Assembly (NCBI GenBank): GCA_031271865.1
Contig: JAISUW010000034.1
Location: 1-51,470 of the forward strand
Direction: 5' to 3'
Source: Oscillospiraceae bacterium
GTDB taxonomy: Bacteria; Bacillota; Clostridia; Oscillospirales; Acutalibacteraceae
Length of the DNA: 51,470 nucleotides
Shown piece after piece: positions 1 through 51,470 of this stretch. Every line of letters starts with the position of its first letter. The stretch's first letter is position 1. The notes beneath the pieces were generated by a model that made no database searches, had not been told where the DNA came from, and was given only the letters and a program-made list of their open reading frames with translations. The position numbers and the translations under genes are program-made.

Positions 1-4
1 GAGC

Positions 5-124
5 GACGTGGACACGAGCACCGTGTACAGTAGTCACGTGGACACTAGCCACGTGTACACTAGCCACGTGTACACTAGCCACGTGTACACTACCCACATC
101 CCCGCTATGCACATATACACTGAC
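5..124. repeat. 15-bp tandem array (unit CACGTGTACACTAGC)
   Basis: Eight consecutive 15-bp units are visible from about 5 to 124. The central copies (50-64, 65-79) are perfect and the outer ones decay. The unit contains the palindromes CACGTG, GTGTACAC and CTAG. Because 15 is a multiple of three, open frames run through it (a five-residue repeat such as SHVYT), but no ribosome binding site or conserved protein is evident. The same unit recurs five times near the right end of the window. From 125 to 239 there is only a short duplication of CCCCACCCTCGT and no supported gene. Confidence 0.9.
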
Positions 125-239
125 CGTTCCCCACCCTCGTTCCCCACCCTCGTCCCCCACGCTTTCGTATTCCACCCGACACCGAACCACACCGCTTGCC
201 ATTCACCAAGCAGAAGCCTTATTCACTGAACATACTGAA

Positions 240-497
240 TTACTTAATCCTACGGTACTTTCGCTGATTTGATCTTGTTTTGTTTAAACGCTCTATCCGT
301 TCTTTTTGCTCAAGCGCAAAAAGCCAGTAGGCAGTACCGACTTTTTGCCGCACTTTAAGCGGAACATCCGTCCAAATACATTCCGGATACAGGTCGCTGA
401 GGTTGTACTCTGTGTCGGCAGGAATCGCTTCGGTACGTTCCTCAAACAAGGCAATCATCTTACCTGATTCCGGTTTTGTTTTCGTAATAGTCGGCAT
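240..497 (-). CDS. Small DUF1413-like protein
   Basis: This encodes 85 residues. The middle part (about residues 32-62, starting YNLSDLYPECIWTDVP) resembles the DUF1413 pattern, in which a short 'F/Y-L-x-DLF...W' segment is followed by a helical 'R...G..F' segment. The function of that family is not known to me. The C-terminal tail is rich in Arg and Lys. The start is the ATG at 497, preceded by AGGAG with 7-nt spacing. A strong minus-strand promoter (543-571) drives it, back to back with the pgk promoter. The family match is by eye and could be wrong; the ORF itself is well supported by promoter and ribosome binding site. Confidence 0.65.
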   Translation of the reverse strand: MPTITKTKPESGKMIALFEERTEAIPADTEYNLSDLYPECIWTDVPLKVRQKVGTAYWLFALEQKERIERLNKTRSNQRKYRRIK

Positions 498-542
498 ACA
501 TTTACTCCTAAAAAGTCAGAGCTTCAGCAAATCTACGGAGTA

Positions 543-571
543 ATTATATACCATTCTTATAATTCTGTCAA
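543..571 (-). promoter_or_regulatory. Sigma-A-type promoter for the DUF1413-like gene
   Basis: On the minus strand TTGACA (571-566) and TATAAT (548-543) are separated by exactly 17 nt. The promoter lies about 45 nt upstream of the start codon at 497 and is divergent from the pgk promoter. Confidence 0.85.
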
Positions 572-617
572 TAGACCCGCTTTAAAGTGTTAACATTTGA
601 ATAAACAACCGCAACCC

Positions 618-646
618 TTGACAAATCCCAACGTTTGGGGTATAAT
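618..646 (+). promoter_or_regulatory. Perfect consensus promoter of pgk, with inverted repeat in the spacer
   Basis: TTGACA (618-623), 17-nt spacer, TATAAT (641-646). The spacer carries the interrupted palindrome CCCAACGTTTGGG, which could be an operator or chance. The start codon of pgk lies 56 nt downstream of the -10 box. Confidence 0.9.
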
Positions 647-702
647 ACTGATATTGTGCGAAGCGCAAATGAACGAATCCTGCTCTGACGAAAGGAACTG
701 CT

Positions 703-1893
703 ATGAACGTACTTGCGAAAAAGTCTGTGTCCGACCTGGATGTGTCGGGAAAGAAAGTCCTCGTCCGCTGTGACTTCAATGTCAAGATGGAGGGCGGCGT
801 TATCACATCCGACAAGCGCATCGTGGCCTCCCTGCCGACCATCCAAGCCTTGCTGAACAAGGGCGCTGCGGTTATCCTCTGCTCCCACCTCGGCCGTCCG
901 AAGAACGGTCCGGAGGCGGAGTTCTCCCTGGCTCCCGTAGCGGCGCGGCTTTCCGAACTGCTGGGGCTGCCCGTACAGATGGCGGCGGATGTCGTCGGTC
1001 CCGATGCGCAGGCGAAAGCTGCGGCACTCCAACCGGGGGAGGTACTGCTTCTGGAGAATGTACGCTTTGAGAAAGGCGAAACCAAGAATGATGCCGACCT
1101 CTCCAAGCAGTTTGCCGCGCTGGCGGATTTGTATGTCAACGACGCTTTCGGCTCCGCGCACCGCGCGCACGCGTCCACGGCAGGGGTCGCCGATAATTTG
1201 CCCTCCGCCGTCGGTCTGCTCATCCAAAAGGAACTGGAGTTCATGGGCGCGGCGCTCGAAGCCCCGAAACGTCCGCTCGTGGCCATCTTGGGCGGCGCAA
1301 AGGTATCCGACAAGATCGGTGTCATTTCCAATCTGCTGGAAAAAGTAGATACACTCATTGTCGGCGGCGGTATGGCGTATACGTTCTTCGCGGCGCAGGG
1401 CTACGGCGTCGGCACCTCCCTCAACGAGCCGGACAAGTATGACCTCGCGCTGGAGATGCTCCAAAAGGCGAAGGACAAGGGCGTGAAGTTCCTCCTGCCC
1501 ATAGATACCGTCGTCGGCAAGGAATTCGATGCCAACACGGAATCCATGACCGTCGACAGCGATGAACTGCCGGACGGTTGGATGGGTATGGACATCGGCG
1601 AAAAGACCCGCAAGCTCTTCGCGGACGCGCTGAAGGGTGCCGGAACCATTATCTGGAACGGTCCCATGGGTGTTTCGGAATGGGAGAAGTTCGCCGCAGG
1701 CACCATTGCCATCGCCACGGCGGTCGCAGAGTCCGGAGCCATCAGCATCATCGGCGGCGGGGATTCCGCGGCGGCCGTGCAGAAGCTCGGCTTTGCGGAC
1801 AAGATGAGCCACATCTCCACAGGCGGCGGTGCCTCCTTGGAGTTCCTGGAGGGCAAGGAACTGCCCGGCATCGCCTGCATAGACGAGAAATAA
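703..1893 (+). CDS. pgk: Phosphoglycerate kinase
   Basis: This is a 396-residue cytoplasmic glycolytic enzyme that transfers phosphate between 1,3-bisphosphoglycerate and ADP. Visible family signatures are the N-terminal VRCDFNV near residue 22, the substrate-binding arginine stretch CSHLGRPK (residues about 59-66), the [12 protein letters not shown] segment, [11 protein letters not shown], and the C-terminal nucleotide loop [12 protein letters not shown] followed by [15 protein letters not shown]. The length is usual for bacterial Pgk. The ATG at 703 follows GAAAGGAA. It stands alone behind its own consensus promoter, and a hairpin (1908-1943) follows the stop. The usual gapA and tpiA partners are not adjacent in this window. 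Confidence 0.98.
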
Positions 1894-1907
1894 GAATACG
1901 CCCCAAG

Positions 1908-1943
1908 CACCGCCGTTCGGCTATCTGTCGCCGGGCGGCGGTG
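1908..1943 (+). terminator. Hairpin downstream of pgk
   Basis: CACCGCCG (1908-1915) pairs with CGGCGGTG (1936-1943). There is no clear U-tract, so termination activity is uncertain. Confidence 0.45.
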
Positions 1944-1983
1944 TGATGTCTGCCGGTTTCCGGTCCATTATACGAATAAACCA

Positions 1984-2012
1984 TTGACTTCCACATATAA
2001 AAAGTGTATAAT
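1984..2012 (+). promoter_or_regulatory. Promoter of the CNNM/CorC gene
   Basis: TTGACT (1984-1989), 17-nt spacer, TATAAT (2007-2012). The leader to the ATG at 2076 contains a possible seven-codon upstream ORF (ATG at about 2049), which may be chance. Confidence 0.85.
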
Positions 2013-2075
2013 AATAGTCTAACCCCAGCAAGCTAAGGGTTAGATAAGATGAAAAACCAACGGAGTGACTGACAC

Positions 2076-3473
2076 ATGCAACCCGACCCCGACCCCGGCA
2101 GTACCATCTTGGCAGGAGCTTCCGACGGCACCGTGCTGCCGCAGCTTCTTCTGCTCCTGCTGCTGATTCTGTGCAACGCATTCTTCGCCATGAGCGAGAT
2201 TGCGGTTGTGACTTTCAATGACAACAAGCTGAAGGCCTACGCCGCCGCAGGAAACCGTAAGGCGCGCCGGCTCCTGAAGCTCCTCAAGGACAAGGGCAAG
2301 TTCCTGTCCATGATACAAATCGGCGTCACGCTGGCCGGCTTCTTGGCCTCCGGCGCGGCGGCGCAGTCTTTTGTATCGCGGCTGGACAGGGTGCTGGCGC
2401 CGCTTCTGCCCGACAACTGGGAGGGCGTGGTCTCAGGCGCCTCGATGGTAATCATTACCATCATCGTCAGCTTCTTCTCCTTGGTGCTGGGGGAAATCGT
2501 TCCCAAGCGCATCGGTATGCGCAACCCGGAAAAAATCTCTTTCCGGATTGTGAATGTCCTGCGCTTCTTCTCCGGGCTGTTCAAGCCCTTGGTGGCAGCC
2601 GTGAACGGCACCTCCAATGTCATCCTGCGCCTGCTGCGCATCGACCCCAACGCCGAGGAAAACCACGTCACCGAGGAAGAAATCCGCATGATGGTGGACA
2701 TCGGTGTGGAACGCGGCGTATTGGAGGACGGGCAGGGCGAGATCATTGCCAACGTCTTTGACATAGACGACACGCCGGTGACAGAGGTCATGACCCACCG
2801 CACCCAAATTGTCGGTGTGGACAAAGAGGAAACCGTCGGGGATATTGTGCGCTTGGCCATGGAGGAGGGCGTTTCCCGCTTGCCGGTTTATGAGGAGGAC
2901 ATGGATACCATCCTGGGGATTGTCTATGTCAAGGATTTACTCAAGTACATCGGCAAGAACCTGCCGGCGGATCTCAAGCCCGCGGATGTGATGCGCGATG
3001 TGTACTATGTCCCCGAGACCATGGGCTGCCTCAGTCTGTTCACGGAGTTCACAAAGCGCAAGACGCAGATTGCCATCGTGAAAGACGAGTACGGCGGCAC
3101 AAGCGGCCTCATCACCTTAGAGGACGTCCTCGAGGAGTTTGTCGGCGAGATTCAGGATGAGTACGACAATGAAGAGGAGGATGTCAGCCCGATAGACGAA
3201 ACGCACCTGCTGCTTGACGGCACGACAGATGTAGATGAGGTCGGCGAGCGGACGAAGACAGCCCTCCCGGAGGGGGACTTTGACACCGTTGCCGGGTTTA
3301 TCATCAATGAGTTGGGCTACATCCCTAAGCCGGACGAACATCCGGTTGTGCGCCATGGCAACCTGCTCTTCACCGTCAAGGAGATGGAAGAGCAGCGCAT
3401 CGCCGAGGTGGAGGTGGAAATCCTCCCGCCGCCCCCGTCAGCCGAAGCGGAAGAGGCGGAGGAAGAGGAATAA
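2076..3473 (+). CDS. CNNM/CorC (hemolysin C) family membrane protein
   Basis: This 465-residue integral membrane protein belongs to a family linked to divalent cation (Mg2+/Co2+) export and resistance. Domain order is DUF21/CNNM with three to four membrane segments (about residues 22-180, including an N-terminal leucine-rich helix and the LVLGEIVPKRIG motif), two CBS domains (about 215-335, with MTHRTQIVGV and IAIVKDEYGGTSGLITLEDV), then a CorC_HlyC domain (about 355-445). The tail is strongly acidic (EAEEAEEEE). The ATG follows GGAG with about 10-nt spacing. It has its own promoter and ends at a strong hairpin, so it is probably monocistronic. The transported ion cannot be read from the sequence. 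Confidence 0.93.
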   Translation: MQPDPDPGSTILAGASDGTVLPQLLLLLLLILCNAFFAMSEIAVVTFNDNKLKAYAAAGNRKARRLLKLLKDKGKFLSMIQIGVTLAGFLASGAAAQSFVSRLDRVLAPLLPDNWEGVVSGASMVIITIIVSFFSLVLGEIVPKRIGMRNPEKISFRIVNVLRFFSGLFKPLVAAVNGTSNVILRLLRIDPNAEENHVTEEEIRMMVDIGVERGVLEDGQGEIIANVFDIDDTPVTEVMTHRTQIVGVDKEETVGDIVRLAMEEGVSRLPVYEEDMDTILGIVYVKDLLKYIGKNLPADLKPADVMRDVYYVPETMGCLSLFTEFTKRKTQIAIVKDEYGGTSGLITLEDVLEEFVGEIQDEYDNEEEDVSPIDETHLLLDGTTDVDEVGERTKTALPEGDFDTVAGFIINELGYIPKPDEHPVVRHGNLLFTVKEMEEQRIAEVEVEILPPPPSAEAEEAEEEE

Positions 3474-3491
3474 TCGGATTGCATAACAGAG

Positions 3492-3514
3492 AGGGGCGCA
3501 CGAAGTGCGCCCCT
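3492..3514. terminator. Terminator hairpin between convergent genes
   Basis: AGGGGCGCAC, a 3-nt loop, and GTGCGCCCCT form a perfect 10-bp stem followed by TT. It sits between the CorC gene (+) and the isomerase gene (-) and may serve both. Confidence 0.8.
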
Positions 3515-3530
3515 TTGATGCAGACACTGC

Positions 3531-4397
3531 TCAAGCTTGGGCCCAGTAGCGGGCTATGTTGTCCTTGCTGATGCGGACGCCGCGGAACGTGTCCTCATTG
3601 CCTTCGTACTCCACAGAGATGTACCCGTCATAGCCTTCGCGCTTGAGGATGCCGAGGCATTGGTACACCGGCACGTCACCGTGCCCGACATTGCAGCCCA
3701 TCAGGTAGTTGCCGCCGCGGGAGCGGAAGAAACCCTCCCCCGGCGAGGCGGCGTTGCCGGACTTCACATGGAAGTCCTTGGCGTGGACGTGCTTTGCCAT
3801 CGGCGCGAGAATTCCTACGGCGTGCAGCGGGTCTTCATCTGCGCAGACGAAGTTGCCGATGTCCACCAAGGCACCGAAGTTCGGATGCCCCACAGCACCG
3901 ATCAGGGAGGCCACGCGCTCCGCGTCCTGCGAGAAGCGGCCGTGGTTCTCCGTGGAGGTGCTGATGCCCTTGGATGCCGCGTATTCCGTCACCTTGCGGA
4001 TGGCGGGGGCGGCAATCTCTATGGCTTGGTCATAGGACAGATAGGCGCGCTTCTCTTTCGGGAAGCCGGTCGTGACATCGTGGCGCAGAGCCTTGGCACC
4101 CAGTATCTCACAAATGTCTACCTCGCGGAAGAGCTGTTCGGCCATATAGTCCGCGCCCTTTGCACAGAGGAAGTCCGCGCCTATGGTGTAGTGGATGATC
4201 GGAATCCCGACGCGCTCCGCCTCCTCGCGGAGGATGGCGGCGTTCTCCTCCGGGGTGTGCCCGTCCCAGTCAAGGATGTTGGTGTACTCAATGCCGTCAA
4301 AGCCCATTTCCTTGGCTTTGCCGATGAGTTCTTTCATGCTGAGTTTGCCATGGTTGGTGTACTGGCTGAAGCTGTAACTCGATACGCTGATTTGCAT
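3531..4397 (-). CDS. Sugar phosphate isomerase/epimerase (AP endonuclease 2-like TIM barrel)
   Basis: This 288-residue protein has the xylose isomerase-like TIM-barrel fold (AP_endonuc_2 family). It begins MQISVSSYSF and shows metal-site elements typical of the family: STENHGRF, LVDIGNF, HVHAKDFH and ISVEYEGNED near the C terminus. Related enzymes isomerise or epimerise ketoses or inosose-type substrates; the substrate here is unknown. The start at 4397 is chosen because an AAAGG site precedes it and it matches the family N terminus; a longer open frame to 4562 overlaps the upstream gene. It lies 32 nt behind a paralogous gene, giving a two-gene operon. Confidence 0.88.
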   Translation of the reverse strand: MQISVSSYSFSQYTNHGKLSMKELIGKAKEMGFDGIEYTNILDWDGHTPEENAAILREEAERVGIPIIHYTIGADFLCAKGADYMAEQLFREVDICEILGAKALRHDVTTGFPKEKRAYLSYDQAIEIAAPAIRKVTEYAASKGISTSTENHGRFSQDAERVASLIGAVGHPNFGALVDIGNFVCADEDPLHAVGILAPMAKHVHAKDFHVKSGNAASPGEGFFRSRGGNYLMGCNVGHGDVPVYQCLGILKREGYDGYISVEYEGNEDTFRGVRISKDNIARYWAQA

Positions 4398-4429
4398 ATG
4401 GATTGCCTTTCTGTTTGATTTGGTGCAGG

Positions 4430-5287
4430 CTATGCCCATTGTCCTTGCAGGAACTTCACGGCATGGGCGATGTCGGCATAGGGCTGACTGCCGCATTCGC
4501 GCTCTATGGTTAAAAAGCCGCTGTAACCGATGTCCTCCAGCGCTTGGAGGTAGGCCGGCCACTCGACTTGCCCTTCGCCCAAGGGCAGTTCCTCAAAGGA
4601 CGGTCCGGTGATGATGTGGTCGTTCTCCGTGCGCGGGCGCATACCGTAGACCACGTCCGGGTCCACATAGTAGTTGCGGCGGCCGTCCTTGGCGTGGGTG
4701 TGGACAATGTAGTCTTTGAGCAGATACACCGCCTCTGCCTCGTTCTGCCCGGTGACCATCCGGAAGTTGGCGGGATCCAAGTTGACGGAAACGCCGCGGG
4801 AGCCGAGGGAGTCTAAGAATGTTTTCAGGGTCGGCGCATCCTCGGGACCGGTCTCAATGGCAAAGTGCGCCCCGACGGAATCGGCATAGCGCGCCAGCTC
4901 CCCGCAGGCCTCTTGCAGGAGAATGTAGCGGGGGTGGTTGGGGTCGGCCGGCACCGCGCCGATATGTGTGGTTACGACATCCGTCTCCAGGTCTTTGGCG
5001 AGGTCCAAAATGCGCTTGGATTTCTCAATCTTGGCGGGGTTCATGTCCGGTTTCGTGAAGCCGCCGCCGCCCAAGTCGCCGCACAGGGCGGAAATGACCA
5101 AGCCGTGGCTCTTCACAAGGTCGAGGAACTCCCGCCGGGCGGCCGCATTCATGTTCTCCGGGGCGCGGTCGCCCCGGGTGGAGTAGACCTGCACGCCCGT
5201 GCAGCCGACGGCGGCGGCGGAGGCCAGTGCCTCCGGCATGGGTTGTTTGAAGCAGTCAACTAAGACACCGATGGGGAATTGTTTCAT
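4430..5287 (-). CDS. Sugar phosphate isomerase/epimerase (TIM barrel), first gene of pair
   Basis: This 285-residue protein is in the same AP_endonuc_2/xylose isomerase-like superfamily as the gene downstream, but the two are divergent. Visible features are ALCGDLGGGG, DVVTTHIGAVP, FAIETGPE, VNLDPANFRM, IVHTHAKDGRR and a C-terminal FLTIERECG, all in barrel positions expected to bind a divalent metal and sugar. The start at 5287 has AGGAGA with about 8-nt spacing. Two adjacent paralogous epimerases suggest a catabolic route for an unusual sugar or inositol-like compound, but no transporter or kinase is next to them. Confidence 0.88.
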   Translation of the reverse strand: MKQFPIGVLVDCFKQPMPEALASAAAVGCTGVQVYSTRGDRAPENMNAAARREFLDLVKSHGLVISALCGDLGGGGFTKPDMNPAKIEKSKRILDLAKDLETDVVTTHIGAVPADPNHPRYILLQEACGELARYADSVGAHFAIETGPEDAPTLKTFLDSLGSRGVSVNLDPANFRMVTGQNEAEAVYLLKDYIVHTHAKDGRRNYYVDPDVVYGMRPRTENDHIITGPSFEELPLGEGQVEWPAYLQALEDIGYSGFLTIERECGSQPYADIAHAVKFLQGQWA

Positions 5288-5427
5288 TGGTGGGCTTCTC
5301 CTGTTCATGTGTGTTGGGGGAAATGCAAACACAAGGCAAGGGGTACTTGCCCTGCGCTGAAGTGACAGATGGAATCGGCACAGCTCATACGAGCGGTTTT
5401 GCGGTACATATCAGCACCTATGGCTGC

Positions 5428-5574
5428 TTACCACGGGAACATGAGCCGCGTGGCATCCCAGCAGGCTTTGATGAACTCCACAGCCCAATCCAGTTCTCCC
5501 GCGAAGAGCTGAATCAGACCCAAAACAGCGGAAACCAAAAGGGACCAGAGGGTGAGAAGGAGCGTGACTAACAT
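5428..5574 (-). CDS. Small hydrophobic protein (48 aa)
   Basis: The minus strand reads ATG at 5574 to TAA at 5428. The N-terminal half is a continuous hydrophobic segment (MLVTLLLTLWSLLVSAVLG), followed by a mixed stretch ending RLMFPW. A GAGG site lies 8 nt before the ATG. No family is recognised. It follows another small hydrophobic ORF (5656-5844) on the same strand, and a hairpin (GGCAAG/CTTGCC near 5334-5350) lies after its stop. The gene is real only if the ribosome binding site is meaningful. Confidence 0.45.
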   Translation of the reverse strand: MLVTLLLTLWSLLVSAVLGLIQLFAGELDWAVEFIKACWDATRLMFPW

Positions 5575-5655
5575 TGACTTTGCCTCACTTTCAAACGATT
5601 CAATTCGTGGCCGGCGCCGTACATCGGTTTTTGAAGAAGCGGATGTGTTTGTCCG

Positions 5656-5844
5656 TTACAGCGGGAAGATCATGATAACCGCAGACCAGCACCACAGGGC
5701 GGCTTGGTGCGCGGCATGGATGAGATCCCACGGCTCACCGCCGGAGATAATCAAATCGGCGATGGCGAGGAAAGGCGCTGCGATGAGTGTTCCGAGGGAG
5801 ACCAGCAGGGAGATGGCAGTGCCGAGGATGGAGAAGATCATCAT
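5656..5844 (-). CDS. Small membrane protein (62 aa)
   Basis: The 62-residue ORF begins MMIFSILG and has a long N-terminal hydrophobic helix (residues about 3-32) and a second hydrophobic segment near the C terminus (WCWSAVIMIFPL). No family is recognised. The ribosome binding site is weak (GCGAG at a long distance). With the 48-aa ORF downstream it forms a pair of tiny hydrophobic proteins between yhaM and the isomerase operon; a similar pair of small membrane ORFs lies at 24858-25394. Stretches 5288-5427 and 5845-5971 hold no gene I can support. Confidence 0.45.
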   Translation of the reverse strand: MMIFSILGTAISLLVSLGTLIAAPFLAIADLIISGGEPWDLIHAAHQAALWCWSAVIMIFPL

Positions 5845-5971
5845 GTTTCAACAACTCGCTTTCGTTTGTGTGGAATGGGGCATGCTTCGGGCGTATACGC
5901 TGCGGGGCGGCACCTTCAAAACCGCGTCCGCTTCTTCACTTCGCGGCAGGAGGGCTTGCCTCCGGGAGGGG

Positions 5972-6934
5972 TCAGGTCTCTTGGCTGTAATTCACGCGGC
6001 CGTGGGCATAGAGTTTCCGATCCTCCAGCGACCAGACTTTCTTGGTGAAGTCACCGGCTTTCATGTTCTTGAGGTTCTCCCGGAACTGGTAGACATTGGC
6101 GTCGAGGGTGTCGAGGGCGGACAGCAGCTCGGCCTCCAAGAACAGCGGACGGATGGCGGAACCGAACTCCGGGACGCCGTGGTGAGCGATGAGCATATGC
6201 TCCAAGAGCATCAGAATCTCCGGGTCGGTGCCCAGCGATGCGCCCACTTGCGCGATGTAGATCGCGCCGCCCGCAAGGTGTCCCACCAGGTTGCCGAACG
6301 GCGTGTAGTTGGTGGCAAGCCCGACTTGCGTCACCTCGAACTCCCCGAGCTTCTCGATGTCATGCAGGATGATGCCGGCATAGAGCAAATCCGTATCGAC
6401 AAAGGGATAGACCTGCACAACGCCTTTCGCCAGTTTGAGGATGTTCGTCACGTGCCAGAGCAGCCCGCCGTTGACGGCGTGGTGGAGACGCACGGCGGCC
6501 GGCCAAAAGAGGAGGTTCTTCTCATTGTCATCGAGAATGGTGCTGACGAGGAGCTTCAAATCCGGGTTGGTAAAAGCCGCTACGGTATCGCGGACTTCCT
6601 GCATCATCTCTGCCGGGTCATAGGGCGCGCACGCAACGAAGTCGCTGAGCTTGACGTTGTCGGTTTCATCCGTCAGGCGGATACGCTCCACAATGAACTG
6701 CTCCTGCCCGTTAAATGTGTTATACTTCCCCCGCACTTTCACCAAATCAAAGGGCTGGTAGACACCGAACGTTTCCGCATTGTAGTCCCAGATTTTGGCG
6801 GTAATCTCGCCGTCCGGGTCGGCGAGTGTCATATCCATATACGGCCCGCGGGAGCCCTGCTTCACCTCACAGGTCTTAATCAGGCAGAAGCCGTCATACT
6901 TGGCATTGCGGTTATCGCAGCATTCAAATCGCAT
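5972..6934 (-). CDS. yhaM: 3'-5' exoribonuclease YhaM family (OB fold + HD domain)
   Basis: The protein has about 320 residues. The N-terminal OB-fold nucleic-acid-binding domain spans about residues 10-90 (DMTLADPDGEITAKIWD). The HD phosphohydrolase domain covers the rest, with the first metal-ligand histidines in LHHAVNGGLLWH and the HD pair in GIILHDIEKLGE, then HMLIAHHG. This order and length match Bacillus YhaM, which degrades RNA and single-stranded DNA from the 3' end. The start is ATG 6934; a TTG at 6949 is also in frame, and neither has a clear ribosome binding site. Its promoter lies at 6977-7005, with the -35 box abutting a tandem repeat array. Confidence 0.9.
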   Translation of the reverse strand: MRFECCDNRNAKYDGFCLIKTCEVKQGSRGPYMDMTLADPDGEITAKIWDYNAETFGVYQPFDLVKVRGKYNTFNGQEQFIVERIRLTDETDNVKLSDFVACAPYDPAEMMQEVRDTVAAFTNPDLKLLVSTILDDNEKNLLFWPAAVRLHHAVNGGLLWHVTNILKLAKGVVQVYPFVDTDLLYAGIILHDIEKLGEFEVTQVGLATNYTPFGNLVGHLAGGAIYIAQVGASLGTDPEILMLLEHMLIAHHGVPEFGSAIRPLFLEAELLSALDTLDANVYQFRENLKNMKAGDFTKKVWSLEDRKLYAHGRVNYSQET

Positions 6935-6976
6935 GGTGTGTATACTCAATTCTATGTAGAAATGGCTATGCTATCA

Positions 6977-7005
6977 TTCTATCATAAATTCGGACAAAAT
7001 GCAAG
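6977..7005 (-). promoter_or_regulatory. Promoter of yhaM
   Basis: On the minus strand TTGCAT (7005-7000), 17-nt spacer, TAGAAT (6982-6977). The -35 hexamer overlaps the first bases of the 80-bp repeat array. Confidence 0.75.
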
Positions 7006-7243
7006 GGGTTTATGAATTTTCTTCTTGGTTCGGATATTTTTTGTTACCGATTGTAACTATTTTCAGGTGTGTCGGTGTGAATCAAGGGGTTTATGAATTT
7101 TCTTCTTGGTTCGGATATTTTTTGTTACCGATTGTAACTATTTTCAGGTGCGCCGGCGTGAATCAAGGGGTTTATGAATTTTCTTCCTTGTTCGGATTTT
7201 TTTGTTACCGATTGTAACTATTTTTTAGGTGCGCCGGCGTGAA
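7003..7243. repeat. Three tandem copies of an ~80-bp repeat with GTTACCGATTGTAAC core
   Basis: Copies begin with CAAGGGGTTTATG at 7003, 7083 and 7164 and run 80-81 bp each, nearly identical. Each carries a T-run followed by the 15-bp inverted repeat GTTACCGATTGTAAC (7043, 7124, 7204). The third copy supplies the last codons and the stop of the gene at 7218-8297. The same core occurs six more times elsewhere in the window. Confidence 0.92.
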
Positions 7244-8297
7244 TCAGGGTATCTACCCAAGAGGCCGTTGCAGTACAGCCGCTCTCGTGCAATATCGGAA
7301 GCAGCTGCGGCAGCAGCCAACGCCGCGCGGCGGGTTCCGTCCGCTCCAGACAACGCAGCGCGTGGTGGTACAGGAACGCATCCAATGCCGCCGCATCGCC
7401 CATGCCGCAAGATGCACAGACCCCGTGGAACTTCTCGAACTGCGCCCAACCCCTCTCCGCGGCGGAAAGCATCAGTTCGTTTGCCAACAAGGTCTCTATC
7501 TGCCTGTAGGTCGTTTCGCTGCCCTCCGGAACCGGATGCCATGCGGCCGCCTCCGTAAACATCTGCCGCAACTGCTTGTCGCGCACCGGTCGCGCCGCTG
7601 TAAACATCGCCGGGAATGGTGCTTCCTGCGCGGGCGGTGCAACAAACCCGATTGCTTTGTGCTGCGGCTCCAAGCTCAAATAGCGGACATTCGCCGGCAA
7701 AGCCAAACAGCCGCCCTGTAAATACCGCGGGTCATCCGGCCAAGCGCCCGCTGCCAGGCGGATACCGCTTCCGCTGTAATCCGCCGGCGGCTTTGTGCCG
7801 GGCGGGAGGAGAATAAACTTCGGTGCGGCATCCCAATGGGCGCGGTAGAGGGCTGCGGTTAGCTCCGCACGATCTGCACCCGGGCAGTCAAGTTCCTCCC
7901 CCAACGCCAGAGCCGCCGCATAGGGCACGGCGATGGCACTTTCCGGCGCCCCCCCGCGCAAGTAAACGGTTTTCCCGCAAGCCAGCGCGGCAAGGAATAT
8001 ACTGAAAGTATGCACCTCGGTGTAGAAACCGAGCCGCGACGCAGAAAAGCAGCGCATATGTACAGAGAGTGCCTCCAAATCTGCAAAGGCGGTATAGCGC
8101 GGCTCCCCGCGGTCTGCGTATGCGCGGTCGATGGCGGCGAGTTGCGGGAAGCGGCCTGCATACGCTTGCGGCGCGGTATCGGCGGTGCCGGTGGCAGAAG
8201 AAACGGCGGGCGGCGCGAAAGACAAGCGCTCCGCCTCCTCCCGCAGAGCCGCATTCTCTTGTGCAAGCTGCCGACAGCGGCGCCTGAGCGTCTTCAT
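7218..8297 (-). CDS. Unrecognised protein with possible degenerate P-loop region
   Basis: This is 359 residues. The N terminus (about 1-25) is a charged heptad-like helix (RRRCRQLAQENAALREEAER), then a low-complexity Ala/Pro linker. Around residues 90-135 (FYTEVHTFSIFLAALACGKT, then VYLRGGAPES and VPYAAALALG) the layout recalls clostridial AAA-type proteins in which the corresponding position carries a GxSGTGKTSLPYA Walker A; here the Lys/Thr are absent, so ATP binding is unlikely if the relation holds. A CASCG motif lies near residue 295. Its ATG (8297) overlaps the manA stop by 4 nt, implying translational coupling. The C terminus ends inside a tandem repeat. Confidence 0.7.
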   Translation of the reverse strand: MKTLRRRCRQLAQENAALREEAERLSFAPPAVSSATGTADTAPQAYAGRFPQLAAIDRAYADRGEPRYTAFADLEALSVHMRCFSASRLGFYTEVHTFSIFLAALACGKTVYLRGGAPESAIAVPYAAALALGEELDCPGADRAELTAALYRAHWDAAPKFILLPPGTKPPADYSGSGIRLAAGAWPDDPRYLQGGCLALPANVRYLSLEPQHKAIGFVAPPAQEAPFPAMFTAARPVRDKQLRQMFTEAAAWHPVPEGSETTYRQIETLLANELMLSAAERGWAQFEKFHGVCASCGMGDAAALDAFLYHHALRCLERTEPAARRWLLPQLLPILHESGCTATASWVDTLIHAGAPKK

Positions 8298-9148
8298 TCT
8301 TGTACCTCTTTCCCATAGGAAGCCAATACTGTGCCGGTGCCTTTGATTTCAAACGCACCGAAACCCGGCGGCAGGAGCAAGCTCCCATATTGCCGCAACG
8401 GGATCTCAAAGTTCTGCGTCTGCACGGCGGCTGTACCTTCTAATACCAGCAGATGCAGAAACGCAAACGGCGGGACAGTCCCCTTCCTGCACAGATAGGT
8501 TTTGAAGTGCGCACATTCTATGGGCAATTCCGTTTTTGCCTGAACCGGCTGCAGCTTGCTGACAGCCAACGCTTGTTCGGTATGGAGCTGCCGCGGTTTG
8601 CCGTCCTGCAGTCTGCCGTAGTCATAGATGCGGTAGGTGGTGTCAGAGCATTGCTGCACCTCCGCAAGCGTAATGCCTCCGCCGATGGCATGGATGGTGC
8701 CGGGCGGGATGAAGAACGCATTGCCGGCGCGGACAGGCTCATAGTGCAGGAGGGGTTCCAAGGCGTTTTCGGCAATCGCCGCTTGGAACGCCTCCGCCGC
8801 TACTTGGCGCTCCAAGCCCAGTACAAGGGAAGCCTTGGGTGCGGCTTCCAAGATGAGCCAGCACTCCGTTTTGCCTCTTTCCCCTTCCTTCAATATGGGA
8901 GAACCGTCCGCAGGGTGCACCTGTACGGAGAGTTTCTCCCGCGCCTCTATAATCTTTACAAGCGGTAAAGGCTGCGGCGGAAACCCATACGCCTCCAGTA
9001 CATCCCGCAAGCCCCTCCCGGCATACGCCCCGTTGATGATTACAGATTGTCCGTGCTCGTGCGCGGAGCAAACCCACTGTTCGCTTCCCCATATCGGCTC
9101 AGATACAAAAGGCTTCAACAGCATGGGATAGGGAAAAAAGGTGTCCAT
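8294..9148 (-). CDS. manA: Mannose-6-phosphate isomerase, class I type
   Basis: The 284-residue protein interconverts mannose-6-phosphate and fructose-6-phosphate. Cupin-fold metal-binding motifs of the family are visible: VKIIEAREKLSVQVHP near residue 66 (Gln and His ligands), GKTECWLILEA (Glu ligand) and AFFIPPGTIHAIGGG (His ligand) followed by EVQQCSDTTYRIYDY. The start at 9148 has GAGGAGA 5 nt upstream; the longer open frame to 9217 lacks a site. A minus promoter lies at 9208-9236. It is translationally coupled to an unrecognised gene downstream, an unusual partner. Confidence 0.94.
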   Translation of the reverse strand: MDTFFPYPMLLKPFVSEPIWGSEQWVCSAHEHGQSVIINGAYAGRGLRDVLEAYGFPPQPLPLVKIIEAREKLSVQVHPADGSPILKEGERGKTECWLILEAAPKASLVLGLERQVAAEAFQAAIAENALEPLLHYEPVRAGNAFFIPPGTIHAIGGGITLAEVQQCSDTTYRIYDYGRLQDGKPRQLHTEQALAVSKLQPVQAKTELPIECAHFKTYLCRKGTVPPFAFLHLLVLEGTAAVQTQNFEIPLRQYGSLLLPPGFGAFEIKGTGTVLASYGKEVQE

Positions 9149-9207
9149 CTTTTTCTCCTCACTGCGTTTAAGCAAGGCATAACTTGCCCACACTTCGTAT
9201 AGATATA

Positions 9208-9236
9208 ATTGTATCACATTTTGGCTTGCAATGCAA
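9208..9236 (-). promoter_or_regulatory. Promoter of manA
   Basis: TTGCAT (9236-9231), 17-nt spacer, TACAAT (9213-9208) on the minus strand. The 12 bases ATGTGATACAAT around its -10 are identical to those of the promoter at 10690-10718. Confidence 0.75.
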
Positions 9237-9252
9237 TACGGAGGTAGAAAAA

Positions 9253-9525
9253 ATGTCCCACCGCTTGTTCCGCAAAAAACAGGACGCGCCCGCCGACCCC
9301 GCTGCCGCTGAAACCGCCAATCTCATTGAAGAAATCCGAGACTGCTGCCGCCAGATGGACAACGTCGTTTCCCTCTTTGAACTCGAAAGCGACGATGACC
9401 TCATCGAAGCCGCCATCTACCAAATGAACGCCCTGAAAGCCCGCTATGCCTACCTGACCAAGCAGGCCAGGGAACGGAATATGCGCGTTCATATCGAACC
9501 GGAAACTATGAGTGATTATGCTTGA
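9253..9525 (+). CDS. YaaL-like DUF2508 protein
   Basis: The 90-residue acidic helical protein has a core (about residues 25-78: LIEEIRDCCRQMDN, then LFELESDDDLIEAAIYQMNA and LKARYAYLTKQA) that fits the DUF2508/YaaL pattern of a 'D..L...I.E..A...RY..L...A' helix. It starts at ATG 9253 with GGAGGT and 7-nt spacing. It lies 34 nt upstream of bofA; yaaL and bofA are also neighbours in Bacillus subtilis, which supports both assignments. The biochemical role is unknown. Confidence 0.82.
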   Translation: MSHRLFRKKQDAPADPAAAETANLIEEIRDCCRQMDNVVSLFELESDDDLIEAAIYQMNALKARYAYLTKQARERNMRVHIEPETMSDYA

Positions 9526-9559
9526 ATTGAATTGAATTCAATCCCCCGGAGGGCTACAT

Positions 9560-9826
9560 ATGACAGACACACTTCGCATCCTGCTCTACGCCGTCGCCGC
9601 CGGCGCGGGTTTACTCATCCTGCTAGCCATGCTCAAGAGCCGCCGCTTCGTGCGCAATCTGATATTGTCGGCTTTCTCGGGTGTATGCGGTCTGTATGCC
9701 GTCAACGCCCTCGGTATGCTGACCGGTTCCGCTATCAGCGTCAACTGGTTTTCTTTAGGGGTGTCCGCTGTGGGCGGCGTGCCGGGCGTTATTGCGCTGC
9801 TTATGGCGGAGATTGTGATGAAGTAG
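9560..9826 (+). CDS. bofA: BofA-type pro-sigma-K processing regulator, membrane protein
   Basis: The 88-residue protein has two hydrophobic helices (about 6-26 and 62-88) around a short basic loop (KSRRFVRN) and the segment GLYAVNALG...INW-type residues (ISVNWFSLGVSAVGGVPGVIALL), the usual BofA signature near the C terminus. In Bacillus, BofA holds the SpoIVFB protease inactive in the forespore membrane until sigma-K activation. The start has GGAGGG upstream. Paired with the YaaL-like gene, it supports an endospore-forming host together with gpr at 21656-22543. Confidence 0.88.
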   Translation: MTDTLRILLYAVAAGAGLLILLAMLKSRRFVRNLILSAFSGVCGLYAVNALGMLTGSAISVNWFSLGVSAVGGVPGVIALLMAEIVMK

Positions 9827-9921
9827 GGGCGCGTATTACGCGCCCGCCCAAGAGGCCGCATTGCGGCCTCCTGCGCTGGGACCGCATTGCGGTCCCCCCC
9901 ATGGAGCCGCAATGCGGCTCC
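9827..9921. repeat. Cluster of four 19-bp palindromes
   Basis: Four near-adjacent perfect palindromes each have 9-bp arms and a single central base: 9827-9845 (GGGCGCGTA arms), 9852-9870 (GAGGCCGCA), 9878-9896 (GGGACCGCA) and 9903-9921 (GGAGCCGCA). The inner CCGCA/TGCGG is shared by the last three while the outer bases change in a compensated way. The cluster fills the gap between convergent bofA and the F420-ligase-like gene, so terminator or RNA-structure roles are possible. Confidence 0.9.
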
Positions 9922-9925
9922 CGCC

Positions 9926-10645
9926 TCACCCAACGGCGCGGCGGACCAAGCAGAGGGGGGTACCCTGATCTTTTTGGCCGAGGGGATTATCGCGGAAGAT
10001 TTCTTTACACAGAGGGATAGGGATGTCCTCGGAGCTGCGGCCGAGGACTTCGCGGCCGATGTCATTGGCGTCTATGATAATGACAGGGATACCGCCCAAG
10101 TGGGCAGAGAGTTGCCGAGCGACCTTATCGGGGTCTTTGGGAGCGAGTTTGGCGTAGTGGTTATAGGGGGGAATTGTGTAATCACAGGGTCCGTCGATGG
10201 CTCTGCCGGCATCGCCGACGATTTTATAGAAGACACCGCGGACGCCGAAGGGTTTGGTGAGAGCAGAGCAAGCGGCGGCGAAGAGGAGTTTGGGTTTACC
10301 GATGTCATCGACAGCGAGCTGCATGGTCCAAGGGGAGCCGAGGCCGATGCCATAGGGGGACTTATAGACGAACTTACACATAAAGCGTGCGAACTTAGAG
10401 ACCTTGATGTCGTCAATATCAAAGGCACGTCCTTGGGTGATAGCAACAATCTTTTCGCTGATAAAGAGGGAATCCCCCTCCATGAGGTGCGGGCGGACGT
10501 AGGTATCGAGGACATCCTCGAGATTGTCATCCTTCATAATCACGTGTGTCTTGACAGGGTAGCGCAAGAACACACCGTCCGGCGTTTCGATTTCCAGAGC
10601 CTTACCCTCGTTGGGCAGGAGCGTTACAGAAGCGACCGGAACCAT
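9926..10645 (-). CDS. Coenzyme F420-0:L-glutamate ligase-like (CofE family) protein
   Basis: The 239-residue protein shows the family's layout: an N-terminal YPVKTHVIMKDDNLEDVLDT-like segment, GDSLFISEKIVAITQGRAF near residue 58, a GLGSPWTMQLAVDDIG stretch, and a C-terminal PVIIIDANDIG segment (about residue 190). In archaea and actinobacteria CofE adds glutamates to F420-0. Homologues occur in clostridia with no F420 pathway, so the true substrate is unclear; no other F420 genes are in this window. The ATG at 10645 lies 10 nt after AGGAGG, with an out-of-frame ATG nearer the site. It has its own promoter (10690-10718). Confidence 0.82.
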   Translation of the reverse strand: MVPVASVTLLPNEGKALEIETPDGVFLRYPVKTHVIMKDDNLEDVLDTYVRPHLMEGDSLFISEKIVAITQGRAFDIDDIKVSKFARFMCKFVYKSPYGIGLGSPWTMQLAVDDIGKPKLLFAAACSALTKPFGVRGVFYKIVGDAGRAIDGPCDYTIPPYNHYAKLAPKDPDKVARQLSAHLGGIPVIIIDANDIGREVLGRSSEDIPIPLCKEIFRDNPLGQKDQGTPLCLVRRAVG

Positions 10646-10689
10646 TCGACATATTCCTCCTTAATCCGACAAATTCTTTAACATAATAG

Positions 10690-10718
10690 ATTGTATCACA
10701 TAACGCCGCGGATTGCAA
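10690..10718 (-). promoter_or_regulatory. Promoter of the CofE-like gene
   Basis: TTGCAA (10718-10713), 17-nt spacer, TACAAT (10695-10690) on the minus strand. Confidence 0.75.
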
Positions 10719-10808
10719 GCCTTTTTGGGAAAATATACAAAAGCGCAGCAGGCAATTTTTTGCAATCGGGAAGCAAGCCGGGGAAAAACCGAATTTTTCC
10801 ATAATCCC

Positions 10809-10837
10809 TTGACAAATGGGGGAGGATAGTATATAAT
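10809..10837 (+). promoter_or_regulatory. Perfect consensus promoter of the ATPase/Vor operon
   Basis: TTGACA (10809-10814), 17-nt spacer, TATAAT (10832-10837). A leader of about 110 nt follows, containing a hairpin with arms CGCCGGAC and GTCCGGCG (about 10853-10874). I do not recognise a riboswitch class in the leader. Confidence 0.9.
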
Positions 10838-10955
10838 ATAGTTTAATACTTCGCCGGACAAACCGGTCCGGCGCCGGAATCGGGGTGGTAGCCGTGCGGT
10901 TCATCAACCGTGGTGTTATTGGGAATACGACCGTGTCCTGCATGGGGTGCGCGCT

Positions 10956-11606
10956 ATGAATCGCGTAGTTATCCTCGCGGGGCATTACGGTTCCGGCAAA
11001 ACGACGGTTGCGGTCAATCTGGCGTGCAGGTCCGCGCAAAGCGGCAAGCCGACGGTTCTCGTCGATCTGGATGTCGTCAACCCCTACTTCCGCAGTGCGG
11101 ACAGCCGGAAGGCGCTGGAAGCGGCGGGTGCAGAGCTTGTCAGTTCGAACTTCGTCAACTCCAACGTGGAGTCCGTATGGCTCCCGGCCGGTTTCGTGGA
11201 ACATTTGGAAGATGATAACGAACAGGTGTTCGTTGATGTCGGCGGCGATGACGGCGCTACGGTACTCGGCCGCTACGGCATCAAGGACTGTGATTTCTGG
11301 ATGGTTGTCAACCCCTACCGCCCGCTCTCTGCCGAAATCCGTATGATACTGGAGCTGCGCAAAGAGATGGAGGCGGCAGCCGGATTGCGCTTCACGGGAA
11401 TCGTATCCAACCCGAACCTCGGGCGTGAAACAATGCCTGCAACGATAGCGGCCAAGCTGCCTATGATGAAAGCGTTGGCGCACGCCGCAGGGCTGCCGAT
11501 TGTCCTGAGCTGCGTACCGGAAGCGGTGCCTTTCCAAGCCCCCCTCCCCGGCGAGAAACTCCCCCTGACCCTATATACAAAGGAAGCGTGGTCCATTTAT
11601 GGCTAA
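10956..11606 (+). CDS. ParA/MinD-like P-loop ATPase linked to 2-oxoacid:ferredoxin oxidoreductase
   Basis: The 216-residue protein has a Walker A GHYGSGKTTVAVNLA (about residue 9), a switch-like VDLDVVNPYFRSAD (about 38) and a Walker B-like EQVFVDVGGDDG (about 88). This is the SIMIBI class of nucleotide-binding proteins, which includes ParA, MinD and metal-cluster or cofactor-insertion ATPases. It is the first gene of an operon encoding a 2-oxoacid:ferredoxin oxidoreductase and overlaps the ferredoxin gene by 8 nt. A role in assembly or regulation of that enzyme is an inference from context. The start is ATG 10956; an in-frame GTG lies at 10947. Confidence 0.85.
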   Translation: MNRVVILAGHYGSGKTTVAVNLACRSAQSGKPTVLVDLDVVNPYFRSADSRKALEAAGAELVSSNFVNSNVESVWLPAGFVEHLEDDNEQVFVDVGGDDGATVLGRYGIKDCDFWMVVNPYRPLSAEIRMILELRKEMEAAAGLRFTGIVSNPNLGRETMPATIAAKLPMMKALAHAAGLPIVLSCVPEAVPFQAPLPGEKLPLTLYTKEAWSIYG

Positions 11607-11805
11607 AGTCACTTTTGAGGAAGCGGTCTGCAAAGGCTGCGGACTGTGCGTGGAGGCCTGCCCGAAGAAAATCGTGTTTCTGGACAAAGATACACTCAAT
11701 GCCAAGGGCTACCACCCCGCCAAAGTCGCGGAGCAAGACAAGTGCATCGGCTGCGCGTTCTGCGCAACCATGTGCCCCGACTGCGTTATCACGGTAGAGA
11801 AATAA
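11599..11805 (+). CDS. Ferredoxin-type subunit (delta) of 2-oxoacid:ferredoxin oxidoreductase
   Basis: The 68-residue protein has two [4Fe-4S] cluster motifs: CKGCGLCVEACPKK near residue 11 and CIGCAFCATMCPD near residue 46, each CxxCxxCxxxCP. It passes electrons from the catalytic subunits to ferredoxin. It overlaps the upstream ATPase gene by 8 nt and precedes the alpha subunit, the usual arrangement of separate delta subunits in KorDABC or Vor-type enzymes. A hairpin (GGGCAGG/CCTGCCC) lies in the 41-nt gap before the next gene. Confidence 0.93.
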   Translation: MAKVTFEEAVCKGCGLCVEACPKKIVFLDKDTLNAKGYHPAKVAEQDKCIGCAFCATMCPDCVITVEK

Positions 11806-11809
11806 CAAC

Positions 11810-11832
11810 GGGCAGGTTTCCCTGCCTGCCCA
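11810..11832 (+). other. Intercistronic hairpin in the Vor operon
   Basis: GGGCAGG and CCTGCCC form a 7-bp stem between the delta and alpha subunit genes, just before the ribosome binding site of the alpha gene. It has no U-tract, so it may affect mRNA processing or stability rather than termination. Confidence 0.5.
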
Positions 11833-11846
11833 TGCAGAGGTACAAT

Positions 11847-12920
11847 ATGGCTGAGAAAGTTCTTATGAAAGGCAACGAGGCAATAGCGGAAGCAGCTGTC
11901 GCCGCCGGTTGCCGGCACTACTTCGGCTACCCCATCACGCCGCAGACGGAGATAGCGGCCTACATGGCCAAGCGTATGCCGAAGATAGGCGGCACGTTCC
12001 TGCAGGCAGAGTCCGAGGTCGCCGCCATCAATATGGTTGCGGGCGCCGCCGCCGCCGGTGTGCGCACCATGACCTCCTCCTCCTCCCCGGGCGTGGCGCT
12101 CAAGAGCGAGGGCATCTCCTACATTGCGGGCATGGACATCCCCGCGCTGGTCGTGAACATCATGCGCGCCGGTCCCGGCTTGGGCGGCATTCAGCCCTCT
12201 CAAGGAGACTATTGGCAGTGCGTCAAGGGCGGCGGCCATGGGGATTACCGCAACATCGTACTAGCTCCCTCCGGTGTGCAGGAGATGTATGACTTCACCA
12301 AGCTGGCGTTTGACCTTGCCGACAAATATCGGATGTGCGCCATGATCCTCTCCGACGGCGTGCTGGGGCAGATGATGGAGCCGGTGGCAGTCAGCGCGTC
12401 CGATGCCCCGCCCTTCTGTGCCGACGGCAAGCCCTGGGCCTTGACCGGCACCAAGGGAGCGCGCAAGCCCAACATCATCAACTCCCTGTACATAGAGCCG
12501 GACACACTGGAAGTCCTCCTCGACAAGCGCTATGCCGAGAAGTATGCCGCCTGCGAGGCAAACGAAGTCCGCTGGGACGAGTTCCTGACCGACGACGCGG
12601 AGATTGTCGTGACCGCCTACGGTGCGCCGGCGCGGATTGCGCGCTCGGCCGTCACGGCTGCGCGGGCAAAGGGCATCAAAGCGGGTTTGCTGCGCCCGAT
12701 TACCCTATGGCCCTTCCCGAAGGTTCCGCTGGCACAGCTCGCCGAGACCGCGAAAGCCTTTGTGTGCGTGGAGCTCTCCAAAGGGCAGATGATAGACGAC
12801 ATACGTCTGGCCATCGAATGCAAACGCCCGGTGTCTCTCTGCACCCGTACCGGCGGCAACGTCCCCTCTCCCGAGGAGATTCTCACGGCGATAGAAAACG
12901 CAGCAAAGGAGGCAGTCTGA
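11847..12920 (+). CDS. vorB: 2-oxoacid:ferredoxin oxidoreductase alpha subunit (VorB/KorA-like)
   Basis: The 357-residue subunit shows family motifs GNEAIAEAAVAAG, YFGYPITPQTEI (about residue 26), SSSSPGVALKSEG and GPGLGGIQPSQGDY. It carries the pyrimidine-binding and domain II parts of the thiamine-diphosphate enzyme that oxidatively decarboxylates 2-oxoacids to acyl-CoA with ferredoxin as acceptor. Substrate choice between branched-chain 2-oxoacids and 2-oxoglutarate cannot be settled by sequence alone. The ATG at 11847 follows AGAGG, and its stop overlaps the next start (TGATG). The downstream acyl-CoA synthetase suggests reversible conversion of acids and acyl-CoA. Confidence 0.93.
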   Translation: MAEKVLMKGNEAIAEAAVAAGCRHYFGYPITPQTEIAAYMAKRMPKIGGTFLQAESEVAAINMVAGAAAAGVRTMTSSSSPGVALKSEGISYIAGMDIPALVVNIMRAGPGLGGIQPSQGDYWQCVKGGGHGDYRNIVLAPSGVQEMYDFTKLAFDLADKYRMCAMILSDGVLGQMMEPVAVSASDAPPFCADGKPWALTGTKGARKPNIINSLYIEPDTLEVLLDKRYAEKYAACEANEVRWDEFLTDDAEIVVTAYGAPARIARSAVTAARAKGIKAGLLRPITLWPFPKVPLAQLAETAKAFVCVELSKGQMIDDIRLAIECKRPVSLCTRTGGNVPSPEEILTAIENAAKEAV

Positions 12921-13681
12921 TGGCAGTCGTATTTGAGAAACCCAAAGGTCTGACCGATGCGCCGCTGCACTACTGCCCCGGCTGTACGCACGGCATTGTC
13001 CACCGCTTGGTGGCGGAGGCACTCGACAGCCTCGGCATCACCGAAAAGGCCGTCGGGGTTGCGCCCGTTGGCTGCGCGGTATTTGCTTACAACTACTTCA
13101 ACTGCGATATGGCGCAGGCAGCGCACGGCCGCGCCCCGGCGGTAGCGACCGGCATCAAGCGCGCCAACCCCGCAAACATCGTCTTCACCTACCAAGGGGA
13201 CGGGGATTTGGCGGCCATCGGTACGGCGGAGACCGTCCATGCCGCCGCCCGCGGGGAGAACATCACCATCATCTTTATCAACAACGCCATCTATGGCATG
13301 ACCGGCGGCCAAATGGCGCCGACCACCCTCCCGGAGCAGGTCACGCAGACCTCCCCCTATGGGCGGGATGTTACGGTGGCGGGCTACCCGGTGCGCGTCT
13401 CGGAGCTGCTCGCCACGCTGGACGGTCCCGCTTACATTGAGCGGGTGTCTGTGGACAGTGTCAAGAACGTCCGGAAAGCCGCCGCTGCCATCCGCAAAGC
13501 TTTCCAATACCAGAGCGAGGGCAAGGGCTTCTCCCTGATCGAAGTCGTATCCACCTGCCCCACCAACTGGGGCATGAATCCGGTGAAAGCTTTGGCGTGG
13601 CTGCGGGAGCATATGCTCCCCTACTATCCGCTCGGGGTATACCGCGACAAAGGCGCGGCACAGGGAGGTGCAGACGCATGA
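12920..13681 (+). CDS. vorA: 2-oxoacid:ferredoxin oxidoreductase beta subunit (TPP-binding)
   Basis: The 253-residue subunit begins with the cysteine motif YCPGCTHG (about residue 19) and continues with the GCAVFAYNYF segment and the thiamine-diphosphate/Mg motif FTYQGDGDLAAIGTAE (GDGD, about residue 91) plus INNAIYGMTGGQMAPTT, all characteristic of Kor/Vor beta subunits. It overlaps the alpha gene by 1 nt and the gamma gene by 4 nt (ATGA), so the subunits are translationally coupled and made in fixed ratio. Confidence 0.94.
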   Translation: MAVVFEKPKGLTDAPLHYCPGCTHGIVHRLVAEALDSLGITEKAVGVAPVGCAVFAYNYFNCDMAQAAHGRAPAVATGIKRANPANIVFTYQGDGDLAAIGTAETVHAAARGENITIIFINNAIYGMTGGQMAPTTLPEQVTQTSPYGRDVTVAGYPVRVSELLATLDGPAYIERVSVDSVKNVRKAAAAIRKAFQYQSEGKGFSLIEVVSTCPTNWGMNPVKALAWLREHMLPYYPLGVYRDKGAAQGGADA

Positions 13682-14208
13682 CCACGAACATCTTACTCGC
13701 CGGCTTCGGCGGGCAGGGCATCCTCTTCGCCGGGAAGCTCTTGGCGTACATTGGGATGCAGCAAGACAAGCAAGTGTCCTGGCTCCCCTCCTACGGTCCC
13801 GAGATGCGCGGGGGTACGTGCAACTGCTCCGTCGTGCTCTCCGACGCGCCGGTGGGTTCGCCCATTGTCCTCAAGCCCGACGTGCTGATTGCCATGAACA
13901 AGCCCTCGTTTGTGAAGTATGAGCCGGCGGTGGTTCCCGGCGGGAAGCTCTTCGCCGACAGCGGTTTGATAGACATCCGCTCGGAGCGCACGGACATCAC
14001 CGAGTACGCCCTGCCGGCCTCCGTTATGGCATCCGACGAAGGGTTGCCGGGGCTGCTGAACATGATCCTCTTGGGCAAGGTCATCGCCGAACTGGATTTG
14101 GCGGACGATGCCACTGTGCTTGCGGCACTCCGAAAGTGCATCCCTCCCCGGAAAGCCGACCTGCTGGAAGCCAACCGCAAAGCCATCGCACTGGGCAAGA
14201 GCAGTTAG
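13678..14208 (+). CDS. 2-oxoacid:ferredoxin oxidoreductase gamma subunit
   Basis: The 176-residue subunit begins with the family signature LLAGFGGQGILFAGKLL, followed by SWLPSYGPEMRGGTCNC, the standard gamma-subunit motif (CoA-binding region of related enzymes). It completes the set delta-alpha-beta-gamma. The ATG overlaps the beta stop (ATGA). The 68-nt gap to the next gene could separate transcription units, but no terminator or promoter is obvious there. Confidence 0.94.
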   Translation: MTTNILLAGFGGQGILFAGKLLAYIGMQQDKQVSWLPSYGPEMRGGTCNCSVVLSDAPVGSPIVLKPDVLIAMNKPSFVKYEPAVVPGGKLFADSGLIDIRSERTDITEYALPASVMASDEGLPGLLNMILLGKVIAELDLADDATVLAALRKCIPPRKADLLEANRKAIALGKSS

Positions 14209-14276
14209 CAGCAGGAGCGGCATCCTGCCGCCCGTTGCCGCTATGTATTATCAGGGATGATGCAAGGAGTGCGCCT

Positions 14277-15386
14277 ATGTCCGCAGCGAAAGGTGATCAA
14301 GGCTTGCCCCTTTACCTGCCTGCCCGGGCGGCGCGCAACTCCAACCCGGAGCTGCTTCGCATTCTCGCGATGCTCCTGATTGTGCTGTACCACTCCTTGC
14401 TGGAGGAGCCGTACACGCTGGCGGTAACGGCGCCGTCCGAACTGCGCGGCAGCGCGGTGGCGATGCTCATCGCTTTCGGGCGCCCCGCCAACAATGTGTT
14501 CCTCCTCTTGGCGGGGTACTACGGTGTGCAGACGCCGTTCCGGCCGCACCGGCTTTGGAACCTCGCGGGACAGACTTGGTTCTATGCCGCGGCACTCGCC
14601 GTACTCTCCGCAGCGGCAAACCGCGCCCTGCCGGGCTTCTCGGATTTGCTGCAGCTGCTTTCTCCTTTGTCGCAGAACCGTTGGTGGTTCATCACGATCT
14701 ACATGGGTCTGATGCTCTTCTCCCCATGGCTGAACCGCTTCCTGTGCAGCTTGGAGGAGGGCAGTCTGCGCCGCCTGTGCCTTTTGAGCTTCGCGCTGTT
14801 CTGTCTGCTGCCTTCCGTGCTTCTGGCAGTATACGGCCGCATCACCAACCCCTTGGGCGCGTCCTACCTGACTTGGTTCTTTGCACTGTACTGCATCGGC
14901 GCGTACTTCCGCCGCTTCCCGCCGAAAGGGAAGGCATCTGTGCAGCTACGGCTCGCCCTTGCTTGGAGTGCTGTCCTGCTGCTGACGACGGTCCTCTCGG
15001 TCAACTTCTTCGGCGGGGTCATGGACAGGCTTTGGTATATGCACCAGCCGGAGTACCTCCCGGCATTCCTGAGCGCCTTGCATTGGGTACTGTACTTCAT
15101 CGGGCGCAAGCCCTTTACCTCCCGTATTATCAATACCGTTTCCGGCTGCACGTTCGGGGTGTACCTGCTCCACACGACGGTGCTGGAGCATCTGTTCCCC
15201 ATGACCGAACACGCAAACGGCGGCGGCTTCTACCCCTATGTCCTGCTTGCCGTTTTCGGTACCTTTGCCCTGTGTGCCGCCGCGGACTTCCTGTTCTGGC
15301 AGCAGATTGGGCAGCGGATTTGGACTGCCCTGACCGGAAAAGCCGTGCAGGCGGTCCGGAAACGCCGCGCCCCGAAGCCCCTGTGA
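14277..15386 (+). CDS. Acyltransferase 3 family integral membrane protein
   Basis: The 369-residue protein has about ten hydrophobic segments. The N-terminal NPELLRILAMLLIVLYHS matches the acyltransferase 3 (OafA/WbbJ-like) helix with the conserved R and H (R27 and H39). These enzymes acetylate or succinylate surface polysaccharides and peptidoglycan. The C terminus is short and basic (RKRRAPKPL). The start at 14277 has AAGGAG with 7-nt spacing. It sits between the oxidoreductase and the HAD gene, with only 15 nt to the latter; the link to the surrounding metabolism is unclear. Confidence 0.88.
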   Translation: MSAAKGDQGLPLYLPARAARNSNPELLRILAMLLIVLYHSLLEEPYTLAVTAPSELRGSAVAMLIAFGRPANNVFLLLAGYYGVQTPFRPHRLWNLAGQTWFYAAALAVLSAAANRALPGFSDLLQLLSPLSQNRWWFITIYMGLMLFSPWLNRFLCSLEEGSLRRLCLLSFALFCLLPSVLLAVYGRITNPLGASYLTWFFALYCIGAYFRRFPPKGKASVQLRLALAWSAVLLLTTVLSVNFFGGVMDRLWYMHQPEYLPAFLSALHWVLYFIGRKPFTSRIINTVSGCTFGVYLLHTTVLEHLFPMTEHANGGGFYPYVLLAVFGTFALCAAADFLFWQQIGQRIWTALTGKAVQAVRKRRAPKPL

Positions 15387-15401
15387 AAGGAGGACAATGC
15401 C

Positions 15402-16184
15402 ATGCCACCCAAACTCATCGCCTTGGACTTAGACTACACCCTCTTGCGCACGGACAAAACCATCTCCGACTTCACTGCGGACACCTTCCGCCGGGTGCGG
15501 GAGAAGGGGATTCGCATTGCCTACGCAACGGGTCGGCACAAAGGCGCCGCCGCCTACCGGGAGGTGCTTCAGCCGGTCGGTTTGGTTCTGGACAACGGCG
15601 CCCTGGTGACGCTCGGGGAGGAAATCCTGTATGAGGCGGTCATACCCGCCGCCGCCGTCCGGTCTATGCTGACGGCGCTGCGGCGGCAAGTGCCGGCGCT
15701 GGAGTTCGGGATCTCTCTGCCCTCCGGTTTCTATTACAGCCCGGGCGAGGGCGGTCAGTTGAACGCTTGGGCGCACAGCCCGCTGCAAAGTGACCTGTCG
15801 GATTTGCCGGAGGAGCCTGCCTACCGTATCAGCTACTGGCTCCCGGAGCAATCGGCGTTCTCTCGGGAAGCGGAGGAAACCATGTCCGCTCTCCTGCCGG
15901 AATTGTGCTACTTGGAAATCTCCTACCACTGCTTCGCCATGCTGATGCCCATGTCCGCAACCAAGACGGGCGGCCTGCGCATCCTCGCCGACGCCCTGGG
16001 CATCCGCCCCGCGGAAATCATCGCCTTCGGGGATGACTGCAACGACGTCGAGATGCTCTCTTTCGCAGGTATCGGTGTCGCCATGGGGAACGCTATAGAC
16101 GAATGCAAAGCCGCCGCCGATGCCTGCTGCGGCACCTGCGATGCCGACGGGGTTGCCCGCTGGATTCATGAAAACCTGCTCTGA
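15402..16184 (+). CDS. Cof-type HAD hydrolase
   Basis: The 260-residue protein carries HAD motif I DLDYTLLRTD (residues about 8-17), motif II in AYATGRHKG, the lysine in SATKTGGLRIL and motif III GDDCNDVEML with the following GVAMGNA, the classic type IIB (Cof) arrangement with a cap domain between motifs II and III. Such enzymes dephosphorylate sugar phosphates, nucleotides or cofactors; the substrate is not predictable here. GGAGG precedes the ATG. It is close-packed with its neighbours. Confidence 0.93.
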   Translation: MPPKLIALDLDYTLLRTDKTISDFTADTFRRVREKGIRIAYATGRHKGAAAYREVLQPVGLVLDNGALVTLGEEILYEAVIPAAAVRSMLTALRRQVPALEFGISLPSGFYYSPGEGGQLNAWAHSPLQSDLSDLPEEPAYRISYWLPEQSAFSREAEETMSALLPELCYLEISYHCFAMLMPMSATKTGGLRILADALGIRPAEIIAFGDDCNDVEMLSFAGIGVAMGNAIDECKAAADACCGTCDADGVARWIHENLL

Positions 16185-16232
16185 TTCCAAATCGATTCCA
16201 ATACAAACTATCCTTACTATCAGGAGGCTGCC

Positions 16233-16799
16233 ATGCCTGAAATTGACATCAACCGCGAAATCGCACAACGAATCGCTTCCTCCCGCGAGGAGGCCAACCT
16301 GACCCCCGAAGCCTTCGCCGAAAAGACCGGCATAGACGCAGAGACGCTGAAGCGTTACGAGTCCGGCGACTTGGAGATCCCGGTCGCCGCCCTGCATAAT
16401 ATGGCGCCCGTCTTGGGTGTGAGTGTGACGGAACTCATGACAGGCGAACCCGCGAAACTGCACCGCTACTGCATCGTCCGCGCCGGGAAGGGCGCCGCTG
16501 TCAACCGCAAGCCGAGCTACCACTACCGCGCCTTGGCCTCGAACTATGCCGCGCATGAGATGGAGCCGTACTTCATCACCATCCCCGTGAAGCCGGAAGA
16601 GGAGCCTTTCGAGATGACCCGCCACACCGGGCAGGAGTTCCACTACGTCCTCACCGGCAGCTATGCCGTGCGCATTGCCAACGATGTGCTTATCCTCCAA
16701 CCCGGCGACAGCCTCTACTTCGATGCCTCCCAGCCGCACGGCCTGAAAGCCCTGAACGGCGAGGCGGCCCAAGCGATTATCGTCATCACCGCCGAGTGA
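16233..16799 (+). CDS. XRE-family regulator with C-terminal cupin domain
   Basis: The 188-residue protein has an N-terminal helix-turn-helix (about residues 8-65; REIAQRIASSREEANLTPEA) and a C-terminal cupin_2 domain (about 100-185) with GQEFHYVLTGSYAV and LQPGDSLYFDASQPHGLKAL, including His and Glu positions able to bind metal or ligand. It lies 42 nt upstream of an acyl-CoA synthetase; this pairing is common in clostridia, so it probably senses a carboxylic acid or acyl-CoA and controls the synthetase. It starts at ATG 16233 with AGGAGG. Confidence 0.93.
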   Translation: MPEIDINREIAQRIASSREEANLTPEAFAEKTGIDAETLKRYESGDLEIPVAALHNMAPVLGVSVTELMTGEPAKLHRYCIVRAGKGAAVNRKPSYHYRALASNYAAHEMEPYFITIPVKPEEEPFEMTRHTGQEFHYVLTGSYAVRIANDVLILQPGDSLYFDASQPHGLKALNGEAAQAIIVITAE

Positions 16800-16841
16800 G
16801 GCTGCTGACACCATAACAAATGATTAGGAGATTGCAGATAT

Positions 16842-18581
16842 ATGTGTCCCACTACCGTTGAAGCACCTGCCGCAGAGCGCACGCCTGTGCTGCATAAGTT
16901 CATCCGCACGGACTTCACCTCCCATGAGGACTTCTTTGCGAACTATGAGATCCATGCCGCCGCCGACTACAACTTCGCCTATGATGTCGTGGACACCTTG
17001 GCCGCCGAAACACCCGAAAAGGAAGCCATGGTCTGGTGCAACGACCAAGGCGAGGAGCACCGCTTCACCTTTGCCGACATCAAAGCCGGCAGCGACCGCT
17101 ACGCCCTTGCCCTGCAAGCTTTGGGCATCCGGAAGGGCGACAGCGTGATGTGTATGCTCAAGCGCCGCTATGAGTTCTGGTTCTTCATTATCGCCTGCCA
17201 CAAGATCGGCGCGGTCATTATCCCCGCCACCCATATGCTCACGAAGAAAGACATCGTCTACCGCGTACAGAAGGCGGATGTGCGCCTCATCATCTCCGTC
17301 AACGATCCCTATGTCCTCAATTGCTGCCGCGAGGCCATGCCGGAGTGCGCCGGCACCGTCGGGCACTACTGCTGCTTAGAGCCCGCCGAAGGCTTTGAGG
17401 ACTGGGGCGCCTTGGCCGCCGCACAGACCGGTACTTGGACGAAACCGACAGGCGCCGCCCTCTCCGGCGGACGCGACCCGCTCCTGGCATACTTCTCCTC
17501 CGGCACCACCGGGCATCCGAAAATGGCACTGCATGACCATTACTACACCCTGGCGCATATCGCGACAGCGAAGTTCTGGCATGGTGTGGACGAAACGGAC
17601 CTCCACCTCACCGTGGCCGACACCGGTTGGGGCAAGGCCGTCTGGGGCAAACTCTATGGGGAATGGATTTGCGAGGCCACCGTCTTTACTTACGACTACG
17701 GCACAAAGTTCCAGCCCTCCGACCTGCTGACACTCATTGATAAATACGGCATCACAAGCTTCTGCGCCCCGCCGACCATTTACCGCTTCTTCATCAAGGC
17801 CGACCTCTCCAAGCACAGCCTCAAGAGCCTGAAGAAATCCACCACCGCCGGCGAACCGCTCAACCCCGAGGTTTACAACCGCTGGCTGGAGTATACCGGG
17901 CTGAAAGTCCGCGAAGGCTTCGGGCAGACGGAAACGGTTCTCACCATCGCCAACACCGTCTGGATGGATCCGAAGCCCGGCTCCATGGGGAAGCCCATGC
18001 CCATCAGCCGCATCGATGTTTACGACCCGGACGGCCGCCTCTGCGACGCCGGCGAAGAAGGCGAGCTGATGATTCCCATTCCAAACCCCGCCGATAAGCC
18101 CTACGGTGTCTTCGAGCAATACTTCCATGACCAAGAGCGCACGGACGAAACCGTCTGCCCCATCTCCGAGGAAGCGGGAAGCCCCGTGTTCTACCACAGC
18201 GGCGATACCGCTTGGCGCGACGAGGACGGCTACATCTGGTTCAAAGGCCGCAACGACGATATCATCAAATCCTCCGGGTACCGCATCGGTCCGTTTGAAG
18301 TCGAATCCGCCCTGATTGAACACCCCGCTGTCCGCGAATCCGCTATCACCGCCGTCCCCGATCCCGTGCGCGGGCAAATCGTGAAGGCCTCCATTATCCT
18401 CGACCCCGCCTATACCCCTTCCGAGGAGCTCAAGAAAGAACTCCAAGAACACGTCAAGCGCGTTACCGCCCCCTATAAGTATCCGCGTATCATCGACTTC
18501 GTAACCGAATTGCCCCTCACCATCAACGGCAAAATCCGCCGCTCCGAAATTAAGAAAAAAGATATGGAGAAGCTGGGTTGA
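16842..18581 (+). CDS. AMP-forming acyl-CoA synthetase (medium-chain acyl-CoA ligase type)
   Basis: The 579-residue ANL-superfamily ligase activates a carboxylate to acyl-AMP and then acyl-CoA. Motifs are the P-loop YFSSGTTGHPKMA (about residue 220), the aryl/acyl pocket segment VADTGWGKAVWGKLYGEW, the A5 motif EGFGQTETV, the A8 hinge FKGRNDDIIKSSGYRIGPFE and the C-terminal catalytic Lys in LTINGKIRR. Similarity of layout is to medium-chain/benzoate-type (MACS) rather than acetyl-CoA synthetase. With the 2-oxoacid:ferredoxin oxidoreductase upstream it could interconvert branched or aromatic acids and their 2-oxoacids. It ends immediately before a pair of perfect palindromes. Confidence 0.94.
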   Translation: MCPTTVEAPAAERTPVLHKFIRTDFTSHEDFFANYEIHAAADYNFAYDVVDTLAAETPEKEAMVWCNDQGEEHRFTFADIKAGSDRYALALQALGIRKGDSVMCMLKRRYEFWFFIIACHKIGAVIIPATHMLTKKDIVYRVQKADVRLIISVNDPYVLNCCREAMPECAGTVGHYCCLEPAEGFEDWGALAAAQTGTWTKPTGAALSGGRDPLLAYFSSGTTGHPKMALHDHYYTLAHIATAKFWHGVDETDLHLTVADTGWGKAVWGKLYGEWICEATVFTYDYGTKFQPSDLLTLIDKYGITSFCAPPTIYRFFIKADLSKHSLKSLKKSTTAGEPLNPEVYNRWLEYTGLKVREGFGQTETVLTIANTVWMDPKPGSMGKPMPISRIDVYDPDGRLCDAGEEGELMIPIPNPADKPYGVFEQYFHDQERTDETVCPISEEAGSPVFYHSGDTAWRDEDGYIWFKGRNDDIIKSSGYRIGPFEVESALIEHPAVRESAITAVPDPVRGQIVKASIILDPAYTPSEELKKELQEHVKRVTAPYKYPRIIDFVTELPLTINGKIRRSEIKKKDMEKLG

Positions 18582-18618
18582 GGCGGTTCGCGAACCGCCG
18601 GGGGCTTCGCGAAGCCCC
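18582..18618. repeat. Two perfect palindromes after the acyl-CoA synthetase
   Basis: GGCGGTTCGCGAACCGCC (18582-18599) and GGGGCTTCGCGAAGCCCC (18601-18618) are perfect 18-bp palindromes sharing the TTCGCGAA centre. They begin directly after the TGA stop and may act as a terminator pair, though no U-tract follows. Confidence 0.9.
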
Positions 18619-18744
18619 AAGTGCTTGCGCGTCTGCGAAAGCAGAGCAGTTGTATATATGCGGCGCTGAGTGAATATTGCTGAATTGGAACTAATTTCGT
18701 CAATCCATAGATGATCATATAGACTATAGCGCTTTAAAGATACC

Positions 18745-18991
18745 TATGTCGGTACCCGTATCGACGTCGATATCGATGTATATATGCACTATGCCATGTA
18801 TATTTCTGTCACCGCCCCCGCCTCCCGCATTTGGCAATTGCGCGGAGAATCCGTTTGCATATATGCAGTTGATGATGGATAATTCTGTGCTGGAACGATA
18901 ATGGGGAAGCGCAGGACAGACAATCGGTCTTTAGCAGATTAAAGAGGGGGATGTCGATATCGGTATCGATGTCGATATTGATGTATATATG
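18745..18991. repeat. Hexamer-periodic repeat region (GATRTC-like units)
   Basis: Two stretches (about 18745-18792 and 18950-18991) are built from 6-bp units such as GATGTC, GATATC, GGTATC and GATGTA. A 32-nt segment is shared by 18758-18789 and 18963-18994 with two mismatches. No coding gene is supported anywhere from 18619 to 19129; frames through it are low complexity and have no convincing ribosome binding site. Confidence 0.75.
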
Positions 18992-19033
18992 CACGCCTGT
19001 GTGTATAAACCGGTTTCGCAGCCGCCGGGGTAG

Positions 19034-19098
19034 GGGCTTCGCGAAGCCCAATGTGCACATAGCGGTTCGCGAACCGCCGGGGGCTTCGCGAAGCCCCC
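19034..19098. repeat. Three perfect TTCGCGAA-centred palindromes
   Basis: Palindromes at 19034-19049 (arms GGGCTTCG), 19062-19077 (arms GCGGTTCG) and 19079-19098 (GGGGGCTTCGCGAAGCCCCC). They repeat the pair found at 18582-18618 and stand just downstream of the minus-strand gene at 19130-19732. Confidence 0.88.
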
Positions 19099-19129
19099 GG
19101 CAGCCTCCCACCAAGTACCCTATAAATAC

Positions 19130-19732
19130 CTACGCCGCCCAACTCTCCCCGCAGAGCCACTGGTGGAGGGAGGGCGCGTGTCTGTTGAATTTTCCGCGGC
19201 CTTTGTCGCGGTTGAGGGCTTTGAGGACAACTTCAATCGGTTCAGCATCCATATCGAAGTCGATCCACATCTCATAGGCTTTTTTGAGGCCGAGTTTGTT
19301 TTTTTTGGTAAAGGGGAAAGCCTTGTAGAAGCGTTGGAAGTCTTTGTATTTGCGGTCTTTGGCGGTGATTTCGGCAGCTTGCGCCGGTTTTGCTGCGGCG
19401 GACGGGGCGGCACTTGCGGTGCGGGCGTCTGTCCGGGCAGCGGCTGTGCGATTGTTTTCTGCGGGCGCACTGCCGGCGGATTCGGCAGAAGCACCTGAAT
19501 CCATTGAAGCAGCGGCCTTCGCGGCTTTGGTGGCGGCACATTTCTTCGCGGCATCGATGCTCTTGGCGACGGCGCCGAATGCCATATGCATGGCGGTGTC
19601 TTCGATCTCCGGGAAGATACCGTCGGCTTGGTATTTCTCCAGCATGGCAATCAGGTGCGCTCTTTGCTCCCCTTCAAAGTGGTCGATATAGTACAGGCGG
19701 TTTTTTGTTAAACGCAGGCTCGGGTAATCCAT
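19130..19732 (-). CDS. Protein with Ala-rich linker and phage-replication-type C-terminal domain
   Basis: This is 200 residues. The N-terminal 55 residues (MDYPSLRLTKNRLYYIDHFE) are of unknown fold. Residues about 58-125 are a low-complexity Ala/Lys/Ser linker. The C terminus (about 133-200: FQRFYKAFPFTKKNKLGLKK, IDFDMDAEPIEVVLKALNRD, HAPSLHQWLCGESW) fits the pattern 'F..FY.AYP.K..K..A...W......I..AL......P....WL....W' seen at the end of phage replisome organiser proteins. The assignment is by pattern only. The start at 19732 has GGAGG; it has its own promoter at 19786-19814. No other phage genes are adjacent. Confidence 0.72.
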   Translation of the reverse strand: MDYPSLRLTKNRLYYIDHFEGEQRAHLIAMLEKYQADGIFPEIEDTAMHMAFGAVAKSIDAAKKCAATKAAKAAASMDSGASAESAGSAPAENNRTAAARTDARTASAAPSAAAKPAQAAEITAKDRKYKDFQRFYKAFPFTKKNKLGLKKAYEMWIDFDMDAEPIEVVLKALNRDKGRGKFNRHAPSLHQWLCGESWAA

Positions 19733-19785
19733 AATGCTTCCTCCTTCGTGTAAACAAAGCGGGTTTTTTCTTTCCTTCCACTTCC

Positions 19786-19814
19786 AGTTTAGCATATTTT
19801 TCCGGGCATGTCAA
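19786..19814 (-). promoter_or_regulatory. Promoter for the 19130-19732 gene
   Basis: TTGACA (19814-19809), 17-nt spacer, TAAACT (19791-19786) on the minus strand. The rest of the gap up to 20049 shows no gene. Confidence 0.75.
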
Positions 19815-20049
19815 GAAAAATATACAAATATTATAATTACTGATGACAAAATAATGGTAAATATTACAATGTGTAATTTGTTTTTGTCCGATTTTGTCGA
19901 GGGTTCGGGGAATGTGTCGAAGATTGTGTGCGCAAAACCGGCGGTAAAGCCTCGTCCGACCGCCGTCCCCCACGGCAAACGGACGGCGGCAAAAAAAAGA
20001 CGGTGCGGCAGGCGGCGTGGCAAATGGGCGGCACAGGCAAAGAAGCCCT

Positions 20050-20078
20050 TGCATTTCTTTCCTAAAAGTGGTACAATA
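20050..20078 (+). promoter_or_regulatory. Promoter of the fucO-like gene
   Basis: TTGCAT (20050-20055), 17-nt spacer, TACAAT (20073-20078); start codon about 54 nt downstream of the -10 box. Confidence 0.75.
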
Positions 20079-20131
20079 CTTCTACCATGCGGAAAGCTAT
20101 TTATTTTATACAACAGGAGGCAGAACCAATC

Positions 20132-21280
20132 ATGGCAAACCGTTTCATTCTCAACGAAACCTCTTACCACGGCGCGGGAGCCGTCAGCGCCCTCGGCCAA
20201 GAAGCCAAAGGCAGGGGATACACCAAAGCCTTTGTGGCGTCCGACCCGGTCCTTGTCAAAATCGGGCTTACGGCGAAAGTCACGGCTTCTCTGGAAGCGG
20301 CAGGGATTCCCTACGAGATTTTCTCGGACATCAAGCCAAACCCGACCGTGCAGAACGTCAAAGCCGGTGTGGAGGCTTTCAAGGCAAGCGGCGCGGATTG
20401 CATCGTAGCCGTCGGCGGCGGTTCCTCCATTGACACCGCCAAAGCCATCGGCATCATCATCGCCAACCCGGAATATGCGGATGTCGTCAGCCTCGAAGGC
20501 GTTGCCCCCACCACCAAACCCACCGTGCCGATTCTTGCCGTCCCCACCACCTGCGGTACTGCGGCGGAAGTCACCATCAACTACGTCATCACCGACACGG
20601 AGAACAACCGCAAGATGGTCTGCGTTGACCCGCACGACATCCCTGTCTGTGCTTTCGTGGATCCCGACCTCCTCGCTTCCTGCCCGCCCTCGCTGATTGC
20701 CGCCACCGGTATGGACGCTCTGACCCATGCCATTGAGGGCTATATCACGAAAGGCGCATGGACACTCTCCGATATGTTCCACCTGAAAGCGATTGAAATC
20801 ATCGCCGCCTCCCTGCGGGCTGCCGTGAACGGCTCCGCAGACGGCCGCGAAGGCATGGCACTCGGGCAGTATGTCGCCGGCATGGGCTTCTCCAACGTGG
20901 GTCTGGGCATCGTCCATTCTATGGCGCACCCGCTGGGTGCCCTATATGACACGCCGCACGGTGTCGCTAATGCTATCCTCCTCCCAACGGTTATGGGATA
21001 CAACGCCCCCGCCGCCGGTGATAAGTACCGCGACATTGCCAAGGCCATGGGTGTCGCCGGCACCGAAGCGCTTTCAACGGAGGAAGCCAACGCCGCCGCC
21101 GTCGCTGCCGTGAAACAGCTCTCCGCTGATGTGGGTATCCCCGCGGATCTCAAGGACATCGTGAAGGCAGAGGACCTCGACTTCCTTTCCGAATCCGCCT
21201 ATGCCGATGCCTGCCGTCCGGGCAACCCCCGCGACACTTCTGTGGCGGAAATCAAGGCTCTCTATGAGGCGCTGCTGTAA
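20132..21280 (+). CDS. fucO: Iron-containing alcohol dehydrogenase, lactaldehyde reductase (FucO) type
   Basis: The 382-residue group III alcohol dehydrogenase matches FucO in length and layout. Visible are the NAD-binding GGGSSIDTAKAIG (about residue 96), the PTTCGTAAEVT segment, and the metal-binding region with Asp/His in ATGMDALTHAIEGY and two further His in GIVHSMAHPLGALYDTPHG. FucO reduces L-lactaldehyde to 1,2-propanediol during fucose or rhamnose fermentation; other aldehyde substrates are possible. ACAGGAGG precedes the ATG. It has its own promoter and terminates at a hairpin made of CAAGARG repeats. Confidence 0.93.
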   Translation: MANRFILNETSYHGAGAVSALGQEAKGRGYTKAFVASDPVLVKIGLTAKVTASLEAAGIPYEIFSDIKPNPTVQNVKAGVEAFKASGADCIVAVGGGSSIDTAKAIGIIIANPEYADVVSLEGVAPTTKPTVPILAVPTTCGTAAEVTINYVITDTENNRKMVCVDPHDIPVCAFVDPDLLASCPPSLIAATGMDALTHAIEGYITKGAWTLSDMFHLKAIEIIAASLRAAVNGSADGREGMALGQYVAGMGFSNVGLGIVHSMAHPLGALYDTPHGVANAILLPTVMGYNAPAAGDKYRDIAKAMGVAGTEALSTEEANAAAVAAVKQLSADVGIPADLKDIVKAEDLDFLSESAYADACRPGNPRDTSVAEIKALYEALL

Positions 21281-21281
21281 C

Positions 21282-21344
21282 AAGAAGCAAGAGGCATAAA
21301 GCGAGAGGCAAGAAGTGCGGCTGTGCGGCAGGCTTTCTTGCCTC
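21282..21344 (+). terminator. Terminator-like hairpin built from CAAGARG heptad repeat
   Basis: GAGGCAAGAA (21305-21314) pairs with TTCTTGCCTC (21335-21344) in a 10-bp stem. The left arm lies in a run of heptads related to CAAGAAG/CAAGAGG, a repeat found in several other gaps of the window. It follows the fucO stop. Confidence 0.6.
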
Positions 21345-21373
21345 TTGCCGGTGTTTGTGGATGGTACTCTTAT

Positions 21374-21402
21374 TTGACATTTAAATCAACTTATGGTATA
21401 CT
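21374..21402 (+). promoter_or_regulatory. Promoter for the fused DUF4160/DUF2442 remnant
   Basis: TTGACA (21374-21379), 17-nt spacer, TATACT (21397-21402), only 20 nt before the ATG at 21423. Confidence 0.8.
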
Positions 21403-21422
21403 ATAGTAAAGAGGTGATTCTC

Positions 21423-21632
21423 ATGCCCGAACTGTCTCGATTCTATGGAATGATCATACAAATGTATTTCGATGTAAAACAGGACTTTGACGGTCCTGCT
21501 TTCCAACCATTGCGTGAAGAAACGTTCTTTCGATCCGTGTTCTTACAGTACGGCACAGCAGTATGGCCGGGAGGACGCATTGATATTGCCCCGGAGAATC
21601 TGTACCGCTTCAGTACACCCATATCTCCCTGA
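21423..21632 (+). pseudogene. Apparent fusion remnant of DUF4160 and DUF2442 genes
   Basis: The 69-residue ORF starts MPELSRFYGMIIQMYFDV, which matches the beginning of DUF4160 proteins, then continues DFDGPAFQPL and FFRSVFLQYGTAVWPGGRID plus IAPENLY, which matches the C-terminal half of DUF2442. DUF4160 and DUF2442 genes are usual neighbours in toxin-antitoxin-like pairs, so an in-frame deletion has probably joined the start of the first to the end of the second. The DUF4160 core is missing. Promoter and ribosome binding site (GAGGTG) are intact, so a short protein may still be made. Assignments rest on remembered family patterns. Confidence 0.65.
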
Positions 21633-21639
21633 CAGCCAC

Positions 21640-21655
21640 GCGCTTCGCGAAGCGC
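21640..21655. terminator. Palindrome between convergent genes
   Basis: GCGCTTCGCGAAGCGC is a perfect 16-bp TTCGCGAA-centred palindrome lying between the fusion remnant and gpr, directly against the gpr stop codon. Confidence 0.7.
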
Positions 21656-22543
21656 CTACCCCATGAGCGCGGTAAAGTCCTCCGGCGCGAGGTTGGGCTG
21701 CAGCGTTAAGTTCACCATCATGGCGATGAGCTTCGAGGCGCGGTCAATCAGCAAATCCACCTCCCGCGGCGTGACCATCATCTGCTCTCCGTCCGGTTCC
21801 ATGGTGGCGCGGATGTCATCGCGGGAGATTTCCGTCCCCTGCGACAGGAGATCCACCGCGAGCGTCGCGGCGTCCACAACACAGGGCATCCCAATGGAGA
21901 TGACCGGCACACCCAAGGTGCCGCGGCTGATTTCCGCCCGCGCATTCCCGACGCCGCTCCCGGGCGTAATGCCGCCGGTAGAGATTTGCACGGTACGACC
22001 TAAGCGCGAGAGCCGCCGCGAGGCCAGCGCGTCAATCATGATGACGCAACCGGGCCGAAGCTTCTCCACGGCCGCCTGCAGAAGCTCCGCTGATTCAATG
22101 CCCGTCCTACCCAAGACGCCCGGCACAAGGCACGCGACCGGGCGCAGCTCTCCGACGCCGACGCTGTGCGCCTGCTCTCCGCTGATGTGGCGGGTCGCGA
22201 GAATCTTCTCCAAGGTTTTGGGGCCCAAGCTGTCCGGTGTGATGGCATCGTTGCCCAGACCTACGCAGAGTACCGCACCGTCTGCCGGTATCAGCCCGCG
22301 CAATTGCTGCACGCCGAGTTCTACGGCTTCTTCCCCAAGGTCGGGCAAGTGGTCGAGGGAAGGGAACTCCAGCGTCACGTATATCCCGACCGGTTTCCCG
22401 ATGGCTTTGGCACCCGCTTGGGAAGTTACCTCCACGCGGGTAATTTTTATCTGCCCATGCCGTTCCTCGCGGGAATGCAAACCGTCAAAAGAACCGCTGT
22501 GGGCTTCTCTCATCTCTAAAGCCAAGTCAGTGCGGAAGTTCAT
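21656..22543 (-). CDS. gpr: Germination protease (GPR endopeptidase)
   Basis: The 295-residue protein is the spore protease that cleaves small acid-soluble proteins at germination. It begins with the zymogen-type segment FRTDLALEMREA and contains GLGNDAITPDSLGPKTLEKI (about residue 95, with the conserved Asp residues), ASRRLSRLGRTVQISTGGI, TPGSGVGNARAE and GVPVISIGMPCVVDA, all typical of the A25 family. The start at 22543 has GGGAGGT with 5-nt spacing. Upstream on the minus strand are TTGACA and TATACT at an atypical 15-nt spacing; sigma-G control is expected from Bacillus but cannot be confirmed here. It shows that the host forms, or formed, endospores. Confidence 0.96.
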   Translation of the reverse strand: MNFRTDLALEMREAHSGSFDGLHSREERHGQIKITRVEVTSQAGAKAIGKPVGIYVTLEFPSLDHLPDLGEEAVELGVQQLRGLIPADGAVLCVGLGNDAITPDSLGPKTLEKILATRHISGEQAHSVGVGELRPVACLVPGVLGRTGIESAELLQAAVEKLRPGCVIMIDALASRRLSRLGRTVQISTGGITPGSGVGNARAEISRGTLGVPVISIGMPCVVDAATLAVDLLSQGTEISRDDIRATMEPDGEQMMVTPREVDLLIDRASKLIAMMVNLTLQPNLAPEDFTALMG

Positions 22544-22632
22544 GGGGGACCTCCCGGGTGAATATATATATTTGTAGTATAACCGCCGACAGCCTTTGTC
22601 AAGCACTTTCTGAAATTATTCTCCCAAACCCC

Positions 22633-22661
22633 TTGACAAGCGCTCCGATTTTTGTTATTAT
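22633..22661 (+). promoter_or_regulatory. Promoter of the NfeD/stomatin cluster
   Basis: TTGACA (22633-22638), 17-nt spacer, TATTAT (22656-22661). The leader to the ATG at 22783 is about 115 nt. Confidence 0.75.
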
Positions 22662-22782
22662 TGTATTAGGGTGATTTTTCATTTTGTTACTTTCCTATGC
22701 CGTTAACCGTCCGCAATCACCCCGCCGAAACAGGCAGTCCGGCTGATAGGCTGCGCGATACTCTGCGAAAGGAGCGTTCCTG

Positions 22783-23223
22783 ATGGATAACAACGTCAAC
22801 ATTACGCTCATCATCTGGCTCATCGTCACGGTGGCTTCTGTCATTCTGGAGGCGCTCTCCATGCAGCTTTTCTCCATCTGGTTTGCGGTGGGGGGCTTGG
22901 CGGCGGTGATCTCCAATCTGGTGGGTGCCAATATCCAGGTGCAGGCTGTGCTGTTCGTGGTCGTGACCGGTGCCGCCCTGATTGCCACGCGTCCGCTCGT
23001 GAAACACCTGCTGCTCAGCCGCTCCGTGCCCACGAATTCCGACATGGTCATCGGTCAAGTCGGCACTGTCGTCGAAGCCATCAGCAATCTGGAGTCCAAA
23101 GGCATCGTCAAAGTGGGCGGCCAAGAGTGGACGGCGCGCTCCGAAGACGGCTCCGACATTCCCGAGGGCAACGCCGTCAATATCCTGCGCGTGGAGGGCG
23201 TCAAACTCATCGTCCGGCAGTAA
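22783..23223 (+). CDS. NfeD family membrane protein (short form)
   Basis: The 146-residue protein has two to three N-terminal membrane helices (about residues 7-70) and a C-terminal OB-fold NfeD domain (about 85-146) with IGQVGTVVEAI, KGIVKVGGQEWTARSEDG and an IPEGNAVNILRVEGVKLIV ending, the family hallmark. NfeD proteins work with stomatin/flotillin-type SPFH proteins in membrane quality control or microdomains. An SPFH gene follows in this cluster. GAAAGGAG precedes the ATG. Confidence 0.93.
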   Translation: MDNNVNITLIIWLIVTVASVILEALSMQLFSIWFAVGGLAAVISNLVGANIQVQAVLFVVVTGAALIATRPLVKHLLLSRSVPTNSDMVIGQVGTVVEAISNLESKGIVKVGGQEWTARSEDGSDIPEGNAVNILRVEGVKLIVRQ

Positions 23224-23262
23224 AGTTCATAAAAACACACATTTACATACAAAGAGGAACAT

Positions 23263-23658
23263 ATGGTCGGTATAATCGTTACGAATCTATTGGTCATCCT
23301 GATGGTTGCGGGCATGATAGCCATTCTGGTGCTTGCCCTGCGCCACAAAACGCAGCCGACCAATGTCCCGGAAACTGTCCTCGGCAAAGCGGGAATGGTC
23401 AAGCGGGAGATAGACAACCTGAAAGGTACCGGCTTGGTTTGGGTGGAGGGCAAGATGTGGTCCGCCCGCTCCGAAAGCAATACCCCCCTCCCGGAAAAGA
23501 CCATCGTAACCGTGGAGCGCATCGAAGGTGTAAAGGTGATTGTCCGCTCTGCGGAGAACAGCGCCGACCCCGTCACCGCTAATGCAGGGACGAACCCATA
23601 TCCCTCCCCGGCCGACCCGGCGGCGGACGCTGCCGAAACCACCGATTCTACACAATAA
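23263..23658 (+). CDS. Second NfeD-like protein, single membrane helix
   Basis: The 131-residue protein has one N-terminal membrane helix (about 4-27) and an OB-fold region (about 40-92: VLGKAGMVKREIDN, GLVWVEGKMWSARSES, VTVERIEGVKVIV) clearly parallel to the C-terminal domain of the preceding NfeD gene, suggesting duplication. The C-terminal 35 residues are a low-complexity Ala/Pro/Asp tail. It lies 39 nt after nfeD and 14 nt before a 24-codon ORF. Confidence 0.85.
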   Translation: MVGIIVTNLLVILMVAGMIAILVLALRHKTQPTNVPETVLGKAGMVKREIDNLKGTGLVWVEGKMWSARSESNTPLPEKTIVTVERIEGVKVIVRSAENSADPVTANAGTNPYPSPADPAADAAETTDSTQ

Positions 23659-23672
23659 AGGAGTGATTCCCC

Positions 23673-23747
23673 ATGACCGTATTTATGGTAGCTGCTATTA
23701 TCCAGCTCATCGCAATCGTCCTCTCTTTCCTCGGCATTACCCTCTGA
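23673..23747 (+). CDS. 24-residue single-helix membrane peptide
   Basis: The ORF reads ATG (23673) to TGA (23747) and encodes 24 residues that are almost entirely hydrophobic (starts MTVFMVAAIIQLIAIV). AAGGAG lies 9 nt upstream of the ATG. Position inside the NfeD-SPFH cluster and a clean ribosome binding site argue that it is translated; too short for any family call. Confidence 0.6.
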   Translation: MTVFMVAAIIQLIAIVLSFLGITL

Positions 23748-23856
23748 AAGTGCGGTTCGTCCCTGCTGATTCCGGAAAGACTTAACTGTAAATTTTAGGG
23801 AATACTGTTTTAAGTAGGCTTTGACCACAATTCATCCTGTAAAGGAGAGCCTTATC

Positions 23857-24813
23857 ATGGGTACCCTTATCGCCTTTATCATCCTCGCCGTCGTTGTAAT
23901 TGTCGTAGCCATTGCGAACATCCGCATTGTCCCGCAGTCGGAGGCCTATGTCATTGAGCGTCTGGGAACCTACAAGGACACGTGGAAAGCCGGCCTGCAC
24001 TTGAAGATTCCTTTCATTGACCGCATTTCAAAGAAAGTGAGCCTCAAGGAACACGTTGCGGATTTCCCGCCGCAGCCGGTCATCACGAAAGACAACGTTA
24101 CCATGCAGATTGACTCTGTTGTCTTCTACCAAGTGACCGACCCCAAGCTCTACACCTACGGCGTGGAGCGTCCGATGGCTGCCATTGAGAACCTGACCGC
24201 CACCACCCTGCGCAACATCACCGGCGACTTGGAGCTGGACCAGACCCTCACCAGCCGCGACACCATCAATGCACGCATGCGCACCATCTTGGACGAGGCC
24301 ACCGACCCTTGGGGCATCAAGGTCAACCGCGTGGAGCTGAAAAACATCCTCCCCCCCCGTGAGATCCAGAACGCCATGGAGAAGCAGATGAAGGCAGAGC
24401 GCGAGCGCCGTGAGTCCATCCTCCGCGCCGAGGGCGACAAGGCATCCCGCATCCTGACGGCCGAGGGCGAGAAGCAGCAGAAGATTACCCAAGCCGAGGG
24501 CGAGAAAGAGTCCGCCATCCTCCGCGCCGAGGCCGCGAAGCAGGCAGCCATCCTTGCCGCGCAGGCGGAGAAGCAGTCCGCCATTCTCCGCGCCGAAGGG
24601 CAGGCCGAGGCCATCCTCAAAATCCAGCAGGCCGACGCCGATGCCGCCAAACTCATCAACGAGGCAGACCCCGGGCAGGCCTATATCACCTTGCAGTCCT
24701 TGGAGGCGTTTAAAGCCGCCGCCAACGGGCAGGCCACGAAGATTATTATCCCGAGTGAGATCCAAGGCATCGCCGCCTTGGCGAAGGGCATCTTGGAATC
24801 CGCGAAAGATTGA
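23857..24813 (+). CDS. SPFH/Band 7 (stomatin-like) membrane protein
   Basis: The 318-residue protein has an N-terminal membrane anchor (about residues 3-22), a Band 7 domain (NIRIVPQSEAYVIERLGTYK from about 23, SVVFYQVTDP, LRNITGDLELDQTL, WGIKVNRVELKNI), a long Ala/Glu coiled coil with repeated 'ILRAEG' units (about 185-265) and a C-terminal segment AAANGQATKIIIPSEI. This is the QmcA/stomatin pattern. It probably oligomerises at the membrane with the NfeD proteins encoded upstream. The start at 23857 has AAAGGAGA. Confidence 0.95.
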   Translation: MGTLIAFIILAVVVIVVAIANIRIVPQSEAYVIERLGTYKDTWKAGLHLKIPFIDRISKKVSLKEHVADFPPQPVITKDNVTMQIDSVVFYQVTDPKLYTYGVERPMAAIENLTATTLRNITGDLELDQTLTSRDTINARMRTILDEATDPWGIKVNRVELKNILPPREIQNAMEKQMKAERERRESILRAEGDKASRILTAEGEKQQKITQAEGEKESAILRAEAAKQAAILAAQAEKQSAILRAEGQAEAILKIQQADADAAKLINEADPGQAYITLQSLEAFKAAANGQATKIIIPSEIQGIAALAKGILESAKD

Positions 24814-24857
24814 CGCGCACAGGAGCGCGTTTTGAGATTGGATGGAGATGAGTACCA

Positions 24858-25085
24858 ATGACCGAATTCTGGGACGCAATCGCGAACTTCTTTGAATCTT
24901 TGGTCATGCCCTATGTCTACGTCTTCAGTTTCATCCGGGGCATATTTGAAACCCCTGCAACCGTTTGGGAGTTGGTGACCGGAGGCATTCGGGACATCAT
25001 AGACGGTTTCCGTTCGATAGGCTCCGGCGGCACAGCGGATGCCCTATCGTGGCAGCAGGTGATTGCAAATCTATTCGGCGGCTGA
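24858..25085 (+). CDS. Small amphipathic/hydrophobic protein (75 aa)
   Basis: The 75-residue ORF starts MTEFWDAIANFFESLVMPYV and has a hydrophobic N-terminal half (about 4-35) and a Gly/Ser/Ala-rich C-terminal half. GGAG lies about 10 nt upstream. It follows the stomatin-like gene by 44 nt with a weak hairpin (CGCGC/GCGCG near 24814-24832) between. No family is recognised. Confidence 0.6.
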   Translation: MTEFWDAIANFFESLVMPYVYVFSFIRGIFETPATVWELVTGGIRDIIDGFRSIGSGGTADALSWQQVIANLFGG

Positions 25086-25196
25086 AGTGTCGCTTATCCA
25101 AACGAATACCCGGCCGCACGCGCGGTTATGGAAGTGTGCCGTTAAAAATAGAGCAGAACTTAAAATGCCATTATATATTTTCGGAGGTTAGGACCA

Positions 25197-25394
25197 ATGG
25201 GTACTTGGCAATCCATCGCAGAGAGCTTCGGCTCGCTGTGGGACATCTTCACAAGCTGGAACCCCGTCGCGGGACCGATTCTCGGATTTCTTCCTTTCGT
25301 GCTGGTAGAATTTGCTTACATCGGCTTCAATCTGGCGAACCTACTGGTGGATTTGATTCTCCTCATCCTCGGTATGCCGACCACGCCGTGGTAA
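25197..25394 (+). CDS. Small membrane protein (65 aa)
   Basis: The 65-residue ORF starts MGTWQSIAESFGSLWDIF and has one or two membrane helices (about 26-60) ending in MPTTPW. GGAGG lies 9 nt upstream. It resembles the preceding 75-aa ORF in composition (short aromatic amphipathic N terminus, then hydrophobic), and the small ORFs at 5428-5844, but I cannot show homology by eye. Confidence 0.6.
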   Translation: MGTWQSIAESFGSLWDIFTSWNPVAGPILGFLPFVLVEFAYIGFNLANLLVDLILLILGMPTTPW

Positions 25395-25428
25395 GCAAGA
25401 GGCAAGAAAGAAGAAGCAAGCGTGCGGT

Positions 25429-25450
25429 ATTCTCCCCTTGCGGGGAGAAT
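25429..25450 (+). terminator. Hairpin after the small membrane protein gene
   Basis: ATTCTCCCC (25429-25437) pairs with GGGGAGAAT (25442-25450), downstream of CAAGAGG/CAAGAAA heptad repeats (25394-25420). Confidence 0.55.
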
Positions 25451-25503
25451 GCTTTGGTGTGTGTTTACGTCAAGTTAGCCGCGAAGCAGGGAGAGTTTAG
25501 CTT

Positions 25504-25848
25504 ATGAGCGGGATCAGAGAAGTCAACATCAAAGAAGATATGCCCACCGTGAACGAAGCGGTGCGCCGGCTCCAAGACTTAGTGCCCCTCTCCAAAGCAG
25601 AGGGGTATAAGGTGCTGAAAATTATCCACGGCTACGGCTCCACCGGGCAGGGCGGCGCCATCGGACAAGCCGTCCGGCGCCGCTGCCAAGACTACAAAGC
25701 AAAGGGCAAAGTGCACGGTGTCATTCCCGGTGAAAACCTCAGCATCTTTGATGCCGACACCCGCAAGGCCCTCCAATCCTGCCCGGAGCTGAAGAAAGAC
25801 CCCGCCTTTGAGCAATACAATCGGGGAATCACGTTTATTATCCTATAG
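25504..25848 (+). CDS. Stand-alone Smr-domain protein
   Basis: The 114-residue protein resembles the small MutS-related domain: IREVNIKEDMPTVNEAVRRL at the N terminus and KIIHGYGSTGQGGAIGQAV (about residue 40) in place of the usual HGxGxG loop. Smr domains cut nucleic acids with structure or mediate collided-ribosome rescue when fused to MutS2. The N-terminal 'D' of the canonical DLHG motif is not evident, so activity is uncertain. It starts at ATG 25504. Confidence 0.8.
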   Translation: MSGIREVNIKEDMPTVNEAVRRLQDLVPLSKAEGYKVLKIIHGYGSTGQGGAIGQAVRRRCQDYKAKGKVHGVIPGENLSIFDADTRKALQSCPELKKDPAFEQYNRGITFIIL

Positions 25849-25901
25849 CTGCGCCAATAGTTACAATCGGTAACAAAAAATGCACCAAACAGGGAGCTTC
25901 T

Positions 25902-26375
25902 ATGACCGTTATTGCCGCCATAGACCGAAACAATGCCATCGGCCGGGAGAACCGCCTGCTCTTTCGCCTGAAAGGCGACTTGGCCAACTTCAAACGCCTC
26001 ACCATGGGGCATACCATCCTCATGGGGCGCAAGACCTTTGAGAGTCTCCCGCGTTTGCTGCCGGGCAGAAACCACGCCGTCCTCTCCCGCGACCCGGACT
26101 TTAACCCCGACGGCGTGACCGTACTCCGCTCGCCGGAGGAAGCTGCCGCGCTCCCGCCCAATACCTTTATCATCGGCGGCGCATCCGTTTATGAACGTAT
26201 GCTGCCGTTAGCGGATACCTGTATCCTGACAAAAATCGATGCCGCCGCCCCCGCCGCCGATGCGTACTTCCCGGATATAGACGCCGACCCGCAGTGGATA
26301 TGCACCGAAGCATCCCCTCCTATGCTGGAGGAGGGGGTGCGGTATACGTTCTGCACGTACCGCCGCCGGGGGTAA
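25902..26375 (+). CDS. folA: Dihydrofolate reductase
   Basis: The 157-residue enzyme reduces dihydrofolate with NADPH. Signatures: MTVIAAIDRNNAIGRENRLL at the N terminus, MGHTILMGRKTFESLP (about residue 36), the NADPH-binding FIIGGASVYERMLPLAD (about 88) and a C-terminal tail of beta strands. The catalytic acidic position after LLFRLKGDL (Asp27 in E. coli numbering) is present as D. AGGGAG precedes the ATG. A GTTAC core repeat lies just upstream (25860-25874), between smr and folA. No thyA is adjacent. Confidence 0.95.
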   Translation: MTVIAAIDRNNAIGRENRLLFRLKGDLANFKRLTMGHTILMGRKTFESLPRLLPGRNHAVLSRDPDFNPDGVTVLRSPEEAAALPPNTFIIGGASVYERMLPLADTCILTKIDAAAPAADAYFPDIDADPQWICTEASPPMLEEGVRYTFCTYRRRG

Positions 26376-26388
26376 CGCACCGCCCCCG

Positions 26389-26440
26389 CCCGCTACGCGT
26401 AACCGGTTGCCCTTTGGTATAACTTATTACGCGTAGCGGG
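26389..26440. repeat. Inverted repeat with CCCGCTACGCGTAA arms
   Basis: CCCGCTACGCGTAA (26389-26402) pairs with TTACGCGTAGCGGG (26427-26440), a perfect 14-bp stem with a 24-nt loop. A further short inverted repeat (CACCG/CGGTG) follows at 26445-26461. It lies between folA and the aldose epimerase gene. Confidence 0.8.
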
Positions 26441-26481
26441 GGTGCACCGAGCGTAGCGGTGTCCGCCGCACAAACAATTCC

Positions 26482-26510
26482 TTGCAATCTTTTCCTGTCT
26501 GTGCTATAAT
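26482..26510 (+). promoter_or_regulatory. Promoter of the aldose epimerase-like gene
   Basis: TTGCAA (26482-26487), 17-nt spacer, TATAAT (26505-26510). Transcription should begin near 26517, which excludes the in-frame ATG at 26512 as the start. Confidence 0.8.
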
Positions 26511-26541
26511 TATGGGAAAGGGAGGGATTGTAACGCGTTAT

Positions 26542-27381
26542 GTGATACAGAGCGAGGAATTGGCAGCGGCAGCAGACACGCATGGGGCCGAGCTGCAATC
26601 CGTCAGCTACAGAGGAGAGGAATACCTCTGGCAAGGGGACGCGAACTACTGGGCGGCGAAGTCGCCGCTGCTGTTCCCTATTTGCGGGCGGCTCAAGGGC
26701 GGGCAGTATAAGCACGGCGGCAACACATACAAACTGGGTTGCCATGGTTTTGCGCAGCACACGGATTTTCTCCCCAAGCGCACCTACCGTGATGAACTGT
26801 TGTTCCGAGACAGCGGACCGCACCCGCAATACCCATTTCCCTACCGCTTGGAAGTGGGCTACGGCGTAAAAAACGGCAACACACTGACAGCAACGGCAAC
26901 CGTCACCAATCCGGTTTGGGATGCGTTGCCTTGCTCCTTGGGTTTCCATCCCGGCTTTTGGTACAAGGAGGGCGACTTCCTGCGGTTTGATACGCTGGAG
27001 AACGCACACGCTCTGCGCATAAATAAGGACGGCCTCATGGAGGGCGGCAGCGACCCGGAGGTGTTCCTTAACGGCACGGATGTCCTACTCACGCCGGAGT
27101 ACTTCATGACGAACCACATTCTGGAAGGCATACAATCCGAGGCTGTTACGCTCATGCGCGGGGAGACGGCGGTCTGGCGTTTTGCTTTCCGTTCTCCGTT
27201 CCGGGTGCTGGGCATCTGGTCGGTGCCGAACGCGCCCTTTGTGTGCATAGAGCCGTGGATAGGTCTCCCTGACCCGGCAAGCGGCGTCAGCGGCTTCTAT
27301 GCCAAACCCGGTTTGGTGCATTTGGCCGAGAGGCAGACGCTTACCTTGAAATGGGAACTGACAGTTTACCGAAGACTGTAA
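26542..27381 (+). CDS. Aldose 1-epimerase family protein (GalM/LacX-like)
   Basis: The protein has about 279 residues. It shows the family core: DTHGAELQSVSYRGEEYLWQ, SPLLFPICGRLKGG, KLGCHGFAQHTDFL (catalytic-region His) and CSLGFHPGF, then GVKVx-type strands ending at CIEPWIGLPDP with the catalytic-type Glu. The protein probably interconverts sugar anomers. The start is uncertain: GTG 26542 fits the family N terminus, although GGGAGG is 16 nt away; an in-frame ATG at 26512 lies at or before the likely transcript start. Confidence 0.88.
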   Translation: MIQSEELAAAADTHGAELQSVSYRGEEYLWQGDANYWAAKSPLLFPICGRLKGGQYKHGGNTYKLGCHGFAQHTDFLPKRTYRDELLFRDSGPHPQYPFPYRLEVGYGVKNGNTLTATATVTNPVWDALPCSLGFHPGFWYKEGDFLRFDTLENAHALRINKDGLMEGGSDPEVFLNGTDVLLTPEYFMTNHILEGIQSEAVTLMRGETAVWRFAFRSPFRVLGIWSVPNAPFVCIEPWIGLPDPASGVSGFYAKPGLVHLAERQTLTLKWELTVYRRL

Positions 27382-27388
27382 GCGTTGT

Positions 27389-27511
27389 TTTGGATTTTTT
27401 TTGTTACCAATTGTTACCTATACTCTTACATCTTGCTTCATGCCTCTTGTTTTTGGATTTTTTTTGTTACCTTTTGTTATCTTTACGCTTACATCTTGCT
27501 TCTTGCTGGGG
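27389..27511. repeat. Two tandem copies of the composite GTTAC/CAAGARG element
   Basis: Two ~62-bp copies each contain TTTTGGATT, a T-run, a GTTACC-N5-TTAY core (27413-27427 and 27466-27480) and then CTTACATCTTGCTTC, the reverse complement of heptads related to CAAGARG. They fill the gap between the epimerase and the FAD gene. Confidence 0.85.
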
Positions 27512-27521
27512 AGGACAGACC

Positions 27522-28826
27522 TTGAAAATCATTATCATCGGTGCCGGTGTAGCGGGACTTGCCTTGGCGGGGCAGCTGGATTCCGCGAAACACGAGGTAG
27601 CCGTCTACGAGCGCGACACGGAGGAAGTGTTCGCCGGGAAGTACGGCTGGTATGACAACATCAACTGCAACGACCTCGCCAAAATCGGTTTTGCCCATCT
27701 GATTCCGCGCAAGTTCCCGGAGGAGGAGGACCGCATTCTGACCGGCCCCTCCAAGACGACAAGAGCCGTCTTCCGCATCAGCGCCGAGGGGGAGTATGAA
27801 CCCATTTGGCGGCCGACCCTTCTGGGGCAGCTGAAAGCCGATGCCGTCCAACACGCCGCGATTACCTACGGCAAGCCCGTGCGCTCCCTGCTGATAGAGA
27901 ACAACAAGGTGCTGGGCGTAGAAACATCCGACGGCGAAGAAGAAGCCGACTTGGTCGTGGACTGCGCCGGGCTGACCGGTTTGAACCAGACGCTTTTGGA
28001 GCCGGGGATGCTCCGCCACCGTGCGTCGGAGTATTTCACAGCCTACCGCGCCGTCTATAAGCACACGCCGAAAGGTCCTGCCCCGGGTATGGACAACATC
28101 ATCCTCAAGCACTGCGGGGAGATGGGTGTCGGTTGGTACAACGTGGATCCGGATGGGAATATAGATATTCTCTTGGGCCGCTTGGGGCAGCTGCGCAAAG
28201 AGACCATCCAGAAGTCCCTGTCGGATATACAGGCGTGGAGCGCTTCTTGGTCGGAATTGGGCGAGCTGATACAGGCCGGCGTGTATACCATCCCGGTGCG
28301 CTATCCCTTGCTGCAGATGGTCTTCGACGGCTATGCAGCCGTAGGGGACAGCGCCTACATGACCATCCCCATGATGGGCAGCGGGGTCGTCAATGCAATC
28401 CATGGAGCAAAGCTCCTCGCCAAGCTCCTCAACGCCCAAGACGCCAAGACCACGGAAGCCCTCTGGCCCTATCAGGTGCAGTATTTCAAGAAAGCGGTCG
28501 GGGATGCGTTTGCCATAGACATCCTCAAGCGCACGGCGTTGGGGCTGTCCAATGAGAAAGTAGACGCCCTCTTAGGCGCGGGACTCCTCTCGGCGGCGGA
28601 CATAGCGAGCATCTTCACCGGGCACTTCATATCTCTGAAGCCCCTGGACTTGATTGCCAAGGTTCCGGGCGGGGTAAAGGTACCGCTCATCGTTGCGGAA
28701 ATCGCCGCCGCGATTGCCCGCGCTTTGGCTGCGGCACAGCTTGCCAAGCTTATCCCTGCGACCTATGACCGGCGCATTGTCGGCGTCTGGCAGCGCAACT
28801 TAGCCAAACTCGTCCGTAATGCCTAA
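27522..28826 (+). CDS. FAD-dependent oxidoreductase, geranylgeranyl reductase/monooxygenase-like
   Basis: The 434-residue flavoprotein starts with KIIIIGAGVAGLALAGQLD, a GxGxxG dinucleotide fold, followed by a VAVYERD acidic end and a second FAD motif AAVGDSAYMTIPMMGSGVVN (about residue 275) as in geranylgeranyl reductase-type and PHBH-fold enzymes. A C-terminal helical segment (about 360-434) is extra and partly hydrophobic. The start codon is TTG at 27522 with GGAGG 7 nt upstream, directly after the repeat element. The substrate is unknown; the next gene is a UroD-like protein. Confidence 0.87.
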   Translation: MKIIIIGAGVAGLALAGQLDSAKHEVAVYERDTEEVFAGKYGWYDNINCNDLAKIGFAHLIPRKFPEEEDRILTGPSKTTRAVFRISAEGEYEPIWRPTLLGQLKADAVQHAAITYGKPVRSLLIENNKVLGVETSDGEEEADLVVDCAGLTGLNQTLLEPGMLRHRASEYFTAYRAVYKHTPKGPAPGMDNIILKHCGEMGVGWYNVDPDGNIDILLGRLGQLRKETIQKSLSDIQAWSASWSELGELIQAGVYTIPVRYPLLQMVFDGYAAVGDSAYMTIPMMGSGVVNAIHGAKLLAKLLNAQDAKTTEALWPYQVQYFKKAVGDAFAIDILKRTALGLSNEKVDALLGAGLLSAADIASIFTGHFISLKPLDLIAKVPGGVKVPLIVAEIAAAIARALAAAQLAKLIPATYDRRIVGVWQRNLAKLVRNA

Positions 28827-28861
28827 CCGGCAAAATGAAATACACAGGAGAAACCCAATCC

Positions 28862-29914
28862 ATGAGAAAAGCCTACTCCAAAGAAGAAGTCATCGCCGCC
28901 GTAGAGAGAAAACCCGGCGCCAAAGCCATCCCTTGCGCCCACTATAAGTGGACGGGGCAAGGCTTGGGTGAGCGCTACGGCACTTCCCTCCAAGAGGTGT
29001 ATGATAAATATCCGGACGATGTATATTCGCACTTCTTCCACCAGCCCGGCTACTTCACCACCTCCTGCGCAGCCGACCCGGAGTGGCGCTGGGGGTATAA
29101 GGACTATAAGGATACCGGCAAACACGGCTTGGATGCCAATGTGCTGTTGGAGGAATGGGACGAACTGCCTCTGTTCCTGGAGAAGTTCCCGAAGCAGGAG
29201 CAGATCCGCGCGGCCGGGTTCCCGGACTACAAGCACCTGAAAGACCGAGCGGCGGACAAGTATCGGCTGGGCAGTTTCTGGAGCATCTTCCATGAGAAGT
29301 TCTGGGGGATGCGCGGCATGGAAAACCTCATGCTGGACTACTACGACAACATGGATGGCCTGAAAGCGGTGGCCGCTGCGTTCCTGGAGTTCTGGAAAGC
29401 CATTGTGGACATCTACGCGGAGCTGGGCTATGACGCCATCTTCACCTCCGATGACTTGGGGCACCAGACAGGTCCCATGATGTCCCCGGCCGTATTTGCG
29501 GAATTCTACTTCCCGCTGTACAAAGAAATCATCGGCTACACCCACGGCAAGGGGATGCACTTCTGGCTCCATTCCTGCGGGGACAATACCCTCCTGATGC
29601 CGTATCTCATAGAGGCCGGTTTGGATGTCTTCCACCCGGTGCAGCGCGGCTGCATGGACGAGGCCGAGACCGCCCGGAAGTGGGGGCGGCAGATTACATT
29701 CCTCTACGGAGCGGACGTGCAGCACGAAATCCCGGAAGGCACACCCGAAAGTATCCGTGCGTACCTGACCGATACCATCCGTAGCTTCAAAGCCGCTAAT
29801 CCGGACGGCGGTCTGTGCTTAGCTGCCGGCAACGGCATCCAATCCGACTGCCCCTTGGAGAACATCGACGCCATGCTGGACACCATGGCTTCGGCAGCCG
29901 CCGGTGCGCAGTGA
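28862..29914 (+). CDS. Uroporphyrinogen decarboxylase-family protein (methyltransferase-like)
   Basis: The 350-residue TIM-barrel protein shows GYDAIFTSDDLGHQTGPMM, GKGMHFWLHSCGDNTLLMPY (about 220) and EAGLDVFHPVQ, a pattern of the URO-D superfamily branch that includes corrinoid-dependent methyltransferases (MtaA/MtbA type), where His and Cys of HSCGD bind zinc. True heme-pathway decarboxylase is less likely. It starts at ATG 28862 with AGGAGA; an earlier in-frame ATG at 28835 is possible. It is 35 nt downstream of the FAD gene. Confidence 0.87.
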   Translation: MRKAYSKEEVIAAVERKPGAKAIPCAHYKWTGQGLGERYGTSLQEVYDKYPDDVYSHFFHQPGYFTTSCAADPEWRWGYKDYKDTGKHGLDANVLLEEWDELPLFLEKFPKQEQIRAAGFPDYKHLKDRAADKYRLGSFWSIFHEKFWGMRGMENLMLDYYDNMDGLKAVAAAFLEFWKAIVDIYAELGYDAIFTSDDLGHQTGPMMSPAVFAEFYFPLYKEIIGYTHGKGMHFWLHSCGDNTLLMPYLIEAGLDVFHPVQRGCMDEAETARKWGRQITFLYGADVQHEIPEGTPESIRAYLTDTIRSFKAANPDGGLCLAAGNGIQSDCPLENIDAMLDTMASAAAGAQ

Positions 29915-29971
29915 ACCGGCAGCAAAGCAGGAGCGCACGGCCGGCTCCAATATGCAATCGAGGTAATGGTT

Positions 29972-30682
29972 ATGAATCAAAAGCAAACGCTCGTCCACCA
30001 AATCGTGACGCTGCTGCTGTCTGTGACGGCGGTGCCGCTGATGTATTGGGGGGCTGTGCTGTTTATCCGCGCCGACCTCGGGCTGGGTCTGAATCTCGGC
30101 AGTTCCTTGGGCGCACTCGGCAGTCTGCTGGGCAGTTTGGGCGGTTCATCGGAATCCAAGCCGCCCTGGGAGGACTTCATCAGCCTCTCCCTCCTGCGCC
30201 GCACGTTCTCGGGGGAATCCAAACTGACCCAGTTCTTCTCCGGATTCAAGCTGGAGTGGATTACCGCCGACATCCGCAAGGTGCTCCTGCCCGGCCTGAT
30301 TGGGATTGCGCTGGTGTTCCTTGCGGCTTTGGTTCTGTTGGCGGCGGGGATAGTCGGCATGGTGCGCAAGAAGAACAAGCCCGTACTCCTCCTCTGCGCG
30401 GCAGCCGGCGGGTGTATCCTTACGGGGCTGTGCTTCTTCCGTTACTTCGGAAACAAAGTCACCAACCCCGGCTTCGATTTGATGGCGATCCTGGGCTCCG
30501 GGGAACTGTCCAAACTGCTGAGTCTGTTCGTCGACCCCACCGTCCTCGTCATGAAGATGTCGTGGGGGGTGTTCCTGCTCTTTGTGCTGTGCGGTCTGGT
30601 CGCACTCTGGCGCGTTTGGTGGCCCTACTTCATTGAGAAACAAAAGCCGGTGCCGAAACGGGCGGCAAGGCGGATTCGGTAG
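29972..30682 (+). CDS. Membrane protein of unknown function (three to four helices)
   Basis: The 236-residue protein has hydrophobic segments at about residues 10-33, 100-125, 130-152 and 195-215. Between the first two is a Gly/Ser/Leu-rich loop (LGSSLGALGSLLGSLGGSSE). The C terminus is strongly basic (KRAARRIR). No family is recognised. GAGGT lies 7 nt upstream of ATG 29972. Two palindromes follow the stop. Confidence 0.72.
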   Translation: MNQKQTLVHQIVTLLLSVTAVPLMYWGAVLFIRADLGLGLNLGSSLGALGSLLGSLGGSSESKPPWEDFISLSLLRRTFSGESKLTQFFSGFKLEWITADIRKVLLPGLIGIALVFLAALVLLAAGIVGMVRKKNKPVLLLCAAAGGCILTGLCFFRYFGNKVTNPGFDLMAILGSGELSKLLSLFVDPTVLVMKMSWGVFLLFVLCGLVALWRVWWPYFIEKQKPVPKRAARRIR

Positions 30683-30683
30683 C

Positions 30684-30720
30684 GAGCGCCGTACGGCGCT
30701 CCGGACGCCGTACGGCGTCC
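30684..30720. repeat. Two perfect palindromes with CCGTACGG centre
   Basis: GAGCGCCGTACGGCGCTC (30684-30701) and GGACGCCGTACGGCGTCC (30703-30720) are 18-bp perfect palindromes whose outer bases differ in a compensated way, placed two bases after the stop of the upstream gene. Confidence 0.9.
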
Positions 30721-30754
30721 CTCCCCGACACTCAAGGCAAGGGAGACACGCAAA

Positions 30755-31300
30755 ATGGACTGGTACAATTTAACGTCCGAAGAAATCAAATCCAAGATAG
30801 ACGCAGTATTCAGCGCGAAAGAGAACCTGAACAATCTGCACAAAGAATCGGACAAACTGGAAACAACACGCTTAGCGTTCACCCGGTCGAAACTGCGGAC
30901 CATGGTGACTTGGATAATCGTATCGGCAGTGCTTCTCCTGCTGATGTGGGGGGTTGTGAAGATAGCCAAGCTTTCCGATTGGTGGATAGCCGTTGTGGGG
31001 ATTGTTTTTCTGATTCCGGCTTGGTATACATGGAAATCACGGCAAAAGCTCTTGGACGAATATGAGGAGAAGCTTGCGGCGATTTGGGAACAGATTAACG
31101 AGGCAGAATTGCGGTTTCACGCCCTCTCCGAGGAGTTACCCGAATACCTGCGCGGCGACGATGCCCTTTCCATCCTAAGGGATATATGTTCCAACGGTTT
31201 GGCCGCCAACTGGAGGGAGACCCTCCAGATCTACCGCAGAATCAAGACGGATGTATACATCCGCGAGAAAGCCGTTCTCCATCTGCGTGACAATGATTAA
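30755..31300 (+). CDS. Membrane protein with flanking coiled-coil regions, unknown function
   Basis: This is 181 residues: an N-terminal charged helix (about 5-45), two adjacent membrane helices (about 50-70 and 76-94), then a long charged C-terminal region (about 97-181; QKLLDEYEEKLAAIWEQINE). The arrangement resembles small membrane proteins of unknown role, with both termini probably cytoplasmic. No family is recognised. A ribosome binding site AAGGGAG lies upstream. Confidence 0.72.
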   Translation: MDWYNLTSEEIKSKIDAVFSAKENLNNLHKESDKLETTRLAFTRSKLRTMVTWIIVSAVLLLLMWGVVKIAKLSDWWIAVVGIVFLIPAWYTWKSRQKLLDEYEEKLAAIWEQINEAELRFHALSEELPEYLRGDDALSILRDICSNGLAANWRETLQIYRRIKTDVYIREKAVLHLRDND

Positions 31301-31386
31301 TTATGGGTATTTCATGCACAAGCGGGCAAACTAAGGGTATAAAATCAGGCAGCCGCCGGCGCTGCCGCCCTTAGGAGGAATGCCCT

Positions 31387-32481
31387 GTGAAACAGAAGAA
31401 CATCTTATGGCGCGCAGCGGTGGTATTTGCCGCCATGACCCTTGCCCTGTCGGTGTTTTACGCCTGCGGACAGAAAACCGCCGATGACTTGACCACAACC
31501 ATCCCGGACTACGCGACCGAACCGGACTCCACCACACTCTATGGGGATTGGTTCTCCTCAACTTCGGAATTGACACTGCCGGCGCCGGATGAAAGCACGA
31601 CAGAGTTAGCCACTTTCCCGGAAGAGGCGACGGCTCCCGTCGCGGAGCAATCCGTTACCGCGAAACCCTCCATGGACATTACCCTCGGGAAAGCCAACCC
31701 TGCTTCCGGCTTGCCCTCCGGCTTGGACCCCCTGCCGGAGCGGCCGGTTACCATTGCCGACCCCAACAACGCCAAAGGTTTGCCGACAAAGAAAATCGAA
31801 CATTCCTTCGGCTACGCGAAGGACGAAGTTCCCCATGACATCAGCGTCACGAATCAAAAGTTCTTTGACGATAAGGGCTACGCCGCCATCACCTTGGATC
31901 AGAAGACACCGGGTAAGGTGCTGTATCTGACCTTTGACAGCGGCTATGAGAACGGCAACACCGAGAAAATCCTCAACACGCTCAAGGAGAAAGGGGTACC
32001 CGCCGCTTTCTTCTGCACGACAGCGGAGATGAAAGCCGTCCCCGACCTCATCGGCCGGATGATTAAGGAAGGACACATTGTGGGCAACCATTCCGTGAAG
32101 CACCCCTCCTTTGCGGAGATTGACCGCACCCGCATGGCGCAGGAGGTCATAGAGGCCGACAACTACCTGCGCACCAATTTTGGTTACTCCGCACCCTTCT
32201 TCCGCTTCCCGATGGGAGAGTACAGTGAGTCCGCGCTGGATGCCTTGGCTTCCTTGGGCTATTACTCCGTCTTCTGGTCCCTGGCTTACTCCGACTGGGA
32301 CACCGCCAACCAAAAGGGCGCACAGAATGCCATTGATACAGTGATGGAGCGCATCCACCCCGGTGCCGTCATCCTCCTGCACTCCGTCTCCACCGACAAC
32401 ACCGAGGCCTTGGCGGACATCATAGATGCGGCAAGGGCAAAAGGGTATGAGTTCCGGTCTTTGACGCAGTTCCCGGTGTGA
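31387..32481 (+). CDS. Polysaccharide deacetylase, PdaA-like lipoprotein
   Basis: The 364-residue protein has a lipoprotein-type signal (LSVFYAC, Cys about residue 27), a ~110-residue Ser/Thr/Pro-rich linker, and a NodB-type deacetylase domain (about 170-364). Motifs: YLTFDSGYENGNTEKIL, GHIVGNHSVKHPSF (metal-binding HxxxH), FFRFPMGEYSE, FWSLAYSDWD and IHPGAVILLHSVS, as in PdaA, the enzyme that deacetylates N-acetylmuramic acid to make spore-cortex muramic lactam. That role fits a spore former. The start is GTG 31387 with AGGAGG at 8 nt. A strong terminator (32538-32565) follows. Confidence 0.93.
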   Translation: MKQKNILWRAAVVFAAMTLALSVFYACGQKTADDLTTTIPDYATEPDSTTLYGDWFSSTSELTLPAPDESTTELATFPEEATAPVAEQSVTAKPSMDITLGKANPASGLPSGLDPLPERPVTIADPNNAKGLPTKKIEHSFGYAKDEVPHDISVTNQKFFDDKGYAAITLDQKTPGKVLYLTFDSGYENGNTEKILNTLKEKGVPAAFFCTTAEMKAVPDLIGRMIKEGHIVGNHSVKHPSFAEIDRTRMAQEVIEADNYLRTNFGYSAPFFRFPMGEYSESALDALASLGYYSVFWSLAYSDWDTANQKGAQNAIDTVMERIHPGAVILLHSVSTDNTEALADIIDAARAKGYEFRSLTQFPV

Positions 32482-32537
32482 TTTGTTTTTTGGATTGGTA
32501 GGATTCTCCGCCTCGGAAGTTCTGCCCCCACTCCCCG

Positions 32538-32565
32538 GCAGGGGGCGCTCTGCGGCGCCCCCTGC
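32538..32565 (+). terminator. Strong hairpin after the deacetylase gene
   Basis: GCAGGGGGCGC and GCGCCCCCTGC form a perfect 11-bp stem around a 6-nt loop. CAAGARG heptads in reverse orientation follow at 32590-32623. Confidence 0.7.
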
Positions 32566-32640
32566 ATATCCAGCGGCAAGCTATTGCCGGATTCTTGCTT
32601 CTTGCCTCCTGCCTCTTGCTTCTGAACATACGAGGTACTT

Positions 32641-32811
32641 ATGAAACGGACACGGCTGTACTTTTTACTTACCGTCCTTGTCTTGTTCGCCCTGCTGGCT
32701 GTCATTGCGCTGTGCTTCCGGGACGGCTTTGTGCGCCCGTACTTAGGGGATGTGCTGGTCGTAGTGTTTATTTGGGCACTGCTGCGGAATGCGGGTTATC
32801 AAGTCGAATAA
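32641..32811 (+). pseudogene. Short DUF2809-like membrane protein, probably truncated
   Basis: The 56-residue ORF has a hydrophobic first helix, then FRDGFVRPYLGDVLVVVFIW, which matches the conserved 'R..lGDvLvV.liy' motif of DUF2809 membrane proteins, and ends NAGYQVE. DUF2809 proteins are usually about twice this length, so the C-terminal half is missing. The ribosome binding site is CGAGGT. It could also be a genuinely short family member. Confidence 0.6.
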
Positions 32812-32871
32812 CCGATAATATCATATACATTCGCACAATTGTATTTATTTGTATAAGGGGACGAAACCCAA

Positions 32872-33711
32872 GTGAACGACATCACCGCCATCCTCAAAGC
32901 CCACGGCTTCACCTTCAACCGTAAGCTGGGGCAGAACTTCCTTGTGAACCCTTCCGTCTGCCCGCGCATGGCATCGCTTTGCGGCGCAACCACTGCCGAC
33001 GGCGTTCTGGAAATCGGTCCCGGGGCGGGGGTGCTCACCCGCGAGCTGTGCCGCATCGCCAAGAAAGTCGTTGCCATAGAACTCGACGACCGTCTGCCGC
33101 CCGTGCTGACGCAAGTGCTGGCGGGCTTTGAGAACTATACGCTCGTTATGGGCGATGCGCTGAATATGGATTTGCATTCCGTACTGTCAGAGCACTTTGC
33201 AGACTGCGAGCGCATCTACGTCTGCGCCAATTTGCCGTATTATATCACCTCCCCCTTGCTTATGAAGCTCTTGGAGGAGCGGCTGCCGATTGCCGCTGTT
33301 ACTGCTATGGTGCAGAAAGAAGCCGCAACGCGGCTCTGTGCCCCGCAAGGGGCACGGGACGGCGGAGCCGTCACCTGCGCCGTGCAGTACTACGCTGTGC
33401 CGGAGATACTGTTTTCAGTGAGCCGCGGATCTTTCCTCCCGCCGCCGAATGTGGATTCCGCCGTCATCCGCTTGGCGCTTCGCGAAGCGCCGCCGGTGTG
33501 CGTTGCGGACGAAGCCTTCTTCTTCCGCATCATCAAAGCTGCTTTCGGGCAGCGGCGCAAGACACTCTGCAATGCCCTCGCCGCCGGACTCAGCAGACCG
33601 AAAACCGATATAGAAGCGGCCCTGCTTTCGGCAGGCATATCCCCGAACGCCCGGGGGGAGGAACTCCGGTTGGCGGATTTTGCCCACATAGCGGATCAGT
33701 TGCAAGCATAA
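32872..33711 (+). CDS. rsmA: 16S rRNA dimethyladenosine transferase
   Basis: The 279-residue methyltransferase dimethylates two adjacent adenines near the 3' end of 16S rRNA. Motifs: KLGQNFLVNPSV, SAM-binding LEIGPGAGVLT (about 46), VVAIELDD, and the catalytic NLPYYITSPLL (about 121), then FLPPPNVDSAVIRL. The start is GTG 32872, with a distant AAGGGGA site. A perfect 18-bp palindrome (33474-33491) lies inside the coding region and encodes LALREAP, where many homologues would have variable sequence. A terminator hairpin separates it from metY. Confidence 0.96.
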   Translation: MNDITAILKAHGFTFNRKLGQNFLVNPSVCPRMASLCGATTADGVLEIGPGAGVLTRELCRIAKKVVAIELDDRLPPVLTQVLAGFENYTLVMGDALNMDLHSVLSEHFADCERIYVCANLPYYITSPLLMKLLEERLPIAAVTAMVQKEAATRLCAPQGARDGGAVTCAVQYYAVPEILFSVSRGSFLPPPNVDSAVIRLALREAPPVCVADEAFFFRIIKAAFGQRRKTLCNALAAGLSRPKTDIEAALLSAGISPNARGEELRLADFAHIADQLQA

Positions 33712-33732
33712 AGTGCCCGGCAAGCAAAACCT

Positions 33733-33756
33733 GGGGCTGTGCAAACACACAGCCCC
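33733..33756. terminator. Terminator between convergent rsmA and metY
   Basis: GGGGCTGTG and CACAGCCCC form a perfect 9-bp stem with a 6-nt loop. There is no clear U-tract. Confidence 0.6.
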
Positions 33757-33790
33757 GGTGCAGGAACGGCTTCGCGGACAAGCCGATTCC

Positions 33791-35068
33791 TCAGATTTTC
33801 TTGAACGCATTCTCCAAGTCAGCAAGCAGGTCGTCGATGTGCTCCGTGCCGACGGAGAGGCGTATTGTGGTCGGAAAGATGCCGCCGGCTGCGAGTTCTT
33901 CCTCACTCATCTGGGAGTGCGTGGTGGAGGCCGGGTGAATCACTAAGGACTTTACGTCCGCGACATTTGCCAGCAGGGAGAAGAGCTCCAATGATTCAGT
34001 GAACACCTGCGCCTGCCCGCGGGTGCCATCCAACTCGAAAGTGAAGATAGAGCCGCCGCCGTTGGGATAGTACTTCTCATACTGCGCATGGTCGCGGTGG
34101 TCAGGCAGGGAGGGGTGGTTGACTTTCTTGACTTTGGGATGCCGGGTGAGGTACTCCACGACCTTCAGGGCGTTCTCCGTATGCCGTTCGACGCGCAGGG
34201 AGAGCGTTTCCAGGCCTTGCAGGAAGAGGAAAGAGTGGAACGGGGAGAGGCAGGCACCGCTGTCGCGCATGAGGGTGGTGCGGATTTTGAGGATATACGC
34301 CAGCGGTCCGCAGGCATCCGTGAATACCACGCCGTGGTAGGAGGGGTTGGGAGCCGACAGACCGGGGAACTTCTCCGTTGCCCAATTGAACTTGCCGCCA
34401 TCAACGATGACACCGCCGATGGCCGTGCCGTGGCCGCCGATGAATTTTGTGGCAGAGTGTACGACCACATCCGCACCGTGTTCCAGCGGACGGAAGAGGT
34501 AGGGCGTGGCAAAGGTGCTGTCCACAATGACCGGGATGCCCGCCGCATGGGCAATCTCTGCGATGCCCTCGAGATTATGGACATCCGCGTTCGGGTTGCC
34601 GATGCTCTCTAAGAAGACGAGCTTGGTGTTCTCCTTGATGGCGGCCTTGAGGGCCTCCTTGTCATGGAAGTCGAGGAAAGTAGTTTCGATCCCTTGGTCG
34701 CGCAAGGTGTTCGCGAAGAGGTTGTAGGTCCCGCCGTAAATGTAGACATCGGAGATGATGTGGTCACCGCTGCGGGCGATATTCTGGACGGCATAGGTGA
34801 TGGCCGCAGCACCGCTGGCCGTCGCAAGCGCCGCCGCGCCGCCCTCAAGAGCCGCAATGCGCTCCTCAAAGACGGAGTTGGTGGGGTTCATGAGCCGGGA
34901 GTAGATGTTGCCGGGTTCCGTCAGGGCAAAGCGCGCCGCCGCCGACTCACTCGTCGGGAAGACATAGGAGGTGGTGGCGTAAATCGGAACGGCGCGGGCA
35001 TCGGTTGCGCTGTCGGGTTTCTCTTGCCCGACGTGGAGGGCGAGGGTTTCAAACTTGTAGTTCGCCAT
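33791..35068 (-). CDS. metY: O-acetylhomoserine sulfhydrylase (PLP enzyme, MetY type)
   Basis: The 425-residue PLP enzyme of the Cys/Met metabolism family makes homocysteine from O-acetylhomoserine and sulfide. Features: [55 protein letters not shown], the catalytic Lys in [18 protein letters not shown] (about 205), and the C-terminal VTxxSxG-type end [18 protein letters not shown]. Its own consensus promoter (35122-35150) drives it as a single gene. An imperfect inverted repeat between promoter and start may be a regulator site. Confidence 0.95.
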
Positions 35069-35121
35069 GGAAGGTTACCTGCTTTCGTTAATCATAGTAA
35101 TCATATATGTGATTGAGAAAT

Positions 35122-35150
35122 ATTATAGCACGGTTCTACCGCGATGTCAA
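35122..35150 (-). promoter_or_regulatory. Consensus promoter of metY
   Basis: TTGACA (35150-35145), 17-nt spacer, TATAAT (35127-35122) on the minus strand. The leader holds AATCA...TGATT (about 35099-35115), an imperfect dyad. Confidence 0.88.
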
Positions 35151-35314
35151 GCTTTTTTTATTTGAATCTGCCATATAAGCCTGTCCGATACAATCGTTCG
35201 TTTCGTTTGTTGGGTAATTATATCATACTGAGCCGGAAATAGCAAGAGGTAGAAATGATCAAAATAGTAACAAGTGGTAACAAAAAAATGCACCGAAAAC
35301 CTGCCGTTACTCCC

Positions 35315-35343
35315 TTGACATTGTGCGGAATCTATGATAATAT
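35315..35343 (+). promoter_or_regulatory. Promoter of the secreted-protein/protease genes
   Basis: TTGACA (35315-35320) with TAATAT (35338-35343) at 17 nt, or GATAAT (35336-35341) at 15 nt. A GTTAC core repeat lies just upstream (35267-35281). The gap 35151-35314 holds no gene. Confidence 0.65.
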
Positions 35344-35391
35344 ATATATGTAAATAGTAGATTTCGCGTTTGTTAAGGGAGGGGCGGTATT

Positions 35392-36234
35392 GTGTATAAG
35401 AAACGCATAATGGCTTTGCTGCTGACGCTGGGAGTGTTTGCCGGCGTATGGCAGCTGCCTGTTTATGCAGAGGATGCACTGTCTGCGGCACGGCGCCTGA
35501 CGGCGCAGTCCTTTGCGGCGATCACCACGGCAGACTTTGAGCTGGGGCTGCGTGTCACTGCGGACAAGCTCGATATTGGGATTGACTGGGAGGCCTTGGG
35601 GCTGACGGACTTTACAATCGATTTGAGCCTCGCCGGCGGCAGGGAAGCCCTTGCCGTGCAGGCGACCCTCCCGCTGCAGGAAACCGCTGCGGCCGTTATC
35701 GCCTATCTGGGGCAATACTATGACCTCGGCGGTTGGGACGGGGTGTTGACTGCCGTGGCGCCTGTCTTGGTGTGGCTGCTGCTGGGGGATACGGTGCGCT
35801 TCTATGTCACGCGGGACAGTCTGTCGGCCGTATTCCCGAAGCGGCTGACCGCTGTTCGGCTCAAGGAGAAGTACTTCAAAGCGTTCGGCTTAACCGGTCT
35901 CTTCGGGCTGGATAAAGCCTGGGAGCAGGCGGATTACCTGTTCGCGCAAGCGGATGCTGCGGCATTGGAGGAATACACCGCGCAAACCGTCACCGCCGCA
36001 GAGGAAACCGAAGCGGGTTTGGTCGCGCATTTCCCGAACCCCACTTCGGGCGACCCCTTGCTCACGCTGACTTACCAATACGAAGCGCTGTCTGCGCTCT
36101 CCGTGCAGTACCCGGGCATCGGCTATATCCAAGCGGATGTGCTGTATCTGGGTTCCCCGCGTTTTGACCTGAATAACCGATGGGCTATATACAATTGGCT
36201 CTATGAATGGCTGCTGGATACCTATATAAAGTAA
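35392..36234 (+). CDS. Secreted protein of unknown function
   Basis: The 280-residue protein has a signal peptide (MYKKRIMALLLTLGVFAGVW, cleavage likely after VYA near residue 25). The mature part mixes amphipathic helices and strands, with a hydrophobic segment at about 115-130 (LTAVAPVLVWLLLGDT). No catalytic motif or family is recognised. The start is GTG 35392 after GGGAGG. It lies 56 nt upstream of a secreted papain-type protease and probably shares its transcript, so it might be a substrate, inhibitor or partner of that enzyme. Confidence 0.75.
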   Translation: MYKKRIMALLLTLGVFAGVWQLPVYAEDALSAARRLTAQSFAAITTADFELGLRVTADKLDIGIDWEALGLTDFTIDLSLAGGREALAVQATLPLQETAAAVIAYLGQYYDLGGWDGVLTAVAPVLVWLLLGDTVRFYVTRDSLSAVFPKRLTAVRLKEKYFKAFGLTGLFGLDKAWEQADYLFAQADAAALEEYTAQTVTAAEETEAGLVAHFPNPTSGDPLLTLTYQYEALSALSVQYPGIGYIQADVLYLGSPRFDLNNRWAIYNWLYEWLLDTYIK

Positions 36235-36290
36235 CCGCTGCCGGAGGAACAACGAAGAGCGAACAGTGATTTGTAAAGGTGGTTGAGATT

Positions 36291-37934
36291 ATGCCGAAAC
36301 GCTTCAAGAGGCGGATAACCTTTGGTTTGAGTGCCGTCATGCTCTGCTTGGCGCTGGGTCTTCCTGCCGCAGCCCTGACGGCGCAGGGCTTCGCAGCCGC
36401 AGAGGCGCCAGTGTTCTCAGACCTGCCGCTGAACCCGGACTACATCGCTTGGGAGAACGGCGCGGACTTCGGCGGCCTCATCCCTTCCAAGTATTTGGAG
36501 ACGGACTTGCGCCGGCCGTCTTCCTCCGGCAGCAAGGCCGCCGCACCGCTGCCCGCACTCTATGACCCGCGCCCCGGCAAGCAGGATGCTGCGGATTCCG
36601 CGCTGACACCGGTGAAGAACCAAGGCTCTTTGGGAACGTGCTGGGCCTTTGCGGGAACCGCTTGCGTAGAGGCCTTTGCCAAGAAGTATTATGACTTAGA
36701 CCTCGACCTCTCGGAGGAACACCTGCGCTACGCCGCTTCCACAGACGGCGGCAACCGCTACGGCTTCGAGCGCGGCTCCGGCGACGGCGGCAACACATGG
36801 ATGCCCGAAACCTACTACACACGGGGGATTCTGGCCGGTGCCGTTGCGGAGAGTACCCTGCCGTATACCACTTCCACTGCCCCGAAAGACTTGGCAACGC
36901 TGACCGCCGCGCCGCGCATCGGCATTGTGACCGGGACGCTGAACATCCCCTCCGCCGTTTTGGTACCGCGGCCCGGGCAGTTCGGCTCCGGCGACATGGC
37001 TTCTAGCATCAAGCAGGCGGTGCTGGATTACGGCGCGGTCAAGATTGCCTACCTGAGCGGCTCCGGCTACAAGTACCTCCCGAACGGGGAGTGCACGTTC
37101 TTCAGCACGACCATATCCACCAACCACGCTGTGACGGTGGTGGGGTGGGACGACAGCTATCCGGCCGCCAACTTCTACACCACGCCGCCCGGGGACGGCG
37201 CGTGGCTCGTGAAGAACAGTTGGGGGGCTTACTGGGGCGAGGGCGGTTACTTTTGGATGAGCTACCACACCGCCATCTATGAGCCGTATGCCGTCACGGG
37301 CTATATCCCGGACTATCCGGGTGTGGTCTATGACTACAGCCCCCTGGGGCATGAGCAGTTTGTCTATTATGAGAACACGCCGAGTGTCTACTTCGCCAAT
37401 GTCTTTGATGTTACGGACCCGGCGGCGCAAGCCTTGGATCAGGTGATGTTCTATAATGATAACATTGATACCCGGTATGAAGTCTATGCGCTGGCGGGGG
37501 CTGCCGGGCAGGCGAATTCCGTGCTCCTGCGCAAGGCAATCGGTGCCGGGGCTTTGGCCGCCGGATCGGTCGCCGAGCGCGGCTATGTCACCGCTGACAT
37601 CCCCGACCTTCCAATCAGTGAAGGGCAGAGCTTTGCCATCGCCGTAAAGCTTACGACCGCTGTCCCGAGCGCCAACGGGCGCGTCCCGCTGGAGCGCAAG
37701 CTGGAGGGCGTCACTTCCTCCCGCGGGCAGAGCTTCTCCTCGAAGAACGGCTCCGTCTGGACGGACATCGGTGCCGCCGACGGGAACGCCGATATCCGCG
37801 CCCTTGTGCTGGGCGGGGCGGGGCAAACCGATGCCGAACGCACCGGCGGGAGCTATATCTTCGATACCGCCTATGAGTCTACCTTATGGAATTGGATTTT
37901 GTACCTGATTTGCTTCGGGTGGCTGTGGATGTAG
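36291..37934 (+). CDS. Secreted C1 (papain) family cysteine protease with lectin-like domain
   Basis: The 547-residue protein has a signal peptide (about 1-35), a propeptide-like region, and a papain domain. The catalytic Cys is in [17 protein letters not shown] (about residue 117), His in [15 protein letters not shown], and Asn in [20 protein letters not shown]; the oxyanion Gln is in KNQGS. A C-terminal all-beta 'lectin-like' region (about 345-515: [29 protein letters not shown]) follows, as in clostridial cell-wall proteases, and the last 15 residues ([13 protein letters not shown]) are hydrophobic and may anchor it. ATG 36291 follows AAAGGTGG. Confidence 0.92.
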
Positions 37935-37970
37935 CTTACAAGAGGCAAGAACGGAAAAGGATAAACGGTT

Positions 37971-38130
37971 ATGACAAACGATCCCCCCACCCAAGGCGGG
38001 TGGCAGAGGATTCCGGAGCCTGTCTTAGGGGGCGAAACGCTCGGAACTTGCTTTGAAGCGCAGGTGATGGAATGGGAAGGCAAGCTGCGCCTCTACTTTT
38101 CTTGGCGGCCGCCCTCTGCGATTTGCCTTA
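37971..38130 (+). pseudogene. 5' remnant of a glycoside hydrolase gene
   Basis: About 53 codons from ATG 37971 read WQRIPEPVLGGETLGTCFEA, then GKLRLYFSWRPPSAIC. This matches the start of five-bladed-propeller glycosidases (GH43/GH32-like), where 'PVLG...LGTCFD...GkyrMyFSWRp..sI' opens the first blade. Similarity stops within a few bases of the der stop codon at 38135 and the frame then runs antisense through der, so the gene has been cut off here. The ribosome binding site AAAAGG is intact. Confidence 0.6.
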
Positions 38131-38134
38131 GAAA

Positions 38135-39487
38135 CTACGTATCATTCCGGTCACGCTCGCGGACGACGAGGCGTATGGGCGTGCCCTCTAACCCGAAGAC
38201 AGAGCGGATTTGGTTTTCTATATAGCGTTGGTAGGAGTAATGGAAGAGGTCCGCTCGGTTGACGAAGCAAATGAACGTCGGCGGCCTGGTGGAGGCTTGG
38301 GTGATGTAGTAAATCTTTAGCCGCCTGCCCTTGTCGGTGGGCGGCTGTACGCGTGCCGTAGCCTCGCCTAAAATGTCATTGAGCCGGCCGGTGGGGATGC
38401 GCATGGCATTCTGCGCATCCACGAAATTGATGAGCTCATAGAGGCGGTCCAAGCGCTGCCCGGTCTTGGCGGAGATGAATATAATCGGCGCGTAGCTCAT
38501 GAAGCTGAAGTCCTCCATGAGTTGTTTGCGCATTCTGTCCATCGTGTGGGTGTCTTTCTCTACCAAGTCCCACTTGTTGACGGCGATGATGCAGCCTTTG
38601 CCGGCCTCGTGCGCCATGCCTGCGACTTTGCTGTCCTGCTCCGTGAAGCCCTCGGCGGCATCGATGAGGATGACGCATACATTCGAACGCATCACGGCCA
38701 TCTCGGCGCGCATATTGGAGTAGCGCTCTATATCCTCATGTACCCGCGCATGGCGGCGCAGACCGGCCGTATCTATAAATAGAAAGCTGCCGTGGGAATT
38801 CGTGACGGGTGTGTCGGCGGCGTCACGGGTAGTGCCCGCTACGGCGCTGACGATCATGCGCTCCTCGCCACAAATCTTATTGATGAGGCTGGATTTGCCG
38901 GCATTCGGTTTGCCGATGACCGCAACGGGGATGGGGGAGGCTTCCTTGGTGTCCGCCCCGTCTTCGGCTCCCTCGCGTTCCGGTTTCGGCGGGGGGAGGT
39001 AAGCGCAGACGGCATCCAGCAGGTCGCCCGTGCCGTGCCCATGGACGGAGGAAACAGCAATCGGGTCGCCTAATCCTAAGTTGTAGAACTCATAGAACTC
39101 CGGCGGCGTAGCGCCGACAGAGTCGCATTTGTTGACACACAGCACAATCGGCTTCCCGGATTGCCGCAGGAGGCGCCCGACCTCCATGTCGTTGGCAGTG
39201 ACGCCGGAGCGCAGGTCAGTCACGAACACGATCACATCCGCGCCGTCGATGGCAAGTTCCGCTTGGCGGCGCATTTGGGAGAGAATCTCATCCTTGGCAA
39301 AGGGCTCTATGCCGCCGGTATCCGCCAGCAGAAATTCATATTGCTGCCACGACCCTTCCCCGAAGAGCCGGTCCCGCGTCACACCCGGGCTGTCGTGGAC
39401 AATGGCCGTGCGCCTGCCGAGAATTTTGTTGAATAATGTCGATTTTCCGACATTCGGGCGGCCGACGATGGCGATTACAGGCTTCAT
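38135..39487 (-). CDS. der: GTPase Der (EngA)
   Basis: The 450-residue ribosome-assembly GTPase has two tandem G domains: first GRPNVGKSTLFN (about residue 8) with DSPGVTRDR, DTGG and NKCD; second GKPNAGKSSLINK (about 180) with VAGTTRDAAD, DTAG and NKWD, then the KH-like C-terminal domain (about 350-450; KGRRLKIYYITQASTRPPTF). This is an essential factor for 50S maturation. ATG 39487 is the family start; GGAG is about 11 nt away, and a nearer ATG reads a three-codon ORF whose TGA overlaps the der start. Confidence 0.97.
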   Translation of the reverse strand: MKPVIAIVGRPNVGKSTLFNKILGRRTAIVHDSPGVTRDRLFGEGSWQQYEFLLADTGGIEPFAKDEILSQMRRQAELAIDGADVIVFVTDLRSGVTANDMEVGRLLRQSGKPIVLCVNKCDSVGATPPEFYEFYNLGLGDPIAVSSVHGHGTGDLLDAVCAYLPPPKPEREGAEDGADTKEASPIPVAVIGKPNAGKSSLINKICGEERMIVSAVAGTTRDAADTPVTNSHGSFLFIDTAGLRRHARVHEDIERYSNMRAEMAVMRSNVCVILIDAAEGFTEQDSKVAGMAHEAGKGCIIAVNKWDLVEKDTHTMDRMRKQLMEDFSFMSYAPIIFISAKTGQRLDRLYELINFVDAQNAMRIPTGRLNDILGEATARVQPPTDKGRRLKIYYITQASTRPPTFICFVNRADLFHYSYQRYIENQIRSVFGLEGTPIRLVVRERDRNDT

Positions 39488-39564
39488 TTCGACATATTTC
39501 TCCAAATTGTAATAGACAGATTGTAAATAATGCGATTTTGCGGAAAATTTTTGTAAAAAACCTC

Positions 39565-39593
39565 TTGACAGGTGCTCTTTTTTCCTGTATACT
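39565..39593 (+). promoter_or_regulatory. Strong promoter with no recognised gene downstream
   Basis: TTGACA (39565-39570), 17-nt spacer, TATACT (39588-39593) on the plus strand. The only ORF after it begins at ATG 39695 (58 very basic residues, to 39871) and runs antisense over the end of the DUF512 gene; it has AAGGAAGGGGG upstream but looks unlike a conserved protein. An RNA product or antisense role is possible. Confidence 0.7.
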
Positions 39594-39749
39594 GAAAGTG
39601 TAAGGGGGAGCAACCAATCGCGCATACAGCGCCGAAAACCAACCGAACATACACACGAAATGGGACAAACCTAAGGAAGGGGGTTCTTTTTTTTATGGGG
39701 AAGAAAGAGAATGCACGAAAGAGGGTGAGGATTCCTACTGTCCGTCCGC

Positions 39750-41048
39750 TCATCCGGCCAGATGCGCCCAGAATGCCGCAGCATCCGTTTCCGAAGTGGC
39801 TGTTTGTACGCCTAAGACCCCTGCGATGTCTTTACACGTCTTCCCGTCCAACGTCAGTCCGTCCGCGTTGAACATCACCGCCGGCAGCAGAAGCCGGTCA
39901 AAGCCCGACAGGCTCCCGCTGAGCTGCGCAATCACATCCGCCGCCGTCAGCAGGCCCGCCGCCGTAATCTGTTCGCCGAAAAAACGGTTGCGGATGGGCA
40001 GCACTGCCGCATTTTGGAGGCGCCATCCCGCTAAGATTTCACGCAAAAGCGGCGCGGCGGCCGTGCCCGTGACGATGCCGACTTTGCCTTTCGGGGTGCC
40101 GACCGATGGGCAACAGTCCCGGCAATCGTCCGCAAACGACCGCCACAGTCCGACGCCATTCTCTATCTGCGGGTAATCGCCGTAGTAATCTGCTTGCGGA
40201 ATCGGGCGCTTTGCCAAGAGAAAGAACTCATCCGATGCACAAAGGACAGGCCTTTGACCGTCCGGATCCGGCAGCAGCTTTTCCCTTGCAGCGGCGATGG
40301 CTTGAATGACTTGCTCTGCTTCTTCTGCGGTAAAGATTCGCAACGCCGTGCAGTTCTGACGGTGCCGCGTCAGTCCGACCGGAACAGCGGCGATGGATGC
40401 CACAGAGGGCAATTGCACCAAGTCGTTCAGGGTGCGCTCCAATTCCGGACCGTCATTCCAACCCGGGCAGAGAACCAACTGGAGGTTCAGCGCGAGACCC
40501 GCCGCCGCGAAGCGGCGCAAATGCCGCAAAGCGGCACCGGCGGAGGGATTGCCCATCATGCGGGCGCGCAAGTCCGGGTTGGTCGTATGCACAGAGATGT
40601 TGACCGGTGAAAGCCGCATATGAACTATGCGCTCCGCCTCCGCGTCGGACAGGTTCGTCAGCGTAATGTAGTTGCCGAATAGGAAGCCCAGACGCGCATC
40701 ATCATCTTTGAAGTACAGGCTCTCCCGCAGACCGGGCGGCAATTGGTCAATGAAACAGAAGACGCATTTGTTCTTGCAGCAGTGCTGTTTGTCCATCAGC
40801 CCATCCGCAAACACCAACCCTAGGTCTTCATACTCCCCCTTGCGCACCCGCACGGTGTATTCCCTTCCTATGCTGCTGCCTTTTCCCGCTTTGCGCAGGC
40901 GCAGTCTGCACTGTTCCTCCGCTGCATAGAAGCGGTAGTCGAGGACATCCGCTATCGTATGCCCATTGATGGAGAGCAAACAGTCGCCCGGGGCGATTCT
41001 TGTCCCCCAAGCCGGACTGTCTTTTTGGATGGATGCAATGACGGTCAA
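39750..41048 (-). CDS. DUF512 protein (PDZ - radical SAM-like - DUF512)
   Basis: The 432-residue protein shows an N-terminal PDZ-like domain (residues about 1-85; GTRIAPGDCLLSINGHTIAD), the cysteine cluster CCKNKCVFCFIDQLP (about 100) resembling a radical SAM CxxxCxxC site, a TIM-barrel segment with LTNLSDAEAERIV and PVNISVHTTNPDLR, and a C-terminal DUF512 region (about 290-430). The role is unknown but the family is often encoded beside der in clostridia, as here. The start codon is TTG 41048 with GGAGGT 6 nt upstream, better than any ATG. Confidence 0.9.
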   Translation of the reverse strand: MTVIASIQKDSPAWGTRIAPGDCLLSINGHTIADVLDYRFYAAEEQCRLRLRKAGKGSSIGREYTVRVRKGEYEDLGLVFADGLMDKQHCCKNKCVFCFIDQLPPGLRESLYFKDDDARLGFLFGNYITLTNLSDAEAERIVHMRLSPVNISVHTTNPDLRARMMGNPSAGAALRHLRRFAAAGLALNLQLVLCPGWNDGPELERTLNDLVQLPSVASIAAVPVGLTRHRQNCTALRIFTAEEAEQVIQAIAAAREKLLPDPDGQRPVLCASDEFFLLAKRPIPQADYYGDYPQIENGVGLWRSFADDCRDCCPSVGTPKGKVGIVTGTAAAPLLREILAGWRLQNAAVLPIRNRFFGEQITAAGLLTAADVIAQLSGSLSGFDRLLLPAVMFNADGLTLDGKTCKDIAGVLGVQTATSETDAAAFWAHLAG

Positions 41049-41128
41049 TGCTTTACCTCCGCCGGGCAAAAGGGCTTTGCCGGATGGCACAGCGTCCGCC
41101 CGAACCTCCCCCTGCCAAACCGCGGAGC

Positions 41129-41320
41129 TTACGCTGTTTTTTCTTTCTTGCGGAAGATGACGCGTTTGTTGTATGTACCGCACGCCGGGCATACACGGTG
41201 GGAAAGTTTATATGCTTTGCACTGCGGACACACTTCCAGCGCCGGGGGGTCCAGTTTCCATACGGAGGAACGGCGCTTGTCACGGCGCGCTTGGGATTGT
41301 CTTCTCTTCGGGACTGCCAT
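41129..41320 (-). CDS. rpmF: Ribosomal protein L32
   Basis: The 63-residue 50S protein begins [19 protein letters not shown] and has the zinc-ribbon pairs CPQC (about 30) and CPAC (about 43), the zinc-binding form of L32. It is located directly downstream of yceD, the conserved bacterial pair. The start at 41320 is fixed by the family N terminus. Confidence 0.97.
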
Positions 41321-41465
41321 ATCGGGTATCGTTCCTTTCTTTACGCGGGAGGGCATCACCTTCCCGGAGAAGAGACGGGAGTCTCTTTCGCAAACAAACT
41401 ATAGCGACTGCTTCTCTGCATGGCAACGGAGCTTTTCGCAGACAGGCAGGGCTGAACAAAGGAGG

Positions 41466-41936
41466 TTAAACCAATTCTTCCGGCGGCGGGAAGTCGCGTA
41501 GGAGAAACGCCAACTGACTCTCGGGGACACACGTGCATTCGCCCATGTTGCGGTTGCAGCCGCAGGAGGGGCACAGACCCTTGCAGTCTGCGGAGCAGAG
41601 TGCCACAGGGGGCAAACCCAAGACCACATCCTCGTGCAGGAGTTCGGACGGATCCCAACTCCAATCACTGATGAGCGTAAGCTCCGCGTCGTCTTCCTCG
41701 TCGGCGATCTCCCGGACAAGCGTGTGGCTGATGGGAATGGTGCAGGTGAAGTCAAAGTCCTCCGCACAGCGGTCGCAGGGGATGCGTTGGGATACAGTTG
41801 CCGTCCCTTCCATCTCCACAATGCCGGCATGGTTGCGCACAATGCCCGATGCACGCGCATGGTCTTCCGGAAGCTCCGCTGCAAAAGAAACGGTCATCCC
41901 GGGGGTGTTGAAAACAGATTCAAGTTCGATTTTCAT
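41466..41936 (-). CDS. yceD: YceD (DUF177) family protein
   Basis: The 156-residue protein has the YceD/DUF177 pattern: CDRCAEDFDF (about 53), a central acidic region, and the C-terminal LCSADCKGLCPSCGCNRN-type cysteine cluster. In plants and bacteria the family is tied to 23S rRNA maturation and it is commonly encoded before rpmF, as here. A consensus promoter (41997-42025) lies about 60 nt upstream. Confidence 0.94.
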   Translation of the reverse strand: MKIELESVFNTPGMTVSFAAELPEDHARASGIVRNHAGIVEMEGTATVSQRIPCDRCAEDFDFTCTIPISHTLVREIADEEDDAELTLISDWSWDPSELLHEDVVLGLPPVALCSADCKGLCPSCGCNRNMGECTCVPESQLAFLLRDFPPPEELV

Positions 41937-41996
41937 GTTTCACTGCGCTGTTTGGAGGTCGGCGCACACCAAAGAATACCGTAAACGGCATTTGTT

Positions 41997-42025
41997 ATTA
42001 TACCATATGCAGATTCGTTTGTCAA
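41997..42025 (-). promoter_or_regulatory. Perfect consensus promoter of yceD-rpmF
   Basis: TTGACA (42025-42020), 17-nt spacer, TATAAT (42002-41997) on the minus strand. Confidence 0.9.
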
Positions 42026-42076
42026 GCTTTTTTTCGCAGGAGAAGTGCATTCCTGCGTTCGGAAGGAGGTTACAGT

Positions 42077-42304
42077 ATGAAAGATTGCGAAAACCACTGG
42101 CTGCTGGAGCCGAATCCATGGGAGAGCGAGGATATATTCCCCCGCTGCCCCTGCTGCGGCTGCGAAACAGAGAACATCTACCTAAAGAACGGCGCACCCA
42201 TTGGCTGCGATTGGTGCCTGACCTGCCGGAATGCAGCGGAGTGGCTTTGGGAGGAGCGTGAGCGCCGCACTGCCCGGAACGAGGACCTCAGCCGCGTTTG
42301 GTAA
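42077..42304 (+). CDS. Small cysteine-rich (zinc-ribbon-like) protein
   Basis: The 75-residue protein has CPCCGC at about residue 24 and CDWCLTC at about 44, enough Cys for one zinc ribbon, and a charged C-terminal helix (WLWEERERRTARNEDL). GGAAGGAGG precedes the ATG by 7 nt, a strong site. No family is recognised. Confidence 0.75.
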   Translation: MKDCENHWLLEPNPWESEDIFPRCPCCGCETENIYLKNGAPIGCDWCLTCRNAAEWLWEERERRTARNEDLSRVW

Positions 42305-42399
42305 GGAACCATTCGCGCCCCTTGCATGGATTTATAAGCACAGACAAAAGCACTTTATTCAGCGCAAAGCCAAACAGTAAAGCGAAAAGGAGAAGCAAT

Positions 42400-43047
42400 A
42401 TGAAGACATTCGCGGATTTTCACAAACGGATACGGAAAAACCCAAAACTGCGCCACCTGCTCTTCTTACTGGCGAGCCTGTTCGTAGCCATCGTCATGCT
42501 GGGAGCAACGTTCATTTCCGTCACATTCGAGGAGAACACCACCGCCGCATTCCTGCAAATTGAGAATGAGCGCGTCGCCGTTGTGGATAAACTGATAGAG
42601 CACATCGCTGCGGACGAGGCACTCACGGAGGAACAGATTCAGGGACTCATTGAAATAGCGGACGAATACCCCTACTATGGCGTTGCCCTCTACGATGTTT
42701 CCCAAGGCTTGGCGGGCATCACGAAGCGGGAGTACTCCCGCGGCGCCGTCCATCTGGAGGATGTCTATGCACGGCTTTTCAGCGATGGCTATGATTTTTC
42801 AAAAGATTTTACTTACGACATCTACTTTGCAGCGCAGAAACAGCAATGCAAAGGCTACAGCTTGGTCTGCGGGGAAGGGAAGATCCTCTTGGTCGGCCAC
42901 AACCCCGAGAAGATGGTGGAAGAAGGCTTCCAAAACTCAAAGTATGTTGTCGCCAAATGGCTTTTATTCGGAGAAACCCTGTATTCCCTGTTTGCGTCCT
43001 GCTGGTTTGTGCGCGAGCTGTTCGGGAAACCGGAGAAGGAGGAGTAG
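42400..43047 (+). CDS. Two-helix membrane protein with extracytoplasmic domain, unknown
   Basis: This is 215 residues: a basic N terminus, a membrane helix (about 20-45), an extracytoplasmic domain of about 130 residues, and a second membrane helix near the C terminus (about 180-200). The bitopic layout with a folded sensor-like middle resembles sensor parts of signalling proteins, but no kinase or cyclase domain follows. GGAGAAG precedes ATG 42400. A terminator hairpin follows. Confidence 0.75.
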   Translation: MKTFADFHKRIRKNPKLRHLLFLLASLFVAIVMLGATFISVTFEENTTAAFLQIENERVAVVDKLIEHIAADEALTEEQIQGLIEIADEYPYYGVALYDVSQGLAGITKREYSRGAVHLEDVYARLFSDGYDFSKDFTYDIYFAAQKQQCKGYSLVCGEGKILLVGHNPEKMVEEGFQNSKYVVAKWLLFGETLYSLFASCWFVRELFGKPEKEE

Positions 43048-43080
43048 TAGCATGGCAGAGCAGCCGAACCAAAAGAGAAA

Positions 43081-43101
43081 AGGCGCGGTCAGACCGCGCC
43101 T
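43081..43101. terminator. Terminator between convergent genes
   Basis: AGGCGCGGT, CAG, ACCGCGCCT form a perfect 9-bp hairpin between the membrane protein gene and the P-loop gene. Confidence 0.7.
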
Positions 43102-43135
43102 GTGGATGGAAATGAATTTTGCCGTCACGTGCGGC

Positions 43136-43558
43136 TTAGGCAGCCTCGGAGCAGAAATCAAACACTTCCGCCGGAAGGTCACCCTTGTCAGCGGAAACGG
43201 TGAAAGTAAAGCGCTTGCCCTCCGCTTCGCAGAGCGTGGTCTTGACTTTCTTCAGGAAAGCGGCAAGTTCATTGTAATCGCGGCTGCCGATGCGCAGCGT
43301 GGCATCCACAAAAATATGCGTAACGTCATAGTCAGAGGCGCAGATGCCGGACAAAAACCCATAGAAAGCATCATAGCCCGTAACACCGAATTCGTCGGCG
43401 GAAATCAACCGCACCTGCGGCTTGATTTGGCGGGTGAGTGTCTTACCCTTTTCCACACAGACAACATTGCCTGTGCTGGATTCGTAGGCCTCGTGGACAG
43501 CTGAAATTAATTTTTTGGTCTTCCCGGCACCGCGGGTGCCGATGATTAACTGAACCAT
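43136..43558 (-). CDS. Small P-loop ATPase
   Basis: The 140-residue protein has a Walker A GTRGAGKTKKLISAV (about residue 7) and a hydrophobic Walker B-like VTHIFVDAT (about 80). Clostridial proteins of this size with GTxGxGKTKKL are often labelled PilT-like or simply ATP-binding; no pilus genes are near and that label is doubtful. The ATG has GAGGAG upstream. It lies 54 nt downstream of pgi's 3' end on the same strand. Confidence 0.83.
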   Translation of the reverse strand: MVQLIIGTRGAGKTKKLISAVHEAYESSTGNVVCVEKGKTLTRQIKPQVRLISADEFGVTGYDAFYGFLSGICASDYDVTHIFVDATLRIGSRDYNELAAFLKKVKTTLCEAEGKRFTFTVSADKGDLPAEVFDFCSEAA

Positions 43559-43612
43559 GGGATTGTCCTCCTCATATTGTAGTTGGTTGTTGGGCGGATG
43601 GACGGGGGCGTA

Positions 43613-45004
43613 TTACAGGACTATGCCGTAGCGGGTAATTAATTCCTCACGGACAGGGTCATACTTGGGGTCTTTGTTTCCTAAGAGCGTGAACATATAG
43701 CGCTTATAGCTCTCCACACCGGGCTGGTCAAAAGGATTCACGCCGATAAGGTAACCGGAGAGCGCACAGGCTTTTTCGAAGAACGCAATGAGCCACCCGA
43801 GTGATTCTGCATCCCGCTTCGGGACGGTCAGCACCAGATTCGGCACCTTTCCGCCTTGGTGGGCGATGGCCGTCGCCGTGAAAGCCGTGCGGTTGATCTC
43901 ATGGAATGCCTTCCCGGCGATGTAGTTGAGTTTGTCGCCGTCGCTGTCCGCAGATGGGATGGCCAGCGGATTGTCGGCAGCTTCGAACTGGAGTACGGTC
44001 TCAAAGAACAGCCGTTCCCCCTCTTGGATGTACTGCCCCATGGAGTGCAAATCCGTTGTGAAGTTTACACCGGCAGGGAACAATCCCTTGCCGTCCTTGC
44101 CCTCGCTTTCCCCGAAGAGTTGTTTCCACCACTCGGTGAACATCACGAAAGAAGGTTCGTATGATGACAGTATCTCAGCCTTATACCCGGCTTTCAGGTA
44201 AAAGTAGGCGCGTAGTGCCGCGTAGTGCCAGCAGGCATTCGCGGACAGGGACTGTGCATCTTCCGCGTAGGCTGCTTCCGCGGCTGCCGCCCCGGCGAGC
44301 AGGGAATCCGACGCTTCCGCGCCGCAGGCCGCGAGAATCGGCAGAAGACCAACCGCCGTGAGAACACTGTAGCGCCCGCCGACATCATCCGGGACAACAA
44401 ACGTCTCCCAGCCTTGGGCATCGGCCTGCGCTTTCAGCGCACCGCGAGCGGCGTCGGTCGTGGCGTATATCCGCGCTTTGACTTCCTCCGGGTTATCGGG
44501 ATAGCGCCGAGAGAGCAAATCCCGGAAATAGCGGAAAGCGGCCGCGCACTCCAAAGTAGTGCCGGACTTGCTGATCACGTTGATGCTGAAACGCTTACCC
44601 TCAGTCAGAGCCGTAATGTCCGCCAAATCCGCCGCCGAGAGGCTGTTCCCGGTGAAGTAGACGCGCAGACCGTTTGTCAATTCATTGCGGTAGCGCCCCT
44701 GTAAACCTTCGATGACTGCGCGGGCACCCAAATAGCTCCCGCCGATACCGATAACAAGTAATACATCCGATTGCTCTTGTATGCGCAGGGCTGCTGCTTT
44801 CATGCGCTGATATTCACCGTGCCGCCCCGCGTTATAAGCGTGGTTTATATCCCCGCCCAAAGTCTGCCACCCGAGGAAGTCCGCGCCTTTGCCGCTGCCG
44901 TCCGTCAGCGTTTGGGCAGCTGCTTTGACCGCAGAAAGAAGCTCGGCTTCCTCCTCTGCACCGGGCAGGAAACCCTCGGCGTATTGGGTTGATAGCTCGA
45001 CCAT
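43613..45004 (-). CDS. pgi: Glucose-6-phosphate isomerase
   Basis: The 463-residue enzyme interconverts glucose-6-phosphate and fructose-6-phosphate. Signatures: VIGIGGSYLGARAVIEGLQG (about 80), NVISKSGTTLECA (about 140), the family pattern region SSYEPSFVMFTEWWKQLFGESEGKDGKG shown here only in part (catalytic Glu in EWWKQLFGESEG), and the C-terminal NPFDQPGVESYK. It is slightly longer than the usual clostridial form. It has a good promoter at 45055-45083 and GGGAGG before the ATG. Its upstream region borders the phage-type gene set. Confidence 0.96.
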   Translation of the reverse strand: MVELSTQYAEGFLPGAEEEAELLSAVKAAAQTLTDGSGKGADFLGWQTLGGDINHAYNAGRHGEYQRMKAAALRIQEQSDVLLVIGIGGSYLGARAVIEGLQGRYRNELTNGLRVYFTGNSLSAADLADITALTEGKRFSINVISKSGTTLECAAAFRYFRDLLSRRYPDNPEEVKARIYATTDAARGALKAQADAQGWETFVVPDDVGGRYSVLTAVGLLPILAACGAEASDSLLAGAAAAEAAYAEDAQSLSANACWHYAALRAYFYLKAGYKAEILSSYEPSFVMFTEWWKQLFGESEGKDGKGLFPAGVNFTTDLHSMGQYIQEGERLFFETVLQFEAADNPLAIPSADSDGDKLNYIAGKAFHEINRTAFTATAIAHQGGKVPNLVLTVPKRDAESLGWLIAFFEKACALSGYLIGVNPFDQPGVESYKRYMFTLLGNKDPKYDPVREELITRYGIVL

Positions 45005-45054
45005 GTGCCGCCTCCCTCTTGCCTTGCTTTGCCGTGCTTGTTTTGTGTAAAACG

Positions 45055-45083
45055 ATTATACCAGAATCTACAGGTAAAGTCAA
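45055..45083 (-). promoter_or_regulatory. Promoter of pgi
   Basis: TTGACT (45083-45078), 17-nt spacer, TATAAT (45060-45055) on the minus strand. Between it and the portal gene is a short hairpin (GACGGG/CCCGTC, 45129-45146); no clear plus-strand promoter for the phage-type genes is visible. Confidence 0.88.
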
Positions 45084-45161
45084 GGGTAGGGATGTGAACT
45101 TTTTATGATATATCGGATGAATACCGCAGACGGGCGTATACCCGTCGGAAAGGAGAACAAA

Positions 45162-46220
45162 ATGGCAGGAAAGGAAATCCCCGGCCAGGCAGTTGCCTAT
45201 CCGGGGCAGGAAAGCGATTTCTGGTACAGTCTGCGCCGCAGCGTGCCCGCGCTGGATGCCGCCATTGGTCACCTGGTCCGCTTATCCGGCGGTTTTCAGG
45301 CCGAAACCGAGCCGGCAGCGCAGGACTACTTAGCTGAAATCACTTCGCAAATCTCTGTGGACGGCACGCGTCAAGGTCTGTCCGCCTTTGCCGACAGCTA
45401 CCTGGAGCAGCTCCTCACCTGCGGCACAGCCGTCGGCGAACTCTCAGCCGCCGTGCAAGACGGACGAATCGTCCCGCTGCTCTCCAACGTCCCCTTACGC
45501 GCCGTAGCTTTGCGGCGCACGATGAGCGGTGCGGAGATTTGCGCCGTGGGCAAAGACGGCGCAATGCTCCCCCTCAAGCATCCGGAGCATGTCTTTCTCT
45601 CCGTCCTCTCGCCGATCCCCGGCAGCTTGTGCGGGACAAGCCTTTTGGCAGGCTTAGACGGTCCGGCGGGTGCGTTCGTGCAGATTCTGGACACCGTCAA
45701 ACGCAACTGGGAGCGTTTGGGGAGTGTGCGTTACCATGTATCCACCCACGCCGATACCGCCGGCGGTGCGCCTGCCGCTGCCCGCGCGGGCCAGTTGGCG
45801 GAGCGTTGGCGCGAATGTATGCGCACAGAGGGTGCCCCCCCGCAGGACTTTATTACGACAGGGAATGTGGAGATAAAGGTCATCGGTGCCGAGTGCAGGC
45901 TCCCGGATTGCGCCGTCCCTATCCGTACGCTGTTGGAGCAGATGGTCGCGAAAACCGGCTTGCCGCCGTTCTTGCTCGGCTTGCAATGGGGTACCGCCGA
46001 CAGGCTCGGCACGGCGCAATTGGATTTGCTGACCACCGGTATTGAGAGCTACCGCCGCATTCTGACGCCGGTTTTGGTGCGCATCTGCCGCTGTCTGCTG
46101 CAGCTGGCCGGTTTTTGCAGTGATGTCAGCATCCTATGGGAGGATGTCTCCCTAAAGGATACCGTAGAAACAGCCAAAGCCGCCCTCCTGCGCGCCCAAA
46201 CCCAAGCCCTGCTCCAGTAG
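45162..46220 (+). CDS. Phage portal-like protein
   Basis: The 352-residue protein resembles short portal proteins of clostridial cryptic prophages: an N-terminal domain (YSLRRSVPALDAAIGHLVRL), a middle region, and the clip/stem-like C-terminal segment DFITTGNVEIKVIGAECRLP then LLEQMVAKTGLPPFLLGL and TTGIESYRRILTPVLVRI. Portal rings let DNA enter the prohead. The length is at the short end for the family. ATG 45162 has AAAGGAG; an upstream open frame to 45105 is unlikely. It is the first gene of the set and no terminase gene precedes it, since pgi lies immediately upstream in the opposite direction. Confidence 0.82.
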   Translation: MAGKEIPGQAVAYPGQESDFWYSLRRSVPALDAAIGHLVRLSGGFQAETEPAAQDYLAEITSQISVDGTRQGLSAFADSYLEQLLTCGTAVGELSAAVQDGRIVPLLSNVPLRAVALRRTMSGAEICAVGKDGAMLPLKHPEHVFLSVLSPIPGSLCGTSLLAGLDGPAGAFVQILDTVKRNWERLGSVRYHVSTHADTAGGAPAAARAGQLAERWRECMRTEGAPPQDFITTGNVEIKVIGAECRLPDCAVPIRTLLEQMVAKTGLPPFLLGLQWGTADRLGTAQLDLLTTGIESYRRILTPVLVRICRCLLQLAGFCSDVSILWEDVSLKDTVETAKAALLRAQTQALLQ

Positions 46221-46337
46221 CAGTGAAGCATGCGCATGAATACACAACCGACCGCTGCCTGAAAGGGGGGATGCCTATGATTGTCTGACACCGGCCGCCC
46301 AAAGGAGCCTTAGGATGTGAAGGAAGGAGAATACAAG

Positions 46338-47366
46338 ATGATTTACAGGAAGTACTGTGCTGCCGTCGGCGGGAGTCCGCCCGCCGGCGGAACCCCGGAG
46401 GGGGAGGAGTTGGAGCAAATCAATTTCTTTACCCTGCGCAAATTCACGGCGGAGGAAGTCTTTGTCTTCCGCTGCACCCTCTGCGACAATGAGATCGACC
46501 GCGACTACGACCGTTTCACGACTGAAGCTCTCCATACGCTTTCCCGCTTATTTGTGGGCCGCACCGGACTCTTTGACCACTCCGCCAAAGCCCGCGACCA
46601 AGTCATGCGCATCTTTTCCTGCGCCGTGGAGGAAGTCCCCGAACGCACCAACCGCTTGGGCGAACCCTATGTCCGGCTGAACGCCAAGGCATACCTCCCG
46701 CGCCTGCCGGAAAACGAATCCCTCATCTTAGAGATTGAAGCCGGCATAAAAAAGGAAATCAGTGTGTCCTGCGCCATGCGCTCCCCGCGCTGCTCCGTCT
46801 GCGGCGAATACTTCGAAAGCGACGAGTGCCCCCACGCCAAAGGCGACACCGAATGCGCCAAAGTGCCCGTCCATGCCGTCCTCGCCGAGCCGGTGGATGC
46901 CTTTGAGTTCTCCTTCGTCGCCATTCCGGCGCAGCCTGCGGCGGGCGTGCACAGCATGGACTGCCGTGCCGTGGAGCAGCAAACGGTATACGAGGACGAA
47001 CGCACACCGCCGCGGCATCCCCAAATGGAGCAAGGCTCCGCCCTCAACTTCTTCAAGCAGAAGTTAGCCGCGGGCCTCCCATTCACGACGCCGCGGTACG
47101 CGGTCGGGGAGCTGCGCCAAGCGATAGAGCTTTTAGAAGAGCAAGCGCAAAAGAGTGCGGACTGGCTAAGCGGCTTACGCAGCGATGTGCGCCGCAGTTT
47201 GGTGCTGGCGATGCCGGGCTTGCCGCCGGAGGCATACGACGGCATGGTAGCGGATGCGGAACCGGCGCAACTGGAAGCGCTCCGGGCGTGTGCGTGGAGC
47301 CGGCTGAACGGCCCGCAACTCATCGGCGAGACCCCCTCCGAGGATGTCGCCCCTTACAAAATCTGA
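46338..47366 (+). CDS. Phage prohead protease-like protein
   Basis: The 342-residue protein has an N-terminal region resembling phage prohead proteases: FRCTLCDNEIDRDYDRFTTE, LFVGRTGLFDHSAKARDQVM (with His), an EIEAGIKKEISVSCAMRS strand (Ser), a Cys/His cluster CSVCGEYFESDECPHAKGD that may bind zinc, and DAFEFSFVAIPAQPAAGVH. The last 100 residues (from about 245) are helical and could be a scaffold part. It should cleave scaffold and capsid during head maturation. ATG 46338 has AGGAGA 7 nt upstream; a GTG at 46317 is also in frame. The 117-nt gap before it holds only a five-codon ORF. Confidence 0.75.
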   Translation: MIYRKYCAAVGGSPPAGGTPEGEELEQINFFTLRKFTAEEVFVFRCTLCDNEIDRDYDRFTTEALHTLSRLFVGRTGLFDHSAKARDQVMRIFSCAVEEVPERTNRLGEPYVRLNAKAYLPRLPENESLILEIEAGIKKEISVSCAMRSPRCSVCGEYFESDECPHAKGDTECAKVPVHAVLAEPVDAFEFSFVAIPAQPAAGVHSMDCRAVEQQTVYEDERTPPRHPQMEQGSALNFFKQKLAAGLPFTTPRYAVGELRQAIELLEEQAQKSADWLSGLRSDVRRSLVLAMPGLPPEAYDGMVADAEPAQLEALRACAWSRLNGPQLIGETPSEDVAPYKI

Positions 47367-47416
47367 CATTGGCCGAAAGACACCGGGATACAGTAATAGG
47401 AAAAGGAGATATAATC

Positions 47417-48433
47417 ATGGCTTATGACAACCTCACGTTCGACAAATCCATCTATGCGGCAAACCTGGACTTCACGAAAGCGCTGGAGGCGCTCGACCCC
47501 TCGTCCGCTTATCTCGGCACAGAACTTGCCGGCACCGACGCCTTTGAGCGGCAGCTGCTGCGCTACGGCATCCGCCTGAAAGGCACCGACGCCTCTCGGG
47601 TAGAGAAGTTCTTCCAAAACGCCCAGACGGCGGTGCTGTTTCCTGAGTATATCGCCCGCACAGTACGCACCGCCCTGGAGGAAGCGGAAGTCCTCAACCG
47701 CCTCTGCGCCGTGCGCACGCACATCGATGGCATGGACTACCGCTCCATAGAGAGCACCGACCTCGCGGCCATCGACGTAGCGGAGGCCATCGCGGAGGGA
47801 GCGGAACTCGGCACCACACAGATAAAGAACAAGGCCCAACTCGTGCAGCTGCAAAAGTACGGTCGCCGCATCATGGCCTCGTATGAAGCCGTCCGCGGGC
47901 ATTCCATTGCCCTGTTTACGGTCATGCTCAAGCGCATCGGCACGGAGATGGCGAATGCGCAGCTGAACGCCGCCGTCACAACCCTCCTGACCTCTGTGGA
48001 TGCCGCCAACACAATTGCGTGTGACGGCACGACTGCCAACCTGCAAGCCTTGGCTCAGCTCTGGTCCGCTTTTGAAAGCTCCCCCTTGAGCGTCCTGATA
48101 TGCGGGATGCAGCGTTTCACGGAGATTGTATCAGACTACGACTTCACGCGCCCGGATGCCGGCTTGAAGTTTGTAGGCACCGGCAACCCGGGAACGCCGG
48201 TCGGCGCCCTCTTGATAAAGTCCGCCTTGGTGCCGGACGATTGCATCTTGGGACTTGCCGGCAGCGACGCGTTGGAAATGGTTGAGAGCGGCTCCATTGT
48301 CACCGACTACGAGAAGTGGATCTCCCATCAGTTCGACTGTGCGTCCGTGACCGCAACCGCCGGCTTCAATGTCATCACACCCGCCTCCGTCAAGAAGCTG
48401 ACCTTCGGTGCTTCCGGCGAAAGCGACGGCTGA
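47417..48433 (+). CDS. Phage major capsid protein-like
   Basis: The 338-residue protein has an N-terminal scaffold-free stretch (MAYDNLTFDKSIYAANLDFT), then RVEKFFQNAQTAVLFPEYIA and a TALEEAEVLNRLCAVRTHID segment typical of clostridial HK97-fold-type capsid proteins, and a C-terminal part (ISHQFDCASVTATAGFNVIT) with strands near the end of the shell protein. The ribosome binding site AAAAGGAG is strong, as expected for an abundant protein. A GC-rich repeat region of 589 bp follows before the next gene. Confidence 0.8.
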   Translation: MAYDNLTFDKSIYAANLDFTKALEALDPSSAYLGTELAGTDAFERQLLRYGIRLKGTDASRVEKFFQNAQTAVLFPEYIARTVRTALEEAEVLNRLCAVRTHIDGMDYRSIESTDLAAIDVAEAIAEGAELGTTQIKNKAQLVQLQKYGRRIMASYEAVRGHSIALFTVMLKRIGTEMANAQLNAAVTTLLTSVDAANTIACDGTTANLQALAQLWSAFESSPLSVLICGMQRFTEIVSDYDFTRPDAGLKFVGTGNPGTPVGALLIKSALVPDDCILGLAGSDALEMVESGSIVTDYEKWISHQFDCASVTATAGFNVITPASVKKLTFGASGESDG

Positions 48434-48651
48434 TTCAAGAGGCAAGAGGCAAGCGCGGCGGAAAAGGTTACAATCGGTAACAAAAAATATCCAAAATCCG
48501 CCGCACAATCCCTGCTTCCGGAGGCAAGAGGCAAGAAGCAAGAAGCAAGCGCGGCGGAAAAGGGTTACAAACGGTAACAAAAAATATCCAAAATCCGCCG
48601 CGCTATCCCTGCTTCCGGAGGCAAAAAGCAAGACCAAGCACCCAACCCAGA
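48434..48651. repeat. Tandem composite GTTAC/CAAGARG element after capsid gene
   Basis: Two ~97-bp copies each have CAAGAGG/CAAGAAG heptads, GCGCGGCGGA, the 15-bp core (48467-48481 and 48564-48578), an A-tract, ATCCAAAA and TCCGCCGC. The outer GCGGCGGA/TCCGCCGC arms could fold into a long hairpin around the core. No gene is supported here. Confidence 0.88.
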
Positions 48652-48930
48652 CAGGAAACCGAAACCCTGCCCCCAACCCACATAGAGGCCCCCAAGGAGC
48701 GCCTATGGAAAATTCGCCCTACAGGACACAAGGCGAATTTTCCATCCAAGCGGGCAAGTCTCAACGGGGGTCCGGGGGACCCCCCGGCCGCGGGGGGTCC
48801 CGGGGGCGCCGCGGGACGCGCCCCCGGGCGGGGGTTTGGGGGCGGCGCCCCCAAGGTGGGAGCACCAAGCAATCCTTTCCACCCAACTAAGAGGCAGAAC
48901 CCAACCAAAGTGCAAACCCATTCCTCCCAA
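48652..48930 (+). repeat. GC-rich element copy 1, with 14-bp hairpin
   Basis: From CAGGAAACCGAAACC (48652) the element runs through a perfect hairpin (arms 48705-48718 and 48732-48745, loop 13 nt), the conserved CCAAGCGGGCAAGT, a very G/C-rich tract (about 48765-48860) and ends near AAAGTGCAAACCCA. An inverted near-copy lies at 50936-51178. This and 48931-49021 hold no supported gene. Confidence 0.88.
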
Positions 48931-49021
48931 CCGGAGGCAAGCGGCAAGAGACAGGAGGACGGGGACACCGCCGCCCCCGACCCGGCACACCCTGCCGCCC
49001 ACAACCGAAAGGAGAAGTATC

Positions 49022-49390
49022 ATGTCCGCGATAGACACCGTAAACGCCAAGTTTCTTCTCTACTGTCCCCTTTCCGCCGCGGAGCAATCGGCGGCGGAAG
49101 ATCTATGCGCCGAGAGCTACGCCCGCATCCAGGCGCGTCTGCATTCACCCGAAGACGATGCCGAAGACGACCGCGTCCTGCAATGTGCCGCCTTAGAAGC
49201 GGCATACGACTGGGTCTGCCGCAAGTGCTTGGAGCAGCTCAAGCGCCCGGCATTCCGCGCCGGCGACATCACCGTTGCGTCCCCGGATTACCTGCGCGCT
49301 TTCGACATGATATACCGGCTCTGGCACATCGCCCTCGACGATGCCGCACCGCTGCTGAAAGACCCCGCTTTCTATGCCGAAAGCGTATAA
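49022..49390 (+). CDS. Phage head-tail connector-like protein
   Basis: The 122-residue mostly helical protein has a small acidic middle (EDDAEDDRV), as in head-tail connector (gp6/gp15-like) proteins, and an all-helix C-terminal half (AALEAAYDWVCRKCLEQLKR). AAGGAG lies 7 nt before ATG 49022. It is followed by a strong terminator hairpin (49395-49426). The assignment rests on size, helicity and position after the capsid gene. Confidence 0.6.
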   Translation: MSAIDTVNAKFLLYCPLSAAEQSAAEDLCAESYARIQARLHSPEDDAEDDRVLQCAALEAAYDWVCRKCLEQLKRPAFRAGDITVASPDYLRAFDMIYRLWHIALDDAAPLLKDPAFYAESV

Positions 49391-49394
49391 CGCC

Positions 49395-49426
49395 GGGGCA
49401 GGGCTGCAAAGGCCCTGCCCCATTTT
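49395..49426 (+). terminator. Rho-independent terminator
   Basis: GGGGCAGGGC, a 7-nt loop, GCCCTGCCCC, then ATTTTT. It is the best terminator in the window, placed between the connector-like gene and the next structural gene, so read-through or a separate promoter is needed for the genes that follow. Confidence 0.85.
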
Positions 49427-49446
49427 TAATACAGGAGGGAACCCAA

Positions 49447-49773
49447 ATGGACGAATTCTTCGCAGCCTACGGCCGTCCCTGTACCCTGCAGGCGCAAGGC
49501 AGCCAAACACAGGGCGAGCCATTCTACGCATTCATAGAACCCTTGCGCTATAAGAACAAGATGTACGTCGGCGGCATCAACACCCAAATCGGCTTCAATC
49601 GCGAGGGGTATTATCTCTGCATGGCCCCGGCGGAATCCGGCATAGCCGAAACCCCGGACGGCGTCATCGTCCTCTCCCCGACCGAATCCTACACCATCGA
49701 CCGTGCCGAGCGCGTATGGCTTGGCACGGAAATCTGCTACATCTGGGCGATTCTGCGCTCTGTAGTTGTATAA
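49447..49773 (+). CDS. Small phage completion-type protein
   Basis: The 108-residue protein is a mostly beta protein (MDEFFAAYGRPCTLQAQGSQ; GYYLCMAPAESG), in the position of a head-completion or stopper-type protein between connector and tail genes. No strong family motif is seen. AGGAGG precedes the ATG by 8 nt. Confidence 0.55.
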   Translation: MDEFFAAYGRPCTLQAQGSQTQGEPFYAFIEPLRYKNKMYVGGINTQIGFNREGYYLCMAPAESGIAETPDGVIVLSPTESYTIDRAERVWLGTEICYIWAILRSVVV

Positions 49774-49785
49774 GGAGGTAAATCC

Positions 49786-50649
49786 ATGCCCGAAAACAGT
49801 GCCATCAGCGCCCTCCCCGCAGACATTGCCGCCTGGCTCGCGGCGCAGGACGCAGTGAACACCCAAGCCGCCGTCATCACGGCCTTCCCGGCAAGCAACA
49901 AGCCCGTCCCGCTCAGCACACCGATAGTCGCGGTCGGTCTCTCCAAAGCTTCCATCACAGACAAGTTCGTTGCAAATGACGACGGTGTCCTGGAGGAGCA
50001 GGAGTACTGCCGCACGGCCGAACTGCGCATCAGCTTCACCATCCACGTCCCTTACCGCATGGGGGGCGCCGTATGCCACAGTCTCTGGACGCTTGTCACG
50101 GATCTGCTCACCTTCGCCTCCGACCTGAACATCACCGCCTCCGGCTGCAATCAAGTCAAGCCGCAGCGGGATACCGACAGCTTCTCCTTAGAGGCCTGGT
50201 GCGATGTCTTGGCGGACTTCTGCCCCGCCGAATCCACCGGCTTGGAGTTGGAGAGCTTCCTCCCGAAAGACATCCTCTGCGGTTCCCACATCTCCAATAC
50301 AGCGATTCATCTCTCCGCCGCCGACCGCGCCTGGATAAACGCCCCCTACCGCAGCGGCACGTACATCGGCGACGGCACCGCCTCCCGCACCATTGCTTTG
50401 GACGTTTCGCCGGTTTACGTCACCGTCTGGGCGGACGAATACCCGCCGTTCCTAGCCGACTTCACGGCCGGCACGGTGCAGACCTATGCAGCGCAAGGCA
50501 GCACCACCGCCGCCACCCTCGGTCTGTCCCTCACGGCAAGTGGCTTCCGCCTCACCACCGGGAGCGCCGCAACCTTAGGCAACACTGCCGCCGCGCTCAA
50601 CATCGCCGGCCTGACCTACGCCTACTTCGCCCTCGTGCAAGACGCATGA
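49786..50649 (+). CDS. Phage tail-type protein with adhesin-like C-terminal domain
   Basis: The 287-residue protein has an N-terminal half (about 1-165) of tail-completion type (AAQDAVNTQAAVITAFPASN) and a C-terminal half (from about 190) with SGTYIGDGTASRTIALDVSP, a motif common in phage tail fibre or adhesin domains, and a Gly/Thr/Ala-rich end (TLGLSLTASGFRLTTGSAAT). It is the last structural gene; AAGGAGG precedes it. No tape measure, sheath or baseplate gene follows. Confidence 0.6.
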   Translation: MPENSAISALPADIAAWLAAQDAVNTQAAVITAFPASNKPVPLSTPIVAVGLSKASITDKFVANDDGVLEEQEYCRTAELRISFTIHVPYRMGGAVCHSLWTLVTDLLTFASDLNITASGCNQVKPQRDTDSFSLEAWCDVLADFCPAESTGLELESFLPKDILCGSHISNTAIHLSAADRAWINAPYRSGTYIGDGTASRTIALDVSPVYVTVWADEYPPFLADFTAGTVQTYAAQGSTTAATLGLSLTASGFRLTTGSAATLGNTAAALNIAGLTYAYFALVQDA

Positions 50650-50935
50650 GGGTCTGCACTTTGGTTTGCTTCTGCTTAATGGTAGGCTGAAAGGATAGCT
50701 CTGTTCCACCACCTTGGGGGCGCCGCCCCCAACCCCCCGCCCGGGGGCGCGACCCCTATCTTGGCATGAAAGGATTTGCACTTTGGTTGGTTTTTTCCTC
50801 AGGTTGGCATAAAAGGATTTGCACTTTGGTTTGCTTCTGCTTAATGGTAGGCTGAAAGGATAGCTCTGTTCCACCACCCCGGGGGCCAGCCCCCGGACCC
50901 CCGCCTGGGGGCGCGTCCCCTATCTTGGCATGAAA
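50650..50935. repeat. Tandem partial copies of the GC-rich element
   Basis: Modules beginning (T)TTGCACTTTGG at 50654, 50770 and 50818 each run into GGATAGCTCTGTTCCACCAC (or a shorter form) and a G/C-rich tract. They are inverted relative to the end of copy 1 at about 48880-48930 and precede the full inverted copy at 50936. No gene is supported from 50650 to 51470. Confidence 0.8.
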
Positions 50936-51178
50936 GGATTTGCACTTTGCTTTGGTTCTGCCTTAAGGTATCATAAAAGGATGGGTGTGTTCCACCACCC
51001 CGGGGGCGCGTCCCGCGGCGCCCCCGGGACCCCCCGCGGCCGGGGGACACCCCCGGACCCCCGCGGAAACTTGCCCGCTTGGATGGAAAAATCTGCCCAA
51101 ATCCTGAATGCAGATTTTTCCATATGCGCTACTCTGTTCCTCGTCTGGGGTTGGGGGCAAGCTTTCGGTGTCCTGTAT
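50936..51178 (-). repeat. GC-rich element copy 2, inverted, with 14-bp hairpin
   Basis: Reads as the reverse of copy 1: TTTGCACTTTG, GTGTTCCACCACCCCGGGGG, a G/C-rich tract, ACTTGCCCGCTTGG, hairpin arms 51083-51096 and 51110-51123 with a 13-nt loop, and the complement of the CAGGAAACC start near 51178. Hairpin arms differ from copy 1 at three pairs, all compensated. Confidence 0.88.
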
Positions 51179-51218
51179 GAGTTGGGTGCAGATCCATGCT
51201 TCTTACCTTGTCCGTACC

Positions 51219-51293
51219 CACGTGTACACTAGCCACGTGTACACTAGCCACGTGTACACTAGTCACGTGTACACTAGCCACGTGTACACTACC
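51219..51293. repeat. 15-bp tandem array, right end
   Basis: Five copies of CACGTGTACACTAGC (51219-51293; copy 3 ends in T, copy 5 ends ACC). Same unit and same orientation as the array at the left end of the window. From 51294 to 51409 nothing is recognised. Confidence 0.92.
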
Positions 51294-51412
51294 CCCTCAA
51301 AGCAGAACTTCGTCAAAATCACGATTGTTCAGCCAACAATCCGACACTTCTTCGTCAAAATGCACAAAACCAGAAGTAAGAGGAAAAGAGTAGAACGAAC
51401 ATCACCCCCATA

Positions 51413-51470
51413 CAGGAAACCGAAACCAGGCCCCCAAGCAACCGAAAGGAACAGCGTAGCGCATATGGAA
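51413..51470 (+). repeat. GC-rich element copy 3, cut by the window end
   Basis: The last bases contain CAGGAAACCGAAACC and GCGCATATGGAA, the same left end as copies 1 and 2, and stop at the first bases of the hairpin arm. The sequence ends inside a repeat. Confidence 0.85.

What the first reader, a model, noticed from the sequence alone, without database searches (positions are those of the whole stretch)
48652..51178. Inverted GC-rich element pair with a covarying 14-bp hairpin
Two copies in opposite orientation carry a perfect 14-bp stem and 13-nt loop. The stem arms differ at three positions and every change is matched on the other arm (T-A to A-T, G-C to T-A, C-G to G-C). Both loops keep CAGGA. 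Conserved CCAAGCGGGCAAGT and a G/C-rich tract follow. Compensated changes point to selection for the fold, as RNA or single-stranded DNA, in a mobile or regulatory element.
Basis: seen in the sequence. Interest (0 to 1): 0.75.

Follow-up and report, generated by a model that had tools for sequence, protein, structure and literature searches.

The report
Species-specific repeated hairpin between genes
The two hairpins belong to a patchwork DNA repeat that lies between genes, with at least 45 copies in this one bacterial genome and no clear copy found in the relatives searched; its paired arms stay mostly matched, but that fits a known kind of repeat and does not by itself prove a working RNA.

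Summary
In detail: two opposite copies carry perfect 14-bp stems, 13-nt loops with CAGGA and three matched arm differences. They are 2 of at least 45 copies in this genome; a third is cut by the window's end. 23 of 45 lie within 400 bp of a contig end, so the true number is probably higher. No other genome searched had a match at E 0.001; weaker genus hits exist, one a hairpin with nearly the same loop (G006, E 0.01). The hairpin is one module of a roughly 300-bp mosaic (leader, P1, anchor, P2-P4, tail) whose modules are swapped between copies. None of 45 overlaps a predicted gene. In 44 copies 31 stems are perfect and 97.1% of pairs are Watson-Crick. Double changes exceed shuffles but nearly all belong to three hairpin alleles; changes private to a copy are mostly uncompensated and as frequent in the stem as in the unpaired anchor. 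Best reading: a new species-restricted family of BIME/BOX-like intergenic palindromic repeats. The copying enzyme is unknown; the one RAYT-like gene found sits among a different REP family. RNA function is neither shown nor excluded.

The parts
48638..48704 (+). Copy 1, leader (GCACCCAACCC...GGAGCGCCT)
   Evidence: Shared by most lined-up copies; in some copies replaced by another repeat
48705..48745 (+). Copy 1, P1 hairpin: 14-bp stem, 13-nt loop with CAGGA (C allele)
48746..48759 (+). Copy 1, anchor CCAAGCGGGCAAGT
48772..48787 (+). Copy 1, P2 inverted repeat CCGGGGGACCCCCCGG
   Evidence: other copies have forms that differ in both arms
48799..48828 (+). Copy 1, P3 inverted repeat CCCGGGGGCGC...GCGCCCCCGGG
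48836..48854 (+). Copy 1, P4 inverted repeat TTGGGGGC GGC GCCCCCAA
48855..48932 (+). Copy 1, tail ending ...AAAGTGCAAACCCATTCCTCCCAACC
   Evidence: right border approximate
51124..51190 (-). Copy 2, leader
   Evidence: left border approximate
51083..51123 (-). Copy 2, P1 hairpin (B allele)
51069..51082 (-). Copy 2, anchor CCAAGCGGGCAAGT
50925..51063 (-). Copy 2, G/C-rich part (P2, P3) and tail; P4 is missing here
50802..50919 (-). Tail-only fragment without P1
50761..50818 (-). Tail-only fragment without P1 (overlaps the previous one)
50649..50755 (-). Tail-only fragment without P1
51400..51470 (+). Third copy: leader and first bases of P1, cut by the contig end
48462..48633 (+). Two copies (48462-48536, 48559-48633) of another intergenic repeat that replaces the leader in some element copies elsewhere
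51309..51331 (+). Member of the TTCGTCAAATTCACGATTGTTCA repeat, often beside element copies
   Evidence: (71 sites in the genome)

Best explanation
The finding is part of a species-restricted family of dispersed, non-coding intergenic repeats built from palindromic modules (leader, P1 hairpin, anchor, P2, P3, P4, tail), of the BIME/BOX kind. Shown: at least 45 copies; none overlapping a predicted gene; module forms that differ in both arms; swapping of modules between copies; stems kept mostly complementary; no match at E 0.001 in the other genomes searched. Inferred: new copies arise from copies whose hairpins are intact, because an enzyme supplied in trans acts on the folded single strand; recombination then shuffles modules, and resident copies decay without much constraint. 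The enzyme was not found (my odds for this copying step alone: about 0.35).
For: 45 copies on one strand of the model search; 0 of 45 overlap predicted genes (for 41, for 4); two-arm forms of P1 to P4; P1 alleles do not follow the flanks: at least 13 allele changes on the flank tree, with allele B in separate places (poorly resolved tree); 98.6% of cells paired against 91.9% shuffled while private changes are mostly uncompensated and no rarer than in the anchor, as expected if only source copies are constrained; at copy 1 the gap between capsid gene and next gene is 588 bp here against 27-151 bp in 9 of 10 comparable relatives.
Against: No base-exact insertion border, target duplication or empty site within the species is known. 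No mobiliser: one weak Y1_Tnp hit, RAYT-like, is linked to other palindromes; no reverse transcriptase hit; other transposase families were not searched. Recombination and segmental copying alone could also spread the modules. The relatives compared at copy 1 are distant (41-46% identity of the capsid protein).
Confidence: 0.55

Rival explanations
1. The arms match because replication template switching and gene conversion between copies correct near-palindromes; the fold as such has no function. The repeat may still be mobile or merely recombining.
For: Allele B differs from the others at several neighbouring pairs at once, the C-to-T allele step has U.G intermediates in the direction C-G, U-G, U-A that PMC8794818 describes for template switching (passages). 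Private changes are no rarer in the stem than in the anchor. Whole-hairpin exchange is visible.
Against: Nine mismatched cells and nine wobbles persist uncorrected in 44 copies. The same steps fit ordinary compensation through G.U.
Confidence: 0.3
2. The element works as RNA in the messages it sits in (stability, processing or termination), and this selects the fold on the element's own strand.
For: Neighbouring genes run in the element's direction in 41 of 63 cases (p 0.023; 37 of 54 distinct genes, p 0.009), without a link to gene direction or GC skew of the wider region (20 and 18 of 40; 23 of 40). One-sided stem changes are 9 G.U to 0 A.C in P1 (44 copies) and 9 to 2 in P3.
Against: The G.U excess is confounded: C-to-T also exceeds G-to-A in unpaired parts, 28 to 8 column events over 71 C and 46 G columns, though not in the unpaired parts next to P1 taken alone (3 to 4). 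The decayed C21 copy has two A.C mismatches. No Rfam match, no promoter or terminator signal above chance. The direction tests were not corrected for their number.
Confidence: 0.12
3. The element is moved by the genome's RAYT-like transposase.
For: A RAYT-like gene is present (242-aa frame, Y1_Tnp, E 1.6e-4, 22.6 bits, just at the cut-off). A G[C/T/G]AG tetranucleotide stands at a fixed place five bases before the stem in 43 of 45 copies, GTAG itself in 11; REPs carry GTAG before the palindrome (PMC8266576, PMC2817692, passages).
Against: That gene is flanked on both sides by CCGCAATGCGG palindromes, 128 of which lie in the genome. None of the 47 element matches is on its contig. GCAG, not GTAG, is the commonest form (30 of 45), and it does not touch the stem.
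Confidence: 0.03

Closest known systems
BIMEs / REP sequences (REP-RAYT systems)
   Same: Dispersed intergenic palindromes combined into mosaics; palindromes kept while sequence varies ('suggesting selection for complementary mutations', PMC2817692, passages).
   Different: Longer (about 300 bp, four hairpins), not linked to the RAYT-like gene found, GTAG in only 11 of 45 copies and not next to the stem.
BOX elements of streptococci
   Same: Composite of exchangeable modules, predicted to fold strongly if transcribed, many copies, species-typical (PMC3049150, passages).
   Different: No sequence relation known; G/C-rich hairpins; no boxB-like middle array seen in most copies, though tail modules repeat in places.
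Stem-loop repeat families catalogued in 40 bacterial genomes (PMC2267715)
   Same: Intergenic repeat family with a shared stem-loop (passages).
   Different: Their listing was not compared by sequence; this genome is not known to be among the 40.
MITEs
   Same: Small, non-coding, strongly base-paired, many copies.
   Different: PMC3049150 (passages) describes MITEs as AT-rich with terminal inverted repeats and target-site duplications; this element is largely G/C-rich and I saw no terminal inverted repeats by eye.

Membership tests
REP / BIME (RAYT-linked) | Palindrome preceded by a GTAG-type tetranucleotide | tested here: inconclusive
   At the fixed place five bases before the stem: GCAG 30, GTAG 11, GGAG 2, other 2 of 45 copies; not adjacent to the stem
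REP / BIME (RAYT-linked) | RAYT gene flanked by the same palindromes | tested here: not met
   The one Y1_Tnp gene is flanked by CCGCAATGCGG palindromes; no element match on that contig among 47
REP / BIME (RAYT-linked) | Intergenic, many copies, mosaic of palindromes | tested here: met
   45 copies, 0 of 45 in predicted genes, modules exchanged
BOX-type composite repeat | Separate modules that combine and repeat | tested here: met
   Leader, P1, G/C part and tail occur in different combinations; tail-only fragments
BOX-type composite repeat | Sequence relation to known BOX modules | not tested
   No BOX sequence was fetched for comparison
MITE | Terminal inverted repeats | tested here: inconclusive
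   None seen by eye in lined-up copies; borders are blurred by neighbouring repeats
MITE | Target-site duplication | not testable with these tools
   No close relative with a base-exact empty site; relatives are distant
Known structured RNA family | Match to an Rfam model | tested here: not met
   0 matches in the window at gathering scores; 0 at E up to 1 in 48400-51470
Retro-copied element | Reverse transcriptase in the genome | tested here: not met
   0 PF00078 matches in the genome, held as 70 contigs and 93.8% complete

The most novel reading that the evidence does not exclude
A self-spreading modular element whose folded single strand (RNA or ssDNA) is the unit that is copied and recombined, hairpin by hairpin, by an enzyme that is neither the RAYT found nor a reverse transcriptase; the two-arm forms of P1 to P4 and the fixed G[C/T/G]AG and ACAGGA motifs would be the parts recognised. 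A hairpin with 15 paired positions and the loop CTACAGGATTCAA in the genus relative G006, about 1 kb from a serine-recombinase-like frame, could be a distant relative of its source.
Probability: 0.1. Interest if true: 0.65.

Novelty: new member of a known kind. Interest (0 to 1): 0.33.

Why it matters
It adds a strongly folded, modular repeat family that coincides with many breaks of this assembly (23 of 45 copies within 400 bp of a contig end). With genomes of sister strains, its many copies would let one ask directly whether paired changes in hairpins come from selection or from template switching. By itself it is an ordinary kind of genomic repeat.

Tried and rejected
Exact pattern TTTTCCATCCAAGCGGGCA in named collections: 7 genome stretches and 1 viral contig; by eye none of the 8 has such a hairpin before the match, so I take them as chance. 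Element DNA against phages and plasmids: no match; records of the own or a very near genome may be left out of these collections. Capsid protein in viral contigs: 4 stretches matched a pattern, none was confirmed.

Hairpin model in 200 family genomes: only the own genome at E 0.001, with stricter filters. In 14 genus genomes at E up to 1, 9 of 13 relatives have weak hits (one locus read for each, G008 had two hits). Their alignments: G003 (E 0.004), G005, G004 and G001 match the flanking words and not the stem-loop; G003's lies in a 199-aa frame and G008's read hit in a 487-aa frame; G012's stem is partial; G013 has an 8-bp stem with loop CAAAAGGAGATAA; G007 has a 10-bp stem TGGAAAACCC and CAAGCGGG but no CAGGA, with DnaA-box-like words (box recalled); G006 has 15 paired positions and the loop CTACAGGATTCAA. 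With 13 genomes searched, E 0.01 is near what chance gives, so G006 is kept as a lead only. A loop-and-stem scan of the 150,039 bases of relatives held gave 2 hits against 3.25 in plain shuffles; only the G006 stem is long.

Strand-specific RNA reading from the G.U excess: not used as proof after the unpaired control; the P4a counts mix both strands and say nothing. Counting independent compensations on a tree failed for lack of resolution. A link to replication direction was not seen (40 of 45 copies, 5 without a fetched region). RNAalifold on the G/C part gave almost no covariation term (0.07; 1 of 22 pairs with a double change), perhaps because the two module forms do not align column by column; that P2 to P4 change on both arms rests on reading forms, where P3 also has 16 plain mismatches in the 38 sites found (two sites filtered from the tally).

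Rows dropped: C21 from the stem counts and the tree (44 of 45 used); the copies on C4, C40, C59 (position 100) and C21 were not among the 41; L012:2031 was left out because most of its G/C part is missing, as were copies with under 100 bases downstream.

Full report
Check of the observation. The two hairpins are where stated, with perfect 14-bp stems, 13-nt loops, CAGGA in both loops and three matched arm differences. Both fold better than shuffles as RNA and as ssDNA. Whole copies fold at z -3.6 and -3.1 against shuffles.

Extent. blastn of a 241-base query gave 47 rows in the own genome. A covariance model of the hairpin with its flanks (from 41 copies) found 45 copies on one strand and 42 further rows that are the same palindromes read on the other strand. 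23 of 45 copies lie within 400 bp of a contig end, and the window itself ends inside a third copy, so the number is a lower bound. A 168-base query for the G/C part and tail gave 52 rows, some of them without P1.

Anatomy. Lined-up copies show leader, P1, anchor, P2, P3, P4 and tail. Several modules occur in two or more forms in which both arms differ: P1 (alleles C, T and B), P2 (CCGGGG/CCCCGG against CCAGGGGGG/CCCCCCTGG and GCAGGGG/CCCCTGC), P3 (two forms, 26 and 12 sites) and P4 (TTGGGGGC/GCCCCCAA against CCGGGGGC/GCCCCCGG). The leader can be replaced by another repeat. A G[C/T/G]AG word stands five bases before the stem in 43 of 45 copies. Around the copies lie further repeats: TTCGTCAAATTCACGATTGTTCA (71 sites with up to 2 mismatches, control 0) and GCAAGAR heptads (20 matches to a three-unit pattern, 8 of them in one array, control 0; beside the element on the left in 21 of 39 and on the right in 16 of 23 copies that could be scored).

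Place. No hairpin of 45 overlaps a gene predicted by my own simple codon-usage caller. At copy 1 the capsid gene and the next gene are 588 bp apart; in the 10 genus relatives where both were found the gap is about 27-119 bp in eight, 151 in one and 956 in one (which holds other frames); one further locus could not be paired. This supports gain of DNA here, without base-exact ends.

Distribution. 0 of 39 other genomes by blastn (13 of the same genus), 0 of 13 genus relatives for the G/C part and tail, 0 of 199 others in the family by the model at E 0.001 with stricter filters. At E up to 1 the model gives weak hits in 9 of 13 genus relatives; on reading one, in G006, is a real hairpin with 15 paired positions and the loop CTACAGGATTCAA, one has an 8-bp stem with AGGA in the loop (G013), and the rest lack either the stem or the loop or lie in protein frames. 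At E 0.01 in 13 genomes this is a lead, not a homologue.

Is the fold selected? For: 98.6% of cells paired against 91.9% in shuffles; 28 double-change cells against 5.6; slid versions give at most 2. In 44 copies 598 of 616 cells are Watson-Crick, 9 wobble, 9 mismatched, and 31 stems are perfect. Against: the double changes belong to three alleles plus the private G-C to A-T change of C70; one-sided private changes are commoner than compensated ones; private changes are 20 of 1232 letters in the stem and 7 of 440 in the anchor, the same rate; the number of pair types is not above shuffles (117 of 500). The flank tree is mosaic and unresolved. One-sided stem changes are 9 G.U to 0 A.C in P1 and 9 to 2 in P3, but C>T also exceeds G>A in unpaired parts overall (28 to 8 column events in 71 C and 46 G columns), though not next to P1 itself (3 to 4). 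So complementarity is kept overall, but selection on resident copies is not shown; template switching (PMC8794818; abstract and passages) explains the data about as well.

Orientation. Neighbouring genes favour the element's direction (41 of 63, p 0.023; 37 of 54 distinct genes, p 0.009). For 15 of 19 same-direction right-hand genes the start lies 218-301 nt past the hairpin, soon after the tail. Net gene direction and GC skew over up to 20 kb show no link. The bias is weak and not corrected for the number of tests.

Mobiliser. One Y1_Tnp gene of RAYT type lies among CCGCAATGCGG palindromes (54 and 74 sites on the two strands, reversed-pattern control 0 and 1) and not among this element. No reverse transcriptase hit. 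Other transposase families were not searched.

Verdict. A new species-restricted family of a known kind (BIME/BOX-like intergenic mosaic palindromes). Literature was searched in open-access full texts by words only; of the papers cited I read passages, and for PMC8794818 also the abstract. The element itself was not searched for by sequence in print.

Noticed in passing
window 45117-50649; L133, L134, L135, L136 and L122-L132 (genus relatives): A phage head gene cluster (portal, an unknown family, major head protein, two small genes, one 287-aa gene) is kept in the same order across the genus: the head protein is found in 10 of 13 relatives at about 41-46% identity (two pieces in G006) and in 9 of 9 good genomes counting the own. 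In the relatives small and large terminase lie just before it; the large terminase is in 11 of 13 relatives, four of the matches with an internal stop, and gave no match in the own genome. In the four stretches read, what follows looks like ordinary cell genes, with no tail genes seen by eye. It may be a domesticated or satellite-like head module; not resolved.
   Followed up: partly
G000:C56 7900-8076 (L055, L056); window 9856-9917: A separate REP/RAYT system: a RAYT-like gene flanked by CCGCAATGCGG palindromes whose outer arms differ in matched fashion (GGAA/TTCC, GGCG/CGCC, GTCC/GGAC and others); 128 such palindromes in the genome, three of them in the window.
   Followed up: partly
L082 1501-1570 (-), genus relative G006: One hairpin with 15 paired positions (one mismatch) and the loop CTACAGGATTCAA, like the loops of the element, about 1 kb from a frame that looks like a serine recombinase. 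Possible distant relative of the element, or chance.
   Followed up: partly
L122, L124, L125, L126, L129, L130: gap between head-protein gene and next gene: In several relatives the short gap after the head-protein gene itself holds a G/C-rich inverted repeat of unrelated sequence, by eye.
   Followed up: no
L133 8955-9912 (G009): In one relative the same gap holds extra frames, one of them with a phage family of unknown function (phrog_17593).
   Followed up: no
window 51309-51331 and 70 further sites in the genome: Another dispersed repeat, TTCGTCAAATTCACGATTGTTCA, partly in tandem arrays (for example on C13, C39, C51 and C68).
   Followed up: no
window 51219-51294: Tandem copies of a 15-bp unit CACGTGTACACTAGC between copy 2 and the cut third copy; similar units lie beside a copy on C22.
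   Followed up: no
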